Source: Candidatus Pelagisphaera phototrophica (GTDB lineage: Bacteria; Verrucomicrobiota; Verrucomicrobiia; Opitutales; Opitutaceae). Taken from it: a stretch of 64,000 nucleotides of DNA. The translations under genes were made by a program, and so were the position numbers. Below, one piece after another: positions 1 to 64,000 of this stretch. Position 1 is the stretch's first letter. Each line of letters starts with the position of its first letter. Below the pieces are notes generated by a model. It was given only the letters and a program-made list of their open reading frames with translations. It did not search any database and was not told the origin of the DNA. The stretch is taken from contig NZ_CP076039.1 in assembly GCF_014529625.1 (NCBI RefSeq), positions 682,001 to 746,000 on the forward strand, given 5' to 3'.

Positions 1-225
1 ATTGTCTTCGTCTCTCGAATACTGTTTTGAGTCGAGATATGTATGGCCCTTGTGACATTGCCTCTAATCATTGGTAATTGTCGATTTTGTGCGGTTGCCA
101 GTTCTATGAGTACTATAGTATATTCGGTCTGTAGAGTGAATTACTTAATGAAAATCCATACTTTGTGGAAACTCGGTGGGAAACGGAAAAAGGGTAGACG
201 ATGATGGGACTGGTCAAAAACAAAG

Positions 226-250
226 AAGCCACGCCGTGAAGGCGTGGCTT
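226..250 (-). terminator. Rho-independent terminator of the prepilin gene
   Basis: A perfect 10-bp stem (AAGCCACGCC / GGCGTGGCTT) with a 5-nt loop. Read on the minus strand it is followed by a T-rich tail (TTTGTTTTT). It lies 34 bases past the stop codon of the minus-strand prepilin gene. The first 225 bases of the window show no gene that I can support. Confidence 0.85.
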
Positions 251-283
251 TGAAAATAAACTCAGAAATGAAATCTCAGATAA

Positions 284-667
284 TTACTGTTTCTGACCTT
301 CTGCGGAGTACGTACGAGTCGTCGGATTGGCCTGAGGATGTCCCACCGAAAATGTTCCATCAGAAGTGACCGAACCTGAAACGGTATATCCCTTTCCGAT
401 TTGCTTAACGTAGGAGAAAAGGTTACCGGTGATGGAACCAGAAGTAGCTGCGTAAGAAATCGTGGCAGACGTTGTGTTATTCTCGAGCATGTACTGTTGT
501 GCAGCAGATGCGATTTGGCGTGCATCATTGTCCATTGCGCTAGCACGTGAGCTTTCGCGAACCTTTTGGAACGCAGGTATGGCCATAGCAGCCAGGAGGC
601 CAATGATAACGACAACGATCATGATTTCGACGAGGGTAAAACCCTTCTTAGATGTATTTTTATGCAT
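284..667 (-). CDS. Type IV pilin-like / pseudopilin with prepilin-type N-terminus
   Basis: 127 aa. The N-terminus has the prepilin peptidase and methylation motif: KKG|FTLVEIMIVV, with cleavage expected after Gly9, Phe as mature residue 1 and Glu at mature position 5. A hydrophobic helix of about 20 residues follows, then a short globular part rich in Ser/Thr/Gly. Such proteins are inserted in the inner membrane, cleaved by PilD and polymerised as pilus or type II secretion pseudopilus subunits. An AGGAA ribosome site lies about 9 bases before ATG. It stands alone with its own terminator; no pilus assembly genes are nearby, so major pilin versus pseudopilin cannot be decided. Confidence 0.85.
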   Translation of the reverse strand: MHKNTSKKGFTLVEIMIVVVIIGLLAAMAIPAFQKVRESSRASAMDNDARQIASAAQQYMLENNTTSATISYAATSGSITGNLFSYVKQIGKGYTVSGSVTSDGTFSVGHPQANPTTRTYSAEGQKQ

Positions 668-907
668 AATATTGATTCCTATTGATAATTTATTTGTGAA
701 TTAGAAAAAGGACATTAACGCCCCAATGAACGGACGTCCTTAGGAGCCCTTTAGCCGCTGCTCTTGTATTTGGTGTCAACCAACTGTAAATACGGAAAGA
801 GAGCACCAATTTTGAAAAAATAGTCGTATTAGTATTGCTCTAATTGAGACGATTACGCACCCCCCCTAGAGGTTATTAAAAACAGGGAATAGGTAGTAGA
901 ATCTAAG

Positions 908-1873
908 ATGAAGTTTTGGACGCGAAGTTATGTGAGAGTAGCCACCGTTTTTTTTGCCTGCCTGTCCATGCAGTGGATGGAGGCTGTGGAGGTTCGTATA
1001 TCCTTAAGAAATGGGGACGTACTTAGGGGCAGGCTGATTAGCGAAGGTGACGTTGTATTGATTGAGCATGCAATTTTAGGTGATGTTGAGATTCCAAAAA
1101 GGAGTGTCAGGAGTATTATCCGCCCCAATCAGAATCGGAATGAAGGAGATGCTCATGAGGGATCTGAGAACGAGGAATCGCAAGCATCGGAACCCTGGAT
1201 GAAAGGTTTTGTACGGGTGATCAGCTTTGAGAATTGGTCCCGCCAGTTTGAGTTTGGGATGAACCTGCAGAGTGGCCGCCGGGATAAATTCGACTACAAT
1301 GCTCGATTCAATGTGCGGCGCAGGATCGAGAAAAACGATTTCCGGTTTGAAGCCCGCAGATACTTTGGCGAGAGCGACCAAGGGAAGACGACTGACCGGT
1401 TGTATTCCAACTTTAGATGGAGACGAGACTTATCGCCCGGTGTATTCTACCAATCCGATACGCTTTACAGTTCAGACGCGATAAAGGAAATCGATATCAA
1501 CTTGGAGCAAACATTGGGATTGGGTTATCGCTTACTGAATCAGAAAGCTCTCAAAGTTTCGACAGGCGCGGGACTTAGTGGGCGGTATCGTGAAGACAAC
1601 GTCGACAATGGGAACACGAACTACCTTTTGGACGTGTTTCAAGATCTTGACTATCGGTTAGGTAGTCGCCTGCGATTTACACAAGAGTTTAGAATCGCAC
1701 TTCCCCCTGATGAGCGGAGCGAATACGAGTACGAGTTTCAGGCTGGAATTGTCAGCAAGGTAACCGATTCGTTGCACCTTTCTATCAGGTATCAGCTAGA
1801 ATACGATAGGTCGCTGCCGGAGGACCGGCGTGAGGACCAGCGAATAGTGAGCTCGGTAGGAATCGATTTCTGA
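908..1873 (+). CDS. DUF481-family outer-membrane beta-barrel protein
   Basis: 321 aa. Residues 1-26 form a signal peptide ending ...MEAVEA-like. Residues 27-72 are a small beta domain (VEVRISLRNGDVLRGRL) commonly found ahead of DUF481 barrels in Verrucomicrobia. An acidic linker is followed from about residue 98 by alternating amphipathic strands rich in Tyr/Arg/Phe, ending in GIDF with a terminal Phe as in outer-membrane barrels. DUF481 (YdiY-like) proteins are outer-membrane proteins of mostly unknown role. Convergent with rsfS and separated by only about 20 bases, so not part of that operon. Confidence 0.75.
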   Translation: MKFWTRSYVRVATVFFACLSMQWMEAVEVRISLRNGDVLRGRLISEGDVVLIEHAILGDVEIPKRSVRSIIRPNQNRNEGDAHEGSENEESQASEPWMKGFVRVISFENWSRQFEFGMNLQSGRRDKFDYNARFNVRRRIEKNDFRFEARRYFGESDQGKTTDRLYSNFRWRRDLSPGVFYQSDTLYSSDAIKEIDINLEQTLGLGYRLLNQKALKVSTGAGLSGRYREDNVDNGNTNYLLDVFQDLDYRLGSRLRFTQEFRIALPPDERSEYEYEFQAGIVSKVTDSLHLSIRYQLEYDRSLPEDRREDQRIVSSVGIDF

Positions 1874-1893
1874 GTAAGCGTATCGAACCGTTT

Positions 1894-2289
1894 TTAGGCG
1901 CTTTCTTCAATGTTGGACATTAGCGGTTCGGCGTCGATTGCTTTGGCGTCTTTCCAAAGAGTCTCTAAATCGTAATTTTCCCGCATTTCGTGAGTGAACA
2001 AATGGATCATAACGTCGAAGGCATCGACGACGGACCAACCGCTGTGGTCACCCTCGTCCACGCCGAGTATGCGTACTTTGAGGTCCTTCAGCGTCTTGTC
2101 CAGATCGCGCTTCAAGGCACGCAGATGAGGCTGTGAGTTGGCAGTAGCGAGTATCAGGTAGTTTGTGATAGTCGAAATTTTGCTCACATCGAGTATCGCG
2201 ATGTCCTCCGCCCTGGTATCGTCCAACGCGTGGCAACAAGCTCCGAGAAGTTGCCTGTATTTGGAGGAAAGATTTGTTTCTTGGCTCAT
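1894..2289 (-). CDS. rsfS: Ribosomal silencing factor RsfS
   Basis: 131 aa, the usual RsfS/Iojap length. Characteristic features: the segment AEDIAILDVSKIS, the ITNYLILATANS strand-helix, and the closing GDHSGWSVVDAFDVMIHLF block. RsfS binds ribosomal protein uL14 and blocks subunit joining in starvation. The ATG overlaps the nadD stop as ATGA, so translation is probably coupled. nadD-rsfS is a widely conserved pair. The last gene of the sigma factor-nadD-rsfS unit. Confidence 0.93.
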   Translation of the reverse strand: MSQETNLSSKYRQLLGACCHALDDTRAEDIAILDVSKISTITNYLILATANSQPHLRALKRDLDKTLKDLKVRILGVDEGDHSGWSVVDAFDVMIHLFTHEMRENYDLETLWKDAKAIDAEPLMSNIEESA

Positions 2290-2903
2290 GTTGTGGTCAG
2301 TTCGTCTCGATAGAGACCCCGCGAGTTGATGTAATGAAAGACCGACTCTGGCAAGAAGTACTTCGGGAGATCACCCGATTTCGCTCGGTTTCGAATCTCA
2401 GTGGAGCTCATTGGGATGCGTTCCATCTGCAAAGGATGGAGCTTTGTCAGACTCGAAACAACCTTTGGTAGGCTAGCTTGATCATCCCGTTCGAGATAGA
2501 CGAATTCCACCTTTTGCACTAAATCCTCAATATCTCTCCATCGGTCTAGCTGTTTCGCCTGATCTCCTCCGATTATCCAAAAAAGCTTCGCCCCTGGATT
2601 CTGGCAGGCTACTCGTTCGGCGGTTTCTATCGAGTAGCTAATTCCACCCCGTTCAATCTCAATGGTTGAAACTTCAAAGTATGGGTTGTCCCCAATAGCG
2701 AGGCGGATCATCTCGACTCGGTCTTCGTCTGACGCCGCAGGAGAATTCACTTTGAGTGGAGATTGCGCTGCGGGAATAAAGAGGATGCGATTCAGTCGAA
2801 ATTGCTCGATCGCTTTTTTGGCAATTGACAAATGACCTTCGTGGATGGGGTCGAAGCTACCTCCGAATAGCCCAATTCGCAGGGTTTGGTCAGGCAAGCT
2901 CAT
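2286..2903 (-). CDS. nadD: Nicotinate-nucleotide adenylyltransferase
   Basis: 205 aa. The nucleotidyltransferase fold is shown by GLFGGSFDPIHEGHLSIAKKA (the HxGH motif is HEGH) near residue 13 and by SSTEIRNRAKSG near residue 167, which corresponds to the family ISSTxIR motif. It transfers AMP from ATP to nicotinate mononucleotide in NAD synthesis, in the cytoplasm. The start overlaps the end of the upstream sigma factor gene by 14 bases and the stop overlaps rsfS, so the three genes are one transcript. Confidence 0.93.
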   Translation of the reverse strand: MSLPDQTLRIGLFGGSFDPIHEGHLSIAKKAIEQFRLNRILFIPAAQSPLKVNSPAASDEDRVEMIRLAIGDNPYFEVSTIEIERGGISYSIETAERVACQNPGAKLFWIIGGDQAKQLDRWRDIEDLVQKVEFVYLERDDQASLPKVVSSLTKLHPLQMERIPMSSTEIRNRAKSGDLPKYFLPESVFHYINSRGLYRDELTTT

Positions 2904-3960
2904 TTACAAAAAGAGAAAACATTCCCTCCAGCCTAGCCAAGGCGCGTTTCTCTCGTCGGGTGACTTGCTGACGGGAAATACCGGTCGCCCTCGCGATTCC
3001 CTGGAGCGTATCGACGACTTCCTTATTGAGAATACCAAATCGTAGAGCGATGACTTCGCGTTGCTTGGGAGAAAGTTGAGCCAGCGCCTTTTCTAGAATC
3101 TCGACTAAATCAGTTCTGGCCGCTGCCGCAATTGGAGACAGGATTTCCGATTCGAGTTCAATCGCCGTAGTGGATGACATGTCACTCAAAAACTCTATGT
3201 GAGGTTGCTGAATACAATTGAGAGCAAGGGTTAAGTTTTTCGTGTCTAGGCTGGTGTGGGATGCAGTTTTTTCCGACCGCGAAACTTTGGAGATGAGGTT
3301 GACGGGTGCTGAAACAGGGATACTGTTCTTCATCAGGTAATTTCGGATACGCCTCTTTGTCCATTGAAAGGCATAGCTTGAAAATGGCTTGTCGGATTCA
3401 ATCCGATCGATAGCCTGCAATAGACCCAAGGCTCCTTCCTGTTCGCAATCTTCTCTTCGATCGCTGCCGCGACAAATTTCTTTAGCTGCCTGAACTGAAA
3501 TGTACTCGTAGTTCTGATACAAAATTATTTGGGCGTTTTTATAAGAGCGATACCGTGAGGCCAATCTAAGTTCAAGTGCCCGCTTGAGCTCTTGCCAATG
3601 TATCAATGTAAGCTCTGCTCCAGCTCCAGGTCTACCAGAGAAACCCCAAGCTCTGTTCAGCGATAAAACCGAGCTACGTTTCAATCTTGGAAGCCGAATA
3701 TCAAAAATGTGGCTGACGACGTCTCGCTTGGATTCCAAAGGCAGCGAGAGCACCGCTTGAACAAAGTTGATTCCCTGTCTCTGCCCCGGCAGATCAAGTG
3801 CGTCGATCGCAGATTGGATGCTATTTTGCCATTCGGGGACTCCCAGCGTCGCGTCCAAAGCCCTCCGAAAGCGAGCTATGACGAGCGTGGCCGCCTGCTT
3901 AGTTTCTTCTGAAATCGTGGCGGTCTCCGTCAGCTGCTTGGGATTTTCAGTTTTGGACAT
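2890..3960 (-). CDS. RNA polymerase sigma-70 family factor
   Basis: 356 aa. Region 2 lies around residues 150-215 (EGALGLLQAIDRIES and FSSYAFQWTKRRIRNYL, the 2.3/2.4 promoter-melting and -10 recognition helices). Region 4 is C-terminal (LSPKQREVIALRFGI, then a helix-turn-helix at GIARATGISRQQVTRREKRALARL). The first 90 residues lack region 1.1 and a clear region 1.2, so it is not a canonical RpoD; a group 2/3 alternative sigma factor is likely. Heads an operon with nadD and rsfS, an unusual neighbour for a sigma factor. Which promoters it reads cannot be told. Confidence 0.85.
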   Translation of the reverse strand: MSKTENPKQLTETATISEETKQAATLVIARFRRALDATLGVPEWQNSIQSAIDALDLPGQRQGINFVQAVLSLPLESKRDVVSHIFDIRLPRLKRSSVLSLNRAWGFSGRPGAGAELTLIHWQELKRALELRLASRYRSYKNAQIILYQNYEYISVQAAKEICRGSDRREDCEQEGALGLLQAIDRIESDKPFSSYAFQWTKRRIRNYLMKNSIPVSAPVNLISKVSRSEKTASHTSLDTKNLTLALNCIQQPHIEFLSDMSSTTAIELESEILSPIAAAARTDLVEILEKALAQLSPKQREVIALRFGILNKEVVDTLQGIARATGISRQQVTRREKRALARLEGMFSLFVNELA

Positions 3961-4179
3961 CGTAGAAAGTCGGACAAATCTTGGTCCTAACTTAGAAGCT
4001 GCGGAACGAATCGCAAGTCTCTGTTTTCTATGAGTCTCAGGCGTAAAGAGATTCTTAATGCATAAGAGAATCTTTTTTGGAACATTATCAGCAAAAGGTT
4101 ATCTAATAAGGTATCATAGTTGTATTTGCCGACAAACTCGCCCTCAGGGCGGTTTTGATGCGGTGAGAATAAAGGAGTG

Positions 4180-4214
4180 GGGCAGTCTTGGGGAAGGCTG
4201 CCCTTTTCTTTTCT
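4180..4214 (+). terminator. Rho-independent-terminator-like hairpin, copy 1
   Basis: GGGCAG / CTGCCC stem with a 12-nt loop, followed by TTTTCTTTTC. No plus-strand protein gene precedes it, so it may end a small RNA transcribed from the 4040-4180 interval, or be a repeat element. Confidence 0.5.
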
Positions 4215-4384
4215 TATTTGGTGCCAAGGGCCAAAATTAGCAGATCTTCTGTCAATACTCCCCAAAAGTGGTTCAGCTAATGGGAGTGCTTGATCTTTGA
4301 GAAGCGGGATGCAATAATTTTATCACACTTAAGTTAGCTTGTTCGGCGTTAACCTGTATAGCGATGTCGAAGGGGTGATTCAAA

Positions 4385-4416
4385 GGGGCAGTTCGGGAGG
4401 GCTGCTTCTTTTTTTT
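4385..4416 (+). terminator. Rho-independent-terminator-like hairpin, copy 2
   Basis: GGGGCAG pairs with CTGCTTC (two G-U pairs) and is followed by TTCTTTTTTTT. It resembles copy 1 in the stem, the purine-rich loop and the bases just before it. Again there is no protein gene upstream on this strand. Confidence 0.45.
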
Positions 4417-4628
4417 CCCACTTGGCCACGCTCGCGGTGAGATGACACGCTCCCAAAACCCATCCCCCAAACAAGGGGCTTTGCACACATACGAGTAATC
4501 AGCCTCTCGAAAAAATAGCTCTCCGATGGCTCCGTTGGCGGTTTTTGAGCAGCCGTCCAAAAATGAAAATGAAAGAAAAAGGCGAGCTTTGAATGCAAAA
4601 ACCACAGATTAATGAATGGCAGTTTTGG

Positions 4629-4665
4629 AGATTATGCAAGAAACCCTGATAGCACGATAAGGGTG
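4629..4665 (+). promoter_or_regulatory. Shared upstream element of VPDTG-CTERM genes (copy 1)
   Basis: AGATTAT, then GCAAG, then the imperfect inverted repeat CCCTGAT-6nt-ATAAGGG, ending 43 bases before the start of the first VPDTG-CTERM gene. The same block recurs before the second VPDTG-CTERM gene at 9256-9301. It could be an operator or a leader hairpin; its function is unproven. Confidence 0.55.
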
Positions 4666-4708
4666 CGTTTTGTTATACTTGTCGCTAGACATGCAAGGGG
4701 TGAATACG

Positions 4709-5311
4709 ATGAAACGTACCGCGGATCTGCTCAAAATCAGTCTTCTGTTGGCACTACTCCCCGCCTCGGCATCGGCAGTTCTGATTTTCAATATCGATAC
4801 ATTCACCACTGATCAATTGACAATCAGTATTCCTGCAGGGTCCGCGACCCTTGATGCAACAGGGACGCCTCCACCCGCACGCTTTGGATCCAGTGATTTT
4901 TACCTAATTGATCCTAATGGACTTAACTCCGACTGGCTAGTTGGCAATGCCAGCGGTACGGGCAGCGGAGAAATTGATGGAAAAGCCATCAATCATTTCC
5001 ATTCTTTAAACGACGTGAATATCGGCGCCCCTCATGACGTTTTAGCTTTTTTAACTGACGATTTTCTCTCAGCTGGAGATACGGTTACTTCTGCAATCTT
5101 GATTACATGGTCAGGAAGCAATGCATTTGACCCATCAGCCATTTCTTCGTTGTTGCTAACTTGGGGAGCAGACGGATCTGGTGTATCCTATCCTTATGGC
5201 GATCCTCAGGGTACGACATCGACATCAGCGGTCCCCGACACAGGCTCCACAGCAGCCCCTCTTGGAGCTGGCGTTGTGGCTTTAGCCTTTGCTAGGCGAA
5301 GGTTGGGATAA
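4709..5311 (+). CDS. VPDTG-CTERM (VPDSG-CTERM-type) sorted exported protein
   Basis: 200 aa from the chosen ATG, which has AAGGGG 8 bases upstream and gives a clean signal peptide (MKRTADLLKISLLLALLPASASA). An in-frame upstream ATG at 4670 would prepend 13 residues without improving it. The C-terminus is the tripartite sorting signal VPDTGS, a hydrophobic helix, and RRRLG. This matches the VPDSG-CTERM variant of PEP-CTERM known in Verrucomicrobia, processed by an exosortase for surface attachment. No exosortase is in this window. The middle part is a Gly/Ser/Asp-rich beta protein without a domain I recognise. The signal peptide and tail are nearly identical to the second copy near 9.3 kb. Confidence 0.85.
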   Translation: MKRTADLLKISLLLALLPASASAVLIFNIDTFTTDQLTISIPAGSATLDATGTPPPARFGSSDFYLIDPNGLNSDWLVGNASGTGSGEIDGKAINHFHSLNDVNIGAPHDVLAFLTDDFLSAGDTVTSAILITWSGSNAFDPSAISSLLLTWGADGSGVSYPYGDPQGTTSTSAVPDTGSTAAPLGAGVVALAFARRRLG

Positions 5312-5597
5312 AGGCTTCCCCACCTAGTAAGGCTTTATGGCAACATTCTTTTCTGGGGGCTGTTGATCCATATAAATTGCGATCCGGCTGCCGCTCCCTC
5401 CCCATGCTTCGTTGGCGACTCACTGAAGTTTCTGTCTTTTGTTTTCAGCAAGATTGACAATGCAGGCGTCACCTTTAGACATCCCATTCTTATTCGGTTA
5501 ATCAGGTTTTAGTGTCGTTTTAGAGTCAACAATTCCATTACTAGCAAATGGCTTTGACATCCTTAGATTACATAAGATGTTGATTAACAACCTGAAG

Positions 5598-5683
5598 CCC
5601 AGGTGGCGGAATCGGTAGACGCAGCGGACTTAAAATCCGTTGTCCGTAAGGACGTGCGGGTTCAAGTCCCGCCCTGGGCACCA
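5598..5683 (+). tRNA. tRNA-Leu (anticodon UAA)
   Basis: 86 nt including an encoded CCA. Acceptor GCCCAGG pairs with CCTGGGC; the anticodon loop is CTTAAAA, giving UAA; there is a long type-II variable arm (TGTCCGTAAGGACG) and a T-loop GGTTCAAGTCC. A TTGACA box 40-50 bases upstream may be its promoter. The bases beyond its 3' end hold a 7-bp hairpin (ATAATCA / TGATTAT) and then a truncated sulfatase gene, as if the tRNA marks a rearrangement boundary. Confidence 0.97.
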
Positions 5684-5854
5684 TGATAATCAATGACTTA
5701 GTGATTATTAACAAATATTCTTGGCCAATTCCGGATATAAGCGGCTCCTAGTAAATGATAATAAAATTTATTTAAGCGACATCTTCCATGTTTTAAAACT
5801 GTCGCTTTAGTACCTCATTCAATCCCTATTCCCCCAATTCCAGTGACAGATTTT

Positions 5855-6050
5855 TTTATCTACTAGCATCATACGAAAGTCCGAACAGCCACACCGATAC
5901 CTAATGGACTTTGGTACGAATAATTACGAGTTATACAACCTCGACGCAGACCCTTCTGAGCGCTGGGATCTGGCTAACATTTACCCGGAAACCGTGCACG
6001 AATTAAAAGCGGAATTAGATCAGTTCAAGGCAACGATTAAACAAAGGTGA
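5855..6050 (+). pseudogene. C-terminal remnant of a sulfatase
   Basis: An open frame of about 64 codons without a plausible start encodes the typical C-terminal block of S1 sulfatases: YELYNLDADPSERWDLAN, then PETVHELKAEL. The catalytic N-terminal 400 residues are missing. Its TGA overlaps the start of the next sulfatase as GTGATG, so the lost gene was probably translationally coupled to its neighbour. The break falls in the roughly 170 bases between tRNA-Leu and this fragment. Confidence 0.8.
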
Positions 6051-7567
6051 TGAAGACGAAAATTATTTTATTTCTATTGAGTTTGCTTACATCGGCTGCT
6101 GCTGAGCAACCCAATGTAATACTCATCTATGCGGATGATCTAGGTTATGGCGACCTGAGTTGCTACGGAGCCACCAAGGTGCAGACGCCTAATATCGATC
6201 GACTGGCGAGAGAGGGTCGCAGCTTCCTCGACGCGCATTCGCCTTCGGCGGTTTGTACACCATCCCGCTATGGCCTAATGACAGGCGAGTACCCCTTTCG
6301 CCAGGGAACAAGCGGATCCTGGGGCCCCTTGGTTCATACAAAAGGACTAATAATTGATACCGACAAATTGACCCTTGGTCGGCTTTTCAAAGAGGCTGGC
6401 TACAACACCGCTGCCGTGGGCAAGTGGCACCTTGGATTCGGAAAGGAAAAAGCGGATTTCAATAAACCATTAAGGCCTGGACCCTTGGAACTCGGATTCG
6501 ATTACTATTTTGGTTTATCATCCAATAATAGTGCGAATCCCTATGTTTATATCGAAAACGACAGGGTCTTTGGTTGGGATCCTAGCGATCCTTTAGTCCG
6601 AATGAAAAGCGATGGCCCATTGCCTTATTCATTCGAGGAGGTCGGTCGCATGCAGCTGAATCGTTACGAGGGTGCATCGAAGGCACGAAGGATCTACGAT
6701 AATCGTATGACGGGAACGCTCTTCAGCGAAAAAGCGGTTGATTGGATTCGAAAGGAGGGCGACCAACCTTTTTTCTTCTACTACGCACCGCCGCAAATCC
6801 ATCATCCTTTTACGCCTCACCCTCGCTTTGTCGGCACCAGTCAAGCGGGGATGTATGGCGATTTTATTCATGAACTGGATTGGATGGTGGGTGAAATTTT
6901 GGATACCTTGGATGAACTGAGCCTGACGGATGAAACACTCGTAATTTTTACAAGCGATAATGGTGGAATGTTCAATCTAGGCGGTAAGCAAGCCTGGCAT
7001 AAGGGGCACCGCCAGAACGGTAATCTGCTCGGGTTCAAGTTCGGCGTCTGGGAAGGTGGACACAGGGTTCCTTTCCTTGCTCGTTGGCCTGGCAGGATCA
7101 AGGCTGGAAGTTCTTCGAATCACCTGCTATCGAGCTTGGATTTATTGGCCTCATTCGCTTATCTGCTCGGTCGGGAACTTGAGAGCGACGAAGGTCTGGA
7201 CAGCTTGAATCAATTGGAAACGATTCTACGAGAGCCGAACGAATCAGTTCGTGATGAGCTGGTCCTTCTTCCCAGAGAAGAAAAAAGCATGGCCCTGCGA
7301 AAGGGCGATTGGGTCTATATCTCATCTCAAGGGGACGGTAGCGGCGGAATCGGAACATCGAAGCGGGGAGGCCCCTGGGCCGTTGGATACACTGCGACTA
7401 GAAACAGCGACATCGGAATTGACGGGAGCATTCGCTCTGGCGCACCGATAGAACAGCTCTATAATCTGAAGACGGATCCCTATCAAACGACGAACATCAT
7501 TCGAGATCATCCTCGAGTCGCTGCTGAGATGCGCGATGGTTTGCTAATGAAGAAAAATGAGGACTAG
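6050..7567 (+). CDS. Secreted S1-type sulfatase (CTPSR)
   Basis: 505 aa. A signal peptide (residues 1-18, ending AAAE) is followed by the alkaline-phosphatase-fold sulfatase domain. Metal-site Asp-Asp are in YADDLGYGD (about 28-36); the catalytic cysteine, converted to formylglycine in this family, is Cys69 in CTPSRYGLMTGEYP; GKWHLG and the late metal motif TSDNGG are present. The C-terminal EQLYNLKTDPYQTTN block is typical. It removes sulfate esters from carbohydrates, probably in the periplasm; the substrate cannot be read off. A GTG at 6047 is an alternative start. AAAGG precedes the start, and the stop of the upstream sulfatase remnant overlaps it. Confidence 0.92.
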   Translation: MKTKIILFLLSLLTSAAAEQPNVILIYADDLGYGDLSCYGATKVQTPNIDRLAREGRSFLDAHSPSAVCTPSRYGLMTGEYPFRQGTSGSWGPLVHTKGLIIDTDKLTLGRLFKEAGYNTAAVGKWHLGFGKEKADFNKPLRPGPLELGFDYYFGLSSNNSANPYVYIENDRVFGWDPSDPLVRMKSDGPLPYSFEEVGRMQLNRYEGASKARRIYDNRMTGTLFSEKAVDWIRKEGDQPFFFYYAPPQIHHPFTPHPRFVGTSQAGMYGDFIHELDWMVGEILDTLDELSLTDETLVIFTSDNGGMFNLGGKQAWHKGHRQNGNLLGFKFGVWEGGHRVPFLARWPGRIKAGSSSNHLLSSLDLLASFAYLLGRELESDEGLDSLNQLETILREPNESVRDELVLLPREEKSMALRKGDWVYISSQGDGSGGIGTSKRGGPWAVGYTATRNSDIGIDGSIRSGAPIEQLYNLKTDPYQTTNIIRDHPRVAAEMRDGLLMKKNED

Positions 7568-7762
7568 GCAGGGCAATGGAACTATCAATTTAATAAGGTT
7601 TCACTACCAGAGTTTCCGGGGCTCCCGGCTCGTCGTGGTCATACATGTAGTGGAAAAAGTAAAGTAGGAGTCGGATCTCCGGAATAAGTTTTCACTTTCG
7701 TAACAATGGTGGGGGTATTTTGCCTTGAGCGAGAGGGGACTGTTACCCGTTCTGGATGGTAT

Positions 7763-9034
7763 ATGTCTGAAACAAATGGATCGATCTTTTCAGGTAATCA
7801 ACTGCCAGAGCGATCAGGCGATCATTCGTTTCTGACCTGGCTCCAGGTCGCCGCTTTCATCTACCTCCTTCTCGCTGGGGTTAGCACGATTGGGGCGGGG
7901 TTCAAATGGGCTTCCGGAGGTGCGGAAGGAGCTGAGAAGATTTTCGCGTTCGCCACGAATCCCGTCGTGGGGGTAATTTTGGGTACCTTGTCAACCGCAC
8001 TGGTTCAATCATCCAGTACGGTGACGTCCGTTATAGTCGGCCTGGTGGCGGGAGGGGTGCCTGTATCAATCGCCGTACCTATGATTATGGGAGCGAATAT
8101 GGGCACGACAATCACCAACACAATCGTGGCCCTAGGTGATGTGAAGGATGGAAAGACTTTCAATAAGGCCTTTCGGGCGTCGACGGTGCACGATTTCTTC
8201 AATCTCTACAGCATCGCCATTTTCCTCCCAATCGAAGCGATTTTCCATCCGTTGGAGCGACTAGGGGGAGCTCTTTCCAACCTGCTCGTGGGCGATTTTA
8301 ATGCCTCCATGAAAGGTATCAATTTTATTGGGGCACTCACCAACCCTCCAGCCGAGTGGATCAAGCAACTCTTGCAGGGAATGTCGGATACATTTGGCGG
8401 TATCCTGATGGCGGCGATTGGTATCGGCTTTATTTTTATGTCGGTTGCCCGGCTGGGCAAAGAGCTCGGCGCGGTTATGCGTGGACCCGCAAGGCGGATC
8501 GTTGACAAATCGTTTGCAGCGGGGCCGGTGGTCGGGATTTTGGCGGGAACCATTATGACGGTGCTGGTTCAGTCGTCTTCGACCACGACCAGCCTAGTCG
8601 TTCCCCTAGCTGCGGCGGGTGTTCTAACCTTGAGGCAAGTCTATCCATTCACGCTGGGCGCAAATATTGGAACTTGCATTACGGCGGTCTTGGCGGCGAC
8701 GGCTGTTTCTGGTGTGGGTGCGGGAGTGGCGATGCAAATTGCGTTTGTGCACCTATTGTACAATGTTTTCGGAGTGATCGTATTCACTGTCGTGCCCTTT
8801 CTGTACGATCTCCCCGTGAGATCTGCCGAATGGCTAGGAAATAAGACGGAAACGCATCGAGGCTGGGCTTTCGGATACATCGGCTTGGTGTTTTTCCTAC
8901 TGCCTGGGAGCGTTCTGGGAGTTCAGGCGCAACTAGACGGTGATTCTTCTCCTCAGGAATCTCCCGATTTCGACTCAGCGGCCAAGAGGGAAGCGGAAAT
9001 GGAGATGGATAAGTCGGGAACCGTCATCGAATAG
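7763..9034 (+). CDS. Na/Pi cotransporter family protein (NptA-like)
   Basis: 423 aa from ATG 7763, chosen because the 19 upstream in-frame residues are charged and poorly conserved in character. Two inverted repeats each carry the QSSS signature (ALVQSSSTVTSVIVGLVAGG near residue 80 and VLVQSSSTTTSLVVPLAAAG near residue 272) and GANMGTTITNT / GANIGTCITAV, hallmarks of the PF02690 Na+-dependent phosphate transporters. About 9-10 membrane segments; the C-terminal tail is acidic. It lacks a PhoU domain. It stands alone after the sulfatase. Confidence 0.9.
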   Translation: MSETNGSIFSGNQLPERSGDHSFLTWLQVAAFIYLLLAGVSTIGAGFKWASGGAEGAEKIFAFATNPVVGVILGTLSTALVQSSSTVTSVIVGLVAGGVPVSIAVPMIMGANMGTTITNTIVALGDVKDGKTFNKAFRASTVHDFFNLYSIAIFLPIEAIFHPLERLGGALSNLLVGDFNASMKGINFIGALTNPPAEWIKQLLQGMSDTFGGILMAAIGIGFIFMSVARLGKELGAVMRGPARRIVDKSFAAGPVVGILAGTIMTVLVQSSSTTTSLVVPLAAAGVLTLRQVYPFTLGANIGTCITAVLAATAVSGVGAGVAMQIAFVHLLYNVFGVIVFTVVPFLYDLPVRSAEWLGNKTETHRGWAFGYIGLVFFLLPGSVLGVQAQLDGDSSPQESPDFDSAAKREAEMEMDKSGTVIE

Positions 9035-9109
9035 GTCATCCGCTCGGCTTGGAGAAACGTTTGGGTTTCTCGTTGAGGAAATAGGTCTTGCGCCTTTTAT
9101 CGGAACGAG

Positions 9110-9227
9110 GTGGAGCTCGAGTTCCTTTTTGAAGACGGCAATTTGGTGGCGGTGAATAAGCCGCCCGGCATTTTGGCGGAGAGTTCGTCGGGGTGTGAGA
9201 TGAAGTTGTTGAAATGCGTGCCGGAAA
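9110..9227 (+). pseudogene. 5' fragment of an RluA-type pseudouridine synthase gene
   Basis: About 38 codons from a GTG encode FLFEDGNLVAVNKPPGILAE, which is the invariant N-terminal catalytic-domain start of RluA/RsuA-like rRNA and tRNA pseudouridine synthases. The sequence then stops resembling the family before the catalytic Asp region and runs into bases that match the 3' end of a VPDTG-CTERM gene. The remaining 200 or more codons are absent. Confidence 0.75.
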
Positions 9228-9250
9228 AGATTGGGATAAGGTTTCCCTGC
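9228..9250 (+). other. Relic of the 3' end of a VPDTG-CTERM gene
   Basis: The bases AGATTGGGATAAGGTTTCCC line up with the end of the first VPDTG-CTERM gene and its downstream flank at 5299-5331 (AGGTTGGGATAAAGGCTTCC). It includes the codons for the final Leu-Gly and the stop. Its position directly after the rluA fragment suggests that a third VPDTG gene was deleted here. Confidence 0.5.
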
Positions 9251-9255
9251 CTCAG

Positions 9256-9301
9256 AGATTATTCTTTTTTTGCGAGAAACCCTAACAGTGCGATCAGGGT
9301 G
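9256..9301 (+). promoter_or_regulatory. Shared upstream element of VPDTG-CTERM genes (copy 2)
   Basis: AGATTAT, a T-tract, GCGAG, then the imperfect inverted repeat CCCTAAC-6nt-ATCAGGG. It matches copy 1 at 4629-4665 in order and sequence, and ends 37 bases before the ATG of the second VPDTG gene. A partial third copy of the left half (AAACCCTAACA) is at 9960-9970. Confidence 0.55.
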
Positions 9302-9337
9302 ACAAAAGGGTGGGATTTTGCTACAGTTGCCGGAGTA

Positions 9338-9947
9338 ATGAAGAGTCTCTTAAAGGTTAGTAAGCTATTTCTCGTTTTGGCACTGCTCCCTGCCTCGGCA
9401 TCGGCAGCTTTAATTGTCAGTGACTGGACAACGACACCCACCTCGCTGAGTTTTAAGATAACTGGAGAAATTGACGGGGGGCCACGATCGGACCGTTAGC
9501 GGCCCATCTATGCATATTGGACCCCAGACCAGCAGTCTGCCGTACGACCCAGAGAAATCCTCGATTGTGAACCTCACGGTCACGTCACTCGGCGGTTCAC
9601 CAACCGCTCTTGATAACAACCTTTTGGGCCGACCGGGAGAAGCTGGAGCCTATTTAACCAATGATGAATTCGGGGTTAATATCCAGCTCCAAAAATTGGG
9701 TGGTGATTGGCAGGCAGGCGATACTCTGAAATACAGCATTAGCTTTTCGGACGCTAGTCTGTATAACTTAACCTCGTGGGATCCCAGTGGAGCTATAGTG
9801 TCTGCAGGATGCGACGTTTACGACAACACCCCCGAAGCGTCCTATCAGGTTGGGTATTTCGCCCCTGTCCCCGACACAGGCTCCGCAGCAGCTCTCCTAG
9901 GAGTTGGTGTAGCGGCTCTAGCCTTTGCTAGACGGAAGCTGGGATAG
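9338..9947 (+). pseudogene. Second VPDTG-CTERM protein gene, frameshifted at a G6 run
   Basis: The first frame from ATG 9338 encodes a signal peptide (ending LVLALLPASASA) and 53 residues before a stop at 9499. A second frame carries the rest, ending with VPDTGSAAALLG, a hydrophobic helix and RRKLG. Removing one G from the run of six G at 9476-9481 joins the frames into about 203 aa, close to the 200 aa of the first copy. As written the product would lose its sorting tail. This may be a true mutation, slippage-based switching, or a sequencing error. Signal peptide and tail are close to the first copy; the middle differs. Confidence 0.75.
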
Positions 9948-10016
9948 GGTATTTGTCATAAACCCTAACACCGTTCGCCCTTGCCAATTTATACGAGGCG
10001 GAAGTAGGGTCAGGTT

Positions 10017-11033
10017 ATGTTTTCTGGCGTGTTAATTCTGTTACTGTTTGGTCTTTTGACTCCCTTATTTGGAGCTTCTGGGCCATTTGATGCTATCGAG
10101 ACCGAGGAGATTTTGGTAGACGCCGACACACAGGGTATTGAACTTTTTGTTCGTATAAAAAAATCAAAGTTAAAAAAGGATCATCAAAGTCCTCTAGTAC
10201 TTTGCGTTCATGGTGCTACTTACCCCGCTGAAACTTCGTTTGACCTCCAACTAGACGGTTTTTCATGGTTAGATTATATGGCAGCAAGAGGCTACATTGC
10301 CGCCATTTTAGATATTAGGGGATATGGGAGATCTACGAGACCACCGGAAATGGAAGCTTCTCCTGCTTTGCACTCACCAATTGTAGATACGGCGGTTGCG
10401 GTGCGAGATGTCACCAGTGCTGCCAACTATCTTCTAAGGAAATTTGAAAAAGAAAGATTAAATCTGATAGGCTGGTCTTGGGGAACCGCGATTATGGCTG
10501 GTTATGCGGCAAAGAACCAAAAAAAAGTATCAAACCTAGTACTATACGCACCGATTTGGCACAGGCAAACACCGAGCCTTATTAGCACCAACAAATCTTT
10601 AGGCTCATACAGACTTGTTTCCAAGGAAGATGCTTTATTGCGTTGGTCATCTGGCCTCTCGGAAGACCAAAAAAAAGAGATCTTAAATCCAACTTGGCAG
10701 CAAATTTGGGCTGAAGCGACCTGGAGAACTGATCCGCTTGCGATGAGTGAAGGGTTTTTAAGAGCACCGAACGGCGTAATAAAAGATGTTAGAGAATATT
10801 GGCAGTTGGGCCTATCGACCTACGAGCCCACAAGAATTGTTTGTCCAACCCTTCTAGTAGTCGCACAATATGACAAAGATACACCTCTTTACATGACCAA
10901 GGCACTATACGCTAGACTCTCTAATTCAAACCGGAAAAGCCTCAAAATATTAGACACCGGGACTCACACGGTAATGTTGGAGAAAAATCGTCTAGAGCTT
11001 TTTGAAGCCGTAGATTCCTTTATGTCTCAATGA
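10017..11033 (+). CDS. Exported alpha/beta hydrolase
   Basis: 338 aa. Residues 1-20 form a signal peptide (ending LFGAS). The alpha/beta hydrolase core shows the oxyanion strand LVLCVHGATYP, the RGYGRST turn, the nucleophile elbow GWSWGT (Ser about 159), an acid in LLVVAQYDKDTP, and the catalytic His in TGTHTVM near the C-terminus. Substrate unknown; lipase, esterase and lactonase are all possible. A GGT-rich site lies just before the ATG. The coding sequence looks more A/T-rich than its neighbours, which could mean recent acquisition. Not clearly in an operon. Confidence 0.8.
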   Translation: MFSGVLILLLFGLLTPLFGASGPFDAIETEEILVDADTQGIELFVRIKKSKLKKDHQSPLVLCVHGATYPAETSFDLQLDGFSWLDYMAARGYIAAILDIRGYGRSTRPPEMEASPALHSPIVDTAVAVRDVTSAANYLLRKFEKERLNLIGWSWGTAIMAGYAAKNQKKVSNLVLYAPIWHRQTPSLISTNKSLGSYRLVSKEDALLRWSSGLSEDQKKEILNPTWQQIWAEATWRTDPLAMSEGFLRAPNGVIKDVREYWQLGLSTYEPTRIVCPTLLVVAQYDKDTPLYMTKALYARLSNSNRKSLKILDTGTHTVMLEKNRLELFEAVDSFMSQ

Positions 11034-11431
11034 AAATCGAATCTGCTGATTTAGTTCGCAAGGCTATGACCGCCGACCCCAAGCTGATGGGTGAGTAGGT
11101 GGGAAACGTTTGGTGGCCAATCTGTATGCAAATTGTATGCAAAATGATCACGCTTTTATGACATCGTTGTTAAGCAACCACTTACACAGCAAAAAAGTGT
11201 TCGCTCTGGGCACCAATCGCAGGTATCAAGCCTCAATTGTGCCGCTGAGTGCGTGTCGAAGAGTAAGGCTTTTGGGACTTTCGCCCTGCCAGTGGTCCGG
11301 TTATGCTCCGCATTCTGGTCTTGTCGCACAACCCGCCGGCTCGCATCCCGACCGAGTACCTGTAAGAGCGGCACGCTCAAGATATGGCAAAATACGTATT
11401 CTTGCGAGGATCGAAACAGTGGATCCTGATG
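11034..11431. other. Gene-less stretch
   Basis: About 400 bases between the hydrolase and the amidohydrolase. A 21-codon ORF begins at the end of the hydrolase gene but resembles nothing I know. A short direct repeat (GTATGCAAATT / GTATGCAAAAT) is near 11123. No hairpin with a T-tract was found. Confidence 0.4.
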
Positions 11432-12262
11432 CTAAATATTATAGATACGACAAGCGTTCTGCCCCAGAATATTAGACTGCTCATATTCGGATAGAGATTC
11501 GGTCATCGATAGAATCGTTTGATGCCATCGGGTATACTCCGCTCTTAAAAGGCAAACAGGCCAATCCGAGCCTGCTATTAGCCGGTCGGGGCCAAACGCC
11601 TCGAGAACGGTATCGACGTAGGGCTTTAGGAGATTGGGGCTCCATCTGGAATCAATGACTTCGGTGACCATTCCTGACAGTTTGCAGGCCACGTTTGTCC
11701 GTTTGCTGAGTTCAAGAATGTTCTCTGCCCAGGTGCTATCGAATCTAGCGGAACAGATTTTTGGTTTTGCGATGTGGTCGACCACGAACTGAAGATTTGG
11801 GTGTTGATCGACAAATTGGATGGTCTGGGGAAGATGCTTTTCGAAAATAAGAATATCGTAGACTAGATTTCGAGGTCCGAGCTGCCGAATCCCCTGATTG
11901 AAATCTTTCCTTAAAATGAAGTTGTTGTCTTTCTCGTCGTGGATCACGTGGCGCACGCCCACAAGCTTTTGGTTCTCATTCAACCGGTCAAGGGACGCGT
12001 TGAGATCGGTACGGCAGAGCGGGACCCAGCCTATAACCCCCATAACAGCGGGATTTGCGTCGGAAATTTCAAGAAGCCATTCTGTTTCATCGATGGTTTG
12101 CCTAGCTTGTACCGCAATACATCCGTCGATGTTGTTTTCAGCCATTAGTGGTTCTAAATCAACGGGAAGAAAGTCACGTTTCAAGACTGTATGCTGCTCA
12201 GAGATCCAGCCATACTCAGTCGGGTCGTATCTCCAGAAATGCTGATGGGAATCGATTTTCAT
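11432..12262 (-). CDS. Amidohydrolase-2 family protein, L-fuconolactonase-like
   Basis: 276 aa, typical for COG3618 (PF04909). It starts with the metal-binding DSHQHFW motif, and has GVRHVIHDE in the middle, VVDHIAKP, CKLSGMVTE and the C-terminal AGSDWPVCLL with the metal-site Asp. Family members hydrolyse sugar lactones such as L-fucono-, L-rhamnono- or galactarolactones, or related cyclic esters, in the cytoplasm. Divergent from the sulfatase at 12439 with about 175 bases between; the two may share regulation and act on a sulfated deoxysugar. The exact lactone is an inference. Confidence 0.85.
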   Translation of the reverse strand: MKIDSHQHFWRYDPTEYGWISEQHTVLKRDFLPVDLEPLMAENNIDGCIAVQARQTIDETEWLLEISDANPAVMGVIGWVPLCRTDLNASLDRLNENQKLVGVRHVIHDEKDNNFILRKDFNQGIRQLGPRNLVYDILIFEKHLPQTIQFVDQHPNLQFVVDHIAKPKICSARFDSTWAENILELSKRTNVACKLSGMVTEVIDSRWSPNLLKPYVDTVLEAFGPDRLIAGSDWPVCLLRAEYTRWHQTILSMTESLSEYEQSNILGQNACRIYNI

Positions 12263-12438
12263 AAGGGGTGGGAAGTGCTATCCGTATTTATTGAAACGCT
12301 TCGCCACTGTTGCAAGTGGCTTTGTGTCTAGGGAATTTAGTTGAACTAGATGCACTGGCATTTCGATTGTACCGTGAACTCTGAACTTATGCCAATTTGG
12401 TATTTGAAATTCGGTCACGACCGATCAATTTTCTCCAA

Positions 12439-13932
12439 ATGCCTAATCAAGCGGTTTTCATACTTACGGATACACAGGGGACAGACGTCATCGGATGCTA
12501 TGGCCGACCCGAAGTGAAGACGCCTTATATCGATAAGATGGCTGCAGAAGGAATCCGATTTAACCGCGCATATTCCACCCAGCCGGTATGTGGCCCGGCT
12601 CGGTCAGCGATCTTTACAGGGTTGTATCCACATTCCAACGGTGTACTTGGAAATGATATGGCACCGTGCTTAGACGCTAAGACGACTGGGGAGCGACTTT
12701 CTGGTTTGGGCGTCCGCACCGGCTATATCGGCAAATGGCATTTGGACGGGACAGACTATTTTGGCAATGGAGTTTGTCCTGAGGGTTGGGACCCAGATTA
12801 CTGGTTCGATGGGCGCTGCTACCTCGATAGTTTGGGAAGCAAGGAGGAAAGGGACTTTTCTCGACTCGTTCCGACGGCTAAAGACATGCGAGACAATGGG
12901 TACGATGAAACGTTTACGATGGCCCATCGTAGCGTAGACAAGGCATTGGAGTTTATTGAGCGCTACAAGGATGAAGACTTTTTTCTCGTCGTCTCCATAG
13001 ACGAGCCACATCATCCTTTTATCTGTCCCGCAGAATACTTGGAAGCTTTCGAAGGTTTTGAATACAAGCTGGGCCCGAATGGGAAGGATACTTTGAAGGA
13101 TAAGCCTCTGTCTCAGAGAGATTGGTCGAATCATGTTAAGTCGCATCTTGGAGATGGTGAGACGCTTCGGATGGACGCTTTTTTCGCGTGCAACAGTTAT
13201 TGTGACTATGAAATTGGGCGAATTAACAATGCTATAGATAAATGGGTACCGAACGCTTTGTCAATTTACACATCTGATCACGGTGACATGTTGGGGTCGC
13301 ACGCATTGCTGGGTAAAGGTCCAAATATGTACGAGGAGATCGCGAAAATTCCTTTCATTGTCCGATGGAATGGCCATTCGCCAGCTGGAGCAGTTGTGGA
13401 TCGTCCCATTTCGCACATCGACCTTGTGCCCACGTTTTTGGAATTCTTTGGCCAAGATTCACCAGAGATTCTGCATGGTGAAAGCCTGTTGACGGTCTTT
13501 TCGAATCCGACTGTGTGCGACCGGGAAAGGGTGTTTTTGGAGTTCAATAGATTCGAGCTGGATCACGATGGGTTTGGAGCGTTTTCACCGACAAGGTGTG
13601 TCACGAATTGCAGATACAAACTAGCCATCAACCTTTCGGATAAGGACGAGTTGTACGATTTGGAAACCGACCCAGACGAGCTTAGGAATCTCATTGATGA
13701 CGAAGCGCATGCGGAGGTCAGGGATCAGCTCCATGGAGAGATCGTTGAATGGATGAATCGTACGAGAGATCCTTTTCGGGGGCCGCAGTGGATTTCCAGA
13801 GCTTGGAATGGACGGGCAGCGAGCAGTTGGGGAGGATCGACTCGACCCCGTCCCGCCGATGGATTCAATCCGCACACCCTGCTATACGATACCGCTGAAC
13901 CCATCGATCGCCTTGTCTACGACAAGCATTGA
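12439..13932 (+). CDS. Sulfatase family protein without signal peptide (CGPAR)
   Basis: 497 aa from ATG 12439 (MPNQAVFILTDTQGTD). An upstream TTG at 12397 is possible but adds no signal peptide. Metal-site residues DTQG(T)D replace the usual DDxG; the catalytic Cys51 lies in CGPARSAIFTGLYPHSNG, a CxPAR variant; GKWHLDG and TSDHGDMLGSH follow. The C-terminus includes DELYDLETDPDELRNL. Lack of an export signal suggests cytoplasmic action on imported mono- or oligosaccharides, consistent with the divergent fuconolactonase-like gene. Formylglycine conversion in the cytoplasm would be required. Substrate unknown. Confidence 0.87.
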   Translation: MPNQAVFILTDTQGTDVIGCYGRPEVKTPYIDKMAAEGIRFNRAYSTQPVCGPARSAIFTGLYPHSNGVLGNDMAPCLDAKTTGERLSGLGVRTGYIGKWHLDGTDYFGNGVCPEGWDPDYWFDGRCYLDSLGSKEERDFSRLVPTAKDMRDNGYDETFTMAHRSVDKALEFIERYKDEDFFLVVSIDEPHHPFICPAEYLEAFEGFEYKLGPNGKDTLKDKPLSQRDWSNHVKSHLGDGETLRMDAFFACNSYCDYEIGRINNAIDKWVPNALSIYTSDHGDMLGSHALLGKGPNMYEEIAKIPFIVRWNGHSPAGAVVDRPISHIDLVPTFLEFFGQDSPEILHGESLLTVFSNPTVCDRERVFLEFNRFELDHDGFGAFSPTRCVTNCRYKLAINLSDKDELYDLETDPDELRNLIDDEAHAEVRDQLHGEIVEWMNRTRDPFRGPQWISRAWNGRAASSWGGSTRPRPADGFNPHTLLYDTAEPIDRLVYDKH

Positions 13933-14075
13933 GTTCGTTTTAGCGGGACTTGCAGAGGGCAAACGCCACCACTAGAGAATGATTTAGGTTCCTGAGTGCG
14001 TTGAGATTCTTTTGCCATCTAGATCCCTCTTGAATCGTATTCAAACTTATTAGGTGTATTGTTTGGGTACTCGGA

Positions 14076-14463
14076 ATGGGAATGGCGGGAAGTCTTTTGT
14101 TATGGGATGTGTTTCGTTTGGAGAGCGGACCCGAGTCGCCTCAGCTGATCGAGCTCTATACATCGGAAGGCTGTAGCAGTTTTCCTCCTGCTGAAAAATG
14201 GTTAAGTGGATTCTTGAAGGATCCAGGATTGTGGACGCACAGAGTTCCTGTAGCCTTCCATGTTGATTACTGGGATCGCCTCGGCTGGAAGGACAAGTGA
14301 AAACACGCTTCGCCAGTACCGGCTTAGGGATGAAGGCGCTATGAAATCAATCGACACACCGGCTTTTCTCGTTAACGGCCAAGAGTGGAGAGGGTGGTTT
14401 CAGGGAAGATCGATCGATGAAGCTCAAAGCTTTGATGCACTTTGGAGAGCGACTGCAGACTAG
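14076..14463 (+). pseudogene. Decayed DUF1223 family gene
   Basis: The first frame encodes LIELYTSEGCSSFPPAEKW and VAFHVDYWDRLGWKDK, the DUF1223 (thioredoxin-like) signature. The second Cys of the usual CSSCPP is Phe here. It then meets a stop at 14298. Another frame continues with QYRLRDEG and TPAFLVNGQEWRGWF, the later family blocks. At least two frameshifts and an internal shortening separate them; intact relatives are about 230-260 residues. The region from 14464 to 14597 after it holds no gene. Confidence 0.8.
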
Positions 14464-14597
14464 GAAAAATAATGTAATAGTGGATACAGAAATAGTATCT
14501 TAATTATGAATATAAATCTTCCCTAGGTTCGGGTTTCTTTCTGAAAAAACGAAATTTCCGTTGGGGAATTGGTCTACGCAGGTATTTGATCAATGGT

Positions 14598-15662
14598 CTA
14601 TATCCGCTCAATCGAAACGCGCAGGATTTGAACATCATCGACTGGTTTGTCGCCTGCTTCCGTTTCCACTTCCTGAATTGCGAGGGCTACATCCATTCCT
14701 TCGATCACTTTTCCGAAGACAGTGTGTTTGCCATTCAGCCAGCTCGCCCCGTCCGTATTCGTGACAATAAAAAACTGAGACCCATTGGTGCTAGGACCAG
14801 AATTGGCCATGCAAACTGTGCCGTATTCTACTTTGCCTGTAAGAGTGGGTTGCTCCACTGGTGTGTCGGTCCCGATGAGGGCTTGGAGCTCTTCAACGGT
14901 CTTACCGATTAACGGTTGGCCTGAGTTTGAGGCCTGAATTGCGGTGAAAAGGGCAGCGACTTCTGGTAAAGGGCTTTCTCCTTCGTGTTCTTGCAAGTGG
15001 GGTGCGAAGAGAGCTTGGAATACTACGTTCGCTGCGTCCTCGTCCTTAATCTCGCCCGTTAGCTGAGCGAGTTCTGGCTCGAATCGAGTCAATTTGTCGG
15101 TAGATCCCAGCAAGGCCTGGAGTTCTTCCACAGTCTTTCCGATGAGTGGCTCGACGCTTTGAGTAGTTTGTATTTCCTGAAAAATTGTGGCGATTTCTGT
15201 GATAGGACTATTGCCTTGGTTCTCCATCAAATGGGGACGGAAGAGTGTCCCAAAAACTTCATTCGCGGTAGCGGCGTCGGCAATTTCACCTTCAAGAGGG
15301 ACTACTTTACCGGCATAGCACTCATCTTGAAACTGGTAGCCCGGACCGCCTGTACCCGTTCCGAGTGGGCAACCTCCTTGGATCATAAAGTCCTTTATGA
15401 CACGGTGAAAAATGAGGCCGTCGTAGAAGGGCTCGTTTTTCTCTTCTCCATCGGGAGCGGTCCAGGTTTTGGAGCCGTCTGCGAGGCCGGTGAAATTCTC
15501 GACAGTAATCGGGGTCGTGTCTTCAAAAAGCTCTATCACGATCGTGCCCTTGTTCGTTTCCATACGAGCGACTAGAGTCGTTGGTTTTTTCGAACATCCT
15601 GCGAGAATGGTGAGGATCGCAATCAGGCTGAGAGCGATGGAATTGGAGTAAGAAAGCTTCAT
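14598..15662 (-). CDS. Cyclophilin-type peptidyl-prolyl isomerase lipoprotein with inserted repeats
   Basis: 354 aa, about twice a plain cyclophilin. Lipobox ILAGC places the lipidated Cys at 23. The cyclophilin fold starts at about 31 ([15 protein letters not shown]), continues with [19 protein letters not shown] (about 85-103), and resumes at about 280 with [19 protein letters not shown] and FGKVIEGMD. Between GYQFQDE and GTVCMAN sit two tandem repeats, residues 123-187 and 201-264, each with GEI(A/K)D, an F(R/A)PHL helix and [13 protein letters not shown](L/I)G. The isomerase core looks intact. The repeats' role is unknown. Probably periplasmic, anchored by lipid; helps fold exported proteins. 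Confidence 0.88.
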
Positions 15663-15751
15663 AGGTGGCGAAGTAAGAGTGCACTCGATTAGTGCGGCAA
15701 TCTCAATTTTGGACGCTAGGCCAATATGGACTGATAATTGGCTAAAGGCGC

Positions 15752-16888
15752 CTATTTGAAGATCTCCGCTAGCTTAGCCTCGAGCTTTGCTCCACGGAGA
15801 TTTCGGGCAATAATGCGGCCTTCCGGGTTGAGCAGGAAGCTCATTGGCAGAGCATTCACATTATAGGCGGCGGCCATTGGCGAATCCCAGCCTAATGAGT
15901 CGGATATCTGTGGCCAGGTAACTCGATCACGTTTTGAGGCCTGTTCCCAAACCGAACGGTTGTCATCTAGATTTATGGCAAAAATGGTGAAGTTGTCGTT
16001 GGAGTGCTTGTCGAGGAGTTTTATGTAGTGTCGGTTTTCGACACGGCAAGGCACGCACCAGGATGCCCAGAAGTCCACGAGAACGTACTGGCCCTTGGAA
16101 TCCTCGAGCCGATGGGATTTGCCGTCTAGGGATTGGCCGGCCAGGGAGGCTCCATTGGCACCGATAGCGGTGCGCCGAAATGATTGTACTTTCTCAATCA
16201 TCCGCTTCGAGATCGCAGCCTGGGGGCGATTTTCGGAGAAAGCCTCAACCGCATTTTCTAGCTCACTGAGTCGGTAGTCCGGATCCCACCTCAGAGAGGT
16301 TGCGTAGAGGGCAACGGATTTCCCTATTTGCTCGATCGTAAAGTCATTCAACTCGCGGCGGTGGGCAGCGTATCCTTCCACCTCTTGTTCAGAGAGTGCG
16401 GCCAATCGCTCGGCTGATGCTCCGCGAGCGGTTGCTTCGTTAAGCGCGGCCCTTGGTGGGTATACGAGGCGAGCGAGCGATTCTTTGCGAAAGGATTCAT
16501 AAGCGATGAGGGCATCTGTGTCGGGAGAGCCGGCTATTTTGAGGGCTCCGTGATCCTTTATGTCAGTTTGGACAACCACTCTCTGTCCCTCGTCGATCGC
16601 TAGTGAAATTTTACGGTCGCCGGGGAAAGCCAAGCTAAACAATCCCGGTTCGCCCTCGAACTGCTGATTAAAGTTGCCCTCCGAGTCGACTGAGAGCTTC
16701 CCCTCGAGAGTTCGGGCCTTAAGCTCGAGATTCTCTCGAAAGAGTTTGGGAACTTCGTCTGGGCTGACTTCTGGAAGCGATCCTGAAATCCAAAAATCAC
16801 CCACGGCGATGGATTGGAAGAGAACTATCGTGGCTAGTAGCGGCAAAAGTCCCTTGCGGACGAATTTTGGATTTAGTGTTATTAGCAT
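15752..16888 (-). CDS. TlpA/ResA-like thiol-disulfide oxidoreductase
   Basis: 378 aa. A signal anchor or signal peptide (residues 10-30) is followed by an approximately 200-residue N-terminal domain (beta-rich then helical, with the look of DUF4369-linked redoxins) and a C-terminal thioredoxin fold. The active site WCVPC is at 277-281 in [16 protein letters not shown]; the cis-Pro is in NALPMSFLL. Such proteins keep extracytoplasmic thiols reduced, for example for cytochrome maturation, though no such genes are nearby. Transcribed on the minus strand upstream of the cyclophilin gene with a 90-base gap; both are envelope proteins. Confidence 0.85.
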
Positions 16889-17073
16889 TAAAATCGCGTA
16901 GGGTTTTTACGAAGAGACCGACGCTTTGAATCGAGGTTTAATTTCAATGTAATTCCACTTTTCGGGTTTGGGAGAAGGGTCGCGTCAAAAATTGGCATTA
17001 ATTGGAGATCTATGCTCGTAGAGAAAGGATTAAGAAGAAAGACTGCAGCCGATTCTATTCCCACCTCCTCAAC

Positions 17074-19611
17074 ATGCCAACTAAATCATCCCTGAGCCTT
17101 CTGATTTTCCTCGGTTTTAATCTAGTTGCGTTCGGCCAATCGATGACTTCGTCCGAAATACTACACGAGCTACAAAAACTGAAAAAAGTGGGTTCCGTCC
17201 TTTTTGTGGCGGCTCATCCAGATGACGAGAACACGACTTTGCTCTCGTATTTGGCCCAGGAAGAGAAGCTAGACACGGCTTATCTCTCGTTAACTAGGGG
17301 CGGCGGCGGGCAAAACTTGATAGGCTCTGAATTGAACCAGGAACTGGGCCTGATCCGGGCAAACGAATTACTGCAAGCCCGTAGAATTGACGGGGCCATC
17401 CAGTTGTTCACGCGAGCCCGAGATTTTGGCTATTCCAAGAACCCGGAAGACACACTCGAGAACTGGGAGGAAGACGAAGTACTCGGTGACGTCGTGTATG
17501 CGGTCCGCCAATTTAGACCGGATGTCATTATTACTCGTTTCAATCCCGAGGCAGGGCCGACTCATGGTCACCATACTGTGTCTGCCCAATTGGCTCTGAA
17601 GGCATTTAGCCTAGCGGCCGATCCGCATGCCTTTACGGAGCAATTGAGCGAGCTTGAAACGCATCAGGCAAAAAGGATTTTATGGAACGGGTTTGGGCAA
17701 AGACGGAGAGGTGGAGGCGGGCCACCGCCCGCGAGCTTAGAAGACGAATCGCGCGAAGTGGTGTCTTTGGAAGTGGGACGTTACAATCCGTATCTAGGAA
17801 CTTCCTACACGGAACTTTCGGCGAGAAGCCGTAGTATGCACAAGAGCCAAGGTTTCGGACGGGCGGGGCAGCGTGGATCTCAGTTTGAGCGAATGGTCTT
17901 GCTGGCCGGCGAACCGTCTGAGGGCGATTTTCTAAAGGGTGTCGAAACCAGCTGGCGCCGCTACTCCGGTAGCTCTCAACTGGATTCGCTCTTTGAAAGC
18001 GCCATAGGCGACTTTGATGCGGCGTCTCCCTGGAAATCAGTACGAGCATTGTTAGAGATAGACGCGTTACTAGAAAAACTCCAAGTTGATCGGCAAATTC
18101 GTTCCAAGCGGAGCTCGTTGCAAAAGCTCATTGCGGCCTGTATGGGACTTCATTTGCAAGCGCGAGCGCCTCAGGCAGACTTGACGCCCGGTGAGTCTGT
18201 GAAGCTCGATGTGGAATTTATTAACCGTTCCCCCATCGAAGCGAGAGTTGTCAACTTGGAGGCGAATTTATTCGAGAGCTCTCGTTGGCCCGAGGAGATT
18301 TCGTTAACCCGTATAGAAGATTTGGATAAGGAACTGGATTCAAACGCAGTCGAGTTCGTTTCGCTGAACGTGAACTTGCCTATCGATTCTCCTCTAACGC
18401 GTCCCTACTGGCTCGAGGACGAAGCCAGCGTGGGTATCTACAGCCTTCGGAATCGGCGATTGCTGGAATTGGAGTCGATACCATCTTCGCTTTCTGTTTC
18501 GGCCGTTGTTGAGATCCAGGGTCGCCCAGTTACCTTGAACGTTCCGGTGGTTCAGGTCGTTAGTGATCCCGTGAAAGGTGAGGTGCACGAGCAGGTCTTG
18601 ATACGTCCCGAGATTACTCTCTCGCCTGAGAATTCCATTTTGCTTTTTGAGAATTCGCAAGCGAAGGAGATCGAAGTGCTCGTCCAGAGCAATGTGGAGG
18701 CTGCGGTCGGAAAATTGACGGCGGAAGGCCCCCAGGGCTGGAAGATCCGTATTGCCCAGCCCGAGTTTGAGCTGGAGGACGTGCAAAGTTCACAGCGGAT
18801 CCGGGTACAATTGACGCCTCCTGCTAACGCTTCCGAAGGAAAGATCGTCTTCAATGCGATTAACGAGTCGGGTAAAGAATTCGACTCGAGCTACCGGGAG
18901 ATTTTCTATGAGCATATTGGCCGGCAGCCGATTCTCAATCGAGCGGTCACCAAGGTGACAAGATTGGACCTAGGGCGCGGAGGAAGCCGAATAGCCTGTA
19001 TCGAAGGGGTTGGGGATACCGTTCCTGACACTCTGAGCAAGATCGGCTATGAAGTGGACATAGTGTTGATTGGAGAATTGGAGAAAGGGCGTCTAGATAG
19101 TTACGACACGGTGATACTCGGACCACGCGTTTTTGATGCCTATGCGGGATTGGACAAAAGATTTGATGTGCTGCTCAACTACGTAGAGAATGGGGGAACT
19201 CTCGTATCCCAGTACAGCACGACAAGTTTTAGAGCGAAGTCACAGTTTACATCCCCTTACCCCATTCGATTGTCCAGAGATCGTGTTTCCGAGGAAAAAG
19301 CAGAGATGCGGTTGCTTCAACCAGATCACGTTGTATTTAACTACCCAAATAAGATTACTAAAATCGACTTTGATAACTGGATACAAGAGAGAGGGCTCTA
19401 TTACGCTTCCTCATGGGATGATCACTATGACGCTCTGATCTCTGCCAACGACAGAGGGGAACCCCCGAGAAATGGAGGACTTTTAGTGACTGAATACGGT
19501 AAGGGCTGGTACGTGTACACGGGACTTTCCTTTTTTAGACAGTTGCCAAATGGGAATCCAGGCGCGATACGACTATTTGTGAATTTAATTTCTTTAGGCC
19601 ATGGAGACTGA
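17074..19611 (+). CDS. Large exported PIG-L (LmbE-like) family deacetylase
   Basis: 845 aa from ATG 17074, chosen because it gives a clean signal peptide (SLLIFLGFNLVAFGQ); an in-frame TTG at 17002 would add 24 charged residues. The Zn-dependent PIG-L domain has AHPDDE at 47-52 and PTHGHHTVS near residue 173. After about residue 370 come beta-rich segments resembling NPCBM/bacterial Ig modules and a final alpha/beta region (YDTVILGPRVFDAY, ThuA-like in feel). These enzymes remove N-acetyl groups from sugars. First gene of a coupled operon leading to bacillithiol genes; its stop lies inside the next small gene. Substrate unknown. Confidence 0.82.
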   Translation: MPTKSSLSLLIFLGFNLVAFGQSMTSSEILHELQKLKKVGSVLFVAAHPDDENTTLLSYLAQEEKLDTAYLSLTRGGGGQNLIGSELNQELGLIRANELLQARRIDGAIQLFTRARDFGYSKNPEDTLENWEEDEVLGDVVYAVRQFRPDVIITRFNPEAGPTHGHHTVSAQLALKAFSLAADPHAFTEQLSELETHQAKRILWNGFGQRRRGGGGPPPASLEDESREVVSLEVGRYNPYLGTSYTELSARSRSMHKSQGFGRAGQRGSQFERMVLLAGEPSEGDFLKGVETSWRRYSGSSQLDSLFESAIGDFDAASPWKSVRALLEIDALLEKLQVDRQIRSKRSSLQKLIAACMGLHLQARAPQADLTPGESVKLDVEFINRSPIEARVVNLEANLFESSRWPEEISLTRIEDLDKELDSNAVEFVSLNVNLPIDSPLTRPYWLEDEASVGIYSLRNRRLLELESIPSSLSVSAVVEIQGRPVTLNVPVVQVVSDPVKGEVHEQVLIRPEITLSPENSILLFENSQAKEIEVLVQSNVEAAVGKLTAEGPQGWKIRIAQPEFELEDVQSSQRIRVQLTPPANASEGKIVFNAINESGKEFDSSYREIFYEHIGRQPILNRAVTKVTRLDLGRGGSRIACIEGVGDTVPDTLSKIGYEVDIVLIGELEKGRLDSYDTVILGPRVFDAYAGLDKRFDVLLNYVENGGTLVSQYSTTSFRAKSQFTSPYPIRLSRDRVSEEKAEMRLLQPDHVVFNYPNKITKIDFDNWIQERGLYYASSWDDHYDALISANDRGEPPRNGGLLVTEYGKGWYVYTGLSFFRQLPNGNPGAIRLFVNLISLGHGD

Positions 19612-19744
19612 ACCCGAGAATGAAATTGCTGCCTCCGTCAAAGACGAAAGCTCTAAAGGCTGGACCAAGCTTTACCTGGTTGTGGTAGCCGCATTGGCGG
19701 GGCAGATCGCGTTTTATGCCTGGCTGACTAAAACCTTCGAGTAG
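19601..19744 (+). CDS. Small single-span membrane protein
   Basis: 47 aa. An acidic N-terminal half (METEPENEIAASVKDESS) is followed by one membrane helix (LYLVVVAALAGQIAFYAWL). The ATG lies 11 bases inside the end of the PIG-L gene and the stop is 17 bases before the symporter gene, so it is placed between them as a coupled cistron. It may be a small subunit or assembly helper of the Na+/solute symporter, as small proteins do for other SSS carriers; that role is inferred only from position and topology. Confidence 0.6.
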   Translation: METEPENEIAASVKDESSKGWTKLYLVVVAALAGQIAFYAWLTKTFE

Positions 19745-19761
19745 TTCGAGGTCCACCAAGC

Positions 19762-21456
19762 ATGAGCGGAATCGATATTGTTGTTTTGGGGGTAACCCTC
19801 TTCGCCATCGTCTTTTTTGGGGTTTGGATGACCCGGAATGATCAAAAGCTGGACGAGTTTCTAAAGGGAAATTCTAATAGTTGGGGAACGATAGGTTTAT
19901 CGGTAATGGCTACCCAGGCCAGTGCGATCACCTTCCTTTCGACTCCGGGCTTGGCCTACGACAGCGGAATGGCCTTTGTGCAAAACTACTTTGGCATGCC
20001 GCTGGCCCTTATCCTGATCGCCATCGTTTTTGTACCCATGTATTACAAGCTCGAGCTGTGTTCGGTGTATGAATTCCTGGAGCATCGGTTCGACTCGAAA
20101 ACACGCACTTTGGGAAGCGTGATTTTTCTTATCCAGCGGGGTTTTTCTGCGGGAATCACAATCTATGCCCCGTCGATTATCCTGACCAGCGTACTTGGCT
20201 GGGACATGAATACTACGGTTATTGGGGTCGGCTTGGCTGTCGTCATTTACACGGTGACGGGAGGTTCCCACGCAGTGAGCCTTACTCACAAATACCAAAT
20301 GACTGTTATTCTTTCTGGCATGGCAGTCGCGTTTGGAATCGTTATATACAAAATATCAGGACACGCAGGATTTAGGGAAAATTTGAGCATTGCGGGAGCG
20401 CTCGGGCATCTCAACGTGGTCGACTTCTCATTTGATTTGGACAAACGTTACACACTATGGTCCGGATTGCTCGGCGGGTTCTTTCTTTCCCTGTCATACT
20501 TTGGGACGGACCAGTCTCAGGCACAGCGCTACATGTCAGGGCAATCGATTCGAGATAGCCGCCTGGGTTTGATGTTTAATGCCTTATTGAAGGTTCCTAT
20601 GCAGTTCATGATTCTGCTGCTAGGAGTTCTCGTATTCGTCTTCTACCAATGGGAAAAGCCACCCGCTACTTTCCTTCCTGAATCGATGACAGAGGCGGCG
20701 GTTGCTGCCGATGCGGAGACTTACCAAAACTATGAAAACGCGTTTATTGGTAATTTCAAAAGTCAGAAGAGCGCGATGCAGGAATTCGTCGGAGCCTTGC
20801 GAGCAGGAGATGAAGCGCTGGCGCTCTCCAGCAAAGAAAAACTTAAGGTAGCAGGAGAGGAAAGTCGGCAATCCCGAGCCAACTTAAAGACGCATATCGC
20901 GACGGTTACCGGAGCGGAGAGCATGAAAGAAACGGACTACGTTTTTATTCACTTCGTCTTGAACGAGCTGCCAATCGGATTAATTGGATTGCTAGTCGCC
21001 GTTATTCTGAGTGCCGCTATGTCGTCAACCGCTTCAGAATTGAGTGCATTGGCGACCATATCGACGGTAGATTTCTACCAAAGCCATTTCAGCAAAAACC
21101 AATCGGACGCCCACTATAAAACAGTTTCGCGTGTATTCACTGCAGTTTGGGGTGGGCTGGCGATTCTCTTTGCCCTTTTTGCGAGTATGGTAGAAAGTTT
21201 GATTGAAGCGGTTAATATTGTAGGATCGCTGTTTTATGGAACGGTACTAGGTCTATTTTTAGCGGCGTTCTTCATTAGAAGAATCGGAGCACACGCCGCT
21301 TTTATCGCCGCGATCATTGCCCAACTGTCGGTTTTGTTTATTTACTTTTCAGATATCGTAACGATCGGCTACCTCTGGTACAATCTAATCGCCTGTGGTC
21401 TAGTAATTGTATTGAGCCTTATGCTACAAACTGTGATGGGAGGCAGGAAGTTCTAG
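19762..21456 (+). CDS. Sodium:solute symporter (SSS family)
   Basis: 564 aa, LeuT-fold SSS carrier with about 13 membrane segments. Recognisable SSS features are VMATQASAITFLSTPGLAYDSG (residues about 47-70), a VYTVTGGSHAV segment and SYFGTDQSQAQRYMSG. A soluble stretch of about 90 charged residues (roughly 305-395) interrupts the transmembrane region, longer than in many relatives. Solute unknown. It is coupled to the small membrane protein before it, and its stop (TAG) shares one base with the GTG of the BshC-like gene, so it belongs to the same transcript as the bacillithiol genes. Confidence 0.9.
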   Translation: MSGIDIVVLGVTLFAIVFFGVWMTRNDQKLDEFLKGNSNSWGTIGLSVMATQASAITFLSTPGLAYDSGMAFVQNYFGMPLALILIAIVFVPMYYKLELCSVYEFLEHRFDSKTRTLGSVIFLIQRGFSAGITIYAPSIILTSVLGWDMNTTVIGVGLAVVIYTVTGGSHAVSLTHKYQMTVILSGMAVAFGIVIYKISGHAGFRENLSIAGALGHLNVVDFSFDLDKRYTLWSGLLGGFFLSLSYFGTDQSQAQRYMSGQSIRDSRLGLMFNALLKVPMQFMILLLGVLVFVFYQWEKPPATFLPESMTEAAVAADAETYQNYENAFIGNFKSQKSAMQEFVGALRAGDEALALSSKEKLKVAGEESRQSRANLKTHIATVTGAESMKETDYVFIHFVLNELPIGLIGLLVAVILSAAMSSTASELSALATISTVDFYQSHFSKNQSDAHYKTVSRVFTAVWGGLAILFALFASMVESLIEAVNIVGSLFYGTVLGLFLAAFFIRRIGAHAAFIAAIIAQLSVLFIYFSDIVTIGYLWYNLIACGLVIVLSLMLQTVMGGRKF

Positions 21457-22235
21457 TGTCTTCACCGGTTATTTGTTTTGGCCAGCAGCCCTGTGGGATT
21501 TTTCCTAATCGGTTTGTGTTTTCTAAAATAAAAACCGCTCGACGATTACAATCCGAAATTGGAGGAAAAATCGTATTCTTCCTGCACGATAGCGACCACG
21601 ACTTTCGGGAAACTTGCGCTAGTTTAGTCAATCGCCATACCGGTAAAACTGAGCGAATCAACTTCGAGTTCGTAAACAAGATCCAGAAGCTTTACTCTCC
21701 ATTGTATTGCAAGTCGATAAAGCCTGGCTGGAAGGAGAAAACTCGACGCTGCCTGCCAAATTTGGTCGCCCTAGAACTTGTCGATATTTTCGATTCTGTT
21801 GATTCCTCAAACGTTGCAGAATTTTGCATAGAGATGTATCAGAAGATGGGATTACTAGAGGGAGTTGAGATCGTGCGTTCAAGCGACCCAGAGCTAAGGG
21901 AAAAGGCGATTAAAGTGAATGACTACTTTTTGGATACACCGTATGAGGGGGAGATCGTTAGAGCACGTCATCGAGAGAAAGGCTATTGCCTCTTTAAAGG
22001 CGGTGGCAAATTTATCCCTATTGAAGTCCCTGTCATTCGGAAATCGATGATTAGCCCAGCCCGGGATACTCGCCTCCGTTGGATGCAATCTGTGGTGCAT
22101 TGCACTCATTACATTGCAGGGGAAGGGGAAATTCAGTACTTGAATCAAAGTGATGCTCCTGAGATTGAATTTGTGAAACGTCACTTTATTGAAAGACCAG
22201 GAGATGCATACGCAGAGAGGAAAAATGACTGGTAG
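21456..22235 (+). CDS. Short BshC-like protein (candidate bacillithiol cysteine-adding enzyme)
   Basis: 259 aa from a GTG start overlapping the symporter stop. Not assignable with certainty. Its N-terminus (VICFGQQPCGIFPNRFVFSKIKT, then KIVFFLHDSDHDFRE) follows the pattern of BshC, which has a GQQPG(L/I)F block with a nearby tyrosine/lysine helix and a SEDHDFxE block. BshC is normally about 530 residues; this protein stops at half that and lacks the coiled-coil region. It sits directly before bshB and bshA, with an 11-base overlap into bshB. Proposed role: adding cysteine to glucosamine-malate as the last step of bacillithiol synthesis. An unrelated function cannot be excluded. Confidence 0.6.
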   Translation: MSSPVICFGQQPCGIFPNRFVFSKIKTARRLQSEIGGKIVFFLHDSDHDFRETCASLVNRHTGKTERINFEFVNKIQKLYSPLYCKSIKPGWKEKTRRCLPNLVALELVDIFDSVDSSNVAEFCIEMYQKMGLLEGVEIVRSSDPELREKAIKVNDYFLDTPYEGEIVRARHREKGYCLFKGGGKFIPIEVPVIRKSMISPARDTRLRWMQSVVHCTHYIAGEGEIQYLNQSDAPEIEFVKRHFIERPGDAYAERKNDW

Positions 22236-22938
22236 CCGCATTTTAGTTTTTGGGGCTCATCCGGACGACATAGAGTTCGGTTGCGGCGCTGTGCTATTGG
22301 ACGCAGCAGCCCGTGGCGCTAAAATCGATCTAGTAGTGCTCTCTAGAGGCGAAGCGGGATCTCATGGAAATCGATCCATTCGTGAGAAGGAAGCCCTAAA
22401 GGCCGCAGAAATGATGGGGGCCGCGCTTCACTTTGCCTCAACTCCAGGGGACACCCGCCTCCAGGCTGACCTTGAAATCAAGCTTCTTGCAGCGAGAGAG
22501 ATTCGTCGGCTCAAACCAGATTTGGTTTTTGCTCCTACGGGTCATCTGAATCAGCATCCTGACCATCGTGAGACCAGCCACCTCGTTCGGGATGCGAATC
22601 GTCTAGCGCGGTACGGGAAGACCCCTGGTCTTGAGAACTGGGAGCCGCATGCAAGCAGGGCTCTTCTGTTTTACGATATTTCGAGTGAGTCTTCGGGAAT
22701 GGATGGATTAGTGCCCATTCTGGTCGATATTTCCTCCCAGGTGGAAAAGTGGATAGATCTGATGAAATGCCACGAAAGTCAGACTGGGAGTCTAGACTAT
22801 GTCGACTTGCAACTCTCGCGTGCACGCACCCTAGGCATACAGGCAGGCGTGAACTCCGCGCTCCGTCTATATTCTGAAGGTCCCTTGCTTTGGAGTTCGA
22901 TTGAGACTGTCCTTTCCGCTTATGGACCTCGATTGTAA
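22225..22938 (+). CDS. bshB1: N-acetyl-alpha-D-glucosaminyl L-malate deacetylase (BshB1-like)
   Basis: 237 aa from ATG 22225, preceded by GAGAGG 5 bases upstream. Compact PIG-L deacetylase with the zinc motif AHPDDIEFGCG at 11-21, SRGEAGSHGN, and HLNQHPDHRETSHLV with the catalytic and metal His. This is the BshB1 pattern: removal of acetyl from GlcNAc-malate to give GlcN-malate in the cytoplasm. Followed 12 bases later by bshA, which makes the substrate, strongly supporting the assignment. Confidence 0.9.
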   Translation: MTGSRILVFGAHPDDIEFGCGAVLLDAAARGAKIDLVVLSRGEAGSHGNRSIREKEALKAAEMMGAALHFASTPGDTRLQADLEIKLLAAREIRRLKPDLVFAPTGHLNQHPDHRETSHLVRDANRLARYGKTPGLENWEPHASRALLFYDISSESSGMDGLVPILVDISSQVEKWIDLMKCHESQTGSLDYVDLQLSRARTLGIQAGVNSALRLYSEGPLLWSSIETVLSAYGPRL

Positions 22939-22950
22939 CTCGCTTTGAGC

Positions 22951-24090
22951 ATGGAGGAACCGCTGAATATCGCCTTGCTTTGCCATCCTACCGTGGGCGG
23001 GAGCGGAATTTTGGCTACAGAGCTCGGGCATCGACTAGCGGATCGCGGCCATGAGATCTATGTGATCTCCGAGCGCCCGCCATTCCGATTGAGAGAGGAC
23101 CATCCTCGGATTCACTTTTACGAATCAACTCCAGTGGAGTTCCCCCTTTTCAAAAGCCCTGACCACACGCTTCCACTAGCCACGCGGATCACTGAGGTTT
23201 GCGCGAATCATCAAATTGATCTCATTCATGCGCACTATGCGATTCCGCATACCGCCGCTGCCTGGATTGCCAAGGAGTTAATCGGACAGGCCGCACCGCC
23301 GATTATTACGACCCTGCATGGCACTGATATCATCTATCTTGGAGCGATGTCTGAGTATCGACCATTGCTTCAGCATGTTCTCGAAGCATCGAATTTGGTG
23401 ACTTGCGTTTCCCGGAACTTGAAGGAGCGTACCGAGCAACTTTTTAACCTGGATACTGAGATTGAAGTAGTGCCGAATTTTTTCGAGCCCAAGCCGGTTA
23501 CTCGATCGCGGGAGGACATTCGAGCCTCTTTAGATGTAGGGGATGGCGTTTTGGCAATTCATGCCTCGAATCTCCGTTCAATAAAACGAATTGATCTGAT
23601 GCTGGATGCCCTCAAGGAAGCGGTATCCCGTTGCGATGCGAATCTCCTGATTATGGCGGGAGCAGAAGTATCACGGATTCAACCCGAGATCAAAAAGCGC
23701 GACCTCGAGAGCCATGTCCGAATCGTTGATGATGTGTATGAGATTGATAATTACTACGCAGCCTCGGACTTCACCCTGTATACTTCGGAATATGAGAGCT
23801 TCTGCCTTGGAATTTTAGAGGGGATGAGGCACGGCTTGCCTAGTATAGCATTTGAAGTTGGAGGCATCCCTGAAGTTGTGGTCAATGAAGATTCAGGCAT
23901 TCTGGTTCCATTTGGGGATATCGAAGCGTTAGGCGCCGCAATTGTGAGACTAGTTGGGGACCGAGATTGCCGAAAAGAGATGGGTGCAAGTGCAAGGGCG
24001 AGGGCAGAAAAAGAGTTTTCAGCAGGTGCGATTGTGGATTCCTATTTGGGAGCCTATAGAAGGGTTCTCGCTCGCGAAAGCTCGATGTAA
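22951..24090 (+). CDS. bshA: N-acetyl-alpha-D-glucosaminyl L-malate synthase
   Basis: 379 aa (a TTG 6 bases upstream is an alternative start). GT4-family GT-B glycosyltransferase. Signature features of BshA are the opening LNIALLCHPTVGGSGILATELG, the HAHYAIPHT motif, TTLHGTDIIYLG, ASNLRSIKRID and the donor site YESFCLGILEGMRHGLPSIAFEVGG. It joins UDP-GlcNAc and L-malate as the first step of bacillithiol synthesis. Last clear gene of the operon beginning with the large PIG-L deacetylase. Confidence 0.93.
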   Translation: MEEPLNIALLCHPTVGGSGILATELGHRLADRGHEIYVISERPPFRLREDHPRIHFYESTPVEFPLFKSPDHTLPLATRITEVCANHQIDLIHAHYAIPHTAAAWIAKELIGQAAPPIITTLHGTDIIYLGAMSEYRPLLQHVLEASNLVTCVSRNLKERTEQLFNLDTEIEVVPNFFEPKPVTRSREDIRASLDVGDGVLAIHASNLRSIKRIDLMLDALKEAVSRCDANLLIMAGAEVSRIQPEIKKRDLESHVRIVDDVYEIDNYYAASDFTLYTSEYESFCLGILEGMRHGLPSIAFEVGGIPEVVVNEDSGILVPFGDIEALGAAIVRLVGDRDCRKEMGASARARAEKEFSAGAIVDSYLGAYRRVLARESSM

Positions 24091-24181
24091 ACGCAGCCAG
24101 ACTGCTTGCTCCAGCCGGTCCCCAAACCAAATTTTAACACCTTTTGTTGTAATTGCCGCGAGTTTTTCCAAACTTAGTCGA

Positions 24182-24757
24182 GTGAAGCTCTTATTGATCA
24201 TAATTGCAATTTTGTCCCCTCTCACTCTTATTGCCCAAAAATACCCGACGAAAGATTGGCAAATTTCAACGGCGGTTTTGGCGGCGCCAGAGCTTGAGCG
24301 TGAAAACGCGACAGTGATCGGCTATGACAAAGGTGGTGAATTGACCGTTATTCGGCAAGGTGCAAACGATCTTATTTGTCTTGCAGACGATCCGAGCCGG
24401 AAGGGGTTCAGCGTTGCCTGCTACCACGAGAGCTTGGAGCCTTTCATGGCTCGTGGACGGGAACTGAAAAAACAAGGTAAGTCTTCCGAGGAGATTTTTA
24501 ATATTCGTGAGGAAGAAGCGAAAGCGGGCACTCTGGAAATGCCCAAACAAGCATTGCTCAATGTGCTTACGGGACAAGTTAATGAGACGACTAAGGAAAT
24601 AGAGAAGACGCATTTGAGATATGTGTATTACATTCCCTTTGCCACGTCCGAAAGTACGGGCCTTCCTCTTGCTCCGGTTTCTCCAGGTGCACCCTGGATC
24701 ATGAACCCCGGCACGCATCGGGCACATATCATGATTACGCCCCCGAAAGGTAAGTAG
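24182..24757 (+). CDS. Secreted protein of unknown function
   Basis: 191 aa from a GTG at 24182, chosen because it gives a signal peptide (VKLLLIIIAILSPLTLIAQ) right after it. The mature part is soluble, with a repeated beta pattern (TVIGYDKGGELTVIRQGANDLICLADD) and a charged helix (EEIFNIREEEAKAG). It ends with a proline-rich stretch and HIMITPPKGK. I do not recognise the family. It follows bshA after about 90 bases and converges on the rhodanese-thioredoxin gene, leaving 2 bases between stop codons. Confidence 0.65.
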   Translation: MKLLLIIIAILSPLTLIAQKYPTKDWQISTAVLAAPELERENATVIGYDKGGELTVIRQGANDLICLADDPSRKGFSVACYHESLEPFMARGRELKKQGKSSEEIFNIREEEAKAGTLEMPKQALLNVLTGQVNETTKEIEKTHLRYVYYIPFATSESTGLPLAPVSPGAPWIMNPGTHRAHIMITPPKGK

Positions 24758-24759
24758 CG

Positions 24760-25485
24760 TCAGTCGTTTATCTCGCGGTTGATTCTCTCTTCAAGCGCTT
24801 TCCTGCTTATCGTTCCTGAGTGCCGCCACTTTTCTTCGCCTTTGACGAAGAGAACGAACACTGGAACTCCTTGAACTTCATATTGGTCCGCGATTTCGGG
24901 GTTCGCGTCCACATCGATTTTAAGGATCGCTGCCTTTCCTTTGAATTCCGTACCTATAGCATCAATGACGGGTTCCATCTGTTTACAGGGGGCGCACCAT
25001 TGCGTTTGAAAGTCGATCAAGGCGAGGCGGCTTTGGGATAGGGTTTGGGCAAAGTCTTTTGGACTGATTGATGGAGTGAGCTTTTTGGATTCGGACTTGG
25101 CCTTTTCCAGCGGAAGCTCAGCCTTGTTCCATGTACCGATCCCTCCCAAGAGATTGTACACCTTGCTAAATCCGTTTTTTCTCATGGTCTTAGCCGCTTG
25201 GGAGCTGCGACCTCCGGAACGGCAGTAGACATAGATCGGTTTGTCTTTCTGCATGAAATTCAGCTTTCGCTCGAAATTCTCGTCGTAGATGTTGAGTACA
25301 CTGGCACCCGGGATCTTTCCTTGCGCCACTTCCTTAGGGGTTCTCACATCTAGCAAAATGCCTTCCCCGCTATCGACGAGCGCCTTGAATTCGTTCACCG
25401 AAAGATCCTCAATTGGCGAGTCCGCAAAGGCGGTTCCGGCTACGAGAAGCAGAGTAATGGTAAATCGGCTCAAAAAAGAATGCAT
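24760..25485 (-). CDS. Exported rhodanese-thioredoxin fusion protein
   Basis: 241 aa. Signal peptide at 1-21. Residues 28-125 are a rhodanese domain (ILLDVRTPKE; active loop CRSGGRS with Cys88). Residues 140-238 are a thioredoxin domain with WCAPC at 163-167 and the cis-Pro in QGVPVFVLF. The fusion joins sulfane-sulfur transfer with disulfide reduction in the periplasm and could reduce persulfides formed on Cys88. Convergent with the secreted unknown. Being close to the bacillithiol operon is suggestive of thiol metabolism but not proof. Confidence 0.88.
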   Translation of the reverse strand: MHSFLSRFTITLLLVAGTAFADSPIEDLSVNEFKALVDSGEGILLDVRTPKEVAQGKIPGASVLNIYDENFERKLNFMQKDKPIYVYCRSGGRSSQAAKTMRKNGFSKVYNLLGGIGTWNKAELPLEKAKSESKKLTPSISPKDFAQTLSQSRLALIDFQTQWCAPCKQMEPVIDAIGTEFKGKAAILKIDVDANPEIADQYEVQGVPVFVLFVKGEEKWRHSGTISRKALEERINREIND

Positions 25486-25745
25486 GGTGCGATTGATTGG
25501 ATGGTTGATTGTTTAAGAGAGTTTGGAAGAAAAGTAGAATGGTGGCGAATCAAATTTAAGGGGTAGTTCCATTCAATTCTGGGTTGAAGTGGAGGGACAA
25601 GCAACTTAGGAACGGTAATTTGAATCGTTGCTTCAAGGTAGTCTCTGTCTCGCTCGTGCTTTTTATGACCCCGAGTGATTCGGTCTATGCAATTCGAATG
25701 ACGATTCTAGTCCACCGATTTCTAGGAAGGGGTTAGCTGAATATT

Positions 25746-26765
25746 ATGGAATACAGAAGAATGGGACGAACGGGACTGAAGGTTTCCGAGCTATGTTTGG
25801 GGACAATGACGTTCGGAAAGTACACGGATCTCAGAGAGGCAGAGCGATTGGTCGATTTTTCCCTCAATGCCGGTATAAACTTTATCGACACCGCCGACGC
25901 TTATGGAGCGGGAGAATCGGAGTCTTATCTCGGGAGAGTTTTAAAGGATCGTAGGGACGATATAGTGCTCGCAACTAAGCTCTTCAATCCGATGGGCCCT
26001 GGAATTAATGATTCAGGAATGAGTCGAGTTCGTATCTTCAAGGCGCTCGAATCGAGTCTGCAAAGGCTGAAGACGGACTACATTGACATCTATTATATCC
26101 ATCATGTAGATACCGAAACGCCACTTGAGGAAATGCTGGAGGCCCTTAACGATCTCGTTCGATCTGGAAAGGTTCGCTATATCGCCTGCAGCAACTATGA
26201 AGCTTGGCGTTTGATGGAATCGCTTTGGATTAGCGATAGCCGTCATTGGGCACGCTTTGAATGTTACCAGCCTCAGTACAATCTTGTAATTCGGGACATT
26301 GAGGAAGAGCTCGTGCCGCTGTGTGAGTACAAGGGTTTGGGGATTGTGACTTGGAGTCCGCTGGCTAACGGTTTTCTGACGGGTAAGTATCGAGGCAAAG
26401 GAAGCGTGCTTGAGGGCACGCGTTCGAAAGATAATTGGGTCTACAATCCCAGCTTCTTTGCGGACAATGCAGAAGAGACAATGGGCGTCGTTTTAAAGAT
26501 TGCGAATGAGATGAACATGTCAGCTGCTCAAGTCGCAACTCGATGGATACTGGAGCAACCATCAATGACATCGGTCATTGTAGGGGCACGGAACTGTGAG
26601 CAGCTAAGAGACAACCTCGGAGCGAGTCGCATCCGATTCAGTCCAGAGCAACTGGAGCAATTGAACAGGGTATCAAAACCTAAAGATCGCTATCCTAAGT
26701 CCATGGAGTGTAATATGAGAGATAGGCGGGCCAGTGCAGTAAAGATGCCCCAATCAGAGGACTAA
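25746..26765 (+). CDS. Aldo/keto reductase
   Basis: 339 aa. The NADPH-dependent (beta/alpha)8 fold is shown by MEYRRMGRTGLKVSELCLGTMTFG, FIDTADAYGAGESE (catalytic Asp and Tyr), VLATKL with the catalytic Lys, YIHHVD with the His, and SVIVGARNCEQLRDNLGA at the cofactor site. Related to the YdhF/Tas-like group acting on sugars or aldehydes. Followed 28 bases later by a short-chain dehydrogenase, so the two probably act together in sugar or sugar-acid oxidation. The preceding 230 bases hold only a 38-codon ORF with a signal-like start that I do not count as a gene. Confidence 0.9.
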   Translation: MEYRRMGRTGLKVSELCLGTMTFGKYTDLREAERLVDFSLNAGINFIDTADAYGAGESESYLGRVLKDRRDDIVLATKLFNPMGPGINDSGMSRVRIFKALESSLQRLKTDYIDIYYIHHVDTETPLEEMLEALNDLVRSGKVRYIACSNYEAWRLMESLWISDSRHWARFECYQPQYNLVIRDIEEELVPLCEYKGLGIVTWSPLANGFLTGKYRGKGSVLEGTRSKDNWVYNPSFFADNAEETMGVVLKIANEMNMSAAQVATRWILEQPSMTSVIVGARNCEQLRDNLGASRIRFSPEQLEQLNRVSKPKDRYPKSMECNMRDRRASAVKMPQSED

Positions 26766-26793
26766 TTTCTGATTAACAAGAGTAACGAAAATT

Positions 26794-27540
26794 ATGAGTG
26801 TAGCAATTATCACCGGCGGTGGGTCTGGAATCGGTAAAAGCGTCGCAATTGCCTTAGGCAAGGCGGGGTATTCCGTATCAATAGCGGGAAGACGGCAGGA
26901 GGCTTTAGATGAGACGGTGGCAGTCATTCTCGATAACGGAGGCAGTGCAGTTACGATCCAAACCGATATTACGGACCCGAAGGGAGTGGATACGCTCTTC
27001 TCAAAAACAGTAGAGGCATTCGGTCGAGTGGATCTGCTTTTCAATAATGCCGGTATGTTTGGATCGGCGGCCCTTCTCGAAGAATTGACTTTCGAAGATT
27101 GGAAAGCGGTGGTCGATGTGAACCTGACTGGAGCCTTTCTCTGTACGCAGGCTGCTTTTCGGGTTATGAAAGAGCAGGATCCTCGCGGTGGCAGGATCAT
27201 CAACAATGGATCGATCTCTTCCCAGACTCCGAGACCGAATTCGGCGCCCTACACAGCGACCAAGCATGCCATAACTGGACTAACGAAGTCCACCTCGCTC
27301 GATGGCAGAAAATACGATATTGCCTGTGGCCAAATCGATATAGGTAACGCGACGACGGATCTGACCGCCAAGATGAAGAAAGGCGTGCCTCAAGCGGATC
27401 TTTCCATTAAGGTTGAACCCACTATGTCAGTAGAGGACGTGGCGAATGCGGTGCTCTATATGGCGAGCCTGCCGCTAGATGCGAACGTTCTCACCATGAC
27501 TGTGATGAGCACGAAGATGCCCTTCGTGGGACGCGGTTAG
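26794..27540 (+). CDS. SDR family oxidoreductase
   Basis: 248 aa classical short-chain dehydrogenase. Nucleotide motif GGGSGIGKS at 8-16, NNAGMFG, the catalytic Ser in [10 protein letters not shown], and YTATKHA with the Tyr-x-x-x-Lys pair. It lacks a signal peptide and acts in the cytoplasm with NAD(P). The C-terminal part carries [14 protein letters not shown], the usual tail of this group. Encoded with the aldo/keto reductase upstream. Substrate unknown. Convergent with the DUF985 gene 15 bases away. Confidence 0.92.
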
Positions 27541-27555
27541 GCCAGTTGATTCTTT

Positions 27556-28047
27556 TCAATCGCGGCAAAGTCGCCCTAGAGCATTATAGTGAGTAACCGT
27601 GAAGCGTTTTGCTTCCAACTTGGAGATGAATCGCATGTCTTCGTATTCAAATCCCGGGGAAACGGCTTCACTGATGAGCCCAAATTCGCCAGACGTCAGT
27701 TCACTGGCTTTCCACCATCCCGAAGGGACGGCAAGCTGTAGTTGTTGTCCCAGTTCGATATTGGGTCCTAGGGTGGCCCGACTAATTTTTCCTTCAGGAG
27801 AAATTAGAGTGTATGTGACCGGAGAGCCCAACTGGAAAAAGTGAACGATGTCGGAACGATTTTCATGGAGATACCCCATAGGAGAATCACAAGTGAGCAG
27901 ATAGTAGATGCAGCTAAGCAGTTTTCGTTCTGCGTCAAGAGGGCCCACGGCCGTTTTCAGTGCTGACTCGTAGGTGCGCTTGAAATACCCGCCCTCGGGA
28001 TGGGGTTCTAGACTTAGATAGTCAATAAGCTCTCTCGCAGAATTCAT
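27556..28047 (-). CDS. DUF985 cupin-fold protein
   Basis: 163 aa from ATG 28047; an earlier in-frame start at 28101 would add 18 residues outside the family pattern. The DUF985 (cupin_5) motifs are ELIDYLSLEPHPEGGYFKRTY, SCIYYLLTCDSPMGYLHEN, IVHFFQLGSPVTY and VPSGWWKASE, with GFEYEDMRF near the end. Proteins of this family are small cytoplasmic beta-barrels of unknown biochemical function that may bind sugars or metals. Confidence 0.9.
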   Translation of the reverse strand: MNSARELIDYLSLEPHPEGGYFKRTYESALKTAVGPLDAERKLLSCIYYLLTCDSPMGYLHENRSDIVHFFQLGSPVTYTLISPEGKISRATLGPNIELGQQLQLAVPSGWWKASELTSGEFGLISEAVSPGFEYEDMRFISKLEAKRFTVTHYNALGRLCRD

Positions 28048-28153
28048 AGCAACGAACCTAGGCAGGAACCCAGTTTTACGAAGTGTGAATCTAGCTAACA
28101 AAAAAGGACAGCGTAAAAATTCACACTTCCATTTCGCTTCAGGCCATTTTCAA

Positions 28154-28999
28154 TTAGGTTGCCTGTACTTCTGGAACTGCTTTAGCGGCTGACTGCCTCG
28201 TTTGATAATTTATTATCAGAATCAGTGCGATAGGCACTCCATAGTCTCCCCAGCGTTCGATGAATTCGAACATGTTGATGATGCCACCTTCCGTGACGTA
28301 CAGGAATTCGGTTATCACTTTCCAGGCGAAAACGAGCCATATGATGGGCAGTATGGGAAGCACGAATACGACGACTCCTAGTATGATCTCGAACCAGCCA
28401 ACTGCATTGATAAAGCCGACATCCGCTGGAATACCAATTGAAGAGAAATGATTTATAAGCATTCCTTTCTCAACAAATGCTCCAAAGCCTCCGTGTCCGA
28501 TGAGAAGTAAAGCTATGGTTAACCTGCAGATGAAATGGAGTACACCGATCTTATCATCGTCCAGTTTCGGCTCTGTATAGCCCGAAAACCAGTCTTTCCA
28601 CTTCATAGCTATGGCACCTCCCAGAATGAGGAGCATCAATGGAGGTAAGAAGTTCCCTGCTCGTTCCCAAAATTCCCAGGTTCCTGGCGTGCCAGAAATC
28701 GGCCGAAGAATCGCTGTCCACAAAGCCCAGATAAGCATCCACATAATGATGATCCGCCTGGGTTTCATGAGAAGCAGAATTGCCATAATGATGTCCAAGG
28801 CCCCAATGATAGGCATCAGTTTCCAGGCGATATCATCTGGAATGCCCTGAGATCGAAAAAAGGGTAGCCATCCTTCTTTGGTGATAACACCCCAAGCGCC
28901 ATGACCTATGAAGCAACAAGCTGCTGTGATACGTAGGACCCAGTGAAGGCGTGTTTGAAGTTGTTCGAGAGTCGTGGGCTTGAGGAATGATCCGAGCAT
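28154..28999 (-). CDS. DoxX-like membrane protein with two repeated halves
   Basis: 281 aa from ATG 28999 (an upstream in-frame ATG at 29110 lies within the porin gene). About 8 membrane helices. The two halves are alike: ACCFIGHGAWGVITKEGW...FFRSQGIP and ALLLIGHGGFGAFVEKGM...HFSSIGIP, each followed by an (A/G)xxDIIxA / WFEIILG helix. This looks like an internal duplication of a DoxX-type unit. Role unknown; DoxX proteins are linked with redox or respiratory functions. It starts 41 bases after the porin gene stop on the same strand, so the two may be co-transcribed. Confidence 0.75.
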   Translation of the reverse strand: MLGSFLKPTTLEQLQTRLHWVLRITAACCFIGHGAWGVITKEGWLPFFRSQGIPDDIAWKLMPIIGALDIIMAILLLMKPRRIIIMWMLIWALWTAILRPISGTPGTWEFWERAGNFLPPLMLLILGGAIAMKWKDWFSGYTEPKLDDDKIGVLHFICRLTIALLLIGHGGFGAFVEKGMLINHFSSIGIPADVGFINAVGWFEIILGVVVFVLPILPIIWLVFAWKVITEFLYVTEGGIINMFEFIERWGDYGVPIALILIINYQTRQSAAKAVPEVQAT

Positions 29000-29039
29000 A
29001 ACAGATTTGATTTTGGGAGATTGTAGATGTGTTGAGAAA

Positions 29040-30257
29040 CTAAAAGAATATGCGGAAGGCTGAACTCGCAGTCCAGCCCTTAAAAACATTGATACCATTT
29101 GCTGTTTCAATGTCGTCGTATTCGATTCCGGATACGATTTTCATATTGTCACCACAAAAGTAGTAATTGACTCCTAGATAAAAATTGTGATGCACATCGC
29201 CGCGTCCTCTTGTGAGAGACATGTTGGCTTCCCCTCTCGCCCCTGCTGATCGGGCATAGCGACTATTGAGGCGGATGCCCTCAGGGGAATCGGCATTTTG
29301 ATATTGATATCGCGAAACAAGCTTTATCTTGTTCTCGACCAGCCAGTGCATGGGCATGATGGAAAGTCCCCAAAATCCTCCGTCACGATCCGGATTGGTG
29401 GTCGCTCCATTTTCTCCAGTCCCAATCGTCGAGTGGATTTCCCAAGGGCCTTTGTGAAGGCGTAGAATGGCACTTCCTCCCCATTCGTTTCCCCGTGCTA
29501 ACTGGTCCTTTGAAATGCCAGCGTCTTGCATGTAAGCACTGAATACAAGTTCTTTCAAATCGAAGCTCGATCCCTCTGTCATGTTGTGGATCCATTGCGA
29601 ATATAAAAGAGTGCCATCCTCCCATCCCGGGAATTCGTCTTCCTGAGTGGTAGAGTAGATGCCGAAGTCGATATCATTGTTGTCTTTCGCTACTCGAATC
29701 CACGCTCCGGCCGGGTGCGAGCCACCTTCGTCTGCGGGCCAGAGTTTGTTCGAAAAGGGAGATCTCTCGACCGGGTTGAATAGAAACGCGGATCTTTGCC
29801 ATTCGTCAGCTAGCTTCAGGCTGCGTCTTCCATATCCAACTTCGAAACGTTTGTAGTGAGAATAAGAAGGGTTTCCTTTGGCGAAATCGTACGATAGATA
29901 GAGATTACGAAAGTGCTGGAACTCGATATCCTGGTCTCCAGTCGCGGCGTTTTTCCCCTGAGTGAGGCTTAGAACGGTCTTGAGGAAAAAACCACCTAGA
30001 AATTTGATGTCTCCCCCAAGCCAGATGCGCCGGAATTCGGATTGGGAGTCGGAAAAACTGTTTCCTGCAGAGTCCGTTCCATCTACGTGCCCTATTTGGT
30101 ATTGGGCCATGCCGAAGAGCTTAATATGCTCGATGGTTCCATCTTTGGAATCAAAGACGTAACCCATCGTTTGGAGCGTGTCGCAGGGTTCTTCGGCCTG
30201 TACGGTCGTGCCGAGTGCGATAAGCGTAATAGCGATAGAATCAGGGAGCTTTAGCAT
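29040..30257 (-). CDS. OprP/OprO-like outer-membrane porin
   Basis: 405 aa. Signal peptide at 1-21 (ending VQAEE). The mature protein consists of amphipathic strands with the phosphate-selective porin pattern (FRRIWLGGDIKFLGGFFLKTV; GYGRRSLKLADEWQR; FEVGYG) and ends in SAFRIFF with a terminal Phe typical of barrel insertion. It forms a general or anion-selective channel. Actual selectivity cannot be read here. First gene of a two-gene unit with the DoxX-like protein. Confidence 0.8.
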   Translation of the reverse strand: MLKLPDSIAITLIALGTTVQAEEPCDTLQTMGYVFDSKDGTIEHIKLFGMAQYQIGHVDGTDSAGNSFSDSQSEFRRIWLGGDIKFLGGFFLKTVLSLTQGKNAATGDQDIEFQHFRNLYLSYDFAKGNPSYSHYKRFEVGYGRRSLKLADEWQRSAFLFNPVERSPFSNKLWPADEGGSHPAGAWIRVAKDNNDIDFGIYSTTQEDEFPGWEDGTLLYSQWIHNMTEGSSFDLKELVFSAYMQDAGISKDQLARGNEWGGSAILRLHKGPWEIHSTIGTGENGATTNPDRDGGFWGLSIMPMHWLVENKIKLVSRYQYQNADSPEGIRLNSRYARSAGARGEANMSLTRGRGDVHHNFYLGVNYYFCGDNMKIVSGIEYDDIETANGINVFKGWTASSAFRIFF

Positions 30258-30453
30258 GAAAAACTTTTGGGATTAGGTGTATGGGACGAATCCAACCTTT
30301 TGGCGAACCATAAATTTAATGTGACAACAGGGGGTGATTAACGGAATTTGTAGTGGCTTTGGACATGCAGAACTCTGATAATTGCGATCGCTGTGATGGT
30401 TGGTGACTTAATTCACGTATCGACTACTGAGGGCTGAGCGACTTTATTATCGC

Positions 30454-31434
30454 TTACCATTTCACTCGCACGAGCTTCATAATACGACCGTCGATGTTCC
30501 AGTCTTGGACATAGAGGTTTCCGTCTTTGTCCCAATAAGATCCGTGCGTTCCAGAAAAGATGCCCTCTACCCAGTCTTCCTGTTGAACTTTGTACAAAGA
30601 TTCGCCGGGGTCTGCTTTGTATCCAAGAACCGATACCACAGAATTATTCTTGTCGAGTATGTACAAGCGACCGTCCAAGCTGGGCACCGATACGTAGTCG
30701 CCTTGGATCGCAACTGACGTAGGCATGCTTAGCCTGGTTGCGGCTTCTTCGATGAAGTTTCCGTCGAGATCATAGTGCAGAAGCCTTCCTATTGGCAGGT
30801 GATTCCGGTCACAGATCAGCAAGCGTGGCGGATCGTAGCGCGTGTCCAAGGTCATGCCGTGTGGCGTGTGAAAATCTCGGAGTGCGTCTCCCTTCTTACC
30901 GAAGTGGCTGAGGTATTCGCCCTTCTTGTTGTACTTGAAAATAATATTGCTTGCGTAGCCGTCGGACAGAAAAATATCCCCGTTGGGGGCAACCGTGATC
31001 GCGGTCGGTTTTAGGCCAGTCAGAGCGAGGCCTGATTCGTTCGTCAGACCGATAGTCAGAACAATCTTCCCAGAAATCGCTTCGAATTTTATTCCGACTC
31101 CACCTTTGTTTCGCGCACCATAAATGTATTCGACTCCATCTTCTTCGCGGATCTCCATGTCGTGGAGTGAGCTGTGCTCTTCATCGACAAAGGAACGGAC
31201 GACTTTTCCGTCAGGGTTGAAAACGACAACTCCTTTATCTGCACTGGTGTAAATGTTTCCTGTCTTGTCAATCACGACGGACCCATGGGTGGGCCCAAGA
31301 ACGGATTTGCCATCTGGGCCAAGGCCCCAAGCAGGAATAGTATCGAATGTCATGATACCACTCCCTGTACGAACTGCGCTAGTGGAGGACGCTAATATAA
31401 ATAAGGTTACGAGAATGCTGAGGGTTTTTTTCAT
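30454..31434 (-). CDS. Secreted NHL-type beta-propeller protein
   Basis: 326 aa. Signal peptide at 1-20. About six propeller blades are visible through repeated patterns such as HGSVVIDKTGNIYTSADKG, PTAITVAPNGDIFLSDGYAS, PTSVAIQGDYVSVPSLDGRLY and HGSYWDKDGNLYVQDW. Members of the SMP-30/NHL group bind ligands or hydrolyse lactones; no catalytic metal site could be assigned. Monocistronic as far as can be seen. Confidence 0.75.
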   Translation of the reverse strand: MKKTLSILVTLFILASSTSAVRTGSGIMTFDTIPAWGLGPDGKSVLGPTHGSVVIDKTGNIYTSADKGVVVFNPDGKVVRSFVDEEHSSLHDMEIREEDGVEYIYGARNKGGVGIKFEAISGKIVLTIGLTNESGLALTGLKPTAITVAPNGDIFLSDGYASNIIFKYNKKGEYLSHFGKKGDALRDFHTPHGMTLDTRYDPPRLLICDRNHLPIGRLLHYDLDGNFIEEAATRLSMPTSVAIQGDYVSVPSLDGRLYILDKNNSVVSVLGYKADPGESLYKVQQEDWVEGIFSGTHGSYWDKDGNLYVQDWNIDGRIMKLVRVKW

Positions 31435-31551
31435 ATCGTTGTTATCTCATGATAAGGGTATGATGAGCGGAAAGGAGTCTAGGGATCTTGTCCTTCGATA
31501 TGGTTAAGGACCTACGAGAAACTTTTTCCAATAAAGGATTAAGAGATAGGA

Positions 31552-32283
31552 TTATTTTGAGCACTTCGTTCTGAGCCAGTTCGCAACTGCTTCTACTTGT
31601 GCATGGCGGTGGTCGTTGAAGCTGTGGTCGGCACCTTCGATTACGATGTTGTCTACATGATCGCCCAATCGCTCTTTGATGGCAACACTATCCTGCGGAA
31701 GGACGATATCGTCCTCGCTTCCATGGACGAGCAGCCAAGGTACCGATACTCGATTGGATTGCTCGATCACGGTCCCAACCGTTTGGCACAGATCGTCTAT
31801 AAACGCCTGTGATAGTGGACAACTTTCTTCCTCCCACATGCACCCTTGATCTGGGATCTCGTCGCCAAATTCGGTTACAACGAACGCGTTGGTATCCACC
31901 ATACCGGCCATAGAAACTAAACGTTGGATTTTATCGCCCTGGGCGGCCGTCAATACGCCAATGGCGGCGCCCATGCTGTGACCGATATAAACAATCTTCT
32001 TGTCTCCCACTGCCTCGATCACTGCTTCGAGATCTTTAACACCCTTCGAGACACAGGAGTCCCTGAAATACCCCTCCGACTCGCCGTTGCCCGAAAAAGA
32101 AAATGCCAGAGTGCTGAACCCGGCTAGATTGAGTGCGTGGGCCGTTTCGGCTATCACCGGGCGGTTTCGGTTGCCGGTCACACCGTGGCCCAGCAACACA
32201 ATCCAATCGGAATATTTGCCATCTCCGTTCAGGCGCTCGAAGTCAATCGCTTCGCCCAGATAGTTTCTAATAGAAGAAGTCAT
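31552..32283 (-). CDS. Cytoplasmic alpha/beta hydrolase (serine esterase-like)
   Basis: 243 aa. Core motifs: VLLGHGVTGNRNRP with the oxyanion-hole HG, FSGNGESEG, nucleophile elbow GHSMGA (Ser about 103), acid in LLVHGSEDDIVLP and His in EGADHSFNDH. No signal peptide. It starts 2 bases after the stop of the upstream dehydrogenase, so the two form an operon. Could cleave a small ester or lactone in the same pathway; substrate unknown. Confidence 0.88.
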   Translation of the reverse strand: MTSSIRNYLGEAIDFERLNGDGKYSDWIVLLGHGVTGNRNRPVIAETAHALNLAGFSTLAFSFSGNGESEGYFRDSCVSKGVKDLEAVIEAVGDKKIVYIGHSMGAAIGVLTAAQGDKIQRLVSMAGMVDTNAFVVTEFGDEIPDQGCMWEEESCPLSQAFIDDLCQTVGTVIEQSNRVSVPWLLVHGSEDDIVLPQDSVAIKERLGDHVDNIVIEGADHSFNDHRHAQVEAVANWLRTKCSK

Positions 32284-32285
32284 GC

Positions 32286-33176
32286 CTAGGATGTGCCTTT
32301 TCGACCTGGAAATGTCAGCTCTGCGACTCCGGACTTATCGTATTCGCCCAACCCCAGATCGATCATACGTTGGTATTGTGCTAAGGTTGCGGCTGCCAGA
32401 GGCATTTCGAGGCCATGCTTGGCCGCAATGTCCAAGGCGATTCCAGAATCCTTCGCCGCGTGCTCGGCCGAAAAATAGCATTCGTGATCACGACCCAGCA
32501 TATCTTCGGCATCCGTTTCCAGCACGCGTGAATTGGCACCGGTCTGACTGAACACCTTACAAAGCATCTCAAGGTCTAACCCCAGTGCTTCGCCCAATCC
32601 GAGCCCCTCTGCGAGCGCAGCGGTATTGATATTCATCACCATATTGACAAGGGCTTTAACTTCAGCCGCTTTACCGGCTTCGCCCACGAAACTCAAGTCC
32701 TTGCTCATGTCGTAAAGCATAGGCTTTATGGCATTAAAGGTGCTTTGTTTCCCTCCTATCATGAGGAATAGACCACCGTTCCGAGCTTGGGGAATACTGG
32801 ACGCCATACAAGCCTCCAGCGACTCAGCTCCTACCTTGGCCGCTTCGGCCTCGAGCTTACGATGAATGTCTGGCGACAGCGTCGCGCAGTTTATAAATAG
32901 GGTATCATTGGCGTCGGTGAACAGATTGTCGTCCCCAAAGAAGATCGAGTCCATGGCCGCGTCATTGGTGACCACGGTAAAAACGATATCCGAGCAAGCG
33001 GTAACAGCGGCGAGGCTCGCGCAGTCAGTAGCCCCAAGCTCATTGGCTAGGCCTTCTTTGATTCCGTCATCAATATCGAATACACCGGAAATGGTATATC
33101 CGCAATCTCTCAAGTGGCGGGCCATGTTCGCACCCATCCGACCTAATCCTACAAATCCAATTTTTTTATCTTTCAT
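32286..33176 (-). CDS. 3-hydroxyisobutyrate dehydrogenase-family NAD(P)-dependent oxidoreductase
   Basis: 296 aa. The Rossmann start FVGLGRMGANMARHL, substrate loop (MASSIPQARNGGLFLMIGG, here lacking the canonical DAPVSGG) and the catalytic Lys in GKAAEVKALVNMVMN mark the beta-hydroxyacid dehydrogenase family (hydroxyisobutyrate, tartronate semialdehyde, glyoxylate or 2,3-dihydroxysulfonate types). Upstream partner of the alpha/beta hydrolase. Substrate undetermined. Confidence 0.87.
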   Translation of the reverse strand: MKDKKIGFVGLGRMGANMARHLRDCGYTISGVFDIDDGIKEGLANELGATDCASLAAVTACSDIVFTVVTNDAAMDSIFFGDDNLFTDANDTLFINCATLSPDIHRKLEAEAAKVGAESLEACMASSIPQARNGGLFLMIGGKQSTFNAIKPMLYDMSKDLSFVGEAGKAAEVKALVNMVMNINTAALAEGLGLGEALGLDLEMLCKVFSQTGANSRVLETDAEDMLGRDHECYFSAEHAAKDSGIALDIAAKHGLEMPLAAATLAQYQRMIDLGLGEYDKSGVAELTFPGRKGTS

Positions 33177-33282
33177 GATTAATCAGGGAAACTTTTATTG
33201 TCAGGGTTGTCTCGCGGAAGCGGCGAAGACAATAGGCGAATTAATATATCGAAAACTTCAACCGAAGGATCGTTGATTCCCA

Positions 33283-33318
33283 TTAAAAATCCCGATCTCT
33301 AAAAAAAGAATTCGGGAC
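33283..33318 (-). terminator. Rho-independent terminator of the DUF5069 gene
   Basis: On the minus strand TCCCGA pairs with TCGGGA around a 16-nt loop rich in T and is followed by TTTTTAAT. It lies about 27 bases after the DUF5069 stop codon. Confidence 0.65.
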
Positions 33319-33344
33319 TTTATGAATACGAATTAGCGAGATTT

Positions 33345-33782
33345 CTAGGAGGAAAGAACTTCCTGATGAAAAGCAGTCCAGTCATCCAAATTATTGAGGT
33401 TTGGAGCATCGGCAATAGCAGCCGAATCTTCGAGTCCCGCGGCGGCTAGAATTTCGGTTCTCGTGGTATCATCATGATGATACTGCGTAATCTGGCGATT
33501 GAGCTTCGCGATTCCTGGCTGGCTAGTATCGCCATTCTGGGCCACCCAGTTTTCGCACTCGATGTAGGACGGTTTGTTTTCCTTCACAAACGAGCGGAAG
33601 GCGTCTGCATCTATACCCAGAGTGCCCAAAACCATGCTGTCGTATCCGGCTCCAATATCGGGATAGTCGTTGTGTAACTGCCCGGTTGCCTGAAGAGAGA
33701 CTTTCTGCCATAGGCGTGGGAGGTGCAAGATACCTAGTGGCCCTGTCAAACTGGAGGATATTAAAGGAATAAATTTACTCAT
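33345..33782 (-). CDS. DUF5069 family protein
   Basis: 145 aa from ATG 33782 (an ATG 15 bases upstream is possible). The family pattern is clear: LHLPRLWQKVSLQATGQLHNDYP, then GYDSMVLGTLGID and the late WVAQNG. DUF5069 proteins are small cytoplasmic proteins, frequent in Verrucomicrobia and Planctomycetes, with unknown function. Divergent from the sulfatase at 33959 with an intergenic promoter region of about 175 bases. Confidence 0.87.
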   Translation of the reverse strand: MSKFIPLISSSLTGPLGILHLPRLWQKVSLQATGQLHNDYPDIGAGYDSMVLGTLGIDADAFRSFVKENKPSYIECENWVAQNGDTSQPGIAKLNRQITQYHHDDTTRTEILAAAGLEDSAAIADAPNLNNLDDWTAFHQEVLSS

Positions 33783-33958
33783 GAGGTTTTGTTTCAAGGG
33801 TTAAGTTTGATCCTAGCATAGAGGAACAGCTCAGAAATAAAATTCGCCTGCTATAACGCAAGCATTCAATTGCGTGAGCGGGGCGCGAACATTCAGTTTA
33901 CTTGACCGATTAGTTTTTTCCTTTGTAATTACTATTTGTGGCTAACCACGTTCCCCTC

Positions 33959-35368
33959 ATGATATTGTGCCCGGCAACCCTCTTCCTGTCTTTTACATTA
34001 TCGCTGTTGAATGCGGAGCGTCCAAATATCGTGATCCTGCTCGCTGATGATGCTGGCTACTCCGACTTTGGCTGTTACGGCGGGAAAGCGGAAACGCCAA
34101 ATATCGACCAACTAGCGGCTGAAGGGCTCAAGCTCACAGATTTCCATGCGGCGGCCCCAAATTGCTCTCCGAGTCGGACTGGACTTTTGACGGGCCGCTA
34201 TCCTTCACGAGTAGGTGTGTACAGCTATATTCCGGAACAGAAGGAAGGTTTGCACCCGATGCACATGCCTAGTTCGGAAGTGACGCTGGCGGAGTTATTA
34301 AAAGAATCTGGGTACCAGACCGCCCACATTGGGAAATGGCATGTCAGTGTGTTGCGCTCGACGCAGCCCCAGCCGATTGACCAAGGATTCGACTACTCGT
34401 TTGGAACAACGAATAACGCCATCCCCTCCCACTTGAATCCCGTTAATTTTGTACGTAATGGCGAATCCGTTGGAGATTTAGAAGGATATGCCTGCCAAAT
34501 CGTAGTGGACGATGCGATACGATGGTTGAATCAAAAGGACGAAGCGGATCCTTTCTTTTTGTATGTCGCGTTTCACGAACCTCACGAAAAGATCGCCTCA
34601 CCTCCGGAAATGGTGGCCCAATATTCGGAAGGTAAAAAGCGGAATGAGTACTTGGCTAATATCCAGAATCTGGATGACGCAGCGGGGCGCTTGCTAGAGC
34701 GACTGGACCAGCTGGGTCATCGGGAGGATACGATTGTCCTTGTCGCTTCTGACAATGGATCACTACATGATGCGAGCAATGGGGGATTGCGAGGTCAAAA
34801 GTCTATGCTGTATGAAGGGGGAATTCGAGAGCCGGGTATCATTCGTTGGCCGCCCATGATCGAAGCGGGAAAAACGAGCGGCGCGACGCTGAACTTCGTG
34901 GATCTTCTGCCAACTTTCTGTTCTCTTGCGGGAGTTGCAGTGCCGCAAGACCGTACGTTGGATGGCGTTGATTTCAGCCCCTTGCTTTTTGGCAATGAAA
35001 ATTGGAAGAGAGACCAGCCACTGTTTTGGTACTTCTATCGTTCGATCGCGGGCTCCAGCCAGAGAGCACAGGGAATGACAGGCAAAATGCCAGCGGGAGC
35101 TTTCCGCAAAGACGATTGGCTGCTGATTGGATATCTCGAACATCCGAATATGCCAGATAGTCATGCCATGGTTCCCTCGGATATGGACTTCCTTCGAGAG
35201 TCCACCTGGGAAAAATTTGAACTCTACAACCTGCGGACCGATCGAGCACAGAAGAAGGATCTATCCAACGAAAGACGGGCCTTCGTCAAACGGATGTCTA
35301 AAGAGATGGCGGCAATTCACGCCAATATGGTCCAGGAAGGACCCTATTGGAATTGGGAAGACCAATAG
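33959..35368 (+). CDS. Secreted S1-type sulfatase (CSPSR)
   Basis: 469 aa from ATG 33959 (a GTG at 33938 is an alternative). Signal peptide to about residue 19. Metal-site ADDAGYSDFGCYGG; formylglycine Cys69 in CSPSRTGLLTGRYPSRVG; GKWH near residue 121; SDNGS in place of the more common SDNGG; C-terminal YNLRTDRAQKKDL. Likely desulfates a sugar in the periplasm. Followed 118 bases later by a DUF1080 gene on the same strand, a common pairing in polysaccharide-degrading Verrucomicrobia and Planctomycetes. Confidence 0.92.
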   Translation: MILCPATLFLSFTLSLLNAERPNIVILLADDAGYSDFGCYGGKAETPNIDQLAAEGLKLTDFHAAAPNCSPSRTGLLTGRYPSRVGVYSYIPEQKEGLHPMHMPSSEVTLAELLKESGYQTAHIGKWHVSVLRSTQPQPIDQGFDYSFGTTNNAIPSHLNPVNFVRNGESVGDLEGYACQIVVDDAIRWLNQKDEADPFFLYVAFHEPHEKIASPPEMVAQYSEGKKRNEYLANIQNLDDAAGRLLERLDQLGHREDTIVLVASDNGSLHDASNGGLRGQKSMLYEGGIREPGIIRWPPMIEAGKTSGATLNFVDLLPTFCSLAGVAVPQDRTLDGVDFSPLLFGNENWKRDQPLFWYFYRSIAGSSQRAQGMTGKMPAGAFRKDDWLLIGYLEHPNMPDSHAMVPSDMDFLRESTWEKFELYNLRTDRAQKKDLSNERRAFVKRMSKEMAAIHANMVQEGPYWNWEDQ

Positions 35369-35486
35369 ATTTGCCGCATCGGATAGTCCCATACGACATT
35401 GTTCGAAGGGGAATCTTTTGAATTTGAATTGCCTCACGTAGTTTCAGCAACCAGTTTTTAAAGGTAGTTAAATAACCCTATTCCCG

Positions 35487-36548
35487 ATGATGATTGAACG
35501 AATTTTTTCCTTATTTGCAGGAGTTTTCCTATTCACGCCAGCTGCATTCAGTACCGGATCCGGTCCCGAGTGGACGGATGTCGCCGAAGCCGACAAAACG
35601 CTCATGGGAGATTATGTGGGTCAGTGGTCCAATGCTCCCGAAAAGAGTTATCAGGAAATCAATCCTGGTCTGTGTGCTCAGGTAATCAACATAGACGAGG
35701 GTAGATATCACCTCAAATTCACCCAGGACCACAATCTTCGCGCAGAGATCTACTACTCGGGTGAGGCGCGGCTCAGGGATGATGCAATCGTTTTGAAGGA
35801 TGGGGACTGGAATGTGCGGGTCACGAAATCGGGTCTAACAGGGAAGGGCTCGATTGGAGGTAAAGTAGCCGAGATTTCCTTGAAGCGGGTCCAACTGGGG
35901 TCTCCTACGATGGGTGCGAAACCTCCAAGGGGTTCTGTTGTCCTGTTCGATGGCAAAAACGCTGATGAGTGGGAGCACGAGGATGGCCGGGTGGTTACTT
36001 GGACGCTACTAGGAGATGGAGCGATGGAGATCAATCCGACGGCGGCTAACAAAGGAGCGAACCCACCTATTGGTGGAGGAATCCAGACCAAGCGGAAATT
36101 CAAGAATGTTCGATACCACATGGAATTCCGCTACCCAGTTGAACCTGGCAAGAGTGGTCAAGGTCGAGGAAACAGTGGATTATTTTTCCAAGGATATGAG
36201 GCCCAGATTCTGAATAGCTATGGCTTGGATGGACTCTGGAACGAGTTGGGAGCCCTTTACAAAATGTCTCCCCCAAAAGTGAATGCTGCTCGGCCGCCTA
36301 TGGAATGGCAGACTTACGATATCAGCTACGTAGCACCCAAATTTGAAAATGGTAAACTCAAAGAAAATGCCCGTATAACCGTGCGTCTCAACGGAATTGT
36401 GGTCCAGAAAAATGAGGAGCTTCGTCATCAAACGGCCCATCGGCAAGCTGATCGGACGTTACCCGCGCCAGACAAGGCGATGCCAATTTCACTGCAAGAT
36501 CACTCCAACCGTATCCAGTTTCGCAATATCTGGGTCAAGGAGCTTTAA
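35487..36548 (+). CDS. DUF1080 (3-keto-disaccharide hydrolase) domain protein
   Basis: 353 aa. Signal peptide at 1-23. Residues about 148-353 are the DUF1080 jelly roll (GSVVLFDGKNADEWEHEDG; DYHMEFRYP-like strand; GNSGLFFQGYEAQILNSYG; NGIVVQKNEEL; PISLQDHSNRIQFRNIWVKEL). The N-terminal 120 residues form a separate small beta domain. Family members bind or hydrolyse (keto)disaccharides outside the cytoplasm. Probably co-transcribed with the preceding sulfatase. Confidence 0.88.
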   Translation: MMIERIFSLFAGVFLFTPAAFSTGSGPEWTDVAEADKTLMGDYVGQWSNAPEKSYQEINPGLCAQVINIDEGRYHLKFTQDHNLRAEIYYSGEARLRDDAIVLKDGDWNVRVTKSGLTGKGSIGGKVAEISLKRVQLGSPTMGAKPPRGSVVLFDGKNADEWEHEDGRVVTWTLLGDGAMEINPTAANKGANPPIGGGIQTKRKFKNVRYHMEFRYPVEPGKSGQGRGNSGLFFQGYEAQILNSYGLDGLWNELGALYKMSPPKVNAARPPMEWQTYDISYVAPKFENGKLKENARITVRLNGIVVQKNEELRHQTAHRQADRTLPAPDKAMPISLQDHSNRIQFRNIWVKEL

Positions 36549-36737
36549 ATCTGGAGAATCAATCAAATCCGTGTGGCGGAGCGTGTCCAGCTTTCGCCTT
36601 GCCGGCCGCGCCCGGCACGCGCTCTCGCGACGGGGAACGTGGCACCTACCTTTGCGACCTGACAAAAGACAAATGCACTATTCGCAATTTCTTGCGGTCC
36701 GGTTTTGCCACATTATACTTTTGTCTTGCTTTAATCA
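36549..36737. other. Intergenic stretch with a GC-rich block
   Basis: No gene. Bases 36571-36650 are much richer in G+C than their surroundings and contain CTTGCCGGCCGCGCCCGGC and other nested palindromes. It looks like a dispersed intergenic repeat of the REP type, but no second copy is in this window. Confidence 0.4.
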
Positions 36738-36769
36738 ATCGCCAGCCGTTCTTGGCGATAGTTCTTTTT
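36738..36769 (+). terminator. Rho-independent terminator after the sulfatase-DUF1080 unit
   Basis: A perfect 7-bp stem ATCGCCA / TGGCGAT with an 8-nt loop, followed by AGTTCTTTTT. It separates the DUF1080 gene from the riboswitch-led operon. Confidence 0.7.
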
Positions 36770-36774
36770 ACTTT

Positions 36775-36875
36775 CAAGTCCGCAGATTTCAGGAAACGCC
36801 GTGTGAATCGGCGACAGTCGCGCTGAGGTATGGAGCCCATTTTGCTCTGAGTCCTATTGCTGGCTGCGGATAAGA
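36775..36875 (+). promoter_or_regulatory. Cobalamin riboswitch
   Basis: The order of conserved blocks fits the B12 aptamer: AGGAAACGCC, GTGTGAATCGGCGACAGTCG, CGCTGAGGTATGGAGC, then a GGAGC-GCTC stem and GAGTCCTATTGCTGGC. Some positions of the consensus CCACTGT box differ, so it may be a variant class. All genes downstream fit vitamin B12 uptake. The CGTCTCA / TGAGACG hairpin at 36982-37001, between aptamer and start codon, may be part of the expression platform. Confidence 0.68.
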
Positions 36876-36981
36876 TACCGATTGAATCGAAATTCGATTC
36901 GTCAGACGCTTGTCGCGTAAACAAGTGGTATGGAATGATTCGTCGATGCTTATCGTTAGTCGAATTCATCGCGTTCCTAAC

Positions 36982-37001
36982 CGTCTCAGTAATTTGAGAC
37001 G
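36982..37001 (+). promoter_or_regulatory. Leader hairpin, possible riboswitch expression platform
   Basis: A perfect 7-bp stem CGTCTCA / TGAGACG with a 6-nt loop, in the leader of the B12 operon. No T-tract follows, so if it acts it would affect translation or RNA folding rather than be a simple terminator. Confidence 0.35.
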
Positions 37002-37072
37002 AGTAGATCAACGCGTAGCCGTGGGTTGTCCTTATCTTAATCTTCGCGACAGAAATTTAGATACGGAAAAAT

Positions 37073-38926
37073 ATGACAACTCAAAATAGACTTAGAAAAC
37101 AAATCTTCGCGATCAAAGCATACCTTTTGGGCTTAACTGTGGTTGTTCTGACTTCAACAAAGGCGGGGGAGCGTTACGAGCTTGGTCCTTACATTGTCGG
37201 TGCGACTCGAACCGAGCGTGATGCGAGCACCTTGGGAATTAGTGCAGACGTCTTGTTAGGGAGTGAGGTTGATCGTAAGATGTACCGTGATTTGCGGCAC
37301 GTTTTGTTCGACATGAAAGGGGTTTATTCGCAAAGCGATGAGGCAATGGGCTCGACAGCGGAAGTTATGATTCGAGGGAATTCGGGCTCGCGGGTACTGA
37401 CAATGGTTGACGGGGCAAAAACCAACACCTCCATTTTTTCCAATGGCCGCTTCATTACTGGGGCCAGTGGCTTTAATTTGGGGCGGGTGGAAGTTGTTCG
37501 AGGAGCCCAAAGCACGCTCTATGGATCCAGTGCGATCGGTGGAGTAATCCTGCTAGAGACGAGGCAAGGTCGAGGAACGCCGCGCTACACCTTTACGAAT
37601 GAGCTGGGTTCCTATAACAGCTTTCTGACTGCCTTTCAGGGACAGGGTGAGGCAGGAGAACTTGATTTTTCTTTTCATGCGGCCAGTCAAGAAAGTGACA
37701 ACGAGCTCAGTGACAATGAAGGCAAGATGAAGAGCTATTCTTTCCGATTGGACTACGACTTGTCTGAAAATACCACGGTTGGCATTTCGTCGCGGGGCGA
37801 GTTTACGGATTACAGTAATCCAGTGGGCGATCTGACACCTCCTCCTTCAACACGTGTGCAAAGTGATACGATAGCGGTAAGCGCTTATGTAAAAACAAGT
37901 CGTGAAAATTGGACTCAGAAGTTTACTGCCTCTATGCTGGACGAGTATTATCGGCAAACAGGCTTCATCTACATTGGAGATGCAGCAAACTGGTCTCTCG
38001 ATTGGCAGAATACTGTTGATGTATCCGATTCATTAAGACTGGTAGCAGGGTCAACTTGGGAGCGCCAGGAAGGAAACGATAATTCGTTTCCAGAAAGCGA
38101 GAGCGATAACTGGGCGCTCTTTGCCCAAGCAGAGATCGAAGCGGGCGAAGGGGTTAACCTCGTTTTGGGAGCTCGACACGATGATTATGATATCGCGGGA
38201 TCGAAGACAACTTGGCGAGCGAATGGAGCCTGGGAACTTCCCACCAAAACGAAACTTCGGGCGGCTATTGGCACCGCATTTAGAGCACCCAATTTCTTTC
38301 GCCTCTTTTCCACTTCGAGTTTCGCTCTGGGTAATCCGAATTTGAAACCCGAAGAGAGTAAAAGCTGGGAAGTCGGCTTCGACCAATATTACAAAAATGG
38401 AGCAATTCAACTAGGCGCTACCGTTTTTCAGAACGATATTGAGGATCTTGTAGTGTACGTGCCTACTACAGGTTTTGATGGAACCTACGCTAATCGGGAC
38501 AGTGCCGAGAATTACGGATTGGAAGCCTATGTGAGCTATCAGTTGAAAGAGAATTGGTCGGCAAATTTGGCATACACCTGGACGGAATCGAGCGCGACCG
38601 ACCTAAGTTTCAATACTACGTCGCGCTTGCCCGGGGTTCCTCGGCATCAGATTAGTTTGAACAATGAATTTCGTTTTGACGAAAAGTGGCTAGTTGGGTC
38701 GGGTGTGAATTACGTAATTGGTCGCGAGAGCTTTGGAAGTGTAGATATTGATAATTATCTTCTAGTGAGAGGTTATTCTCGATATAGATTCAGCGATGCT
38801 GTTTCTCTGACTGCCCGTGTCGAAAACGCATTGAGCGAAGACTACACGGTCAGCTTTTCGAGTTTTTCTGGACGCGTGCCGGCGAGGGGGTTCGCCGCAT
38901 TTGCTGGAGTTGAGTGGCGGTTCTAA
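37073..38926 (+). CDS. btuB: TonB-dependent outer-membrane receptor, BtuB-like
   Basis: 617 aa, the size of BtuB. Signal sequence to about residue 34. The plug domain begins with YIVGATRTERDASTLG, a divergent TonB-box region, and contains VMIRGNSGSRVLTMVDGAK and VEVVRGAQSTLYGSSAIGGVI. The barrel covers the rest (FRAPNFFRLFSTSSFALGNPNLKPEESKSWE is the standard late-barrel block) and ends EWRF with terminal Phe. Imports cobalamin or a related ligand with TonB energy. It is the first gene after the riboswitch and leads the ABC transporter genes. Confidence 0.85.
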   Translation: MTTQNRLRKQIFAIKAYLLGLTVVVLTSTKAGERYELGPYIVGATRTERDASTLGISADVLLGSEVDRKMYRDLRHVLFDMKGVYSQSDEAMGSTAEVMIRGNSGSRVLTMVDGAKTNTSIFSNGRFITGASGFNLGRVEVVRGAQSTLYGSSAIGGVILLETRQGRGTPRYTFTNELGSYNSFLTAFQGQGEAGELDFSFHAASQESDNELSDNEGKMKSYSFRLDYDLSENTTVGISSRGEFTDYSNPVGDLTPPPSTRVQSDTIAVSAYVKTSRENWTQKFTASMLDEYYRQTGFIYIGDAANWSLDWQNTVDVSDSLRLVAGSTWERQEGNDNSFPESESDNWALFAQAEIEAGEGVNLVLGARHDDYDIAGSKTTWRANGAWELPTKTKLRAAIGTAFRAPNFFRLFSTSSFALGNPNLKPEESKSWEVGFDQYYKNGAIQLGATVFQNDIEDLVVYVPTTGFDGTYANRDSAENYGLEAYVSYQLKENWSANLAYTWTESSATDLSFNTTSRLPGVPRHQISLNNEFRFDEKWLVGSGVNYVIGRESFGSVDIDNYLLVRGYSRYRFSDAVSLTARVENALSEDYTVSFSSFSGRVPARGFAAFAGVEWRF

Positions 38927-38994
38927 ATAGGTGAAAGACTGAAGTACACGTGTGCAAGCGCTCGCATTTTTCTACAATTCCTAAATGGGTCTGT

Positions 38995-40146
38995 ATGGGC
39001 AAAGGGGGGGATTGCTTTAGGCAGTGCAGCACGCATTTGGAAATCGCTCTTTGGATCGCATTGACCTGTGTTTTGGGAAGTTCCCCCGTGTTAGGGAAGC
39101 CGGTAGAGCTTACGTATGCCAAGAACTTCAGCGTCGAGTATTTTGAAACACACAAGATCGTGACGGTTAGAAATATGTGGCGTGGTTCAGCGAACTTAAC
39201 GTTTAACTATGCGTTAGTTCCTCGGACAACAGCGGTCCCAGATTTACCGTTAGGAATGCGTATCATCCGGACGCCGGTTCAGAGAATGTCGATTCTAGAG
39301 ACGGTATATCTAGGGCATATTAAGTCTCTAGATCTGTACGACGAACTGGTTGGGCTCGCTAACGTCAGCTTAGCCCACGACCCAATGGCTCTGGAACAAG
39401 TAAAAAGTGGGTACACCAATAAAATTCAAGAGGGTAGTTCGCTGAATATAGAGACGTTGCTTATGCTTAAATCAGATCTGGTGCTTACCAGTGCCATGGG
39501 AAATCCACAATTTGATGCTCATCCACAATTGGAAAGGGCGAAGCAGCCGGTCGTGATTACAGCAGGGTACATGGAAGAGCATCCACTGGGTCGCTCGGAG
39601 TGGCTGAAGTTTACGGCAGTTTTTTTCGACAAAGAAGAGGAGGCATCAAGAATCTTTGACAAAATAGCTAAGCGCTACAACGAGTTGAGTCACATTGCGT
39701 CGAGTGCGGGATCGCGCCCAACGGTCCTTGCGAACGCTCCCTATGGGGGAACGTGGCATGTTCCCGGTGGTCGGAGTTACACAGCTCGCACAATTGAGGA
39801 TGCAGGAGGAGACTATCTGTTCTCCGACGATTCCTCGATTGGCGGTCTACCGAAGGACTTTGAAAGCGTCTACCATAGGGCAGCAGAGGTTGATTTCTGG
39901 CTTCATCCTGGAGTGCATCGTGATTTAGAGGGGCTTAGGAGCCAGGATAGCCGGTTTGCTCGATTTAGAGCGTTTGAAATCGGCAGTGTATACAACAATA
40001 CGTTACGATCTAATGGAATTGGGGGCAACGACATTTGGGAACGCGGCGTACTCCATCCGGAGTGGGTCCTAGAGGACCTAATAGCGATTTTCCACCCCGA
40101 ATTAATTCCGAACCACTCGTTCCGTTTCTACGAGAAGCTCAATTAG
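38995..40146 (+). CDS. btuF: Periplasmic B12-type ABC transporter substrate-binding protein
   Basis: 383 aa from ATG 38995; an earlier ATG at 38950 is possible. A signal peptide (IALWIALTCVLGSSPVLG) is followed by a type III binding-protein fold joined by a long helix: NIETLLMLKSDLVLTSAM, AGYMEEHPLGRSEWLKF, then the second lobe with VPGGRSYTARTIEDAGGDYLF. BtuF/FepB-like proteins carry cobalamin or metal chelates to the inner-membrane permease. The position after btuB and before btuC, under the riboswitch, favours cobalamin. Confidence 0.82.
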   Translation: MGKGGDCFRQCSTHLEIALWIALTCVLGSSPVLGKPVELTYAKNFSVEYFETHKIVTVRNMWRGSANLTFNYALVPRTTAVPDLPLGMRIIRTPVQRMSILETVYLGHIKSLDLYDELVGLANVSLAHDPMALEQVKSGYTNKIQEGSSLNIETLLMLKSDLVLTSAMGNPQFDAHPQLERAKQPVVITAGYMEEHPLGRSEWLKFTAVFFDKEEEASRIFDKIAKRYNELSHIASSAGSRPTVLANAPYGGTWHVPGGRSYTARTIEDAGGDYLFSDDSSIGGLPKDFESVYHRAAEVDFWLHPGVHRDLEGLRSQDSRFARFRAFEIGSVYNNTLRSNGIGGNDIWERGVLHPEWVLEDLIAIFHPELIPNHSFRFYEKLN

Positions 40147-40170
40147 TAAAACTATGAGGAACCAGAGTTA

Positions 40171-41241
40171 ATGCTTAGTGCAAATTGGATGGGGAGGTTT
40201 CGAATGAGTCGGACTTCCGGTTTGCTCATCGCTCTGATGTTCTTGAATCTGGTCGCTCTCGCTCTGAACATTGGTCTTGGTTCGGTACCCATTTCGATTT
40301 CAGACATTTTGGGATCTCTATTTGGAAGCGAGAAAGTTGATAACGTATTGTCTGGGATCGTACTTGAGTTTCGTTTGCCGCGGGGACTAACCGCGATGCT
40401 TGCGGGAGCGGCTTTGTCCGTTTCAGGACTAATGATGCAGACAGTATTCCGAAATCCACTCGCGGATCCATTTGTACTTGGGGTAAATGGGGGAGCTAGT
40501 TTGGGGGTCGCGATCGCACTGCTGGTATTGGCTCCTTCAGGAATAGCTTTGACTCAGAATTTGAAATTGTCGGGCCATATTCTTGTGGTGGTAGCGGCCT
40601 CAGTAGGAGCGGGAACGGTTTTGATGCTTCTCCTCGCGTTCGCGAGAAGGGTAGATGTAATGTCATTGCTGATACTTGGGCTGATGATAAGTTACGGAGT
40701 GGGAGCGATCGTGAGCATACTCATCTTCTACAGCATGGCCGATCGGTTGCAGTCCTTTTTCAATTGGTCTTTTGGAAATTTCAGCAGTGTTACTTGGTCG
40801 CATTTTCTAGTTTTTGCTCCGTCGGTGGTGATTGGTTTGGTGGCAGTTGCTCCGCAGTTTAAGTCCCTAGATGCGTTTCTCTTAGGTGAGCGATACGCAT
40901 CGAGTATGGGTGTGAATGTCAGGCGATCGAGGATACTGGTCTTGGCAAGCGCATCGCTCTTGGCGGGAGTGGTTACGGGATTCTGTGGGCCGATTGGCTT
41001 TGTGGGAATCGCTGCCCCGCATTTTTGCAGACTTCTCTTCAAGACTCCATCCCATCGCATTCTTGTTCCATCTGCGATCTTGTTTGGAAGCCTCATTGCC
41101 CTCATTGCGGATCTCATTGCCAAGGCTCCAGGAGTTGAGGCGACCTTGCCTCTAAACGCAGTGACCGCTTTGATCGGTGCTCCGGTTGTCATTGCTGCTT
41201 TGCTAAAACAGCGAAACCTGAGGAGGGTGTTTGGTGGATGA
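40171..41241 (+). CDS. btuC: FecCD-family ABC permease (BtuC-like)
   Basis: 356 aa with about 10 membrane helices. FecCD landmarks: [46 protein letters not shown], and [21 protein letters not shown] with the coupling helix. The inner-membrane channel for cobalamin-type ligands. Its stop overlaps the ATG of the ATPase gene as ATGA. Confidence 0.9.
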
Positions 41242-42257
41242 CTGAGGAGCGATACGTTTTAGAGACCTCGGGATTGTCCATTGGCTATTTTCGAGGAAAA
41301 AATGGGCATTCGCTCGTTGCCGAAGATCTTAATCTCAAGCTTCGGTTCGGAGAGCTTGTATGTCTGTTGGGGCCCAATGGTGCGGGCAAGTCTACGTTGA
41401 TTCGCACTCTTGCTGGACTGGACAAGCCTCTTGCGGGAAGGATTTTCATGGAGGGGGCTGATGCCAGCACTACAGTATCAAGAGAAAGGGCCCGATTCGT
41501 AAGCGTTGTATTGACGGATCAAGCACCGAGCGGTATGTTTACTGCCTATAGCATCGTTGCTTTGGGACGGCATCCGCATACTCGGTGGACGGGAACCTTG
41601 AGCGAACATGATCGGTCCCGTATCGAATGGGCCTTGCGGGTTGTCGATGCGGAATCTTTGTCAGAGAGGCAAGTCGGCGAATTGAGTGATGGCGAGCGCC
41701 AAAAGGTGATGATCGCACGAGCGCTGGCGCAGGACGCTAAAGTCCTTTTTCTTGATGAGCCAACGGCTTTCGTGGATCTTCCGAGAAGGGTTGAGATAAT
41801 GAGGATACTTAGGGATCTAGCCCACGAGGAAGGACTCGCGGTCATACTTTCGTCTCATGACTTAGATTTGTCGATACGTTGTGCGGACGAACTTTGGCTA
41901 ATGAATCCAGAGGGAATTGTGGTGCAAGGGTATCCAGAAGACCTAGCACTGAGGAGGCAAATCGCTCAAACGTTCCAAAGCGATGAAGTTGAATGGGATT
42001 CTGATGAAGGTTGCTTTCGACTCCACCGGAAACCTAAACGGTTGGCCTCCATGGAAGGGGAGGGGAGTGTCGCTCTCTGGACTCGTCGTGCTTTGGCTCG
42101 CAAGGGCTATGAATTAGGAAGGGTCGAAGACGCAGAACTAAAGGTGATTATTACCCATTTGAATGGGCATCCCATTTGGAGGGCGAGGATTTCAGACACT
42201 TGGAGGTCTTTTGATTCCCTGCAGTCTATGTTTCGCTGGGTTGAATCGATCTCCTAG
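41238..42257 (+). CDS. btuD: ABC transporter ATPase with C-terminal extension (BtuD/FecE-like)
   Basis: 339 aa; usual relatives are about 255. Walker [10 protein letters not shown] near residue 47, ABC signature LSDGERQKV near 150, Walker [15 protein letters not shown] and the switch His in SSHDLDL. After about residue 245 an extra domain of 95 residues ([46 protein letters not shown]) follows, which I cannot name. Drives import through the permease encoded just upstream. Overlaps that gene by 4 bases. Confidence 0.87.
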
Positions 42258-42300
42258 TTAAGGTTTGCGTGGCTTTGAGCAAGTCCTGGGGTTGAGTATC

Positions 42301-42447
42301 ATGAATGGAAATATTTCTACGAGGCAAGGAGACACGGGCAGGACCGGAATTGTAGGGCGAGAGCGAGTGGACAAGGATGATGCCCGAATCGAATGCCTGG
42401 GCGAAATGGACGAAGCAAATGGCTCGCTAGGGCTATTGAGATCAAAA
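42301..42447 (+). pseudogene. Truncated PduO-type cob(I)alamin adenosyltransferase
   Basis: Codons from ATG 42301 give ISTRQGDTGRTGIVG, RVDKDDARIECLGEMDEANGSLGLLRSKL, the N-terminal third of PduO-type ATP:cob(I)alamin adenosyltransferase (ATP loop and subunit-interface helix). Homology stops at the edge of the hairpin at 42448-42470; the same frame continues to 42690 as unrelated sequence that is antisense to an EF-hand gene. Intact enzymes are about 180-190 residues. It ends the B12 operon 43 bases after the ATPase gene, the expected place for a B12 activation gene. Confidence 0.8.
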
Positions 42448-42470
42448 CTGGGAGCGATAGTTGCTCCCAG
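42448..42470 (-). terminator. Rho-independent terminator of the EF-hand gene
   Basis: A perfect 8-bp stem CTGGGAGC / GCTCCCAG with a 7-nt loop. Read on the minus strand it is followed by TTTTGAT. It lies 26 bases after the original (pre-frameshift) stop of the EF-hand gene, and exactly where the pduO homology ends. Confidence 0.75.
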
Positions 42471-42496
42471 CCTAAGTTCCCCTGGTTCAAAATATC

Positions 42497-42942
42497 TTAT
42501 GACTCGCGGGCGAAACCGGAGCGGAATCCGAGGTTCAACTGGCGCAAGTCGCGAGTGGATGCCAACAGCTCGTTCGCCTCGAGGATTTGATTCGCATTTG
42601 CGTCGTGGCCTTTCAGCAAAACGCAGCGGCGTCTTCGGGCATCGCCGACAAGGTAACGAATCCGTTATCGGCCTTCTCTGTGGCGATTAGACCTTCAGCT
42701 ACCATCGACTCGCGGTGTTCGCGAATCGACTGATTACGCTTGGCGTAGAGGTCTTCGATCGACTCGGCGAGCTCGGTGTTGTTGAGAGCACCGTCGTGAT
42801 CCTCGTCGTGTCCTCCGATCATCATGGCGACGATAGCTTCTGGATTATGTCGCACCTTGCTGGGCTTCGTTACATCGGCGAAGGAAGCATTGGTGGCGAT
42901 GAAGGTTACGATTGCGGCGATTGTTATATGCTTGGTGTTCAT
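42497..42942 (-). pseudogene. Secreted EF-hand protein gene with a frameshift
   Basis: ATG 42942 is preceded by AGGAG. Signal peptide to about residue 21 (ending ATNASFAD), then a first calcium loop DEDHDGALNNTE. The present frame stops at 42613 after EDAAAFC. One missing base around 42616-42626 would continue the protein as VLLKGHDANANQILEANELL, a second EF-hand loop, and stop at 42497-42499. The terminator lies just beyond that point, so the longer frame is the ancestral one. Putative calcium-binding exported protein, now lacking its second loop. Confidence 0.75.
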
Positions 42943-43240
42943 TTTACTTATTCTCCTGTTGTTAATTGTTTTATTTTCCAAGGGACCGAAGAAGTGTTCT
43001 TCGTCTTGTATGTTCCTAGTAAACCACGGGAAAATTACAGAAGGGGCTCGAGAGGATTACGGGTTTGTGATTTTTGAAAACTTGGATGTGAATTGAGTTA
43101 AAAAATATTTAAGTCATTATAAAACAACATATTAAGGTCCATAAGGCTTTGCAGAATTTTTTTGGTAGAAATTGGAAATTCGTACCATTTCAACTCAGCC
43201 AAGCGTTTTTGTTGGTGAATTTGAGGCCTCGGAATGCAAA
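42943..43240. other. Intergenic stretch without a gene
   Basis: About 300 bases upstream of the EF-hand gene, A/T-rich in the right half (several A/T tracts around 43098-43135). It must hold the EF-hand promoter on the minus strand. I see no other feature. Confidence 0.4.
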
Positions 43241-43267
43241 AAAGCCGAACCACTACGGTTCGGCTTT
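43241..43267 (-). terminator. Strong (bidirectional) Rho-independent terminator
   Basis: A perfect 11-bp stem AAAGCCGAACC / GGTTCGGCTTT with a 5-nt loop. On the minus strand the T-tract is TTTTTT(GC). It lies about 50 bases after the stop of the Gly-rich Spy-like gene. Confidence 0.88.
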
Positions 43268-43317
43268 CCAAATTGTAATTATACTACAGTCAGGTATGGA
43301 GGGTGGCGATCTAAGGT

Positions 43318-43830
43318 CTAGCGACGCGGTCCTTGTGGCTGGCCTCCTCCTTGCCCGCCTGCGGCTCTTCGTTCCCGGGCTCTTGCTCTCTGCTCGGCGA
43401 TTCGTTTTCCGATCGCCCCCACCTGTTTAATTTGCTCGGGAGAAAGGAAAGCGACGAGGGCTTCCTCGTAGGCCTTTCCGTTGGCGACCTTGAGCCCATC
43501 CAGCTCTGTCTTGTCAGCTTTGATCTTCTCGATTATCGCAGGGTCCAGATTGGTCTGGCCGACGTATTTCTTATTCTTGTTTTGAAAGGTTCGGACTTTG
43601 CTCGCCCATTTCTCAACGCGGCGTGTGTTAGCCGTAAAGGCCTTCTTGAAGGCGGCCTTGTTTTTGCCTTCAAGCTTCAATTGGTTGATATAGGGTGCAG
43701 TGGGGTCCTGTGGGCCTCTTCCACCGCCGCCGCCCCCTCCTCTTTGTTGCGCGAGCGACGTGGCGTTCAAAAGGGTGATGATTGAGAGTGAGAGAAGTGA
43801 GAACAGCTCAATTCTAATGCTTGGGTTCAT
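43318..43830 (-). CDS. Exported Gly/Arg-rich Spy/CpxP-like protein
   Basis: 170 aa. Signal peptide at 1-27 (ending TSLAQQ), then a poly-Gly linker (RGGGGGGGRG), a helical core of about 100 residues rich in Lys and Ala (AAFKKAFTANTRRVEKWASKVRTF; EEALVAFLSPEQIKQVGAIGKRI), and a Gly/Gln/Pro/Arg tail. The FLSPEQIKQ block recalls the LTxxQ motifs of Spy/CpxP periplasmic chaperones. Function uncertain. Monocistronic with its own strong terminator. Confidence 0.65.
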   Translation of the reverse strand: MNPSIRIELFSLLSLSIITLLNATSLAQQRGGGGGGGRGPQDPTAPYINQLKLEGKNKAAFKKAFTANTRRVEKWASKVRTFQNKNKKYVGQTNLDPAIIEKIKADKTELDGLKVANGKAYEEALVAFLSPEQIKQVGAIGKRIAEQRARARERRAAGGQGGGQPQGPRR

Positions 43831-44032
43831 AGGGTATTGGGATTGTGGGATAAATGTTGTCCTGACCGATAACCGATCCGTGCAGGGGAGATTTTCAAGA
43901 TTGAAGCTATTTTAGCAAGCTCGAATATTGGGCGGCGTTTGGTGGGAATACGAAGGTGGTTTTTGGATTTGCGGTGGACATACGCGGTGAGGATACTGAA
44001 AGTTCCCAGTTTCTCTCTAATCTCCTCCAACT

Positions 44033-45169
44033 ATGATGACTAGAATTTCAGCCCTACTTTTAGCCTTGATTTTCGGCTCCGCAGTGTTTGCGGAAACGTG
44101 TAACGTGATCGTGAAACGGTATGGGGAATTGCCGGATGGTGAAGCCGTTCAAATCTACCGATTGAAAAATGCGAATGGGATGATCGCGGAGATTACCAAC
44201 TACGGGGGCATCATTACGCGACTGACGGCTCCGGACCGGAAAGGCCGCCAGGACGACGTAGTGCTCGGCTACAGCCGATTGGAAGACTATCTTGCGGCAA
44301 CTCCGTATTTCGGAGCGATCGTCGGCCTATACGGTAACCGCATAGCTGATGGAAAGTTTGAGTTGGAGGGTGAGAGCTACCAGCTGACCAACAACAGTGA
44401 AGCCGGAGGGGTTCCGGTCCATCTTCACGGGGGAACCAAAGGTCTAGACAAGGTTCTCTGGAGTGGTCGCCCGTCAGTAGGAAAGGAGGCCGCCAATCTC
44501 ATTTTAAACTATGTGCATCCTGATGGGGCGGAAGGATATCCCGGGAACGTTCGTATCCGTGTGGTTTATCGGCTCACGAATGAGAATGAACTTGAAGTCT
44601 CCTACCGGGCGACGACCGAAAAGGTCACTATCATCAATCTGACTCACCACTCGTACTTCAATTTGCACGGAGAGGGGAAAGGCACTCCGCTTGACCATTT
44701 GCTGATGATCAATGCGCACCACTTCACCCCGATCACTTCTAATATGGTTCCCACGGGTGAGTTGATGCCGGTGAAAGGCACCCCGTTTGACTTTACGAGT
44801 CCGGTCGCCCCCAGAGATCGTATTGACGAGGACCATCTCCAGTTGAAGCTTGGAGGCGGTTTTGATCACAACTGGGTGCTGCGGAGGGAAGGTGAAGGCC
44901 TAGAATTAGCTGCGACTGTTTACGAGCCGGTTAGCGGCCGATATATGGAGGTGCTGACCGAGGAGCCCGGGATTCAGTACTACAGTGGGAATTTCCTTGA
45001 TGGGTCGTTAGTGGGGAAAAGCGGAGCGAGCTACGAATATCGGAGCGGATTTTGCCTGGAGACCCAGCATTATCCGGATTCGCCAAACCATGCTAATTTC
45101 CCTAGTACGACGCTGAAGCCAGGTGAAATCTATAAGACTCGGACCGTCTATCGATTTAGCGTTCGATAG
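44033..45169 (+). CDS. galM: Exported aldose 1-epimerase
   Basis: 378 aa. Signal peptide at 1-20 (ending GSAVFAE). Galactose mutarotase fold: EITNYGGIITRLTAPDRKGR, YGNRIADGKFELEGE, HLHGGTKGLDK, the catalytic His in LTHHSYFNLHGEG, GGGFDHNWVL, and the catalytic Glu in FCLETQHYPDSPN. Interconverts alpha and beta anomers of sugars, here before uptake. A CTCC-rich leader precedes the ATG. Followed 116 bases later by an SSS sugar symporter on the same strand, so they likely act together. Confidence 0.93.
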   Translation: MMTRISALLLALIFGSAVFAETCNVIVKRYGELPDGEAVQIYRLKNANGMIAEITNYGGIITRLTAPDRKGRQDDVVLGYSRLEDYLAATPYFGAIVGLYGNRIADGKFELEGESYQLTNNSEAGGVPVHLHGGTKGLDKVLWSGRPSVGKEAANLILNYVHPDGAEGYPGNVRIRVVYRLTNENELEVSYRATTEKVTIINLTHHSYFNLHGEGKGTPLDHLLMINAHHFTPITSNMVPTGELMPVKGTPFDFTSPVAPRDRIDEDHLQLKLGGGFDHNWVLRREGEGLELAATVYEPVSGRYMEVLTEEPGIQYYSGNFLDGSLVGKSGASYEYRSGFCLETQHYPDSPNHANFPSTTLKPGEIYKTRTVYRFSVR

Positions 45170-45285
45170 AACTGCTCCCGCCAATTTCTCATAGATCTGC
45201 ATCTGGACTGGGGGAGTTTCGCATTAAATCCTTGCGGAAGGACCTGTGACACTCCGTTTTCGTTAGCAATCCCGAATTATACAAT

Positions 45286-46881
45286 ATGTTCTCCCTATTC
45301 TCTTTTATCGCCTTCACCGGACTCGTTGCCACCATCTCCTATTTCAAAACTCGTGACGACGATCATGCCCACGGCAAGAGCTACTTTCTAGCTGGCAACA
45401 TGCTAACCGGATGGGTGATTGCCGGTTCGCTCATGCTGACCAACCTGTCAACGGAGCAGTTGATAGGGCTAAACGGTAACGCCTACACTCATGGAGCTCA
45501 GGTGATGGCCTGGGAAATTATCGCCGCGTTCGCGATGGTGGTAATGGCTTTGTTCTTTTTCCCGCGTTACTGGAAAGGCCAGATTACGACGGTTCCTGAA
45601 TTTCTGGAACGCCGTTTCGACCAACAAACACGTCGCATTCTCGGGGCAGTCTTTCTCATCTCGATTTTTACGAACTTCCTTCCGTTCGTCCTATATTCAG
45701 GCGCGATCGGCATGAACACTCTATTCGGAGTTCCAGACTTGCTTGGCGTAAGCGACGGTGCAGCTATCTGGATAATGGTATGGGCGATTGGTATCGCAGG
45801 AGGTATTTATGCTATTTTTGGTGGGTTGAAAGCGGTGGCCATTTCCGACTCGATCAACGGAATTGGCCTCATGATTGGCGGTTTGCTGATTCCGATTCTC
45901 GGTCTCGCCGCCTTGGGTGATGGAAACGTATTTTCAGGAGTCAGCACTATCGTGAATAATATTCCCGAGAAGCTGGATCCAGTGGGGAAGGAAGGGGAGA
46001 ATATCCCGATCAGCACGCTTTTCACGGGAATGATCCTCATCAATGTGTACTACTGGTGCACGAACCAATCGATCGTTCAGCGAACCTTCGGTGCGAAGTC
46101 GTTGAAAGAGGGTCAAAAGGGTATCCTTATCGCAGCCTGTCTAAAACTAGCCGGTCCATTCTACCTCGTTTTGCCCGGTATAATTGCTTTCCAAATGTTT
46201 GGGCCGGATTTGGCAAAGCAGGATATGGCCTATCCCATGCTCGTATCGAAAGTGCTCCCTCCGGCTTTGGTCGGCTTCTTTGGGGCCGTCATATTCGGGG
46301 CTATATTGAGTTCGTTCAATAGCGGACTCCACAGTTGCTCTACCTTGTATGGGCTGGATATTTACAGAGGAATGATGCGACCCGATGCCTCGGATGAGGA
46401 AACCGTTCGAGCAGGAAAGCGATTTGGGTTAATTCTAGCGATTATTGCGATGGCTCTCGCTCCATTGATCGGAGGTGCGGAAGGATTGTTTGATTTGATG
46501 AAGAAGCTAGCGGCAGTCACCAATGTGCCGATACTCGCGATCATTTTCATGGGTATGGTAACCACGAGTGTTTCAACGAAAGCGGCGAAGATATCCCTCT
46601 TTTCTGGGATGGGTCTATTTGTATTATCCACCTTGATACTAAATAATACAATTTATGGAGTGGAGTTGCATTGGCTGCATTTTACGGCAATCAACTTTGT
46701 GGTTATGTGTGTTCTTATGATTGTTCTGAGCAAGGTATTCCCAACATCGAATTCAGCGGAATCGATCTCCTTGTCTCCAGAAACCGAAGGCACATGGGGA
46801 ATGGCCAAGGGACTGGGTTTCACGGTAATTGTGTTGGTATTTCTAATATATGCATTCCTGCATAACCTTGGCAGTTCTTAG
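45286..46881 (+). CDS. Sodium/sugar symporter (SSS family, SGLT-like)
   Basis: 531 aa with about 14 membrane segments. SGLT-type features: SLMLTNLSTEQLIGLNGNAY near residue 46, EFLERRFDQQTRRILG, YAIFGGLKAVAISDSINGIGL, YYWCTNQSIVQRTFGAKS, and SSFNSGLHSCSTLYGLDIYRGM, where the Na2-site serines lie. Carries a sugar with Na+ into the cell. The upstream mutarotase supports a monosaccharide substrate. Confidence 0.92.
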   Translation: MFSLFSFIAFTGLVATISYFKTRDDDHAHGKSYFLAGNMLTGWVIAGSLMLTNLSTEQLIGLNGNAYTHGAQVMAWEIIAAFAMVVMALFFFPRYWKGQITTVPEFLERRFDQQTRRILGAVFLISIFTNFLPFVLYSGAIGMNTLFGVPDLLGVSDGAAIWIMVWAIGIAGGIYAIFGGLKAVAISDSINGIGLMIGGLLIPILGLAALGDGNVFSGVSTIVNNIPEKLDPVGKEGENIPISTLFTGMILINVYYWCTNQSIVQRTFGAKSLKEGQKGILIAACLKLAGPFYLVLPGIIAFQMFGPDLAKQDMAYPMLVSKVLPPALVGFFGAVIFGAILSSFNSGLHSCSTLYGLDIYRGMMRPDASDEETVRAGKRFGLILAIIAMALAPLIGGAEGLFDLMKKLAAVTNVPILAIIFMGMVTTSVSTKAAKISLFSGMGLFVLSTLILNNTIYGVELHWLHFTAINFVVMCVLMIVLSKVFPTSNSAESISLSPETEGTWGMAKGLGFTVIVLVFLIYAFLHNLGSS

Positions 46882-46999
46882 AGAGTCTCCAATAATACGG
46901 TATCTTAGGGCTGGTTATTGAACTATGCCGACTGCATACTTAAAAGACGCGACAATTGATCGTGCGGGTGCTCGGAGATTACCCGCTACCATCATTCTC

Positions 47000-47941
47000 T
47001 TATCGCCCCATCTTGGCGACGACTGGCTCGGATAGTTTGCGCATGCGCTCGATATCCTCGAGTACTGCCGCGCGGTCTCCATAAACAGGGGAAATTCCTA
47101 AATTCTCCATCTGTTTCCGGGCTTCGGGAGATTCGATTGCCGTCTTTAACGCCTGGCGCAGAACTTCCAGTTTTCCAGGATCGGTTCCTTTAGGCGCCAG
47201 CCAGATTCTGGATTCGTTTAGGACAATATCGATACCGCTTTCTTTTGCGGTAGGCGTATCGGGAAGGAGTGGAATGCGGGATTCGGAAAACATAAGGAGT
47301 GGACGAATTCCGGAAGCACTGAAGTTGATCAGAGCCTGAGAAGAGAAGATGCTAATGTCGGTATGCCCTCCCAGAATAGAGGCTAGTCGTTTGGATCCGC
47401 CCCCAGCGTTGACGATACGGAATTCGAAATCCGCCTGATCCCCCAGGATCATGGGAATGATGTGTGTTGCCGTACCGATTTCAGTAGCGAGCTTCATTGA
47501 ACCCGGCTTTGCTTGTGCCTGCTTGATGAGATCGGCGACAGAGGATATGCTTGAGTCGTCTTTGACTCCCATTCCTAAGCCCGTGTAGCCTGTCATGGCA
47601 ATGATCTCGTAGTCGCTGTGGTCGTAATTGGTAATGCCCATGAGCTTGGCTGAAATCAGGGCATTTGGATTCCAGATACCGATTGTGTATCCATCATTTG
47701 GGGAATCTTTAATCTTTCGCGTTCCCACAGCACCACCCGCCCCAGGTATGTTTACGATAACCATTTTTTCCGGTAATAACGATTCCTCTTGTATCGCCCG
47801 CTGGAAGATGCGGGCCATCGTGTCATGGCCACCTCCCGCTGCGGTAGGTACAATAATCTTAATCGGCTGATTCGGATAGGAGGCGGATAGCGAGGCAATC
47901 GTAAGAATCGTGGAAAAGAAATAGAGTAAAGCGGATTTCAT
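47000..47941 (-). CDS. Tripartite tricarboxylate transporter substrate-binding protein (TctC/Bug)
   Basis: 313 aa. Signal peptide at 1-20. Bug-family landmarks: YPNQPIKIIVPTAAGGGHDTMARI, VNIPGAGGAVGTRKI, the GGGSKRLASILGGHTD strand-turn and WLAPKGTDPGKL. Binds small carboxylates in the periplasm. The TctA and TctB membrane partners are not in this window, so it may serve a transporter elsewhere or act as a sensor. Confidence 0.9.
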   Translation of the reverse strand: MKSALLYFFSTILTIASLSASYPNQPIKIIVPTAAGGGHDTMARIFQRAIQEESLLPEKMVIVNIPGAGGAVGTRKIKDSPNDGYTIGIWNPNALISAKLMGITNYDHSDYEIIAMTGYTGLGMGVKDDSSISSVADLIKQAQAKPGSMKLATEIGTATHIIPMILGDQADFEFRIVNAGGGSKRLASILGGHTDISIFSSQALINFSASGIRPLLMFSESRIPLLPDTPTAKESGIDIVLNESRIWLAPKGTDPGKLEVLRQALKTAIESPEARKQMENLGISPVYGDRAAVLEDIERMRKLSEPVVAKMGR

Positions 47942-48062
47942 CGGGTTGGGTTTCGCCTGTTTCGTAGGGCCATTCTTTTGAGATAAGATATGTGTGGCTG
48001 ACTAGGGCTAAGGCCTTGCCAAGACGGTGATGGAATCAAGTCGACTCTGCTTTTGTAAGATC

Positions 48063-49514
48063 CTAGTTTCCATTGTAAGTGGGGTTTGGAGTCGGGATCC
48101 GGGCCAAGGTTTTTTTCTGAATAGAAGCGAGTTTGGCCAACAGCTCTTCCAGCTTCTCAGGATGAGATTTGGCGAGATTGTTCTGTTCTCCAATGTCATT
48201 ACTCAAATTATAGAGTTCAGCCTCTCCGTAATGATAAAACTGGACTGCTTTCCAGTTTCCCACTCGAATCGCGGCTCCGGGCGTCCACATGGACCCGTGG
48301 TAGTGAGGGTAGTGCCAATATAGAGTGTCCCGCTCCACGGTCTTGCCTTGAATCGGGTTGACCAAGCTGACCCCATCCTTGTGTAGTTTGGGCATTAATT
48401 TAAAGCCCGCTAGCTCAAGCATTGTAGGGAAATAATCCATACTAATTGCCGGAATGTGAGAGATAAGACCTGCCTTGCTGACTCCGGGAGCCCGAATGAT
48501 CAGTGGAACCCGTATCCCGCCCTCGTAGCACCATCCTTTTCCGGCTCGTAACGGCAAAACTGATGTGGGCCCTGGAGCCGCTTTCGTGGCAAGACCACCG
48601 TTGTCAGATGTGAAAATGATCACTGTGTTGTCATCGAGACCTTTGGCGTGAAGCGCGTCCAAGATGCGGCCAATATTTTCATCCATCGACTTTGCCATAG
48701 CGGCGTATTTTGGATCATTTTGTCGAGAGCGTGTTTTACCGTCTCGCTCCACGATGGGGTCAGCGGACCCGGTTAGCGTTTTTGCTTTTTCTGTAAAATA
48801 GGCGTCGTACTTATCGGCACCTTGTATGGGGGTGTGTACCGTGTAGAACGACAAATAGAGAAGAAATGGCTTGGAGGCGTCGCGGTAGTCGAGGAACTCG
48901 ATCGACTCATCCGCGAGGCGGTCCGTCAGGTAACGATCGTCCGGTTTATCCTCAAGTCGTGGGTTGTTAAAAGGAGCGTAGTAACCTCCGGGGGGGCTGC
49001 CCTTGTGGTGGCCTCCTTTATTGAAATCGAAGCCTTGATCTTCGGGGAAGTGGCCTTCGTCTCCAAGGTGCCATTTGCCAGCATAAAAGGTCTCGTAGCC
49101 TTTCCTTTTGAATGCCTCGGCCATAGTTGTTTCTTTCAGGTCTAAGTTGTCTCGATCTTCAGGAGCGATTAGCTTGGGATTTTTTGCGACCGCTCCGGGA
49201 ATCCAATCGGTGATGTCGACTCTGGAAGGGTATTGGCCGGTCATGATGGCGGCTCTAGTGGGAGAGCAAACAGGTGAGGCGGAATAGGCATTGGTAAAAC
49301 GCACTCCTGACGTGGCCAGTGCGTCGATTCGCGGCGTCTCGTAGAAGTCGCTTCCATAGCATCCAAGATCCGGCCATCCGAGATCGTCGATCAGAATAAA
49401 GAGAAAGTTTGGCTTGGAAGGCGAATCGGCTGCCTGAGCGACATCGGTCAAGGCAATCGCCAATGACGCTTTGGCCATTAGAAGGATCTGATTTTTTAGC
49501 GTTCTCATGGGCAT
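48063..49514 (-). CDS. Secreted S1-type sulfatase (CSPTR)
   Basis: 483 aa. Signal peptide to about residue 29 (ending DVAQAAD). IDDLGWPDLGCYGSDFYETP metal site; formylglycine Cys83 in CSPTRAAIMTGQYPSRVDITDWIPG; AGKWHLGDEGHFP; TSDNGGLATK; GEAELYNLSNDIGEQNNL near the end. Closest in style to arylsulfatase A / GalNAc-6-sulfatase-like enzymes. Divergent from the next sulfatase; the 216 bases between them must hold both promoters. Confidence 0.92.
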   Translation of the reverse strand: MPMRTLKNQILLMAKASLAIALTDVAQAADSPSKPNFLFILIDDLGWPDLGCYGSDFYETPRIDALATSGVRFTNAYSASPVCSPTRAAIMTGQYPSRVDITDWIPGAVAKNPKLIAPEDRDNLDLKETTMAEAFKRKGYETFYAGKWHLGDEGHFPEDQGFDFNKGGHHKGSPPGGYYAPFNNPRLEDKPDDRYLTDRLADESIEFLDYRDASKPFLLYLSFYTVHTPIQGADKYDAYFTEKAKTLTGSADPIVERDGKTRSRQNDPKYAAMAKSMDENIGRILDALHAKGLDDNTVIIFTSDNGGLATKAAPGPTSVLPLRAGKGWCYEGGIRVPLIIRAPGVSKAGLISHIPAISMDYFPTMLELAGFKLMPKLHKDGVSLVNPIQGKTVERDTLYWHYPHYHGSMWTPGAAIRVGNWKAVQFYHYGEAELYNLSNDIGEQNNLAKSHPEKLEELLAKLASIQKKTLARIPTPNPTYNGN

Positions 49515-49730
49515 AGGGTTAAAAAATAGGGTCAGTGGGATCTAGTCGAAATTGCGGGGTTGATGTATCTTCGATGGATAATCGAGGGGCAATCGTATTT
49601 CTAGAGCCGCTAATTGGGACTATTAGTTACTAGTAACAATCCCCTAGAGGAATGAAGAGATTTGGACAAGCAACCCTTGCAACTTTCTTTAGAAGGCTTC
49701 TACATTGCCCTTTCTTATCACTTGTATCCT

Positions 49731-51164
49731 ATGCGACGTTTCTTTTTGATCAGTCTTATCGTTTCCGTGTTTTTTGGTTTCGTGGGAAGCGTTCAAGCCG
49801 GAGACCGACCCAACATCGTCTACATTCTGGCGGATGATTTGGGTTGGGGGGATCTGAGCCTTTATGGCCAGAAGCACTTTGAAACCCCAAATATTGACAG
49901 AATTGCGAAGGAGGGAATCCAGTTTATGCAGCACTATTCGGGTAGTACTGTATGCGCTCCCTCCCGCTCGTCTTTGATGACTGGATTACACACGGGCCGC
50001 ACGCCGATTCGCGGCAACTTTGAAGTGCAGCCTGAGGGACAAATGGCGTTGCCGGCGGAATCGGTGACGATTGCAGAGATTCTCAAAGATGAGGGGTATG
50101 TAACGGGAGCCTTTGGAAAGTGGGGGCTAGGATTTCCTGGCTCGGAGGGTGATCCTGTAAATCAAGGGTTTGACGTATTTTTTGGATACAACTGCCAACG
50201 TATCGCCCACAACTATTACCCTTACCACCTTTGGGAAAATGACGATCGCCTTATGCTAGAAGCCAATGAGGGTACGCATGAAGGCGTATACGCTCCGGAG
50301 CTCATACAGGAAAAGACACTCGACTTCATCGAAGAGAACAAGGACAAGCCTTTTTTCTGTTTCGTTCCACACGTCATCCCCCACGCGGAACTGTTCGTTC
50401 CTGAGCGATATATGTCCCGCTTTAGAGGGAAGCTCCTGCCGGAGAAACACTACGAAGGAACAGATGATGGACCCAAATATCGAGTGGGTGGATACGGCAC
50501 GCAACCTGAGAGCCATGCGGCGTTTGCGGGCATGATTGCGATGCTGGACGACCATGTAGGGCAAATTCTGGATAAACTTGGCAATCTTGGAATTGAGAAA
50601 AACACCTTGGTTATTTTCACATCGGACAACGGGGCACATAGCGAAGGAGGGGCGGACCCAGATTTCTTTAATAGCAACGGTCCTTACAGAGGTCTCAAGC
50701 GGGACCTTTATGAGGGGGGGATTCGCGTACCGATGCTGGCACGTTGGCCCGGAAAAATTACGGCTGAATCAAAAACAAGACATGTTTCCGCTTTTTGGGA
50801 TGTGCTACCCACGGTTTGCGATTTGACCGAAACCGAGACTCCAGAGGGAATCGACGGCATTTCCTTTGCGCCCACGCTTCTTCAGTCGGGGGAGCAGCGG
50901 AAGCACTCGCATTTGTATTGGGCTTTCCATGAAAAGGGCGGCCGGGTTGCGATACGAAAAGGGGATTGGAAACTCGTGAAATACAACGTGGACAAGGATC
51001 CAGATGCTAATTGGGAATTGTATGATCTTTCTATCGACATCAGTGAGTCGCGAAATGTCGCTTCTCGGCGTCCTGAATTGGTGCGAGAACTAGCGGAACT
51101 AGCGGAACAATCTGAAATTCCTTCACCCGTAGAAAAATTCAGGTTTCAAAATCCAATCAACTAG
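49731..51164 (+). CDS. Secreted S1-type sulfatase (CAPSR)
   Basis: 477 aa from ATG 49731; this start gives a signal peptide (MRRFFLISLIVSVFFGFVGSVQA), unlike the ATG at 49662. ILADDLGWGDLSLYGQ metal site; formylglycine Cys75 in CAPSRSSLMTGLHTGRTPIRGN; GAFGKWGLGFPGSEG (Trp-Gly instead of the usual Trp-His after GKW); TSDNGAHSEGGAD. C-terminal WELYDLSIDISESRN. The HTGRTPIRGN block is typical of one large planctomycete/verrucomicrobial sulfatase group. Followed by the broken DUF2959 gene. Confidence 0.92.
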   Translation: MRRFFLISLIVSVFFGFVGSVQAGDRPNIVYILADDLGWGDLSLYGQKHFETPNIDRIAKEGIQFMQHYSGSTVCAPSRSSLMTGLHTGRTPIRGNFEVQPEGQMALPAESVTIAEILKDEGYVTGAFGKWGLGFPGSEGDPVNQGFDVFFGYNCQRIAHNYYPYHLWENDDRLMLEANEGTHEGVYAPELIQEKTLDFIEENKDKPFFCFVPHVIPHAELFVPERYMSRFRGKLLPEKHYEGTDDGPKYRVGGYGTQPESHAAFAGMIAMLDDHVGQILDKLGNLGIEKNTLVIFTSDNGAHSEGGADPDFFNSNGPYRGLKRDLYEGGIRVPMLARWPGKITAESKTRHVSAFWDVLPTVCDLTETETPEGIDGISFAPTLLQSGEQRKHSHLYWAFHEKGGRVAIRKGDWKLVKYNVDKDPDANWELYDLSIDISESRNVASRRPELVRELAELAEQSEIPSPVEKFRFQNPIN

Positions 51165-51180
51165 CCAAGTAAGAATTGCC

Positions 51181-51753
51181 ATGAAACACCTTTGTTTTGT
51201 GTCTCAAGCATCCCTCCTGCTATTCGTTGTAGCCCTCTTATCGGAGACAGGTTGTCAGTCTATTTACTGTGGAGCGATGGAGAAAATGGGTACGCATAAA
51301 CGTGATATCCTAGTTGAACGAGTAGAGGAGGGGAAGGAAGCCTAGGAGGACGCGAAAGCACAGTTTGCCAGTGCGTTCGAAGAGTTTGTCGCCGTATCCA
51401 ATGTGGAACTAGGGGATTTGAAAACGCTCTTCAAGGAATGGGAATCCGAGTTAGGGCAATACACTAATCAGGACCTGCAACAAGGCAGCGAAGATCAGAT
51501 GAATCAAACCAAGGTTCTGTATTTGAAGTTGATCGGCGCGATGGAAGGGGTTGCTGAGAAAATGAACCCAGTGCTCGACGCATTTCGGGACCAGACGTTA
51601 TTTCTCAAACACAATCTGAATTCGCCGGCAATCGCGGCCTTAAACAAGATAACTCTTGGAATACGTGGTGAAGTGGACGCTTTGATACAACAAATGTCTC
51701 AATCGGTGGAAGAGGCGAACTCATTCATCGCTAAGATGCACGCAGGCCAATAA
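51181..51753 (+). pseudogene. DUF2959 lipoprotein gene with internal stop and deletion
   Basis: ATG 51181 starts a lipoprotein signal (lipobox SETGC, Cys25) and the DUF2959 opening QSIYCGAMEKMGTHKRDILVERVE. An in-frame TAG at 51343-51345 interrupts EGKEA*EDAKAQFASAFEEF, where relatives have a glutamine or similar (CAG to TAG would explain it). The frame continues to 51753 with EWESELGQYTN, LKLIGAMEGVAEKMNPVLDAFRDQTLFLKHNLN and EEANSFIAKM. A middle block of roughly 45 residues expected between AVSNVELGDL and FKEWESEL is also missing. Confidence 0.8.
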
Positions 51754-51833
51754 TCGATTCAGTTATGGTCGGATAGCCCCGCGCTGGGTGGCGGATAGCA
51801 CTAGGGCGTGGTGATATTGTGGGGGTTAGGAAA

Positions 51834-52244
51834 CTATTTCAGTAGTCCCAAATATTTCTCCTTGTTACCAATCATAACGGCGACAATCAGCGCTACAAAA
51901 ACAAGTGCTCCCGCGGTGTTGGCGGGATCTAGTGTAAGATGAAACATGAATGCGTTATAGGCGATCGGGTCGATTAATACAGTGGCCAACCCAACGGCTC
52001 TGCCCGTAATTAGAAGAATAGCGGATAGGATATAGATCACCCCCATTGTTTTAAGGATGTATGAACCCTCGATTACGGTCATGTACTGGGCAGCGAATCC
52101 TTCAAAAGCAGGAAAATCCATAAAGCCGATGAACTTGTTGAGGCCGAATACGAATATGCCGAGGAGATAGCGAGCGACGAGGAATACTTTTTTCGTAGTT
52201 TTGGGAATGAGGGGTTTAAAGATGTGTCCCGGGGGAACGAACAC
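51834..52244 (-). CDS. DoxX-like small membrane protein
   Basis: 136 aa from a GTG start; about four membrane helices (VARYLLGIFVFGLNKFIGF; TMGVIYILSAILLITG; VGLATVLIDPIAYNAFMF; ALVFVALIVAVMIG). The arrangement and the LNKF motif resemble the DoxX family. Function unknown. It follows the second metal permease by about 40 bases on the same strand, so it may be the tail of the metal ABC operon. Confidence 0.65.
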   Translation of the reverse strand: MFVPPGHIFKPLIPKTTKKVFLVARYLLGIFVFGLNKFIGFMDFPAFEGFAAQYMTVIEGSYILKTMGVIYILSAILLITGRAVGLATVLIDPIAYNAFMFHLTLDPANTAGALVFVALIVAVMIGNKEKYLGLLK

Positions 52245-52285
52245 GATGTCCGAATGATTGAGGGGGTGAAGTTGGGAAGGCTCGC

Positions 52286-53266
52286 CTACTTCTCCTCTCG
52301 GCTGAAATTTAGAGCTGACTCCTCCATAATCTGCCTATTTCGGACGAGGGTAGCGATTAGCCCTCGCTGGGGTGCGAATGCCCAAACAATCCCAAAAACG
52401 ATTCCCGCGATTACCGTCATGCCGCCGGCAATCGAAGCGTTTAGCCAAGTGGCCAGATGAAATCCGAGTAATGAGTAAGCTCCAGAAATTACGGTGGAAA
52501 GCGCGAGGGCGATGGGAAGTCGGTCTGTGAGCATCAACGCGGTGGCCCCGGGAAAGATGATCATCGCAATTACGAGTACCACTCCAACTGATTCGAATGA
52601 GCTCACGATCACAATGGACAGAAAAAGCGTGAGGCCGTACTGGTACCGAGTGGTATTGATACCGAGAGATGCGGCAAGACCGGAATCGAATGAAGTAACG
52701 ATCATCTCCTTGAAAAAGGCAAATAGAAGGACGATCGCTATTAGGGTAATAATCGCCATTCGGACGACCGGTTCGGGCCCAATTACGATTCCACCGAAAT
52801 AGGTAATATCCTGAAGTGGAATGAATCCAAGTTCTCCATACAAAACGCATTCAGCATCTAAATCCACTTCGTCTGCAAAAACGGAAATGAGTATGACTCC
52901 TACTGCGAAGAGACTGGAGAATACGATCCCGATAGCAGCGTCTGGTTTAATTCGAGAAGTGTAGCGGATCGCCTCGATTAGAGCGACTGTAACCACGCCA
53001 GCCGCGACCGCGCCTAGCATCATTGGAAGGGTATCCCGTGAATTGGTGAGGAGGAAAGCCAGAGTAATGCCTGGCAAAATGCTATGACTAATGGCATCCC
53101 CCACAAGTGCCATGCGTCGGAGAATTACGAAACAGCCAACAAGACCACAGGTTCCGGCTACAAGGAATCCCATTAGAACAATCCAAAACGAATTTACTGC
53201 GTACTCGCTCCAGGGCTGAATAAAGACTGTGTGCCAATCAAAGGCTGGGAAAAATTGTTCGCGCAC
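52286..53266 (-). CDS. Metal ABC transporter permease (YtgD/MntD-like)
   Basis: 326 aa from a GTG start. ABC-3 family with about 9 membrane helices: GLVGCFVILRRMALVGDAISHSILPGITLAFLL, IKPDAAIGIVFSSLFAVGVIL, TSFDSGLAASLGINTTRYQYGLT and the FPGATALMLTDRLP segment. Second permease of the operon; partner of the permease-repressor fusion upstream. The 174 bases between the two genes hold nothing that I recognise. Transports Mn, Fe or Zn into the cell. Confidence 0.9.
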   Translation of the reverse strand: MREQFFPAFDWHTVFIQPWSEYAVNSFWIVLMGFLVAGTCGLVGCFVILRRMALVGDAISHSILPGITLAFLLTNSRDTLPMMLGAVAAGVVTVALIEAIRYTSRIKPDAAIGIVFSSLFAVGVILISVFADEVDLDAECVLYGELGFIPLQDITYFGGIVIGPEPVVRMAIITLIAIVLLFAFFKEMIVTSFDSGLAASLGINTTRYQYGLTLFLSIVIVSSFESVGVVLVIAMIIFPGATALMLTDRLPIALALSTVISGAYSLLGFHLATWLNASIAGGMTVIAGIVFGIVWAFAPQRGLIATLVRNRQIMEESALNFSREEK

Positions 53267-53440
53267 GGTCTAAAGCTGAAGGTTTAAAAAATAAGGTATC
53301 CCCGTGGCAAGCCCGAGGCAGTTTAAGGCAGCAACGGTAGGGTTGCTTATCCCTAAGCAGTCGAAACGATTGCGTCGGGTCTGTAGCGAAAGCAGCCCTG
53401 TAATGGATTCGACGGTGAAGCATTCTGTCATTGAACCACT

Positions 53441-54907
53441 TTAAGCAATTACCTGATCCCTTCTGGGAATAAGACGTCCGTGGGGATCGTGGATCGGATT
53501 TTCGAGTCGGTCTTCTAGGCGTTTGATGATTCCCTCGCCGATGAGGTGCTCGATCTCTTCCGCGTCGTCATGAACGTGGTCGCTCTCGTAGCTAGCGGCA
53601 TTGGTCAAGTAGAGTTCCCAAAGTCGATGGTTACGGACGATTTCGCAGGCGCGATACCAGCCTTCTTTGGATAGTCTGAATTGGGCCTGACCGCTCATCG
53701 AAGGGGTATTCGAATCGACGATCCACTCAGCCATATCTGCTTTCACGAGATTGCAGATTTCCCTTTCCGTTGCGGGCAAGTTTGAATTTCGTTCGACCGC
53801 CAGTTCGGCAACCACGAACTCCTTCCGCTCGAAGTCGGAATTTTCACAAAGGTAGAATACGGATTTGAGGGTATTCTCCAATGCAATACGCTGCCTTTGT
53901 CTTTTTCGCCGTAATGTCTTGGTGAGGAATCCGTGCCGTGGACCAAAGAAAAGAGCGAGGACGAAAATGAGCGTTGCCCCGAGGACGATGAGAGGCCCAG
54001 TCGGTAAGTTGTTCGATAGGTAGGAAATGAAAGCACCTAGAACGCCCGAGAGCATTCCAAATCCCGCGGCGAGAATCAGCATCCAATGCATTCGATCGGT
54101 TAAGAGGAAAGCGGCTGCGGCTGGAGTTATCAGTAATGCAGAAACGAGTACGACTCCGACTGCTTGAAGCGATACGACAACCGCGAACGCTAGCAATGCC
54201 ATTAGTGCGTAGTGCAATACTTGGACGGGCATCCCAATGGCCTGAGCGAAACCTGTGTCGAAGCTTATGGCTAGAAACTCCTTATAGAATAGTAGAACCA
54301 ACACGACTGTAAGTATAGAAATGGTGCCCAGCAGTTGGATGTCTCCACCTGAGAGAGCGGCAGCCTGACCGAAGAAAAACTTGTCCAGGCCAGACTTGTT
54401 TCCCATCGCCATATTTTGGATCATAGTGGTCATGCAAATGCCGAGTCCATAGAATCCGGCGAGCACCATTCCCATCGCGCTGTCTTCTTTTAAGTGAGTC
54501 GTCTGTTTGATCCAGCCAACAAGCGCCACTCCGAGGATTCCCGCTGCGGTAGCTCCAATAAAGATAGCCCACGGGTCCTTAGAGGCGTTCCAGAGAAAAC
54601 CCAAAGCCACCCCAGGCAGAACCGCATGGGAAAGGGTATCGCCGAGAAGGGAAAGTTTTCTTACCACTAGGAAGCTGCCAAGGACGCCGCAACAAAATCC
54701 GATGAGAAGTGTTCCCAGAACGGCTGTTCGGACCACGGGTTCTTCTAGCAACAAAAAATCACGAGCTTGCTCGGTCCAGCTCGTTTCCGAGATTTCCCCG
54801 ATCTTGGCGGCGTTACCGATTGCGGAAGTAGTGAGGATTCCGAATATGGAGAAGGCAAGCCGTTGCTTCCTGCCATTGGAAACGGCGTGTGGCAATGCCC
54901 CTCTCAT
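53441..54907 (-). CDS. Metal ABC permease fused to a DtxR/MntR-type regulator domain (YtgCR-like)
   Basis: 488 aa. Residues about 50-325 are an ABC-3 permease (GSFLVVRKLSLLGDTLSHAVLPGVALGFLW; EDSAMGMVLAGFYGLGICM; SFDTGFAQAIGMPVQVLHYALM; TPAAAAFLLTDRMHWML). After a basic stretch (FFGPRHGFLTKTLRRKRQRQR) a cytoplasmic domain follows: a winged-helix region (residues about 350-420, ending LSKEGWYRACEIVRNHRLWELYL) and a DtxR metal-binding and dimerisation helix (SYESDHVHDDAEEIEHLIGEG). This is the domain order of chlamydial YtgCR, whose C-terminal half is released as an iron-dependent repressor. Overlaps the ATPase gene by ATGA. Whether cleavage occurs here is unknown. Confidence 0.88.
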   Translation of the reverse strand: MRGALPHAVSNGRKQRLAFSIFGILTTSAIGNAAKIGEISETSWTEQARDFLLLEEPVVRTAVLGTLLIGFCCGVLGSFLVVRKLSLLGDTLSHAVLPGVALGFLWNASKDPWAIFIGATAAGILGVALVGWIKQTTHLKEDSAMGMVLAGFYGLGICMTTMIQNMAMGNKSGLDKFFFGQAAALSGGDIQLLGTISILTVVLVLLFYKEFLAISFDTGFAQAIGMPVQVLHYALMALLAFAVVVSLQAVGVVLVSALLITPAAAAFLLTDRMHWMLILAAGFGMLSGVLGAFISYLSNNLPTGPLIVLGATLIFVLALFFGPRHGFLTKTLRRKRQRQRIALENTLKSVFYLCENSDFERKEFVVAELAVERNSNLPATEREICNLVKADMAEWIVDSNTPSMSGQAQFRLSKEGWYRACEIVRNHRLWELYLTNAASYESDHVHDDAEEIEHLIGEGIIKRLEDRLENPIHDPHGRLIPRRDQVIA

Positions 54908-55728
54908 CGCAGCAAATCCTCTGGTGTGTCGCCTTCCGCTTTTTTGCGAGCCCGGCTCAAGGCGACTTCTGAAAGGATACTCAATCGACCGCCATAGGCG
55001 TTTTGGAGATTCTCAAAGGTGAAAACATCTTTGGTGTTTCCGTAGGCCACCACTCGCATATTCAAAAGTAGAATACGATCGAAATAGTCCGGGGCCGTTG
55101 TGAGGTCATGATGTACGACGATGAGCGTCTTCCCCTGCGACTGAAGTTCCCGTAGAATTTCAATTATCGCGGACTCTGTGGCCGCATCGACGCCCACGAA
55201 GGGTTCGTCCATCAAATAAAGGTCGCTCTCTTGAGCCAGTGCACGTGCGAGGAATACCCTCTGCTGCTGTCCGCCAGAGAGGTTTGAAATTTGGCGTTTA
55301 GCATAGGGAGCCATCTTCACTTTCTCGAGACAGGCCATGGCGATATTCTTGTCCGATTTGTTGGGACGTTTGAATGGGCCGAGACGTCCATATCGACCCA
55401 TGAGCACGACATCCAGTGCGTTTACGGGAAAATCCCAATCGACCGACTCGCGTTGTGGCACATAGCCCACTCGTGTGACCGCCTTCTTAAAGGGCTCTCC
55501 AAAAACCTCAACCCATCCACTCGCAACCGGTAGCAACCCCATGATGGCCTTTATTAGAGTCGACTTGCCGGCGCCGTTGGGCCCGACTACGCCGACAAAA
55601 GAACCCTGGGGAACCTCTAGATCGATTCCGTAAAGAACGGGTCGTTTGGTGTACGCAACCGTTAGGTCGTGAATTTCCAAGGGAAGGGTAGATTTTAGGC
55701 GAGGATCGTTGGCGGGCAAGGCGGACAT
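54904..55728 (-). CDS. Metal ABC transporter ATPase (YtgB/MntB-like)
   Basis: 274 aa. Walker [11 protein letters not shown] near residue 47, signature NLSGGQQQRVFLARAL near 152, Walker B DLYLMDEPFVGVD near 172, switch His in VVHHDLTT. The YVPQRESVDWDFPVNALDVVLMGRYG Q-loop segment is typical of Mn/Zn/Fe ABC systems. Second gene of the operon after the binding protein, with a 52-base gap. Confidence 0.92.
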   Translation of the reverse strand: MSALPANDPRLKSTLPLEIHDLTVAYTKRPVLYGIDLEVPQGSFVGVVGPNGAGKSTLIKAIMGLLPVASGWVEVFGEPFKKAVTRVGYVPQRESVDWDFPVNALDVVLMGRYGRLGPFKRPNKSDKNIAMACLEKVKMAPYAKRQISNLSGGQQQRVFLARALAQESDLYLMDEPFVGVDAATESAIIEILRELQSQGKTLIVVHHDLTTAPDYFDRILLLNMRVVAYGNTKDVFTFENLQNAYGGRLSILSEVALSRARKKAEGDTPEDLLR

Positions 55729-55780
55729 GACGATTACGGCAATTGTGTTTGAAATAGGATTCGAGGCCGGGGCGAGAATT

Positions 55781-56722
55781 TTACTTCAGTGCCTCGGCAA
55801 TCGTAGTGATATTGCCTTTGACCATTCCCTCGTAAGTTCCGAGATCAAAAGAAGAGCCGTCGGCTGCTTTTCCCATGTGTCCCTTGGAGCCCATTGCGTC
55901 AGAAAAAAGCTCTCCACCAATTTTGGCTCCAGAGTCTTCGCTGATGCGGCGTATTGCAGCGGGCGATACGCTGGACTCGACGAATATTGCCTTGATTCCC
56001 TTTTGCTTGATGAACTTGCCGATTTTCACGATATCAGCCAGACCTGCTTCGCTTTGGGTGGAAATCCCTTGAACGCCGATTACGGTAAAATCGAAGGCCC
56101 GGCCAAAGTAGTTGTAGGCGTCATGACTCGTAATTAGGAACCGTTCCTTGGGCTTGACCTGGGCCATGTATTTTTGACCCCACTTGTAGTAGCTCAAATA
56201 GGTCGCTCGAACGGATTCACCGCGCTTCTCGAATTCAGAGTCATGAATCGGATCGGCCTTGGACAAGGCGGCCACCACGGTATCGACACAAAGAGCCCAG
56301 AGCCTAGGGTCGAACCACACGTGCGGATCGTAGTGTCCTTGAAATTCTTCGGGCTCGAGTAGTTTGTCCTCGGGGATGCTCTCGGTTACTGCATAGACTA
56401 ATTTTCCGCGGCGTCCCATTTTGACCAGAATGTCAGCGAGCCGACCTTCCAAATGAAGGCCGTTGTACAGAATGAGATCTGCGGATTGCAGCGTGTTAAT
56501 GTCGGATGCGGTCGCTTTATAGAGGTGAGGGTCTACACCTGGGCCCATCAGACCAGTGACTGTGGCGTATTCACCGGCGACCGATTCTGCTAAATCAGCC
56601 ACCATAGTCGTTGTTGCCGCAATGCTCAATGGCTTATCCTTTGCCTTCAAAAGGGACCCGGAGACCGCTAACAGAAAAATCACCGCCAAAGCTGAAAGCC
56701 TAAAAATAGGAACACTTTTCAT
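55781..56722 (-). CDS. Metal ABC transporter substrate-binding protein (YtgA/MntA-like)
   Basis: 313 aa. Signal peptide at 1-27. Cluster A-I binding protein: SIAATTTMVADLAESVAGEYATVTGLMGPGVDPHLYKAT (metal His in PHLYK), NGLHLEGRL, DPHVWFDPRLW with another metal His, TSHDAYNYFGRAF, and GIKAIFVESSVSP. There is no long His-rich loop, so Mn or Fe is more likely than Zn. First gene of the operon. Confidence 0.9.
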   Translation of the reverse strand: MKSVPIFRLSALAVIFLLAVSGSLLKAKDKPLSIAATTTMVADLAESVAGEYATVTGLMGPGVDPHLYKATASDINTLQSADLILYNGLHLEGRLADILVKMGRRGKLVYAVTESIPEDKLLEPEEFQGHYDPHVWFDPRLWALCVDTVVAALSKADPIHDSEFEKRGESVRATYLSYYKWGQKYMAQVKPKERFLITSHDAYNYFGRAFDFTVIGVQGISTQSEAGLADIVKIGKFIKQKGIKAIFVESSVSPAAIRRISEDSGAKIGGELFSDAMGSKGHMGKAADGSSFDLGTYEGMVKGNITTIAEALK

Positions 56723-56808
56723 TAATTAACGGATTTAGGCCGATTTTGGGAACTGTCAACCCCAAATTTTATATGGCAAAATATATACTTTGATTAGTCA
56801 AAATAAGA
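56723..56808 (-). promoter_or_regulatory. Promoter region of the metal ABC operon with a palindrome
   Basis: The 86 bases upstream of the binding-protein gene are A/T-rich. They contain TTTGATTAGTCAAA (56789-56802), a TTTGA-4nt-TCAAA dyad of the size bound by DtxR/MntR-type repressors, and ATATGGCAAAATATATAC. As the operon encodes a DtxR-like domain, autoregulation here is plausible but inferred. Confidence 0.35.
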
Positions 56809-57582
56809 TTAGGACCCCTTCTGTGCGATATAGAGATAGCTCTTCCAAGCAAGACCCGCTGCCGGAAAATCTTGTTGATCCAACACTTCGAGGCTGCACT
56901 GCTCATGCAAAAAAGGTGCCAACCGATCTCGGTGAATGGCGTTCATCTCGAAAAATGATTCGCTGCGAATAAACGGGAGAATTTTCGCTATTCGCTGTTT
57001 GAGTACTTTCAGTTTGTAGAAGAGACGCTTCTTTAAAAGCCGGAATGGTTTCTGGTTTTCGGGATAATCCGGGTCGAGATGGCTGGGGAGTTGAAAAACG
57101 AGAAGCCCACCAGGTTTCAGAAGTCGGCTGAATTCCTTGAGGTATTCCCGCGTATAGCGAGGAGCGATATGCTGGAACACGATCGCGGAATATATTAGAT
57201 CGATCGATGCGTTCTCAAGCCAATGGAGTCGTGTAGTGGTATTCTCGATAAATGTACAGTTAGGTCCTCGTTTTTTTTGAGTGGAAGCGAATTCGACCAT
57301 GCTGCGGGAAATATCGATTCCGTAACAGGTTTGGAATCGCTGGGACAAAGGGAATGTTAGCCTTCCCACGCCGCAGCCAAAATCGATCGCCGTGCCTCCA
57401 CCCAAGGGTTTGCCTAGCTTGTCCAAGCGAGATTCGAGATCGTCAATCACGGTGCGACCGGTAGCGTAGAATTCCTCCAAGTCCCACTTGCCGCCGCGTT
57501 TGGCGTCGTCGGACAGCACCGTCCATAGCGGGTCTTCTGCCGCGAGTGATTCGAAATTCTCTTGTAGCTGATGGAGATTCAC
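56809..57582 (-). CDS. Class I SAM-dependent methyltransferase
   Basis: 257 aa from a GTG at 57582 that shares its G with the TAG stop of the upstream RNA methylase gene, so the two are coupled. The Rossmann methyltransferase fold is shown by AIDFGCGVGRLTFPLSQRF (motif I), CYGIDISRSMVEFA, IDLIYSAIVFQHIAP and LKPGGLLVFQLP. The N-terminal LWTVLSDDAKRGGKWDLEEFYATGR block is common in UbiE/Methyltransf_25 homologs of unknown substrate. The C-terminal part has extra basic helices. Confidence 0.85.
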   Translation of the reverse strand: MNLHQLQENFESLAAEDPLWTVLSDDAKRGGKWDLEEFYATGRTVIDDLESRLDKLGKPLGGGTAIDFGCGVGRLTFPLSQRFQTCYGIDISRSMVEFASTQKKRGPNCTFIENTTTRLHWLENASIDLIYSAIVFQHIAPRYTREYLKEFSRLLKPGGLLVFQLPSHLDPDYPENQKPFRLLKKRLFYKLKVLKQRIAKILPFIRSESFFEMNAIHRDRLAPFLHEQCSLEVLDQQDFPAAGLAWKSYLYIAQKGS

Positions 57583-58391
57583 TAGGCGAGGTTGCGTTGC
57601 CGCACAGCTTCGAAGAGCGTTACCAGGGTAGCCATGGCAACGTTCAAGGAGTCTGCCTGGCCAGCCATGGGAATACGGGCCTGTTTCTGGCATGCGTTCA
57701 GCCAAGTCTCAGACAACCCAAACTGCTCGCTGCCCATAACGATGGCGATAGGTCCAGTCATATCGACTTCGGTGTGGTAGGTTTGCGTGTTCGGGGTTGT
57801 CGCAACTGCCTGAATACAATTATTGGTAAGCCATTTGATCGTCTCCAGAGAGGAGGTCATGACAGTAGGCATGGAGAAAAGTACGCCTGTAGAAGAGCGG
57901 ACTACATTGGGGTTGAAAAGGTCGGTCACGGGATCACAGCATATTACTGCGTCTACACCAGCAGCATCGGCCGAACGCAATATAGTGCCAAGGTTTCCCG
58001 GTTTCTCTATCGATTCAGCGATCAATAGGAATGGGGGATTGCTCAACTTAAGCTCATCGAGGTAATGGCTCCATTGATTGAATACGGCAAGGATTCCCTC
58101 GGGCCGGTCGCGGTAGGCAACTTTCTCGAAAGCAATCTTCGTCAGTTCAAACAGCGTGGCTCCTTTCTCTTTTGCTTCCGCAAGAAGAGTCGGCTCGTTC
58201 TCCCCAAGGAACCAATCGGGAGAAAAATAGACCTCTTCAGGTACACTCCCTTTTTCCAGTGCCCGGCTAATTGCCCGATATCCCTCAGCGATAAATACCT
58301 TCTGGCGATCTCGGGGCCGGCGGTTGCGCAGCTTGACCAAGTTCTTGATACGAGCGTTTTGGAGACTGGAAATGACTTCAGCGTCTAGCAT
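57582..58391 (-). CDS. SpoU/TrmH-family 2'-O-ribose RNA methyltransferase
   Basis: 269 aa from ATG 58391; longer in-frame starts add residues unlike the family. The substrate-binding N-terminal domain (SLQNARIKNLVKLRNRRPRDRQKVFIAEGYRAI) is followed by a trefoil-knot SPOUT fold: IEKPGNLGTILRSADAAG (motif 1), PIAIVMGSEQFGLSETW (motif 2) and RIPMAGQADSLNVAMATLVTLFEAVRQ (motif 3). It methylates rRNA or tRNA ribose; RlmB-, TrmH- and YsgA-like roles cannot be told apart. Followed by the coupled methyltransferase. Confidence 0.92.
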   Translation of the reverse strand: MLDAEVISSLQNARIKNLVKLRNRRPRDRQKVFIAEGYRAISRALEKGSVPEEVYFSPDWFLGENEPTLLAEAKEKGATLFELTKIAFEKVAYRDRPEGILAVFNQWSHYLDELKLSNPPFLLIAESIEKPGNLGTILRSADAAGVDAVICCDPVTDLFNPNVVRSSTGVLFSMPTVMTSSLETIKWLTNNCIQAVATTPNTQTYHTEVDMTGPIAIVMGSEQFGLSETWLNACQKQARIPMAGQADSLNVAMATLVTLFEAVRQRNLA

Positions 58392-58686
58392 GGGTGCGTT
58401 ACCCCCACCGGTTTTGGGCAGAGTTGAGTTTATGCCCAAGTTTGGTTTGGGCATGGATTTAGAATCGAATCGAGTCGGATTCGTCAAGGGTTTGGTCAGA
58501 CCGGCCGACCACAATGGATTAAGGCGGATGACGCCATACCGCATTGGGGTGTGTTTGTCAGAAAAGTATAAGCGATTCGCGATCTGAAGGGGATCACCTC
58601 GATATGTTGTAAAAAAGCGGTATAAGTAGGCGACTCCCTCGTTAGCGAGTAAAGCCAAAGCTTTAGGTAGCGTCTCTATATTTGAT

Positions 58687-59316
58687 ATGCTAATGGCACT
58701 TCTATCCATTGCGGCGCTAGCGGTTCTCGCGGTGTATTTCGTTCTGAATCAAAAGAATGAGACGCAGGAGCGCATAGGGACCGTTAAAGAGATCCTAAAC
58801 AAGGATGCGCTTTTCGTGGATTTCGATGATCGCCGATCCAACGTGGTAAAGTTGTTTGGTTTGAAGATGGCCAGCGAAAGAGAAATGCTTGATGAGCAGA
58901 TTTTCGATCTCCTTTACAATGAAGTGAAAGGAAAACGGATCCGGGTGAAACCCGTACGCGTGGACACGGGGGAGATTCTAGTTTCGGAGATCTACTTGAT
59001 GGCAGACGAATACCTGAATGAGATTTTGATCCGCCAGGGATTCGCTCGTTGGAATCCGTCTGAAGCCGCTAATGACCGTCGACTGTCCGAAGCCCAGGAA
59101 ATGGCGAAGATGCATGATCAAGGCGTGTGGAACCCCACCGTTAAGCAGTTGGCAGCAGAAGAAAGCCACGAAGCGGAATCTTATGAGCAAGAGATTGAGG
59201 GCGATTCTGCAGAAGAGGGCGATCGGGCTGAAAGCGAGTCTTTCGTATCGGCTGATTCGGAAGCCAATCGCGAAAGGATTGCTACTGGGGCTGAAGCGAA
59301 ACCGCATCTCGAATAG
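58687..59316 (+). CDS. Membrane-anchored SNase-like (thermonuclease) domain protein
   Basis: 209 aa. A membrane anchor (residues 1-20) is followed by an OB-fold domain of the staphylococcal nuclease type: VKEILNKDALFVDFDDRRSNVVKLFGL, KGKRIRVKPVRVDTGEILVSEIYLMADEYLNEILIRQGFARW and RLSEAQEMAKMHDQGVWNP. The catalytic Arg/Glu residues of micrococcal nuclease are not all evident, so nuclease activity is uncertain. The last 50 residues are acidic and low in complexity. Divergent from the SpoU gene. Confidence 0.75.
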   Translation: MLMALLSIAALAVLAVYFVLNQKNETQERIGTVKEILNKDALFVDFDDRRSNVVKLFGLKMASEREMLDEQIFDLLYNEVKGKRIRVKPVRVDTGEILVSEIYLMADEYLNEILIRQGFARWNPSEAANDRRLSEAQEMAKMHDQGVWNPTVKQLAAEESHEAESYEQEIEGDSAEEGDRAESESFVSADSEANRERIATGAEAKPHLE

Positions 59317-59366
59317 TTTAAGATTTGCATTGATTGCCTCGATTCAGTCCCAATCTTTTCTGGGCG

Positions 59367-59440
59367 GACCTGTAGCTCAGCGGTTAGAGCAGCCCCGACT
59401 CGTCGGGGTTGGTCTTGGGTTCAACTCTTTAGGTCGCTAT
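59367..59440 (+). pseudogene. Degenerate tRNA-like copy
   Basis: The first 27 bases (GGACCTGTAGCTCAGCGGTT and on) match the tRNA at 59522 except one base. The anticodon arm is CCCC / GGGG around GACTCGTC, an 8-nt loop without a clear anticodon; the T-stem is broken (TTGGG opposite CTCTT), and acceptor pairing is 5 of 7. No CCA follows. Probably a dead duplicate of the neighbouring tRNA. Confidence 0.7.
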
Positions 59441-59520
59441 AGAAAACGGATCACCAAAAGTGCCGAATGAAAACTTGCCAATGCGGTTTTGGGCAGTTTT
59501 ATTCCTTTTTCTTTTTTGAG

Positions 59521-59597
<77 letters not shown>

Positions 59598-59604
59598 CCT
59601 CGCT

Positions 59605-59853
59605 ATGGTGTTTGTGCATATACTACAAGGAACGAGCGGTCGCCACTAAATTGGCTCGACCCAAGATGTTGAGAAGCGACTCGAACGGCACAACTCAGGA
59701 ATAGTCTACTCCACGAAGTGTATCGGATTTCCGCTGAAATTGATCGCATATCGCACATTCGACTCCAACGCCGAATCCCCAGCCGTTGAAGTGATGCTCA
59801 AACACTGGAGGAATTTAGCGAAAGCGACAGCTTTTCTGAGTGAAACAATTTAG
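59605..59853 (+). pseudogene. GIY-YIG nuclease gene with an internal stop
   Basis: ATG 59605 starts VFVHILQGTSGRH, then TAA (59647-59649) stands where the family has the tyrosine of YIG; the frame continues as IGSTQDVEKRLERHNSG, STKCIGFPLKLIAYRTF, VEVMLKHWRN and ends at TAG 59851-59853. About 82 codons, the length of stand-alone GIY-YIG (UPF0213-like) proteins. The TAT/TAC to TAA change breaks the active-site motif itself. It is bracketed by a tRNA gene and a tRNA-like fragment. Confidence 0.85.
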
Positions 59854-59932
59854 ACCAGCCTCGACTGGTCGGTGTTGGTCGTGGGTGTCAGGCCTTCTCG
59901 GCTGGTGCCTCGTGAACAAACCCCTCCGGGCT
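59848..59932 (+). pseudogene. Second tRNA-like fragment with an internal insertion
   Basis: TTTAGACCAGCCTCGACTGG and the following bases to GTGGGT line up with the degenerate copy at 59386-59421 (TTAGAGCAGCCCCGACTCGT...). After an insertion of about 27 bases, CAAACCCCTCCGGGCT matches the 3' end of tRNA-Ile2. So it is a 3' part of a tRNA-like unit lying directly after the GIY-YIG gene. Confidence 0.6.
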
Positions 59933-60240
59933 TATCAGCTTTCGCGTGGTGCAAGCCGAAGACGAGATCTGTCAAAGAGAATTCAGACTATTGGCACCTT
60001 TGAAGGTTGCTCCCTTCCAAGCCAACTTGTGAGCTTATCGTGTATCTGGCGATTTTTCGGTTCTTGGGTAAAGGTAAACCATAGTAGACCGGATTTCGTA
60101 TCCTCTTGCAAAGAAGGTGGGGCGGGGCCGGCGGCACGAGGTAGAATCGAAATTCCGGATTCTGTCTATAGTTGGCTAATCGCCATCTTTCATCTATAAA
60201 ATTGTTTGCTGGATGTCTATCGTCAGGCAGAGTGTGGCTA
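59933..60240. other. Gene-less stretch before the GH5 gene
   Basis: About 300 bases without a gene that I recognise. A G/C-rich tract (GGTGGGGCGGGGCCGGCGG) is at 60117-60135. The GH5 promoter must lie here. Confidence 0.35.
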
Positions 60241-61437
60241 ATGACTGGTAACAAGACAATAAAAGCAATCGCGATTATTGCTCTCGGTTTGGCAACTCAG
60301 CTTATCGAAGCGAATCCTAAACTCGCATTTTGGGACGAGCAGAGAAAGGGAGCTAATGGCGGTGCAGAAGATGGATCGCCCGAATGGTTCGAAGCTGCGC
60401 ACACGACAGGAATCGAGTACATCCGTTTGAGCCCAACCAGCATGAAGTCGGATAGCCGTGATTTTTTGATGGGAGATGCGGACGCGTTTTTTGGGATTCC
60501 GGAGCGAGATTTGGAAATGCTGGTCGAAGTGCTGGATCGGGCGGATGAAGCAGGTATCAAGATTGTGCTGACGACTTTCAGCTTGCCTGGGCACCGCTGG
60601 CGTCAGCACAACGACATGGAATTCGATTTTCGCTTGTGGAACGACCACGCGTTTCAGGACCAGGCGATGGCATTCTGGCAGGAGCTAGCGTTTGAACTAA
60701 AGGATCACCCGGCAATCGTTGGCTACAACATTGTCAACGAACCCCATCCGGAAAGAGAAGCGGGGTTTGAGGGCGATAAAGCAGTTGGATTTGAGCAGTG
60801 GTTGCGAAACAATGAAGGCGGCATCGCTGACTTGAACCGTTTCTACGTCCAAATGTTTGCTGCCATCCGAAGTGTTGATTCGCTTACGCCGATCATGGTC
60901 GACAGTCGGTTTCATGCGAATCCTGCCGGCTTTGCCACCTTGAAGCCGATCGAGGACGAAGCGGTTTTGTATTCCTTTCACTACTATGAACCGTGGATTT
61001 TCACGACCTTTCGAGTGAATAAGGGACGCTTTGCCTATCCGGACCGAATGCCGACTGGGCACGGTGATGAGACCGAATCTTGGACGATTGAGAATATCGC
61101 ATTGCTAATGAAGCCCGTGCGTGATTGGGCGGATAAGCACGGGATTCCAGCCAACCGGATCCATTTTGCCGAATTCGGCTGCGGTCGAAAAGTGGAAGGG
61201 GCGCAGCAGTACCTTTCGGACGTGATTAGCCTGGCCAACAAAGAGAACTGGCACTGGGCCTTCTACTCCTTCCGGGCTGGCGGATGGGATAGCATGAACT
61301 ACGAGCTAGGTATGCAAAAATTGAATTGGAAACAGTGGGAGGCTATCGAAGCCGGGACCCAAGGATACAGCGATTTTATTATCGAAGGCGAAAACCTGCT
61401 TTGGGAAATATTCGAGCGGGAGTTCGAACCGAAGTAG
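60241..61437 (+). CDS. Exported glycoside hydrolase family 5 protein
   Basis: 398 aa from ATG 60241, which gives a signal peptide (MTGNKTIKAIAIIALGLATQLIEA); upstream in-frame starts do not. (beta/alpha)8 clan-A hydrolase: acid/base Glu167 in IVNEPHPE and nucleophile Glu311 in HFAEFGCG; FHYYEPWIFT and WHWAFYSFRAGGWDSMNYELG supply further subsite residues. GH5 enzymes cleave beta-glucans, mannans and related chains. Exact substrate unknown. It fits the polysaccharide-degrading context of the many sulfatases. Confidence 0.87.
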   Translation: MTGNKTIKAIAIIALGLATQLIEANPKLAFWDEQRKGANGGAEDGSPEWFEAAHTTGIEYIRLSPTSMKSDSRDFLMGDADAFFGIPERDLEMLVEVLDRADEAGIKIVLTTFSLPGHRWRQHNDMEFDFRLWNDHAFQDQAMAFWQELAFELKDHPAIVGYNIVNEPHPEREAGFEGDKAVGFEQWLRNNEGGIADLNRFYVQMFAAIRSVDSLTPIMVDSRFHANPAGFATLKPIEDEAVLYSFHYYEPWIFTTFRVNKGRFAYPDRMPTGHGDETESWTIENIALLMKPVRDWADKHGIPANRIHFAEFGCGRKVEGAQQYLSDVISLANKENWHWAFYSFRAGGWDSMNYELGMQKLNWKQWEAIEAGTQGYSDFIIEGENLLWEIFEREFEPK

Positions 61438-61708
61438 GTAGAAGGAGTTTGTTTAACAGGATCCGGCCCGCTCCTAGGACCTCGATGATGGCTCGGAAAC
61501 TGAAGCAACTTCCCGAGTTTCGATCATGCAATCTCGAAGCGTGATCAAGTGAGGGAGGGACGAGCACATCCTGTTAAATCTATGTCCTATTGTCCCATAG
61601 GGACACCCATTTCCGTATTTATTAAAATTTCAGAGTAACCTCTTGGGGTGGCTCTTTTTTGTGCCCAGCTTAGGTAAATAATAATCTCCTGTCCCTCATC
61701 TACGGATT
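61438..61708. other. Intergenic stretch with an 11-bp inverted repeat and a palindrome
   Basis: TTTAACAGGAT at 61452-61462 and ATCCTGTTAAA at 61568-61578 form a perfect 11-bp inverted repeat about 105 bases apart. TGTCCC-ATA-GGGACA is a palindrome at 61591-61605. No gene is seen. Could be a small non-autonomous element or a long-stem transcript end. Confidence 0.45.
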
Positions 61709-63487
61709 TTGCTCGCGCATCCGCCAATTAACAGGCATAGAATCCATATCGTAGAAAAGGGAGCCAACGCAACTAAGAAAAGCAAGAGCTGGGCGAGGAT
61801 CTTATTTATATTATTGATCAGCTTAGCTGTTATCGCTGCTGCCTTGATATATGGACTATTAGTCGGTAAATATGAGATTTTTCCTTATAAAAATATCAAA
61901 AATATATATAAGGAAATTCGTGTCCGAAACATAATTCCGGATCTTCGAAAAACGCTCGATCCACCCGCCTTTAATGGGATGATCGAGACCAACTTACTCC
62001 GATTTAAAAAGTTGCTTTCTAATTCCGCCAACCCAGGGAATTTGGCTGGCTCTGGCGGGGGTATTTGTGAAGTTTTTGGCCGGGTAATTGGTGTCGACAG
62101 TCAGGGCCAATTTTTCGAGTATAAAAAAGGTGGGGACATTAGCGCTTTAGATATTTCACTACCGAACAACTATGCTTCGTTTGAATCCTACTTATCTCAA
62201 GTACCAGATGCAGAAAATGACTGGCGCGGCGAACATATCCGAAAATATTTCAGAGTCCTCGGCATTAGAGCGAAGGATTTCGACGGCTCCGCGCATATCT
62301 TCGTTACGTATTCCTTTTGGCATGAAGAGCAGAAATCAAAATCAATTCGCGTGGCTCGACTAGTACTAAAAGATTTTCAAGATTATTCTGCCGCTGTAGA
62401 AAGCGTTTCATCAGACCGTTGGGAGGTCTTATATGATAGCAGCCCACTAATTCCCTTTTCCCTCAAAATCGGCGCCTCCTGGGAGGTGCCCTTTAATACG
62501 AATCACTCCGGCGGAGGAATGGCACTCGACGGCGAGAACCACTTGATTGTCGGAATCGGAGATCACAATTACGATGGTATTTACAACGTTCCAGCTCCTC
62601 AAGATGATGTCAGCAGCTACGGCAAGATCGTCAGAATTAATCTTACAACTCTCGAAAGTAGTCAACTGGTCAAAGGGGTGAGAAACCCACAAGGAATATT
62701 TTTCGATCGCTATAAAAACCTTTGGTTCACCGATCAGGGTCCCAAGGGAGGCGACGAGCTTAATCTTGTCGAAACCAATGCCAATTACGGCTGGCCATTG
62801 GTGACATATGGCACTCAATATTTTGAACACCAATGGCCACTTAACAAGAAACAAGGTCGTCATGAAGGATTTGTGGGCCCCATTTTTGCATGGGTCCCCT
62901 CTATCGCAATTTCAGGTGGTATAGAAATTAAGGACTCTCCGATTCAATGGGACGGAGACCTGCTCGTAACATCTCTGGTCGCAGCACAGCTGTTAAGACT
63001 GCGACTTGTTGATGGGAAAGTAAAACTTGTTGAGCCCATAGATCTGGGCTATCGAGTGAGAGATCTTTTGCAGATGAGCGATGGCACTTTTCTAATTTGG
63101 ACAGACACCACGGCTTTTATTGAGCTGACGCCCAGTGACAATGAAATAAAAAAAGATCTCTTTGCAGGTTTGGTTTCTGATCAGGATAAACAGCTGAAGT
63201 TCAGAGAGTTAATGAGTGCTTGTCGACAATGCCATAGCTTCATTGGTAATTTCGATAAAAATAAATTGTCACTATGGCATGTTGTCGGTCGGGAAATAGC
63301 TTCTACAGGCTATCGAGGCTATTCAGATGCCCTTAAAGCTCACCGTGGTAGCTGGACCAAAGACAATCTTCGAGCTTTCTTGCGCGATTCATCGCAATTT
63401 GCTCCCGGTACGAGCATGCCGAGTTCACGAATAAACGATGAGGAAATGTTAGACTTAGTCGTTGCCTTTTTGGAACGATTGCAATGA
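61709..63487 (+). CDS. Membrane-anchored PQQ-type glucose/sorbosone dehydrogenase with C-terminal cytochrome c
   Basis: 592 aa from a TTG start, the only sensible start before the anchor. An N-terminal membrane helix (residues about 30-50) is followed by a soluble beta-propeller of the sGDH/Hedgehog-interacting type (NHSGGGMALDGENHLIVGIGDHNYDG; SSYGKIVRINL; GVRNPQGIFFD; FTDQGPKGGDELNLV; NYGWPLVTYG). Residues 500-592 are a cytochrome c module with CRQCH at 505-509 and a distal Met near 570 (GTSMP). It would oxidise sugars outside the cytoplasm and pass electrons to the heme. The gene looks more A/T-rich than its neighbours. Confidence 0.82.
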   Translation: MLAHPPINRHRIHIVEKGANATKKSKSWARILFILLISLAVIAAALIYGLLVGKYEIFPYKNIKNIYKEIRVRNIIPDLRKTLDPPAFNGMIETNLLRFKKLLSNSANPGNLAGSGGGICEVFGRVIGVDSQGQFFEYKKGGDISALDISLPNNYASFESYLSQVPDAENDWRGEHIRKYFRVLGIRAKDFDGSAHIFVTYSFWHEEQKSKSIRVARLVLKDFQDYSAAVESVSSDRWEVLYDSSPLIPFSLKIGASWEVPFNTNHSGGGMALDGENHLIVGIGDHNYDGIYNVPAPQDDVSSYGKIVRINLTTLESSQLVKGVRNPQGIFFDRYKNLWFTDQGPKGGDELNLVETNANYGWPLVTYGTQYFEHQWPLNKKQGRHEGFVGPIFAWVPSIAISGGIEIKDSPIQWDGDLLVTSLVAAQLLRLRLVDGKVKLVEPIDLGYRVRDLLQMSDGTFLIWTDTTAFIELTPSDNEIKKDLFAGLVSDQDKQLKFRELMSACRQCHSFIGNFDKNKLSLWHVVGREIASTGYRGYSDALKAHRGSWTKDNLRAFLRDSSQFAPGTSMPSSRINDEEMLDLVVAFLERLQ

Positions 63488-63749
63488 ACCATCTTACGTT
63501 TACATTTCACTAGGTAGCTCAAGCTCGAGCCGGCGGTTGGTAGGTATCATGTTCTGATAGGGTCAACTACCGCGATAGGGTGTGTATTTGCTTCGCTCGT
63601 TGATGCGTCTCCATATCTAATCCTCGGTACAATACCGATAAGGAACAAGCACTGCGTTGTTAAATTTTGCTGTTGAAGTTCATATTCCATAGGCGTTTGT
63701 GGAAACTGATCGCTTGATTGCCAGAGACCTGACTTTAAGCTACCGCGTT
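63488..63749. other. Intergenic stretch without a gene
   Basis: About 260 bases between the dehydrogenase and the last sulfatase. It must hold the promoter of the sulfatase. No other feature found. Confidence 0.35.
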
Positions 63750-64000
63750 ATGTCTAGTAACTTTTCGATCTTTGCCCACATCCAGACAACTATCCTATTT
63801 CTTGTTTCTGCCGTGTTCGCTTCTGCGGCCGACAAAGCGAACGTGCTGCTCCTTCTGGTAGACGACCTGAAACCGACTTTGGGGTGCTATGGAGACGAGG
63901 TCGCCGTCAGCCCGAACATAGACCGGCTGGCAGCGATGGGAATGCGATTCGATTTAGCTTACTGCAATCAATCTGTCTGCATGGCGTCGCGTTACAATTT
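63750..64000 (+). CDS. Secreted sulfatase, 5' part only (CMASR)
   Basis: 83 codons, running off the window. Signal peptide at 1-27 (ending VFASAAD), then NVLLLLVDDLKPTLGCYGDE with the metal-site Asp-Asp, SPNIDRLAAMGMRF, and the catalytic Cys77 in CMASRYN, the CxASR variant. The LVDDLKPTLGCYGD and YCNQSVC blocks are those of iduronate-2-sulfatase-like enzymes. The C-terminal three quarters lie beyond the window. Confidence 0.88.
   Translation, partial: MSSNFSIFAHIQTTILFLVSAVFASAADKANVLLLLVDDLKPTLGCYGDEVAVSPNIDRLAAMGMRFDLAYCNQSVCMASRYN

Follow-up and report, generated by a model that had tools for sequence, protein, structure and literature searches.

A short, core-only relative of BshC as the probable cysteine-adding enzyme of a bacillithiol operon in Verrucomicrobiota

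Which protein would add cysteine in bacteria whose bacillithiol genes bshA and bshB stand beside a gene only about half as long as the usual bshC? The question arises from a stretch of 64,000 nucleotides of Candidatus Pelagisphaera phototrophica (Verrucomicrobiota, Opitutales; contig NZ_CP076039.1, positions 682,001 to 746,000), analysed as a whole and referred to here as the window. A survey published in 2018 placed Verrucomicrobia among the major lineages with "no documented or predicted" low-molecular-weight thiol (PMC6282198), and the main text of a 2025 survey, in which > 80% coverage was required, makes no mention of them (PMC12719100). As both surveys demanded homologues of similar length (PMC6282198, PMC12719100), a half-length BshC would be missed. 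The openly accessible literature that we searched contains no description of a short BshC.

The first-pass annotation of this locus had reported a 259-aa protein with GQQPCGIF and HDSDHDFRE blocks, encoded between an SSS symporter and bshB-bshA with overlaps on both sides, and this description was confirmed. The reading frame lies at 21456-22235 on the plus strand, the two blocks occupy residues 9-16 and 44-52, the GTG start has one base in common with the stop codon of the symporter (19762-21456), and the end of the gene overlaps the start of bshB (ATG at 22225) by 11 bases. The operon, in window coordinates, reads as follows.

17074..19611, plus strand: large PIG-L hydrolase with a signal-peptide-like N-terminus (read by eye), conserved operon partner (PF02585, 57.6 bits)
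19762..21456, plus strand: SSS-type sodium/solute symporter, conserved operon partner (TIGR00813, 215 bits)
21456..22235, plus strand: short BshC-like protein, 259 aa, GTG start, proposed cysteine-adding enzyme (open reading frame, AlphaFold model, PDB match, BshC-core profile match)
22225..22938, plus strand: bshB, a BshB1-like PIG-L deacetylase (PF02585, 84.5 bits; TIGR04001, 124.6 bits, under the cut-off of 182.5)
22951..24090, plus strand: bshA, GlcNAc-malate synthase, with an alternative TTG start at 22945 (TIGR03999, 355 bits, over the cut-off of 273.7)

Two thioredoxin-type genes flank the operon on the opposite strand, i.e., a TlpA/AhpC-TSA-type thioredoxin protein (15752-16888, minus) and a rhodanese-thioredoxin fusion with a signal-like start (24760-25485, minus). 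Elsewhere in the window, a TonB receptor, a substrate-binding protein, a FecCD-type permease and an ABC ATPase stand in a row (37073-42257), which by eye resembles a cobalamin or iron-chelate uptake cluster.

The short gene and the same neighbours are kept in 17 complete relatives from the order of the window, at 52-75% identity. Counting only loci whose contig extends far enough, bshA follows the short gene on the same strand in 66/66 cases and bshB is beside it in 49/66, with the SSS symporter upstream in 56/63 and the large PIG-L hydrolase upstream in 46/55; the hydrolase and the symporter also stand upstream in the Obscuribacterales loci. These two partners may serve to recover thiol conjugates or GlcN-malate from outside. 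The remaining 17 of the 66 loci (L039, L041, L043, L050, L056 and others), many of them named Chthoniobacterales or Spartobacteria, lack bshB between the other two genes; deacetylation there must fall to another enzyme.

Direct comparison with sequence libraries says little about the short protein. It reaches 22.4 bits with the Pfam model PF10079 (cut-off 27) and 18.6 bits with the NCBIfam model TIGR03998 (cut-off 265.8); when 57 family members were each scanned alone, E <= 0.01 was reached by ten with PF10079 and by seven with TIGR03998. Since so few were matched and no other Pfam or NCBIfam model describes any of the 57, the family is effectively unnamed in these libraries. A phmmer search of PDB sequences with the window protein gave only insignificant thioredoxin-domain and P450 matches, and the profile of the short family found no BshC sequence among them. 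The connection to BshC is made only by profile-profile and fold comparison. For the former, hhalign aligned residues 5-229 of the short protein with residues 88-358 of BshC at a score of 36.4 (E 4.9e-4), against 15.5 for reversed BshC and 22.9 for the best of 60 column-shuffled versions. The BshC control set (n = 5) consisted of two full-length proteins from the same phylum and the annotated BshC of Bacillus, Paenibacillus and Deinococcus.

This profile similarity is confined to the core of BshC: neither the N-terminal 80 residues of BshC nor its coiled coil matched the short profile, and PF24850, the coiled-coil model found in canonical BshC, is absent from the short proteins. With only 8 residues preceding GQQ, the short protein begins at about BshC residue 84 and is therefore without the ~80 residues at the BshC N-terminus; an internal segment and the C-terminal coiled coil are missing as well. 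The earlier label of a "half-length BshC" thus stands as regards size (about half the usual) and the missing coiled coil, but the protein is not simply an N-terminal half. It is not filed in the TIGR03998 equivalog because it scores below the cut-offs and has neither this N-terminus nor the coiled coil.

The AlphaFold2 model, built from the alignment of 57 short proteins, has a mean pLDDT of 92.3 and a pTM of 0.89, and describes a compact domain that is modelled with confidence almost to its last residue. As the first-pass annotation had supposed, the predicted fold is that of the BshC core, with the Bacillus subtilis structure 4wbd well ahead of every other PDB entry. Foldseek ranked it first (E 1.6e-9) as the only match below 1e-3, class I synthetases following from 5.7e-3. 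VIA-align superposed 244/259 residues on 4wbd (Z 19.4, 2.9 A) and placed a class I LysRS (1irx) second at Z 14.6; all others were below 9, with TyrRS, GluRS and CysRS at Z 8-9. By its model, the short protein belongs to the class I synthetase-like fold, nearest to BshC.

Four sets of residues (GQQ-K, DHDxxE, R...Q and GxxExxY) occur in the same order in both families and are invariant in the 57 short proteins and the 5 BshC. Their positions in the window are listed below.

21480..21488, plus strand: GQQ motif, residues 9-11 (GQQAG in BshC), invariant in 57/57 short proteins and 5/5 BshC
21525..21527, plus strand: Lys24, 15 residues from GQQ, the spacing of the invariant BshC Lys103 (numbering of L102, one of the two full-length BshC of the phylum)
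21594..21611, plus strand: DHDxxE motif, residues 47-52, invariant in both families and colinear in hhalign
22071..22088, plus strand: R206...Q211, aligned to BshC R320...Q324 (L102 numbering)
22119..22139, plus strand: GxxExxY motif, residues 222-228, with spacing identical to BshC G336-E339-Y342

With less certainty, the global alignment suggests that Arg242 is the counterpart of the "PR" arginine of BshC. Around the common motifs the short family has invariant residues of its own, i.e., PCGxxPxR after GQQ, HD before DHD and CTHY before the GxxE motif. Among its cysteines C7, C13, C124 and C216, three are invariant and one nearly so (56/57), and H44 and H218, invariant or nearly so, have no counterpart in the full-length BshC set (n = 5), which also contains no conserved cysteine. 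A zinc site like that of CysRS or MshC, made up of C7, C13, H44, C124, C216 and H218, was considered and is not claimed; one member has Ser at position 13. C216 precedes its strand in the secondary-structure order, which probably places it at a distance from the active-site edge.

The short gene and BshA are found together almost without exception. Among 132 genomes of the window's order, 19 carry both, one carries the short gene only and none BshA only; the 19 BshA-level matches comprise 18 over the cut-off and one contig-end piece, and the single exception is a 50%-complete genome in which the gene runs off the contig. In the order of genome G349 (147 genomes), 27 have both, two the short gene only and two BshA only, most of these exceptions being at contig ends or fragments. 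The short gene is thus present in 19/19 and 27/29 of the BshA genomes of the two orders (Fisher p 5e-22 for the window's order and 7e-25 for that of G349, relatedness ignored). Given that BshA, BshB and the short protein are encoded by neighbouring genes, their co-inheritance alone is no proof of a joint reaction.

The search for a full-length bshC elsewhere in the genome, which the first-pass annotation had proposed as a check, yielded no PF10079 protein in the 4.09-Mb single-contig genome of the window. The same model had a match in 0/132 genomes of the window's order, 0/147 of the order of G349 and 0/33 further named carriers, and it did match the positive controls (B. subtilis, Thermus and Deinobacterium). 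As this search is blind to the short form, the zeros concern full-length BshC only. In a sample of 241 genomes from the phylum, full BshC was detected in two only, neither of which has the short form. In these two (L102:738-1496 and L103:699-1496) the gene overlaps an upstream SAM-dependent methyltransferase, which may be an NmbA-like N-methyl-bacillithiol synthase, and BshB lies downstream. As to other thiol genes, glutathione was assessed by the GSH-synthetase ATP domain PF02955, for which the window's genome has no match. No genome of the window's order (0/132, 19 of them with BshA) has a match over the cut-off to YpdA, the known bacillithiol-disulfide reductase; either another reductase is needed or the thiol is used differently.

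The short form is no local oddity; it is a widespread, unnamed family. A scan of species genomes recovered 308 relatives, and the reading frames of the 56 intact ones that were measured are 252-273 aa long (median 256). Carriers belong to Opitutae, Chthoniobacterales/Spartobacteria, Limisphaerales and Obscuribacterales; one MAG labelled Acidobacteria and one labelled Gemmatimonadetes also have the gene. The seven Obscuribacterales sequences in the tree cluster in a single starred group amid those of Verrucomicrobiota, a placement consistent with horizontal transfer. No match to the short gene was found among plasmids, and a BshC search in viral contigs returned nothing. The operon on the contig labelled Gemmatimonadetes (L031) shares 73% identity with that of Opitutales and nests inside Opitutales in the tree, through either misbinning or recent transfer.

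We consider it likely that the short protein is a minimal, core-only relative of BshC that catalyses the last step of bacillithiol synthesis, the joining of cysteine and glucosaminyl-malate. According to this scheme, BshA would make GlcNAc-malate, BshB would remove its acetyl group, and the short protein would join L-cysteine to the free amine of GlcN-malate, the product presumably being bacillithiol. GQQ/K, DHDxxE and GxxExxY would line an active site shared with BshC, ATP would serve to activate cysteine as it does in class I synthetase folds, and the coiled coil, described as the dimerisation domain of BshC, would be dispensable for the short enzyme. The grounds for this reading are the gene with its operon, the BshC-like fold, the common motifs, the near-perfect co-occurrence with BshA and the fact that full-length BshC was not detected. 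Against it stand the weak direct sequence similarity, the lack of a YpdA over the cut-off, a BshB under the BshB1 equivalog cut-off and the 17/66 loci without a neighbouring bshB. The earlier proposal of a minimal cysteine-adding form of BshC is thus supported both by the fold and by the genome search, with the additions that the protein also lacks an internal segment and ~80 residues at the N-terminus and that the activity itself is inferred.

Alternatively, a ligase of BshC fold might join GlcN-malate to some amino acid other than cysteine, or to another thiol precursor, giving a thiol related to bacillithiol but not identical to it; the family's own invariant residues round the common motifs, the four conserved cysteines without a BshC counterpart and the lack of a YpdA over the cut-off in the window's order would all suit such a product. 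We nevertheless regard it as rather improbable, given that the BshA score over the equivalog cut-off makes GlcNAc-malate the likely scaffold and that the motifs invariant in BshC are kept. A broader scenario, which we hold as doubtful speculation, is that Verrucomicrobiota and Obscuribacterales use an undescribed thiol of the bacillithiol family, made by BshA, BshB and the minimal ligase, salvaged (as such or from its conjugates) from outside the cell by the apparently exported PIG-L hydrolase and the symporter, and reduced by an enzyme other than YpdA.

The BshC coiled coil, described in a review as needed for dimerisation (PMC4360819), is missing here, and the short protein could accordingly be one part of a split BshC, working only with an N-terminal or coiled-coil partner encoded by another gene. 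This we find very unlikely, as no PF24850 match was seen among the operon neighbours scanned, the genes that constantly accompany it in the operon encode a symporter and a hydrolase, and the model is a compact domain. Still less credible is a class I aminoacyl-tRNA synthetase or MshC paralogue acting outside the thiol pathway: LysRS is the second structural match and TyrRS, GluRS and CysRS follow, but BshC is well above them in both VIA-align and Foldseek, the short gene is tied to bshA at every locus with room, and neither a HIGH nor a KMSKS string is present in the 259-aa sequence. We give hardly any credence to the idea that the gene is a pseudogene, a product of misassembly or a bshC that has decayed or been truncated. 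Half the usual length and scores under the family cut-offs could be taken for decay, but all 56/56 reading frames measured fall within the same narrow length range with many invariant columns, and the gene occurs in dozens of species, complete chromosomes included, and is conserved across hundreds of genomes. This conservation rules out truncation, assembly error and a pseudogene; the 259-aa protein is a catalytic-core-only protein and not a fragment.

The short protein is thus very probably a new, widespread, core-only variant of BshC that works like BshC. It would supply the missing step, and its gene would predict which species make bacillithiol among soil and water bacteria thought to be without any known protective thiol. 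BshC activity had, as of 2015, never been demonstrated in vitro (PMC4360819). A natural core-only enzyme would reveal which parts of BshC are dispensable (if our reading is true, the coiled-coil domain would be so for the chemistry) and offer a simpler protein for solving the mechanism.

Set beside known systems, the short protein is closest to BshC/YllA (PF10079 + PF24850, TIGR03998; 4wbd), with which it shares the class I synthetase-like Rossmann core, the ties to BshA and BshB and the motifs GQQ...K, DHDxxE, R...Q and GxxExxY in the same order. It differs in being 259 aa instead of about 520-540 aa, in its shorter insert and the absence of the N-terminal ~80 residues and coiled coil, in scores below the Pfam and NCBIfam cut-offs, in extra invariant Cys and His, and in the symporter and second PIG-L that share its fixed operon. 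The mycothiol cysteine ligase MshC and CysRS have the class I synthetase fold as well, and the ligation of cysteine to glucosamine by MshC is analogous; however, CysRS is a far poorer structural match (Z 8.0), the short protein is without HIGH or KMSKS, and the neighbours of its gene match bacillithiol models, not mycothiol models. Class I lysyl-tRNA synthetase (1irx) is the second-best fold match (Z 14.6), but the short protein is without its anticodon-binding part and is encoded in a genomic context of thiol synthesis.
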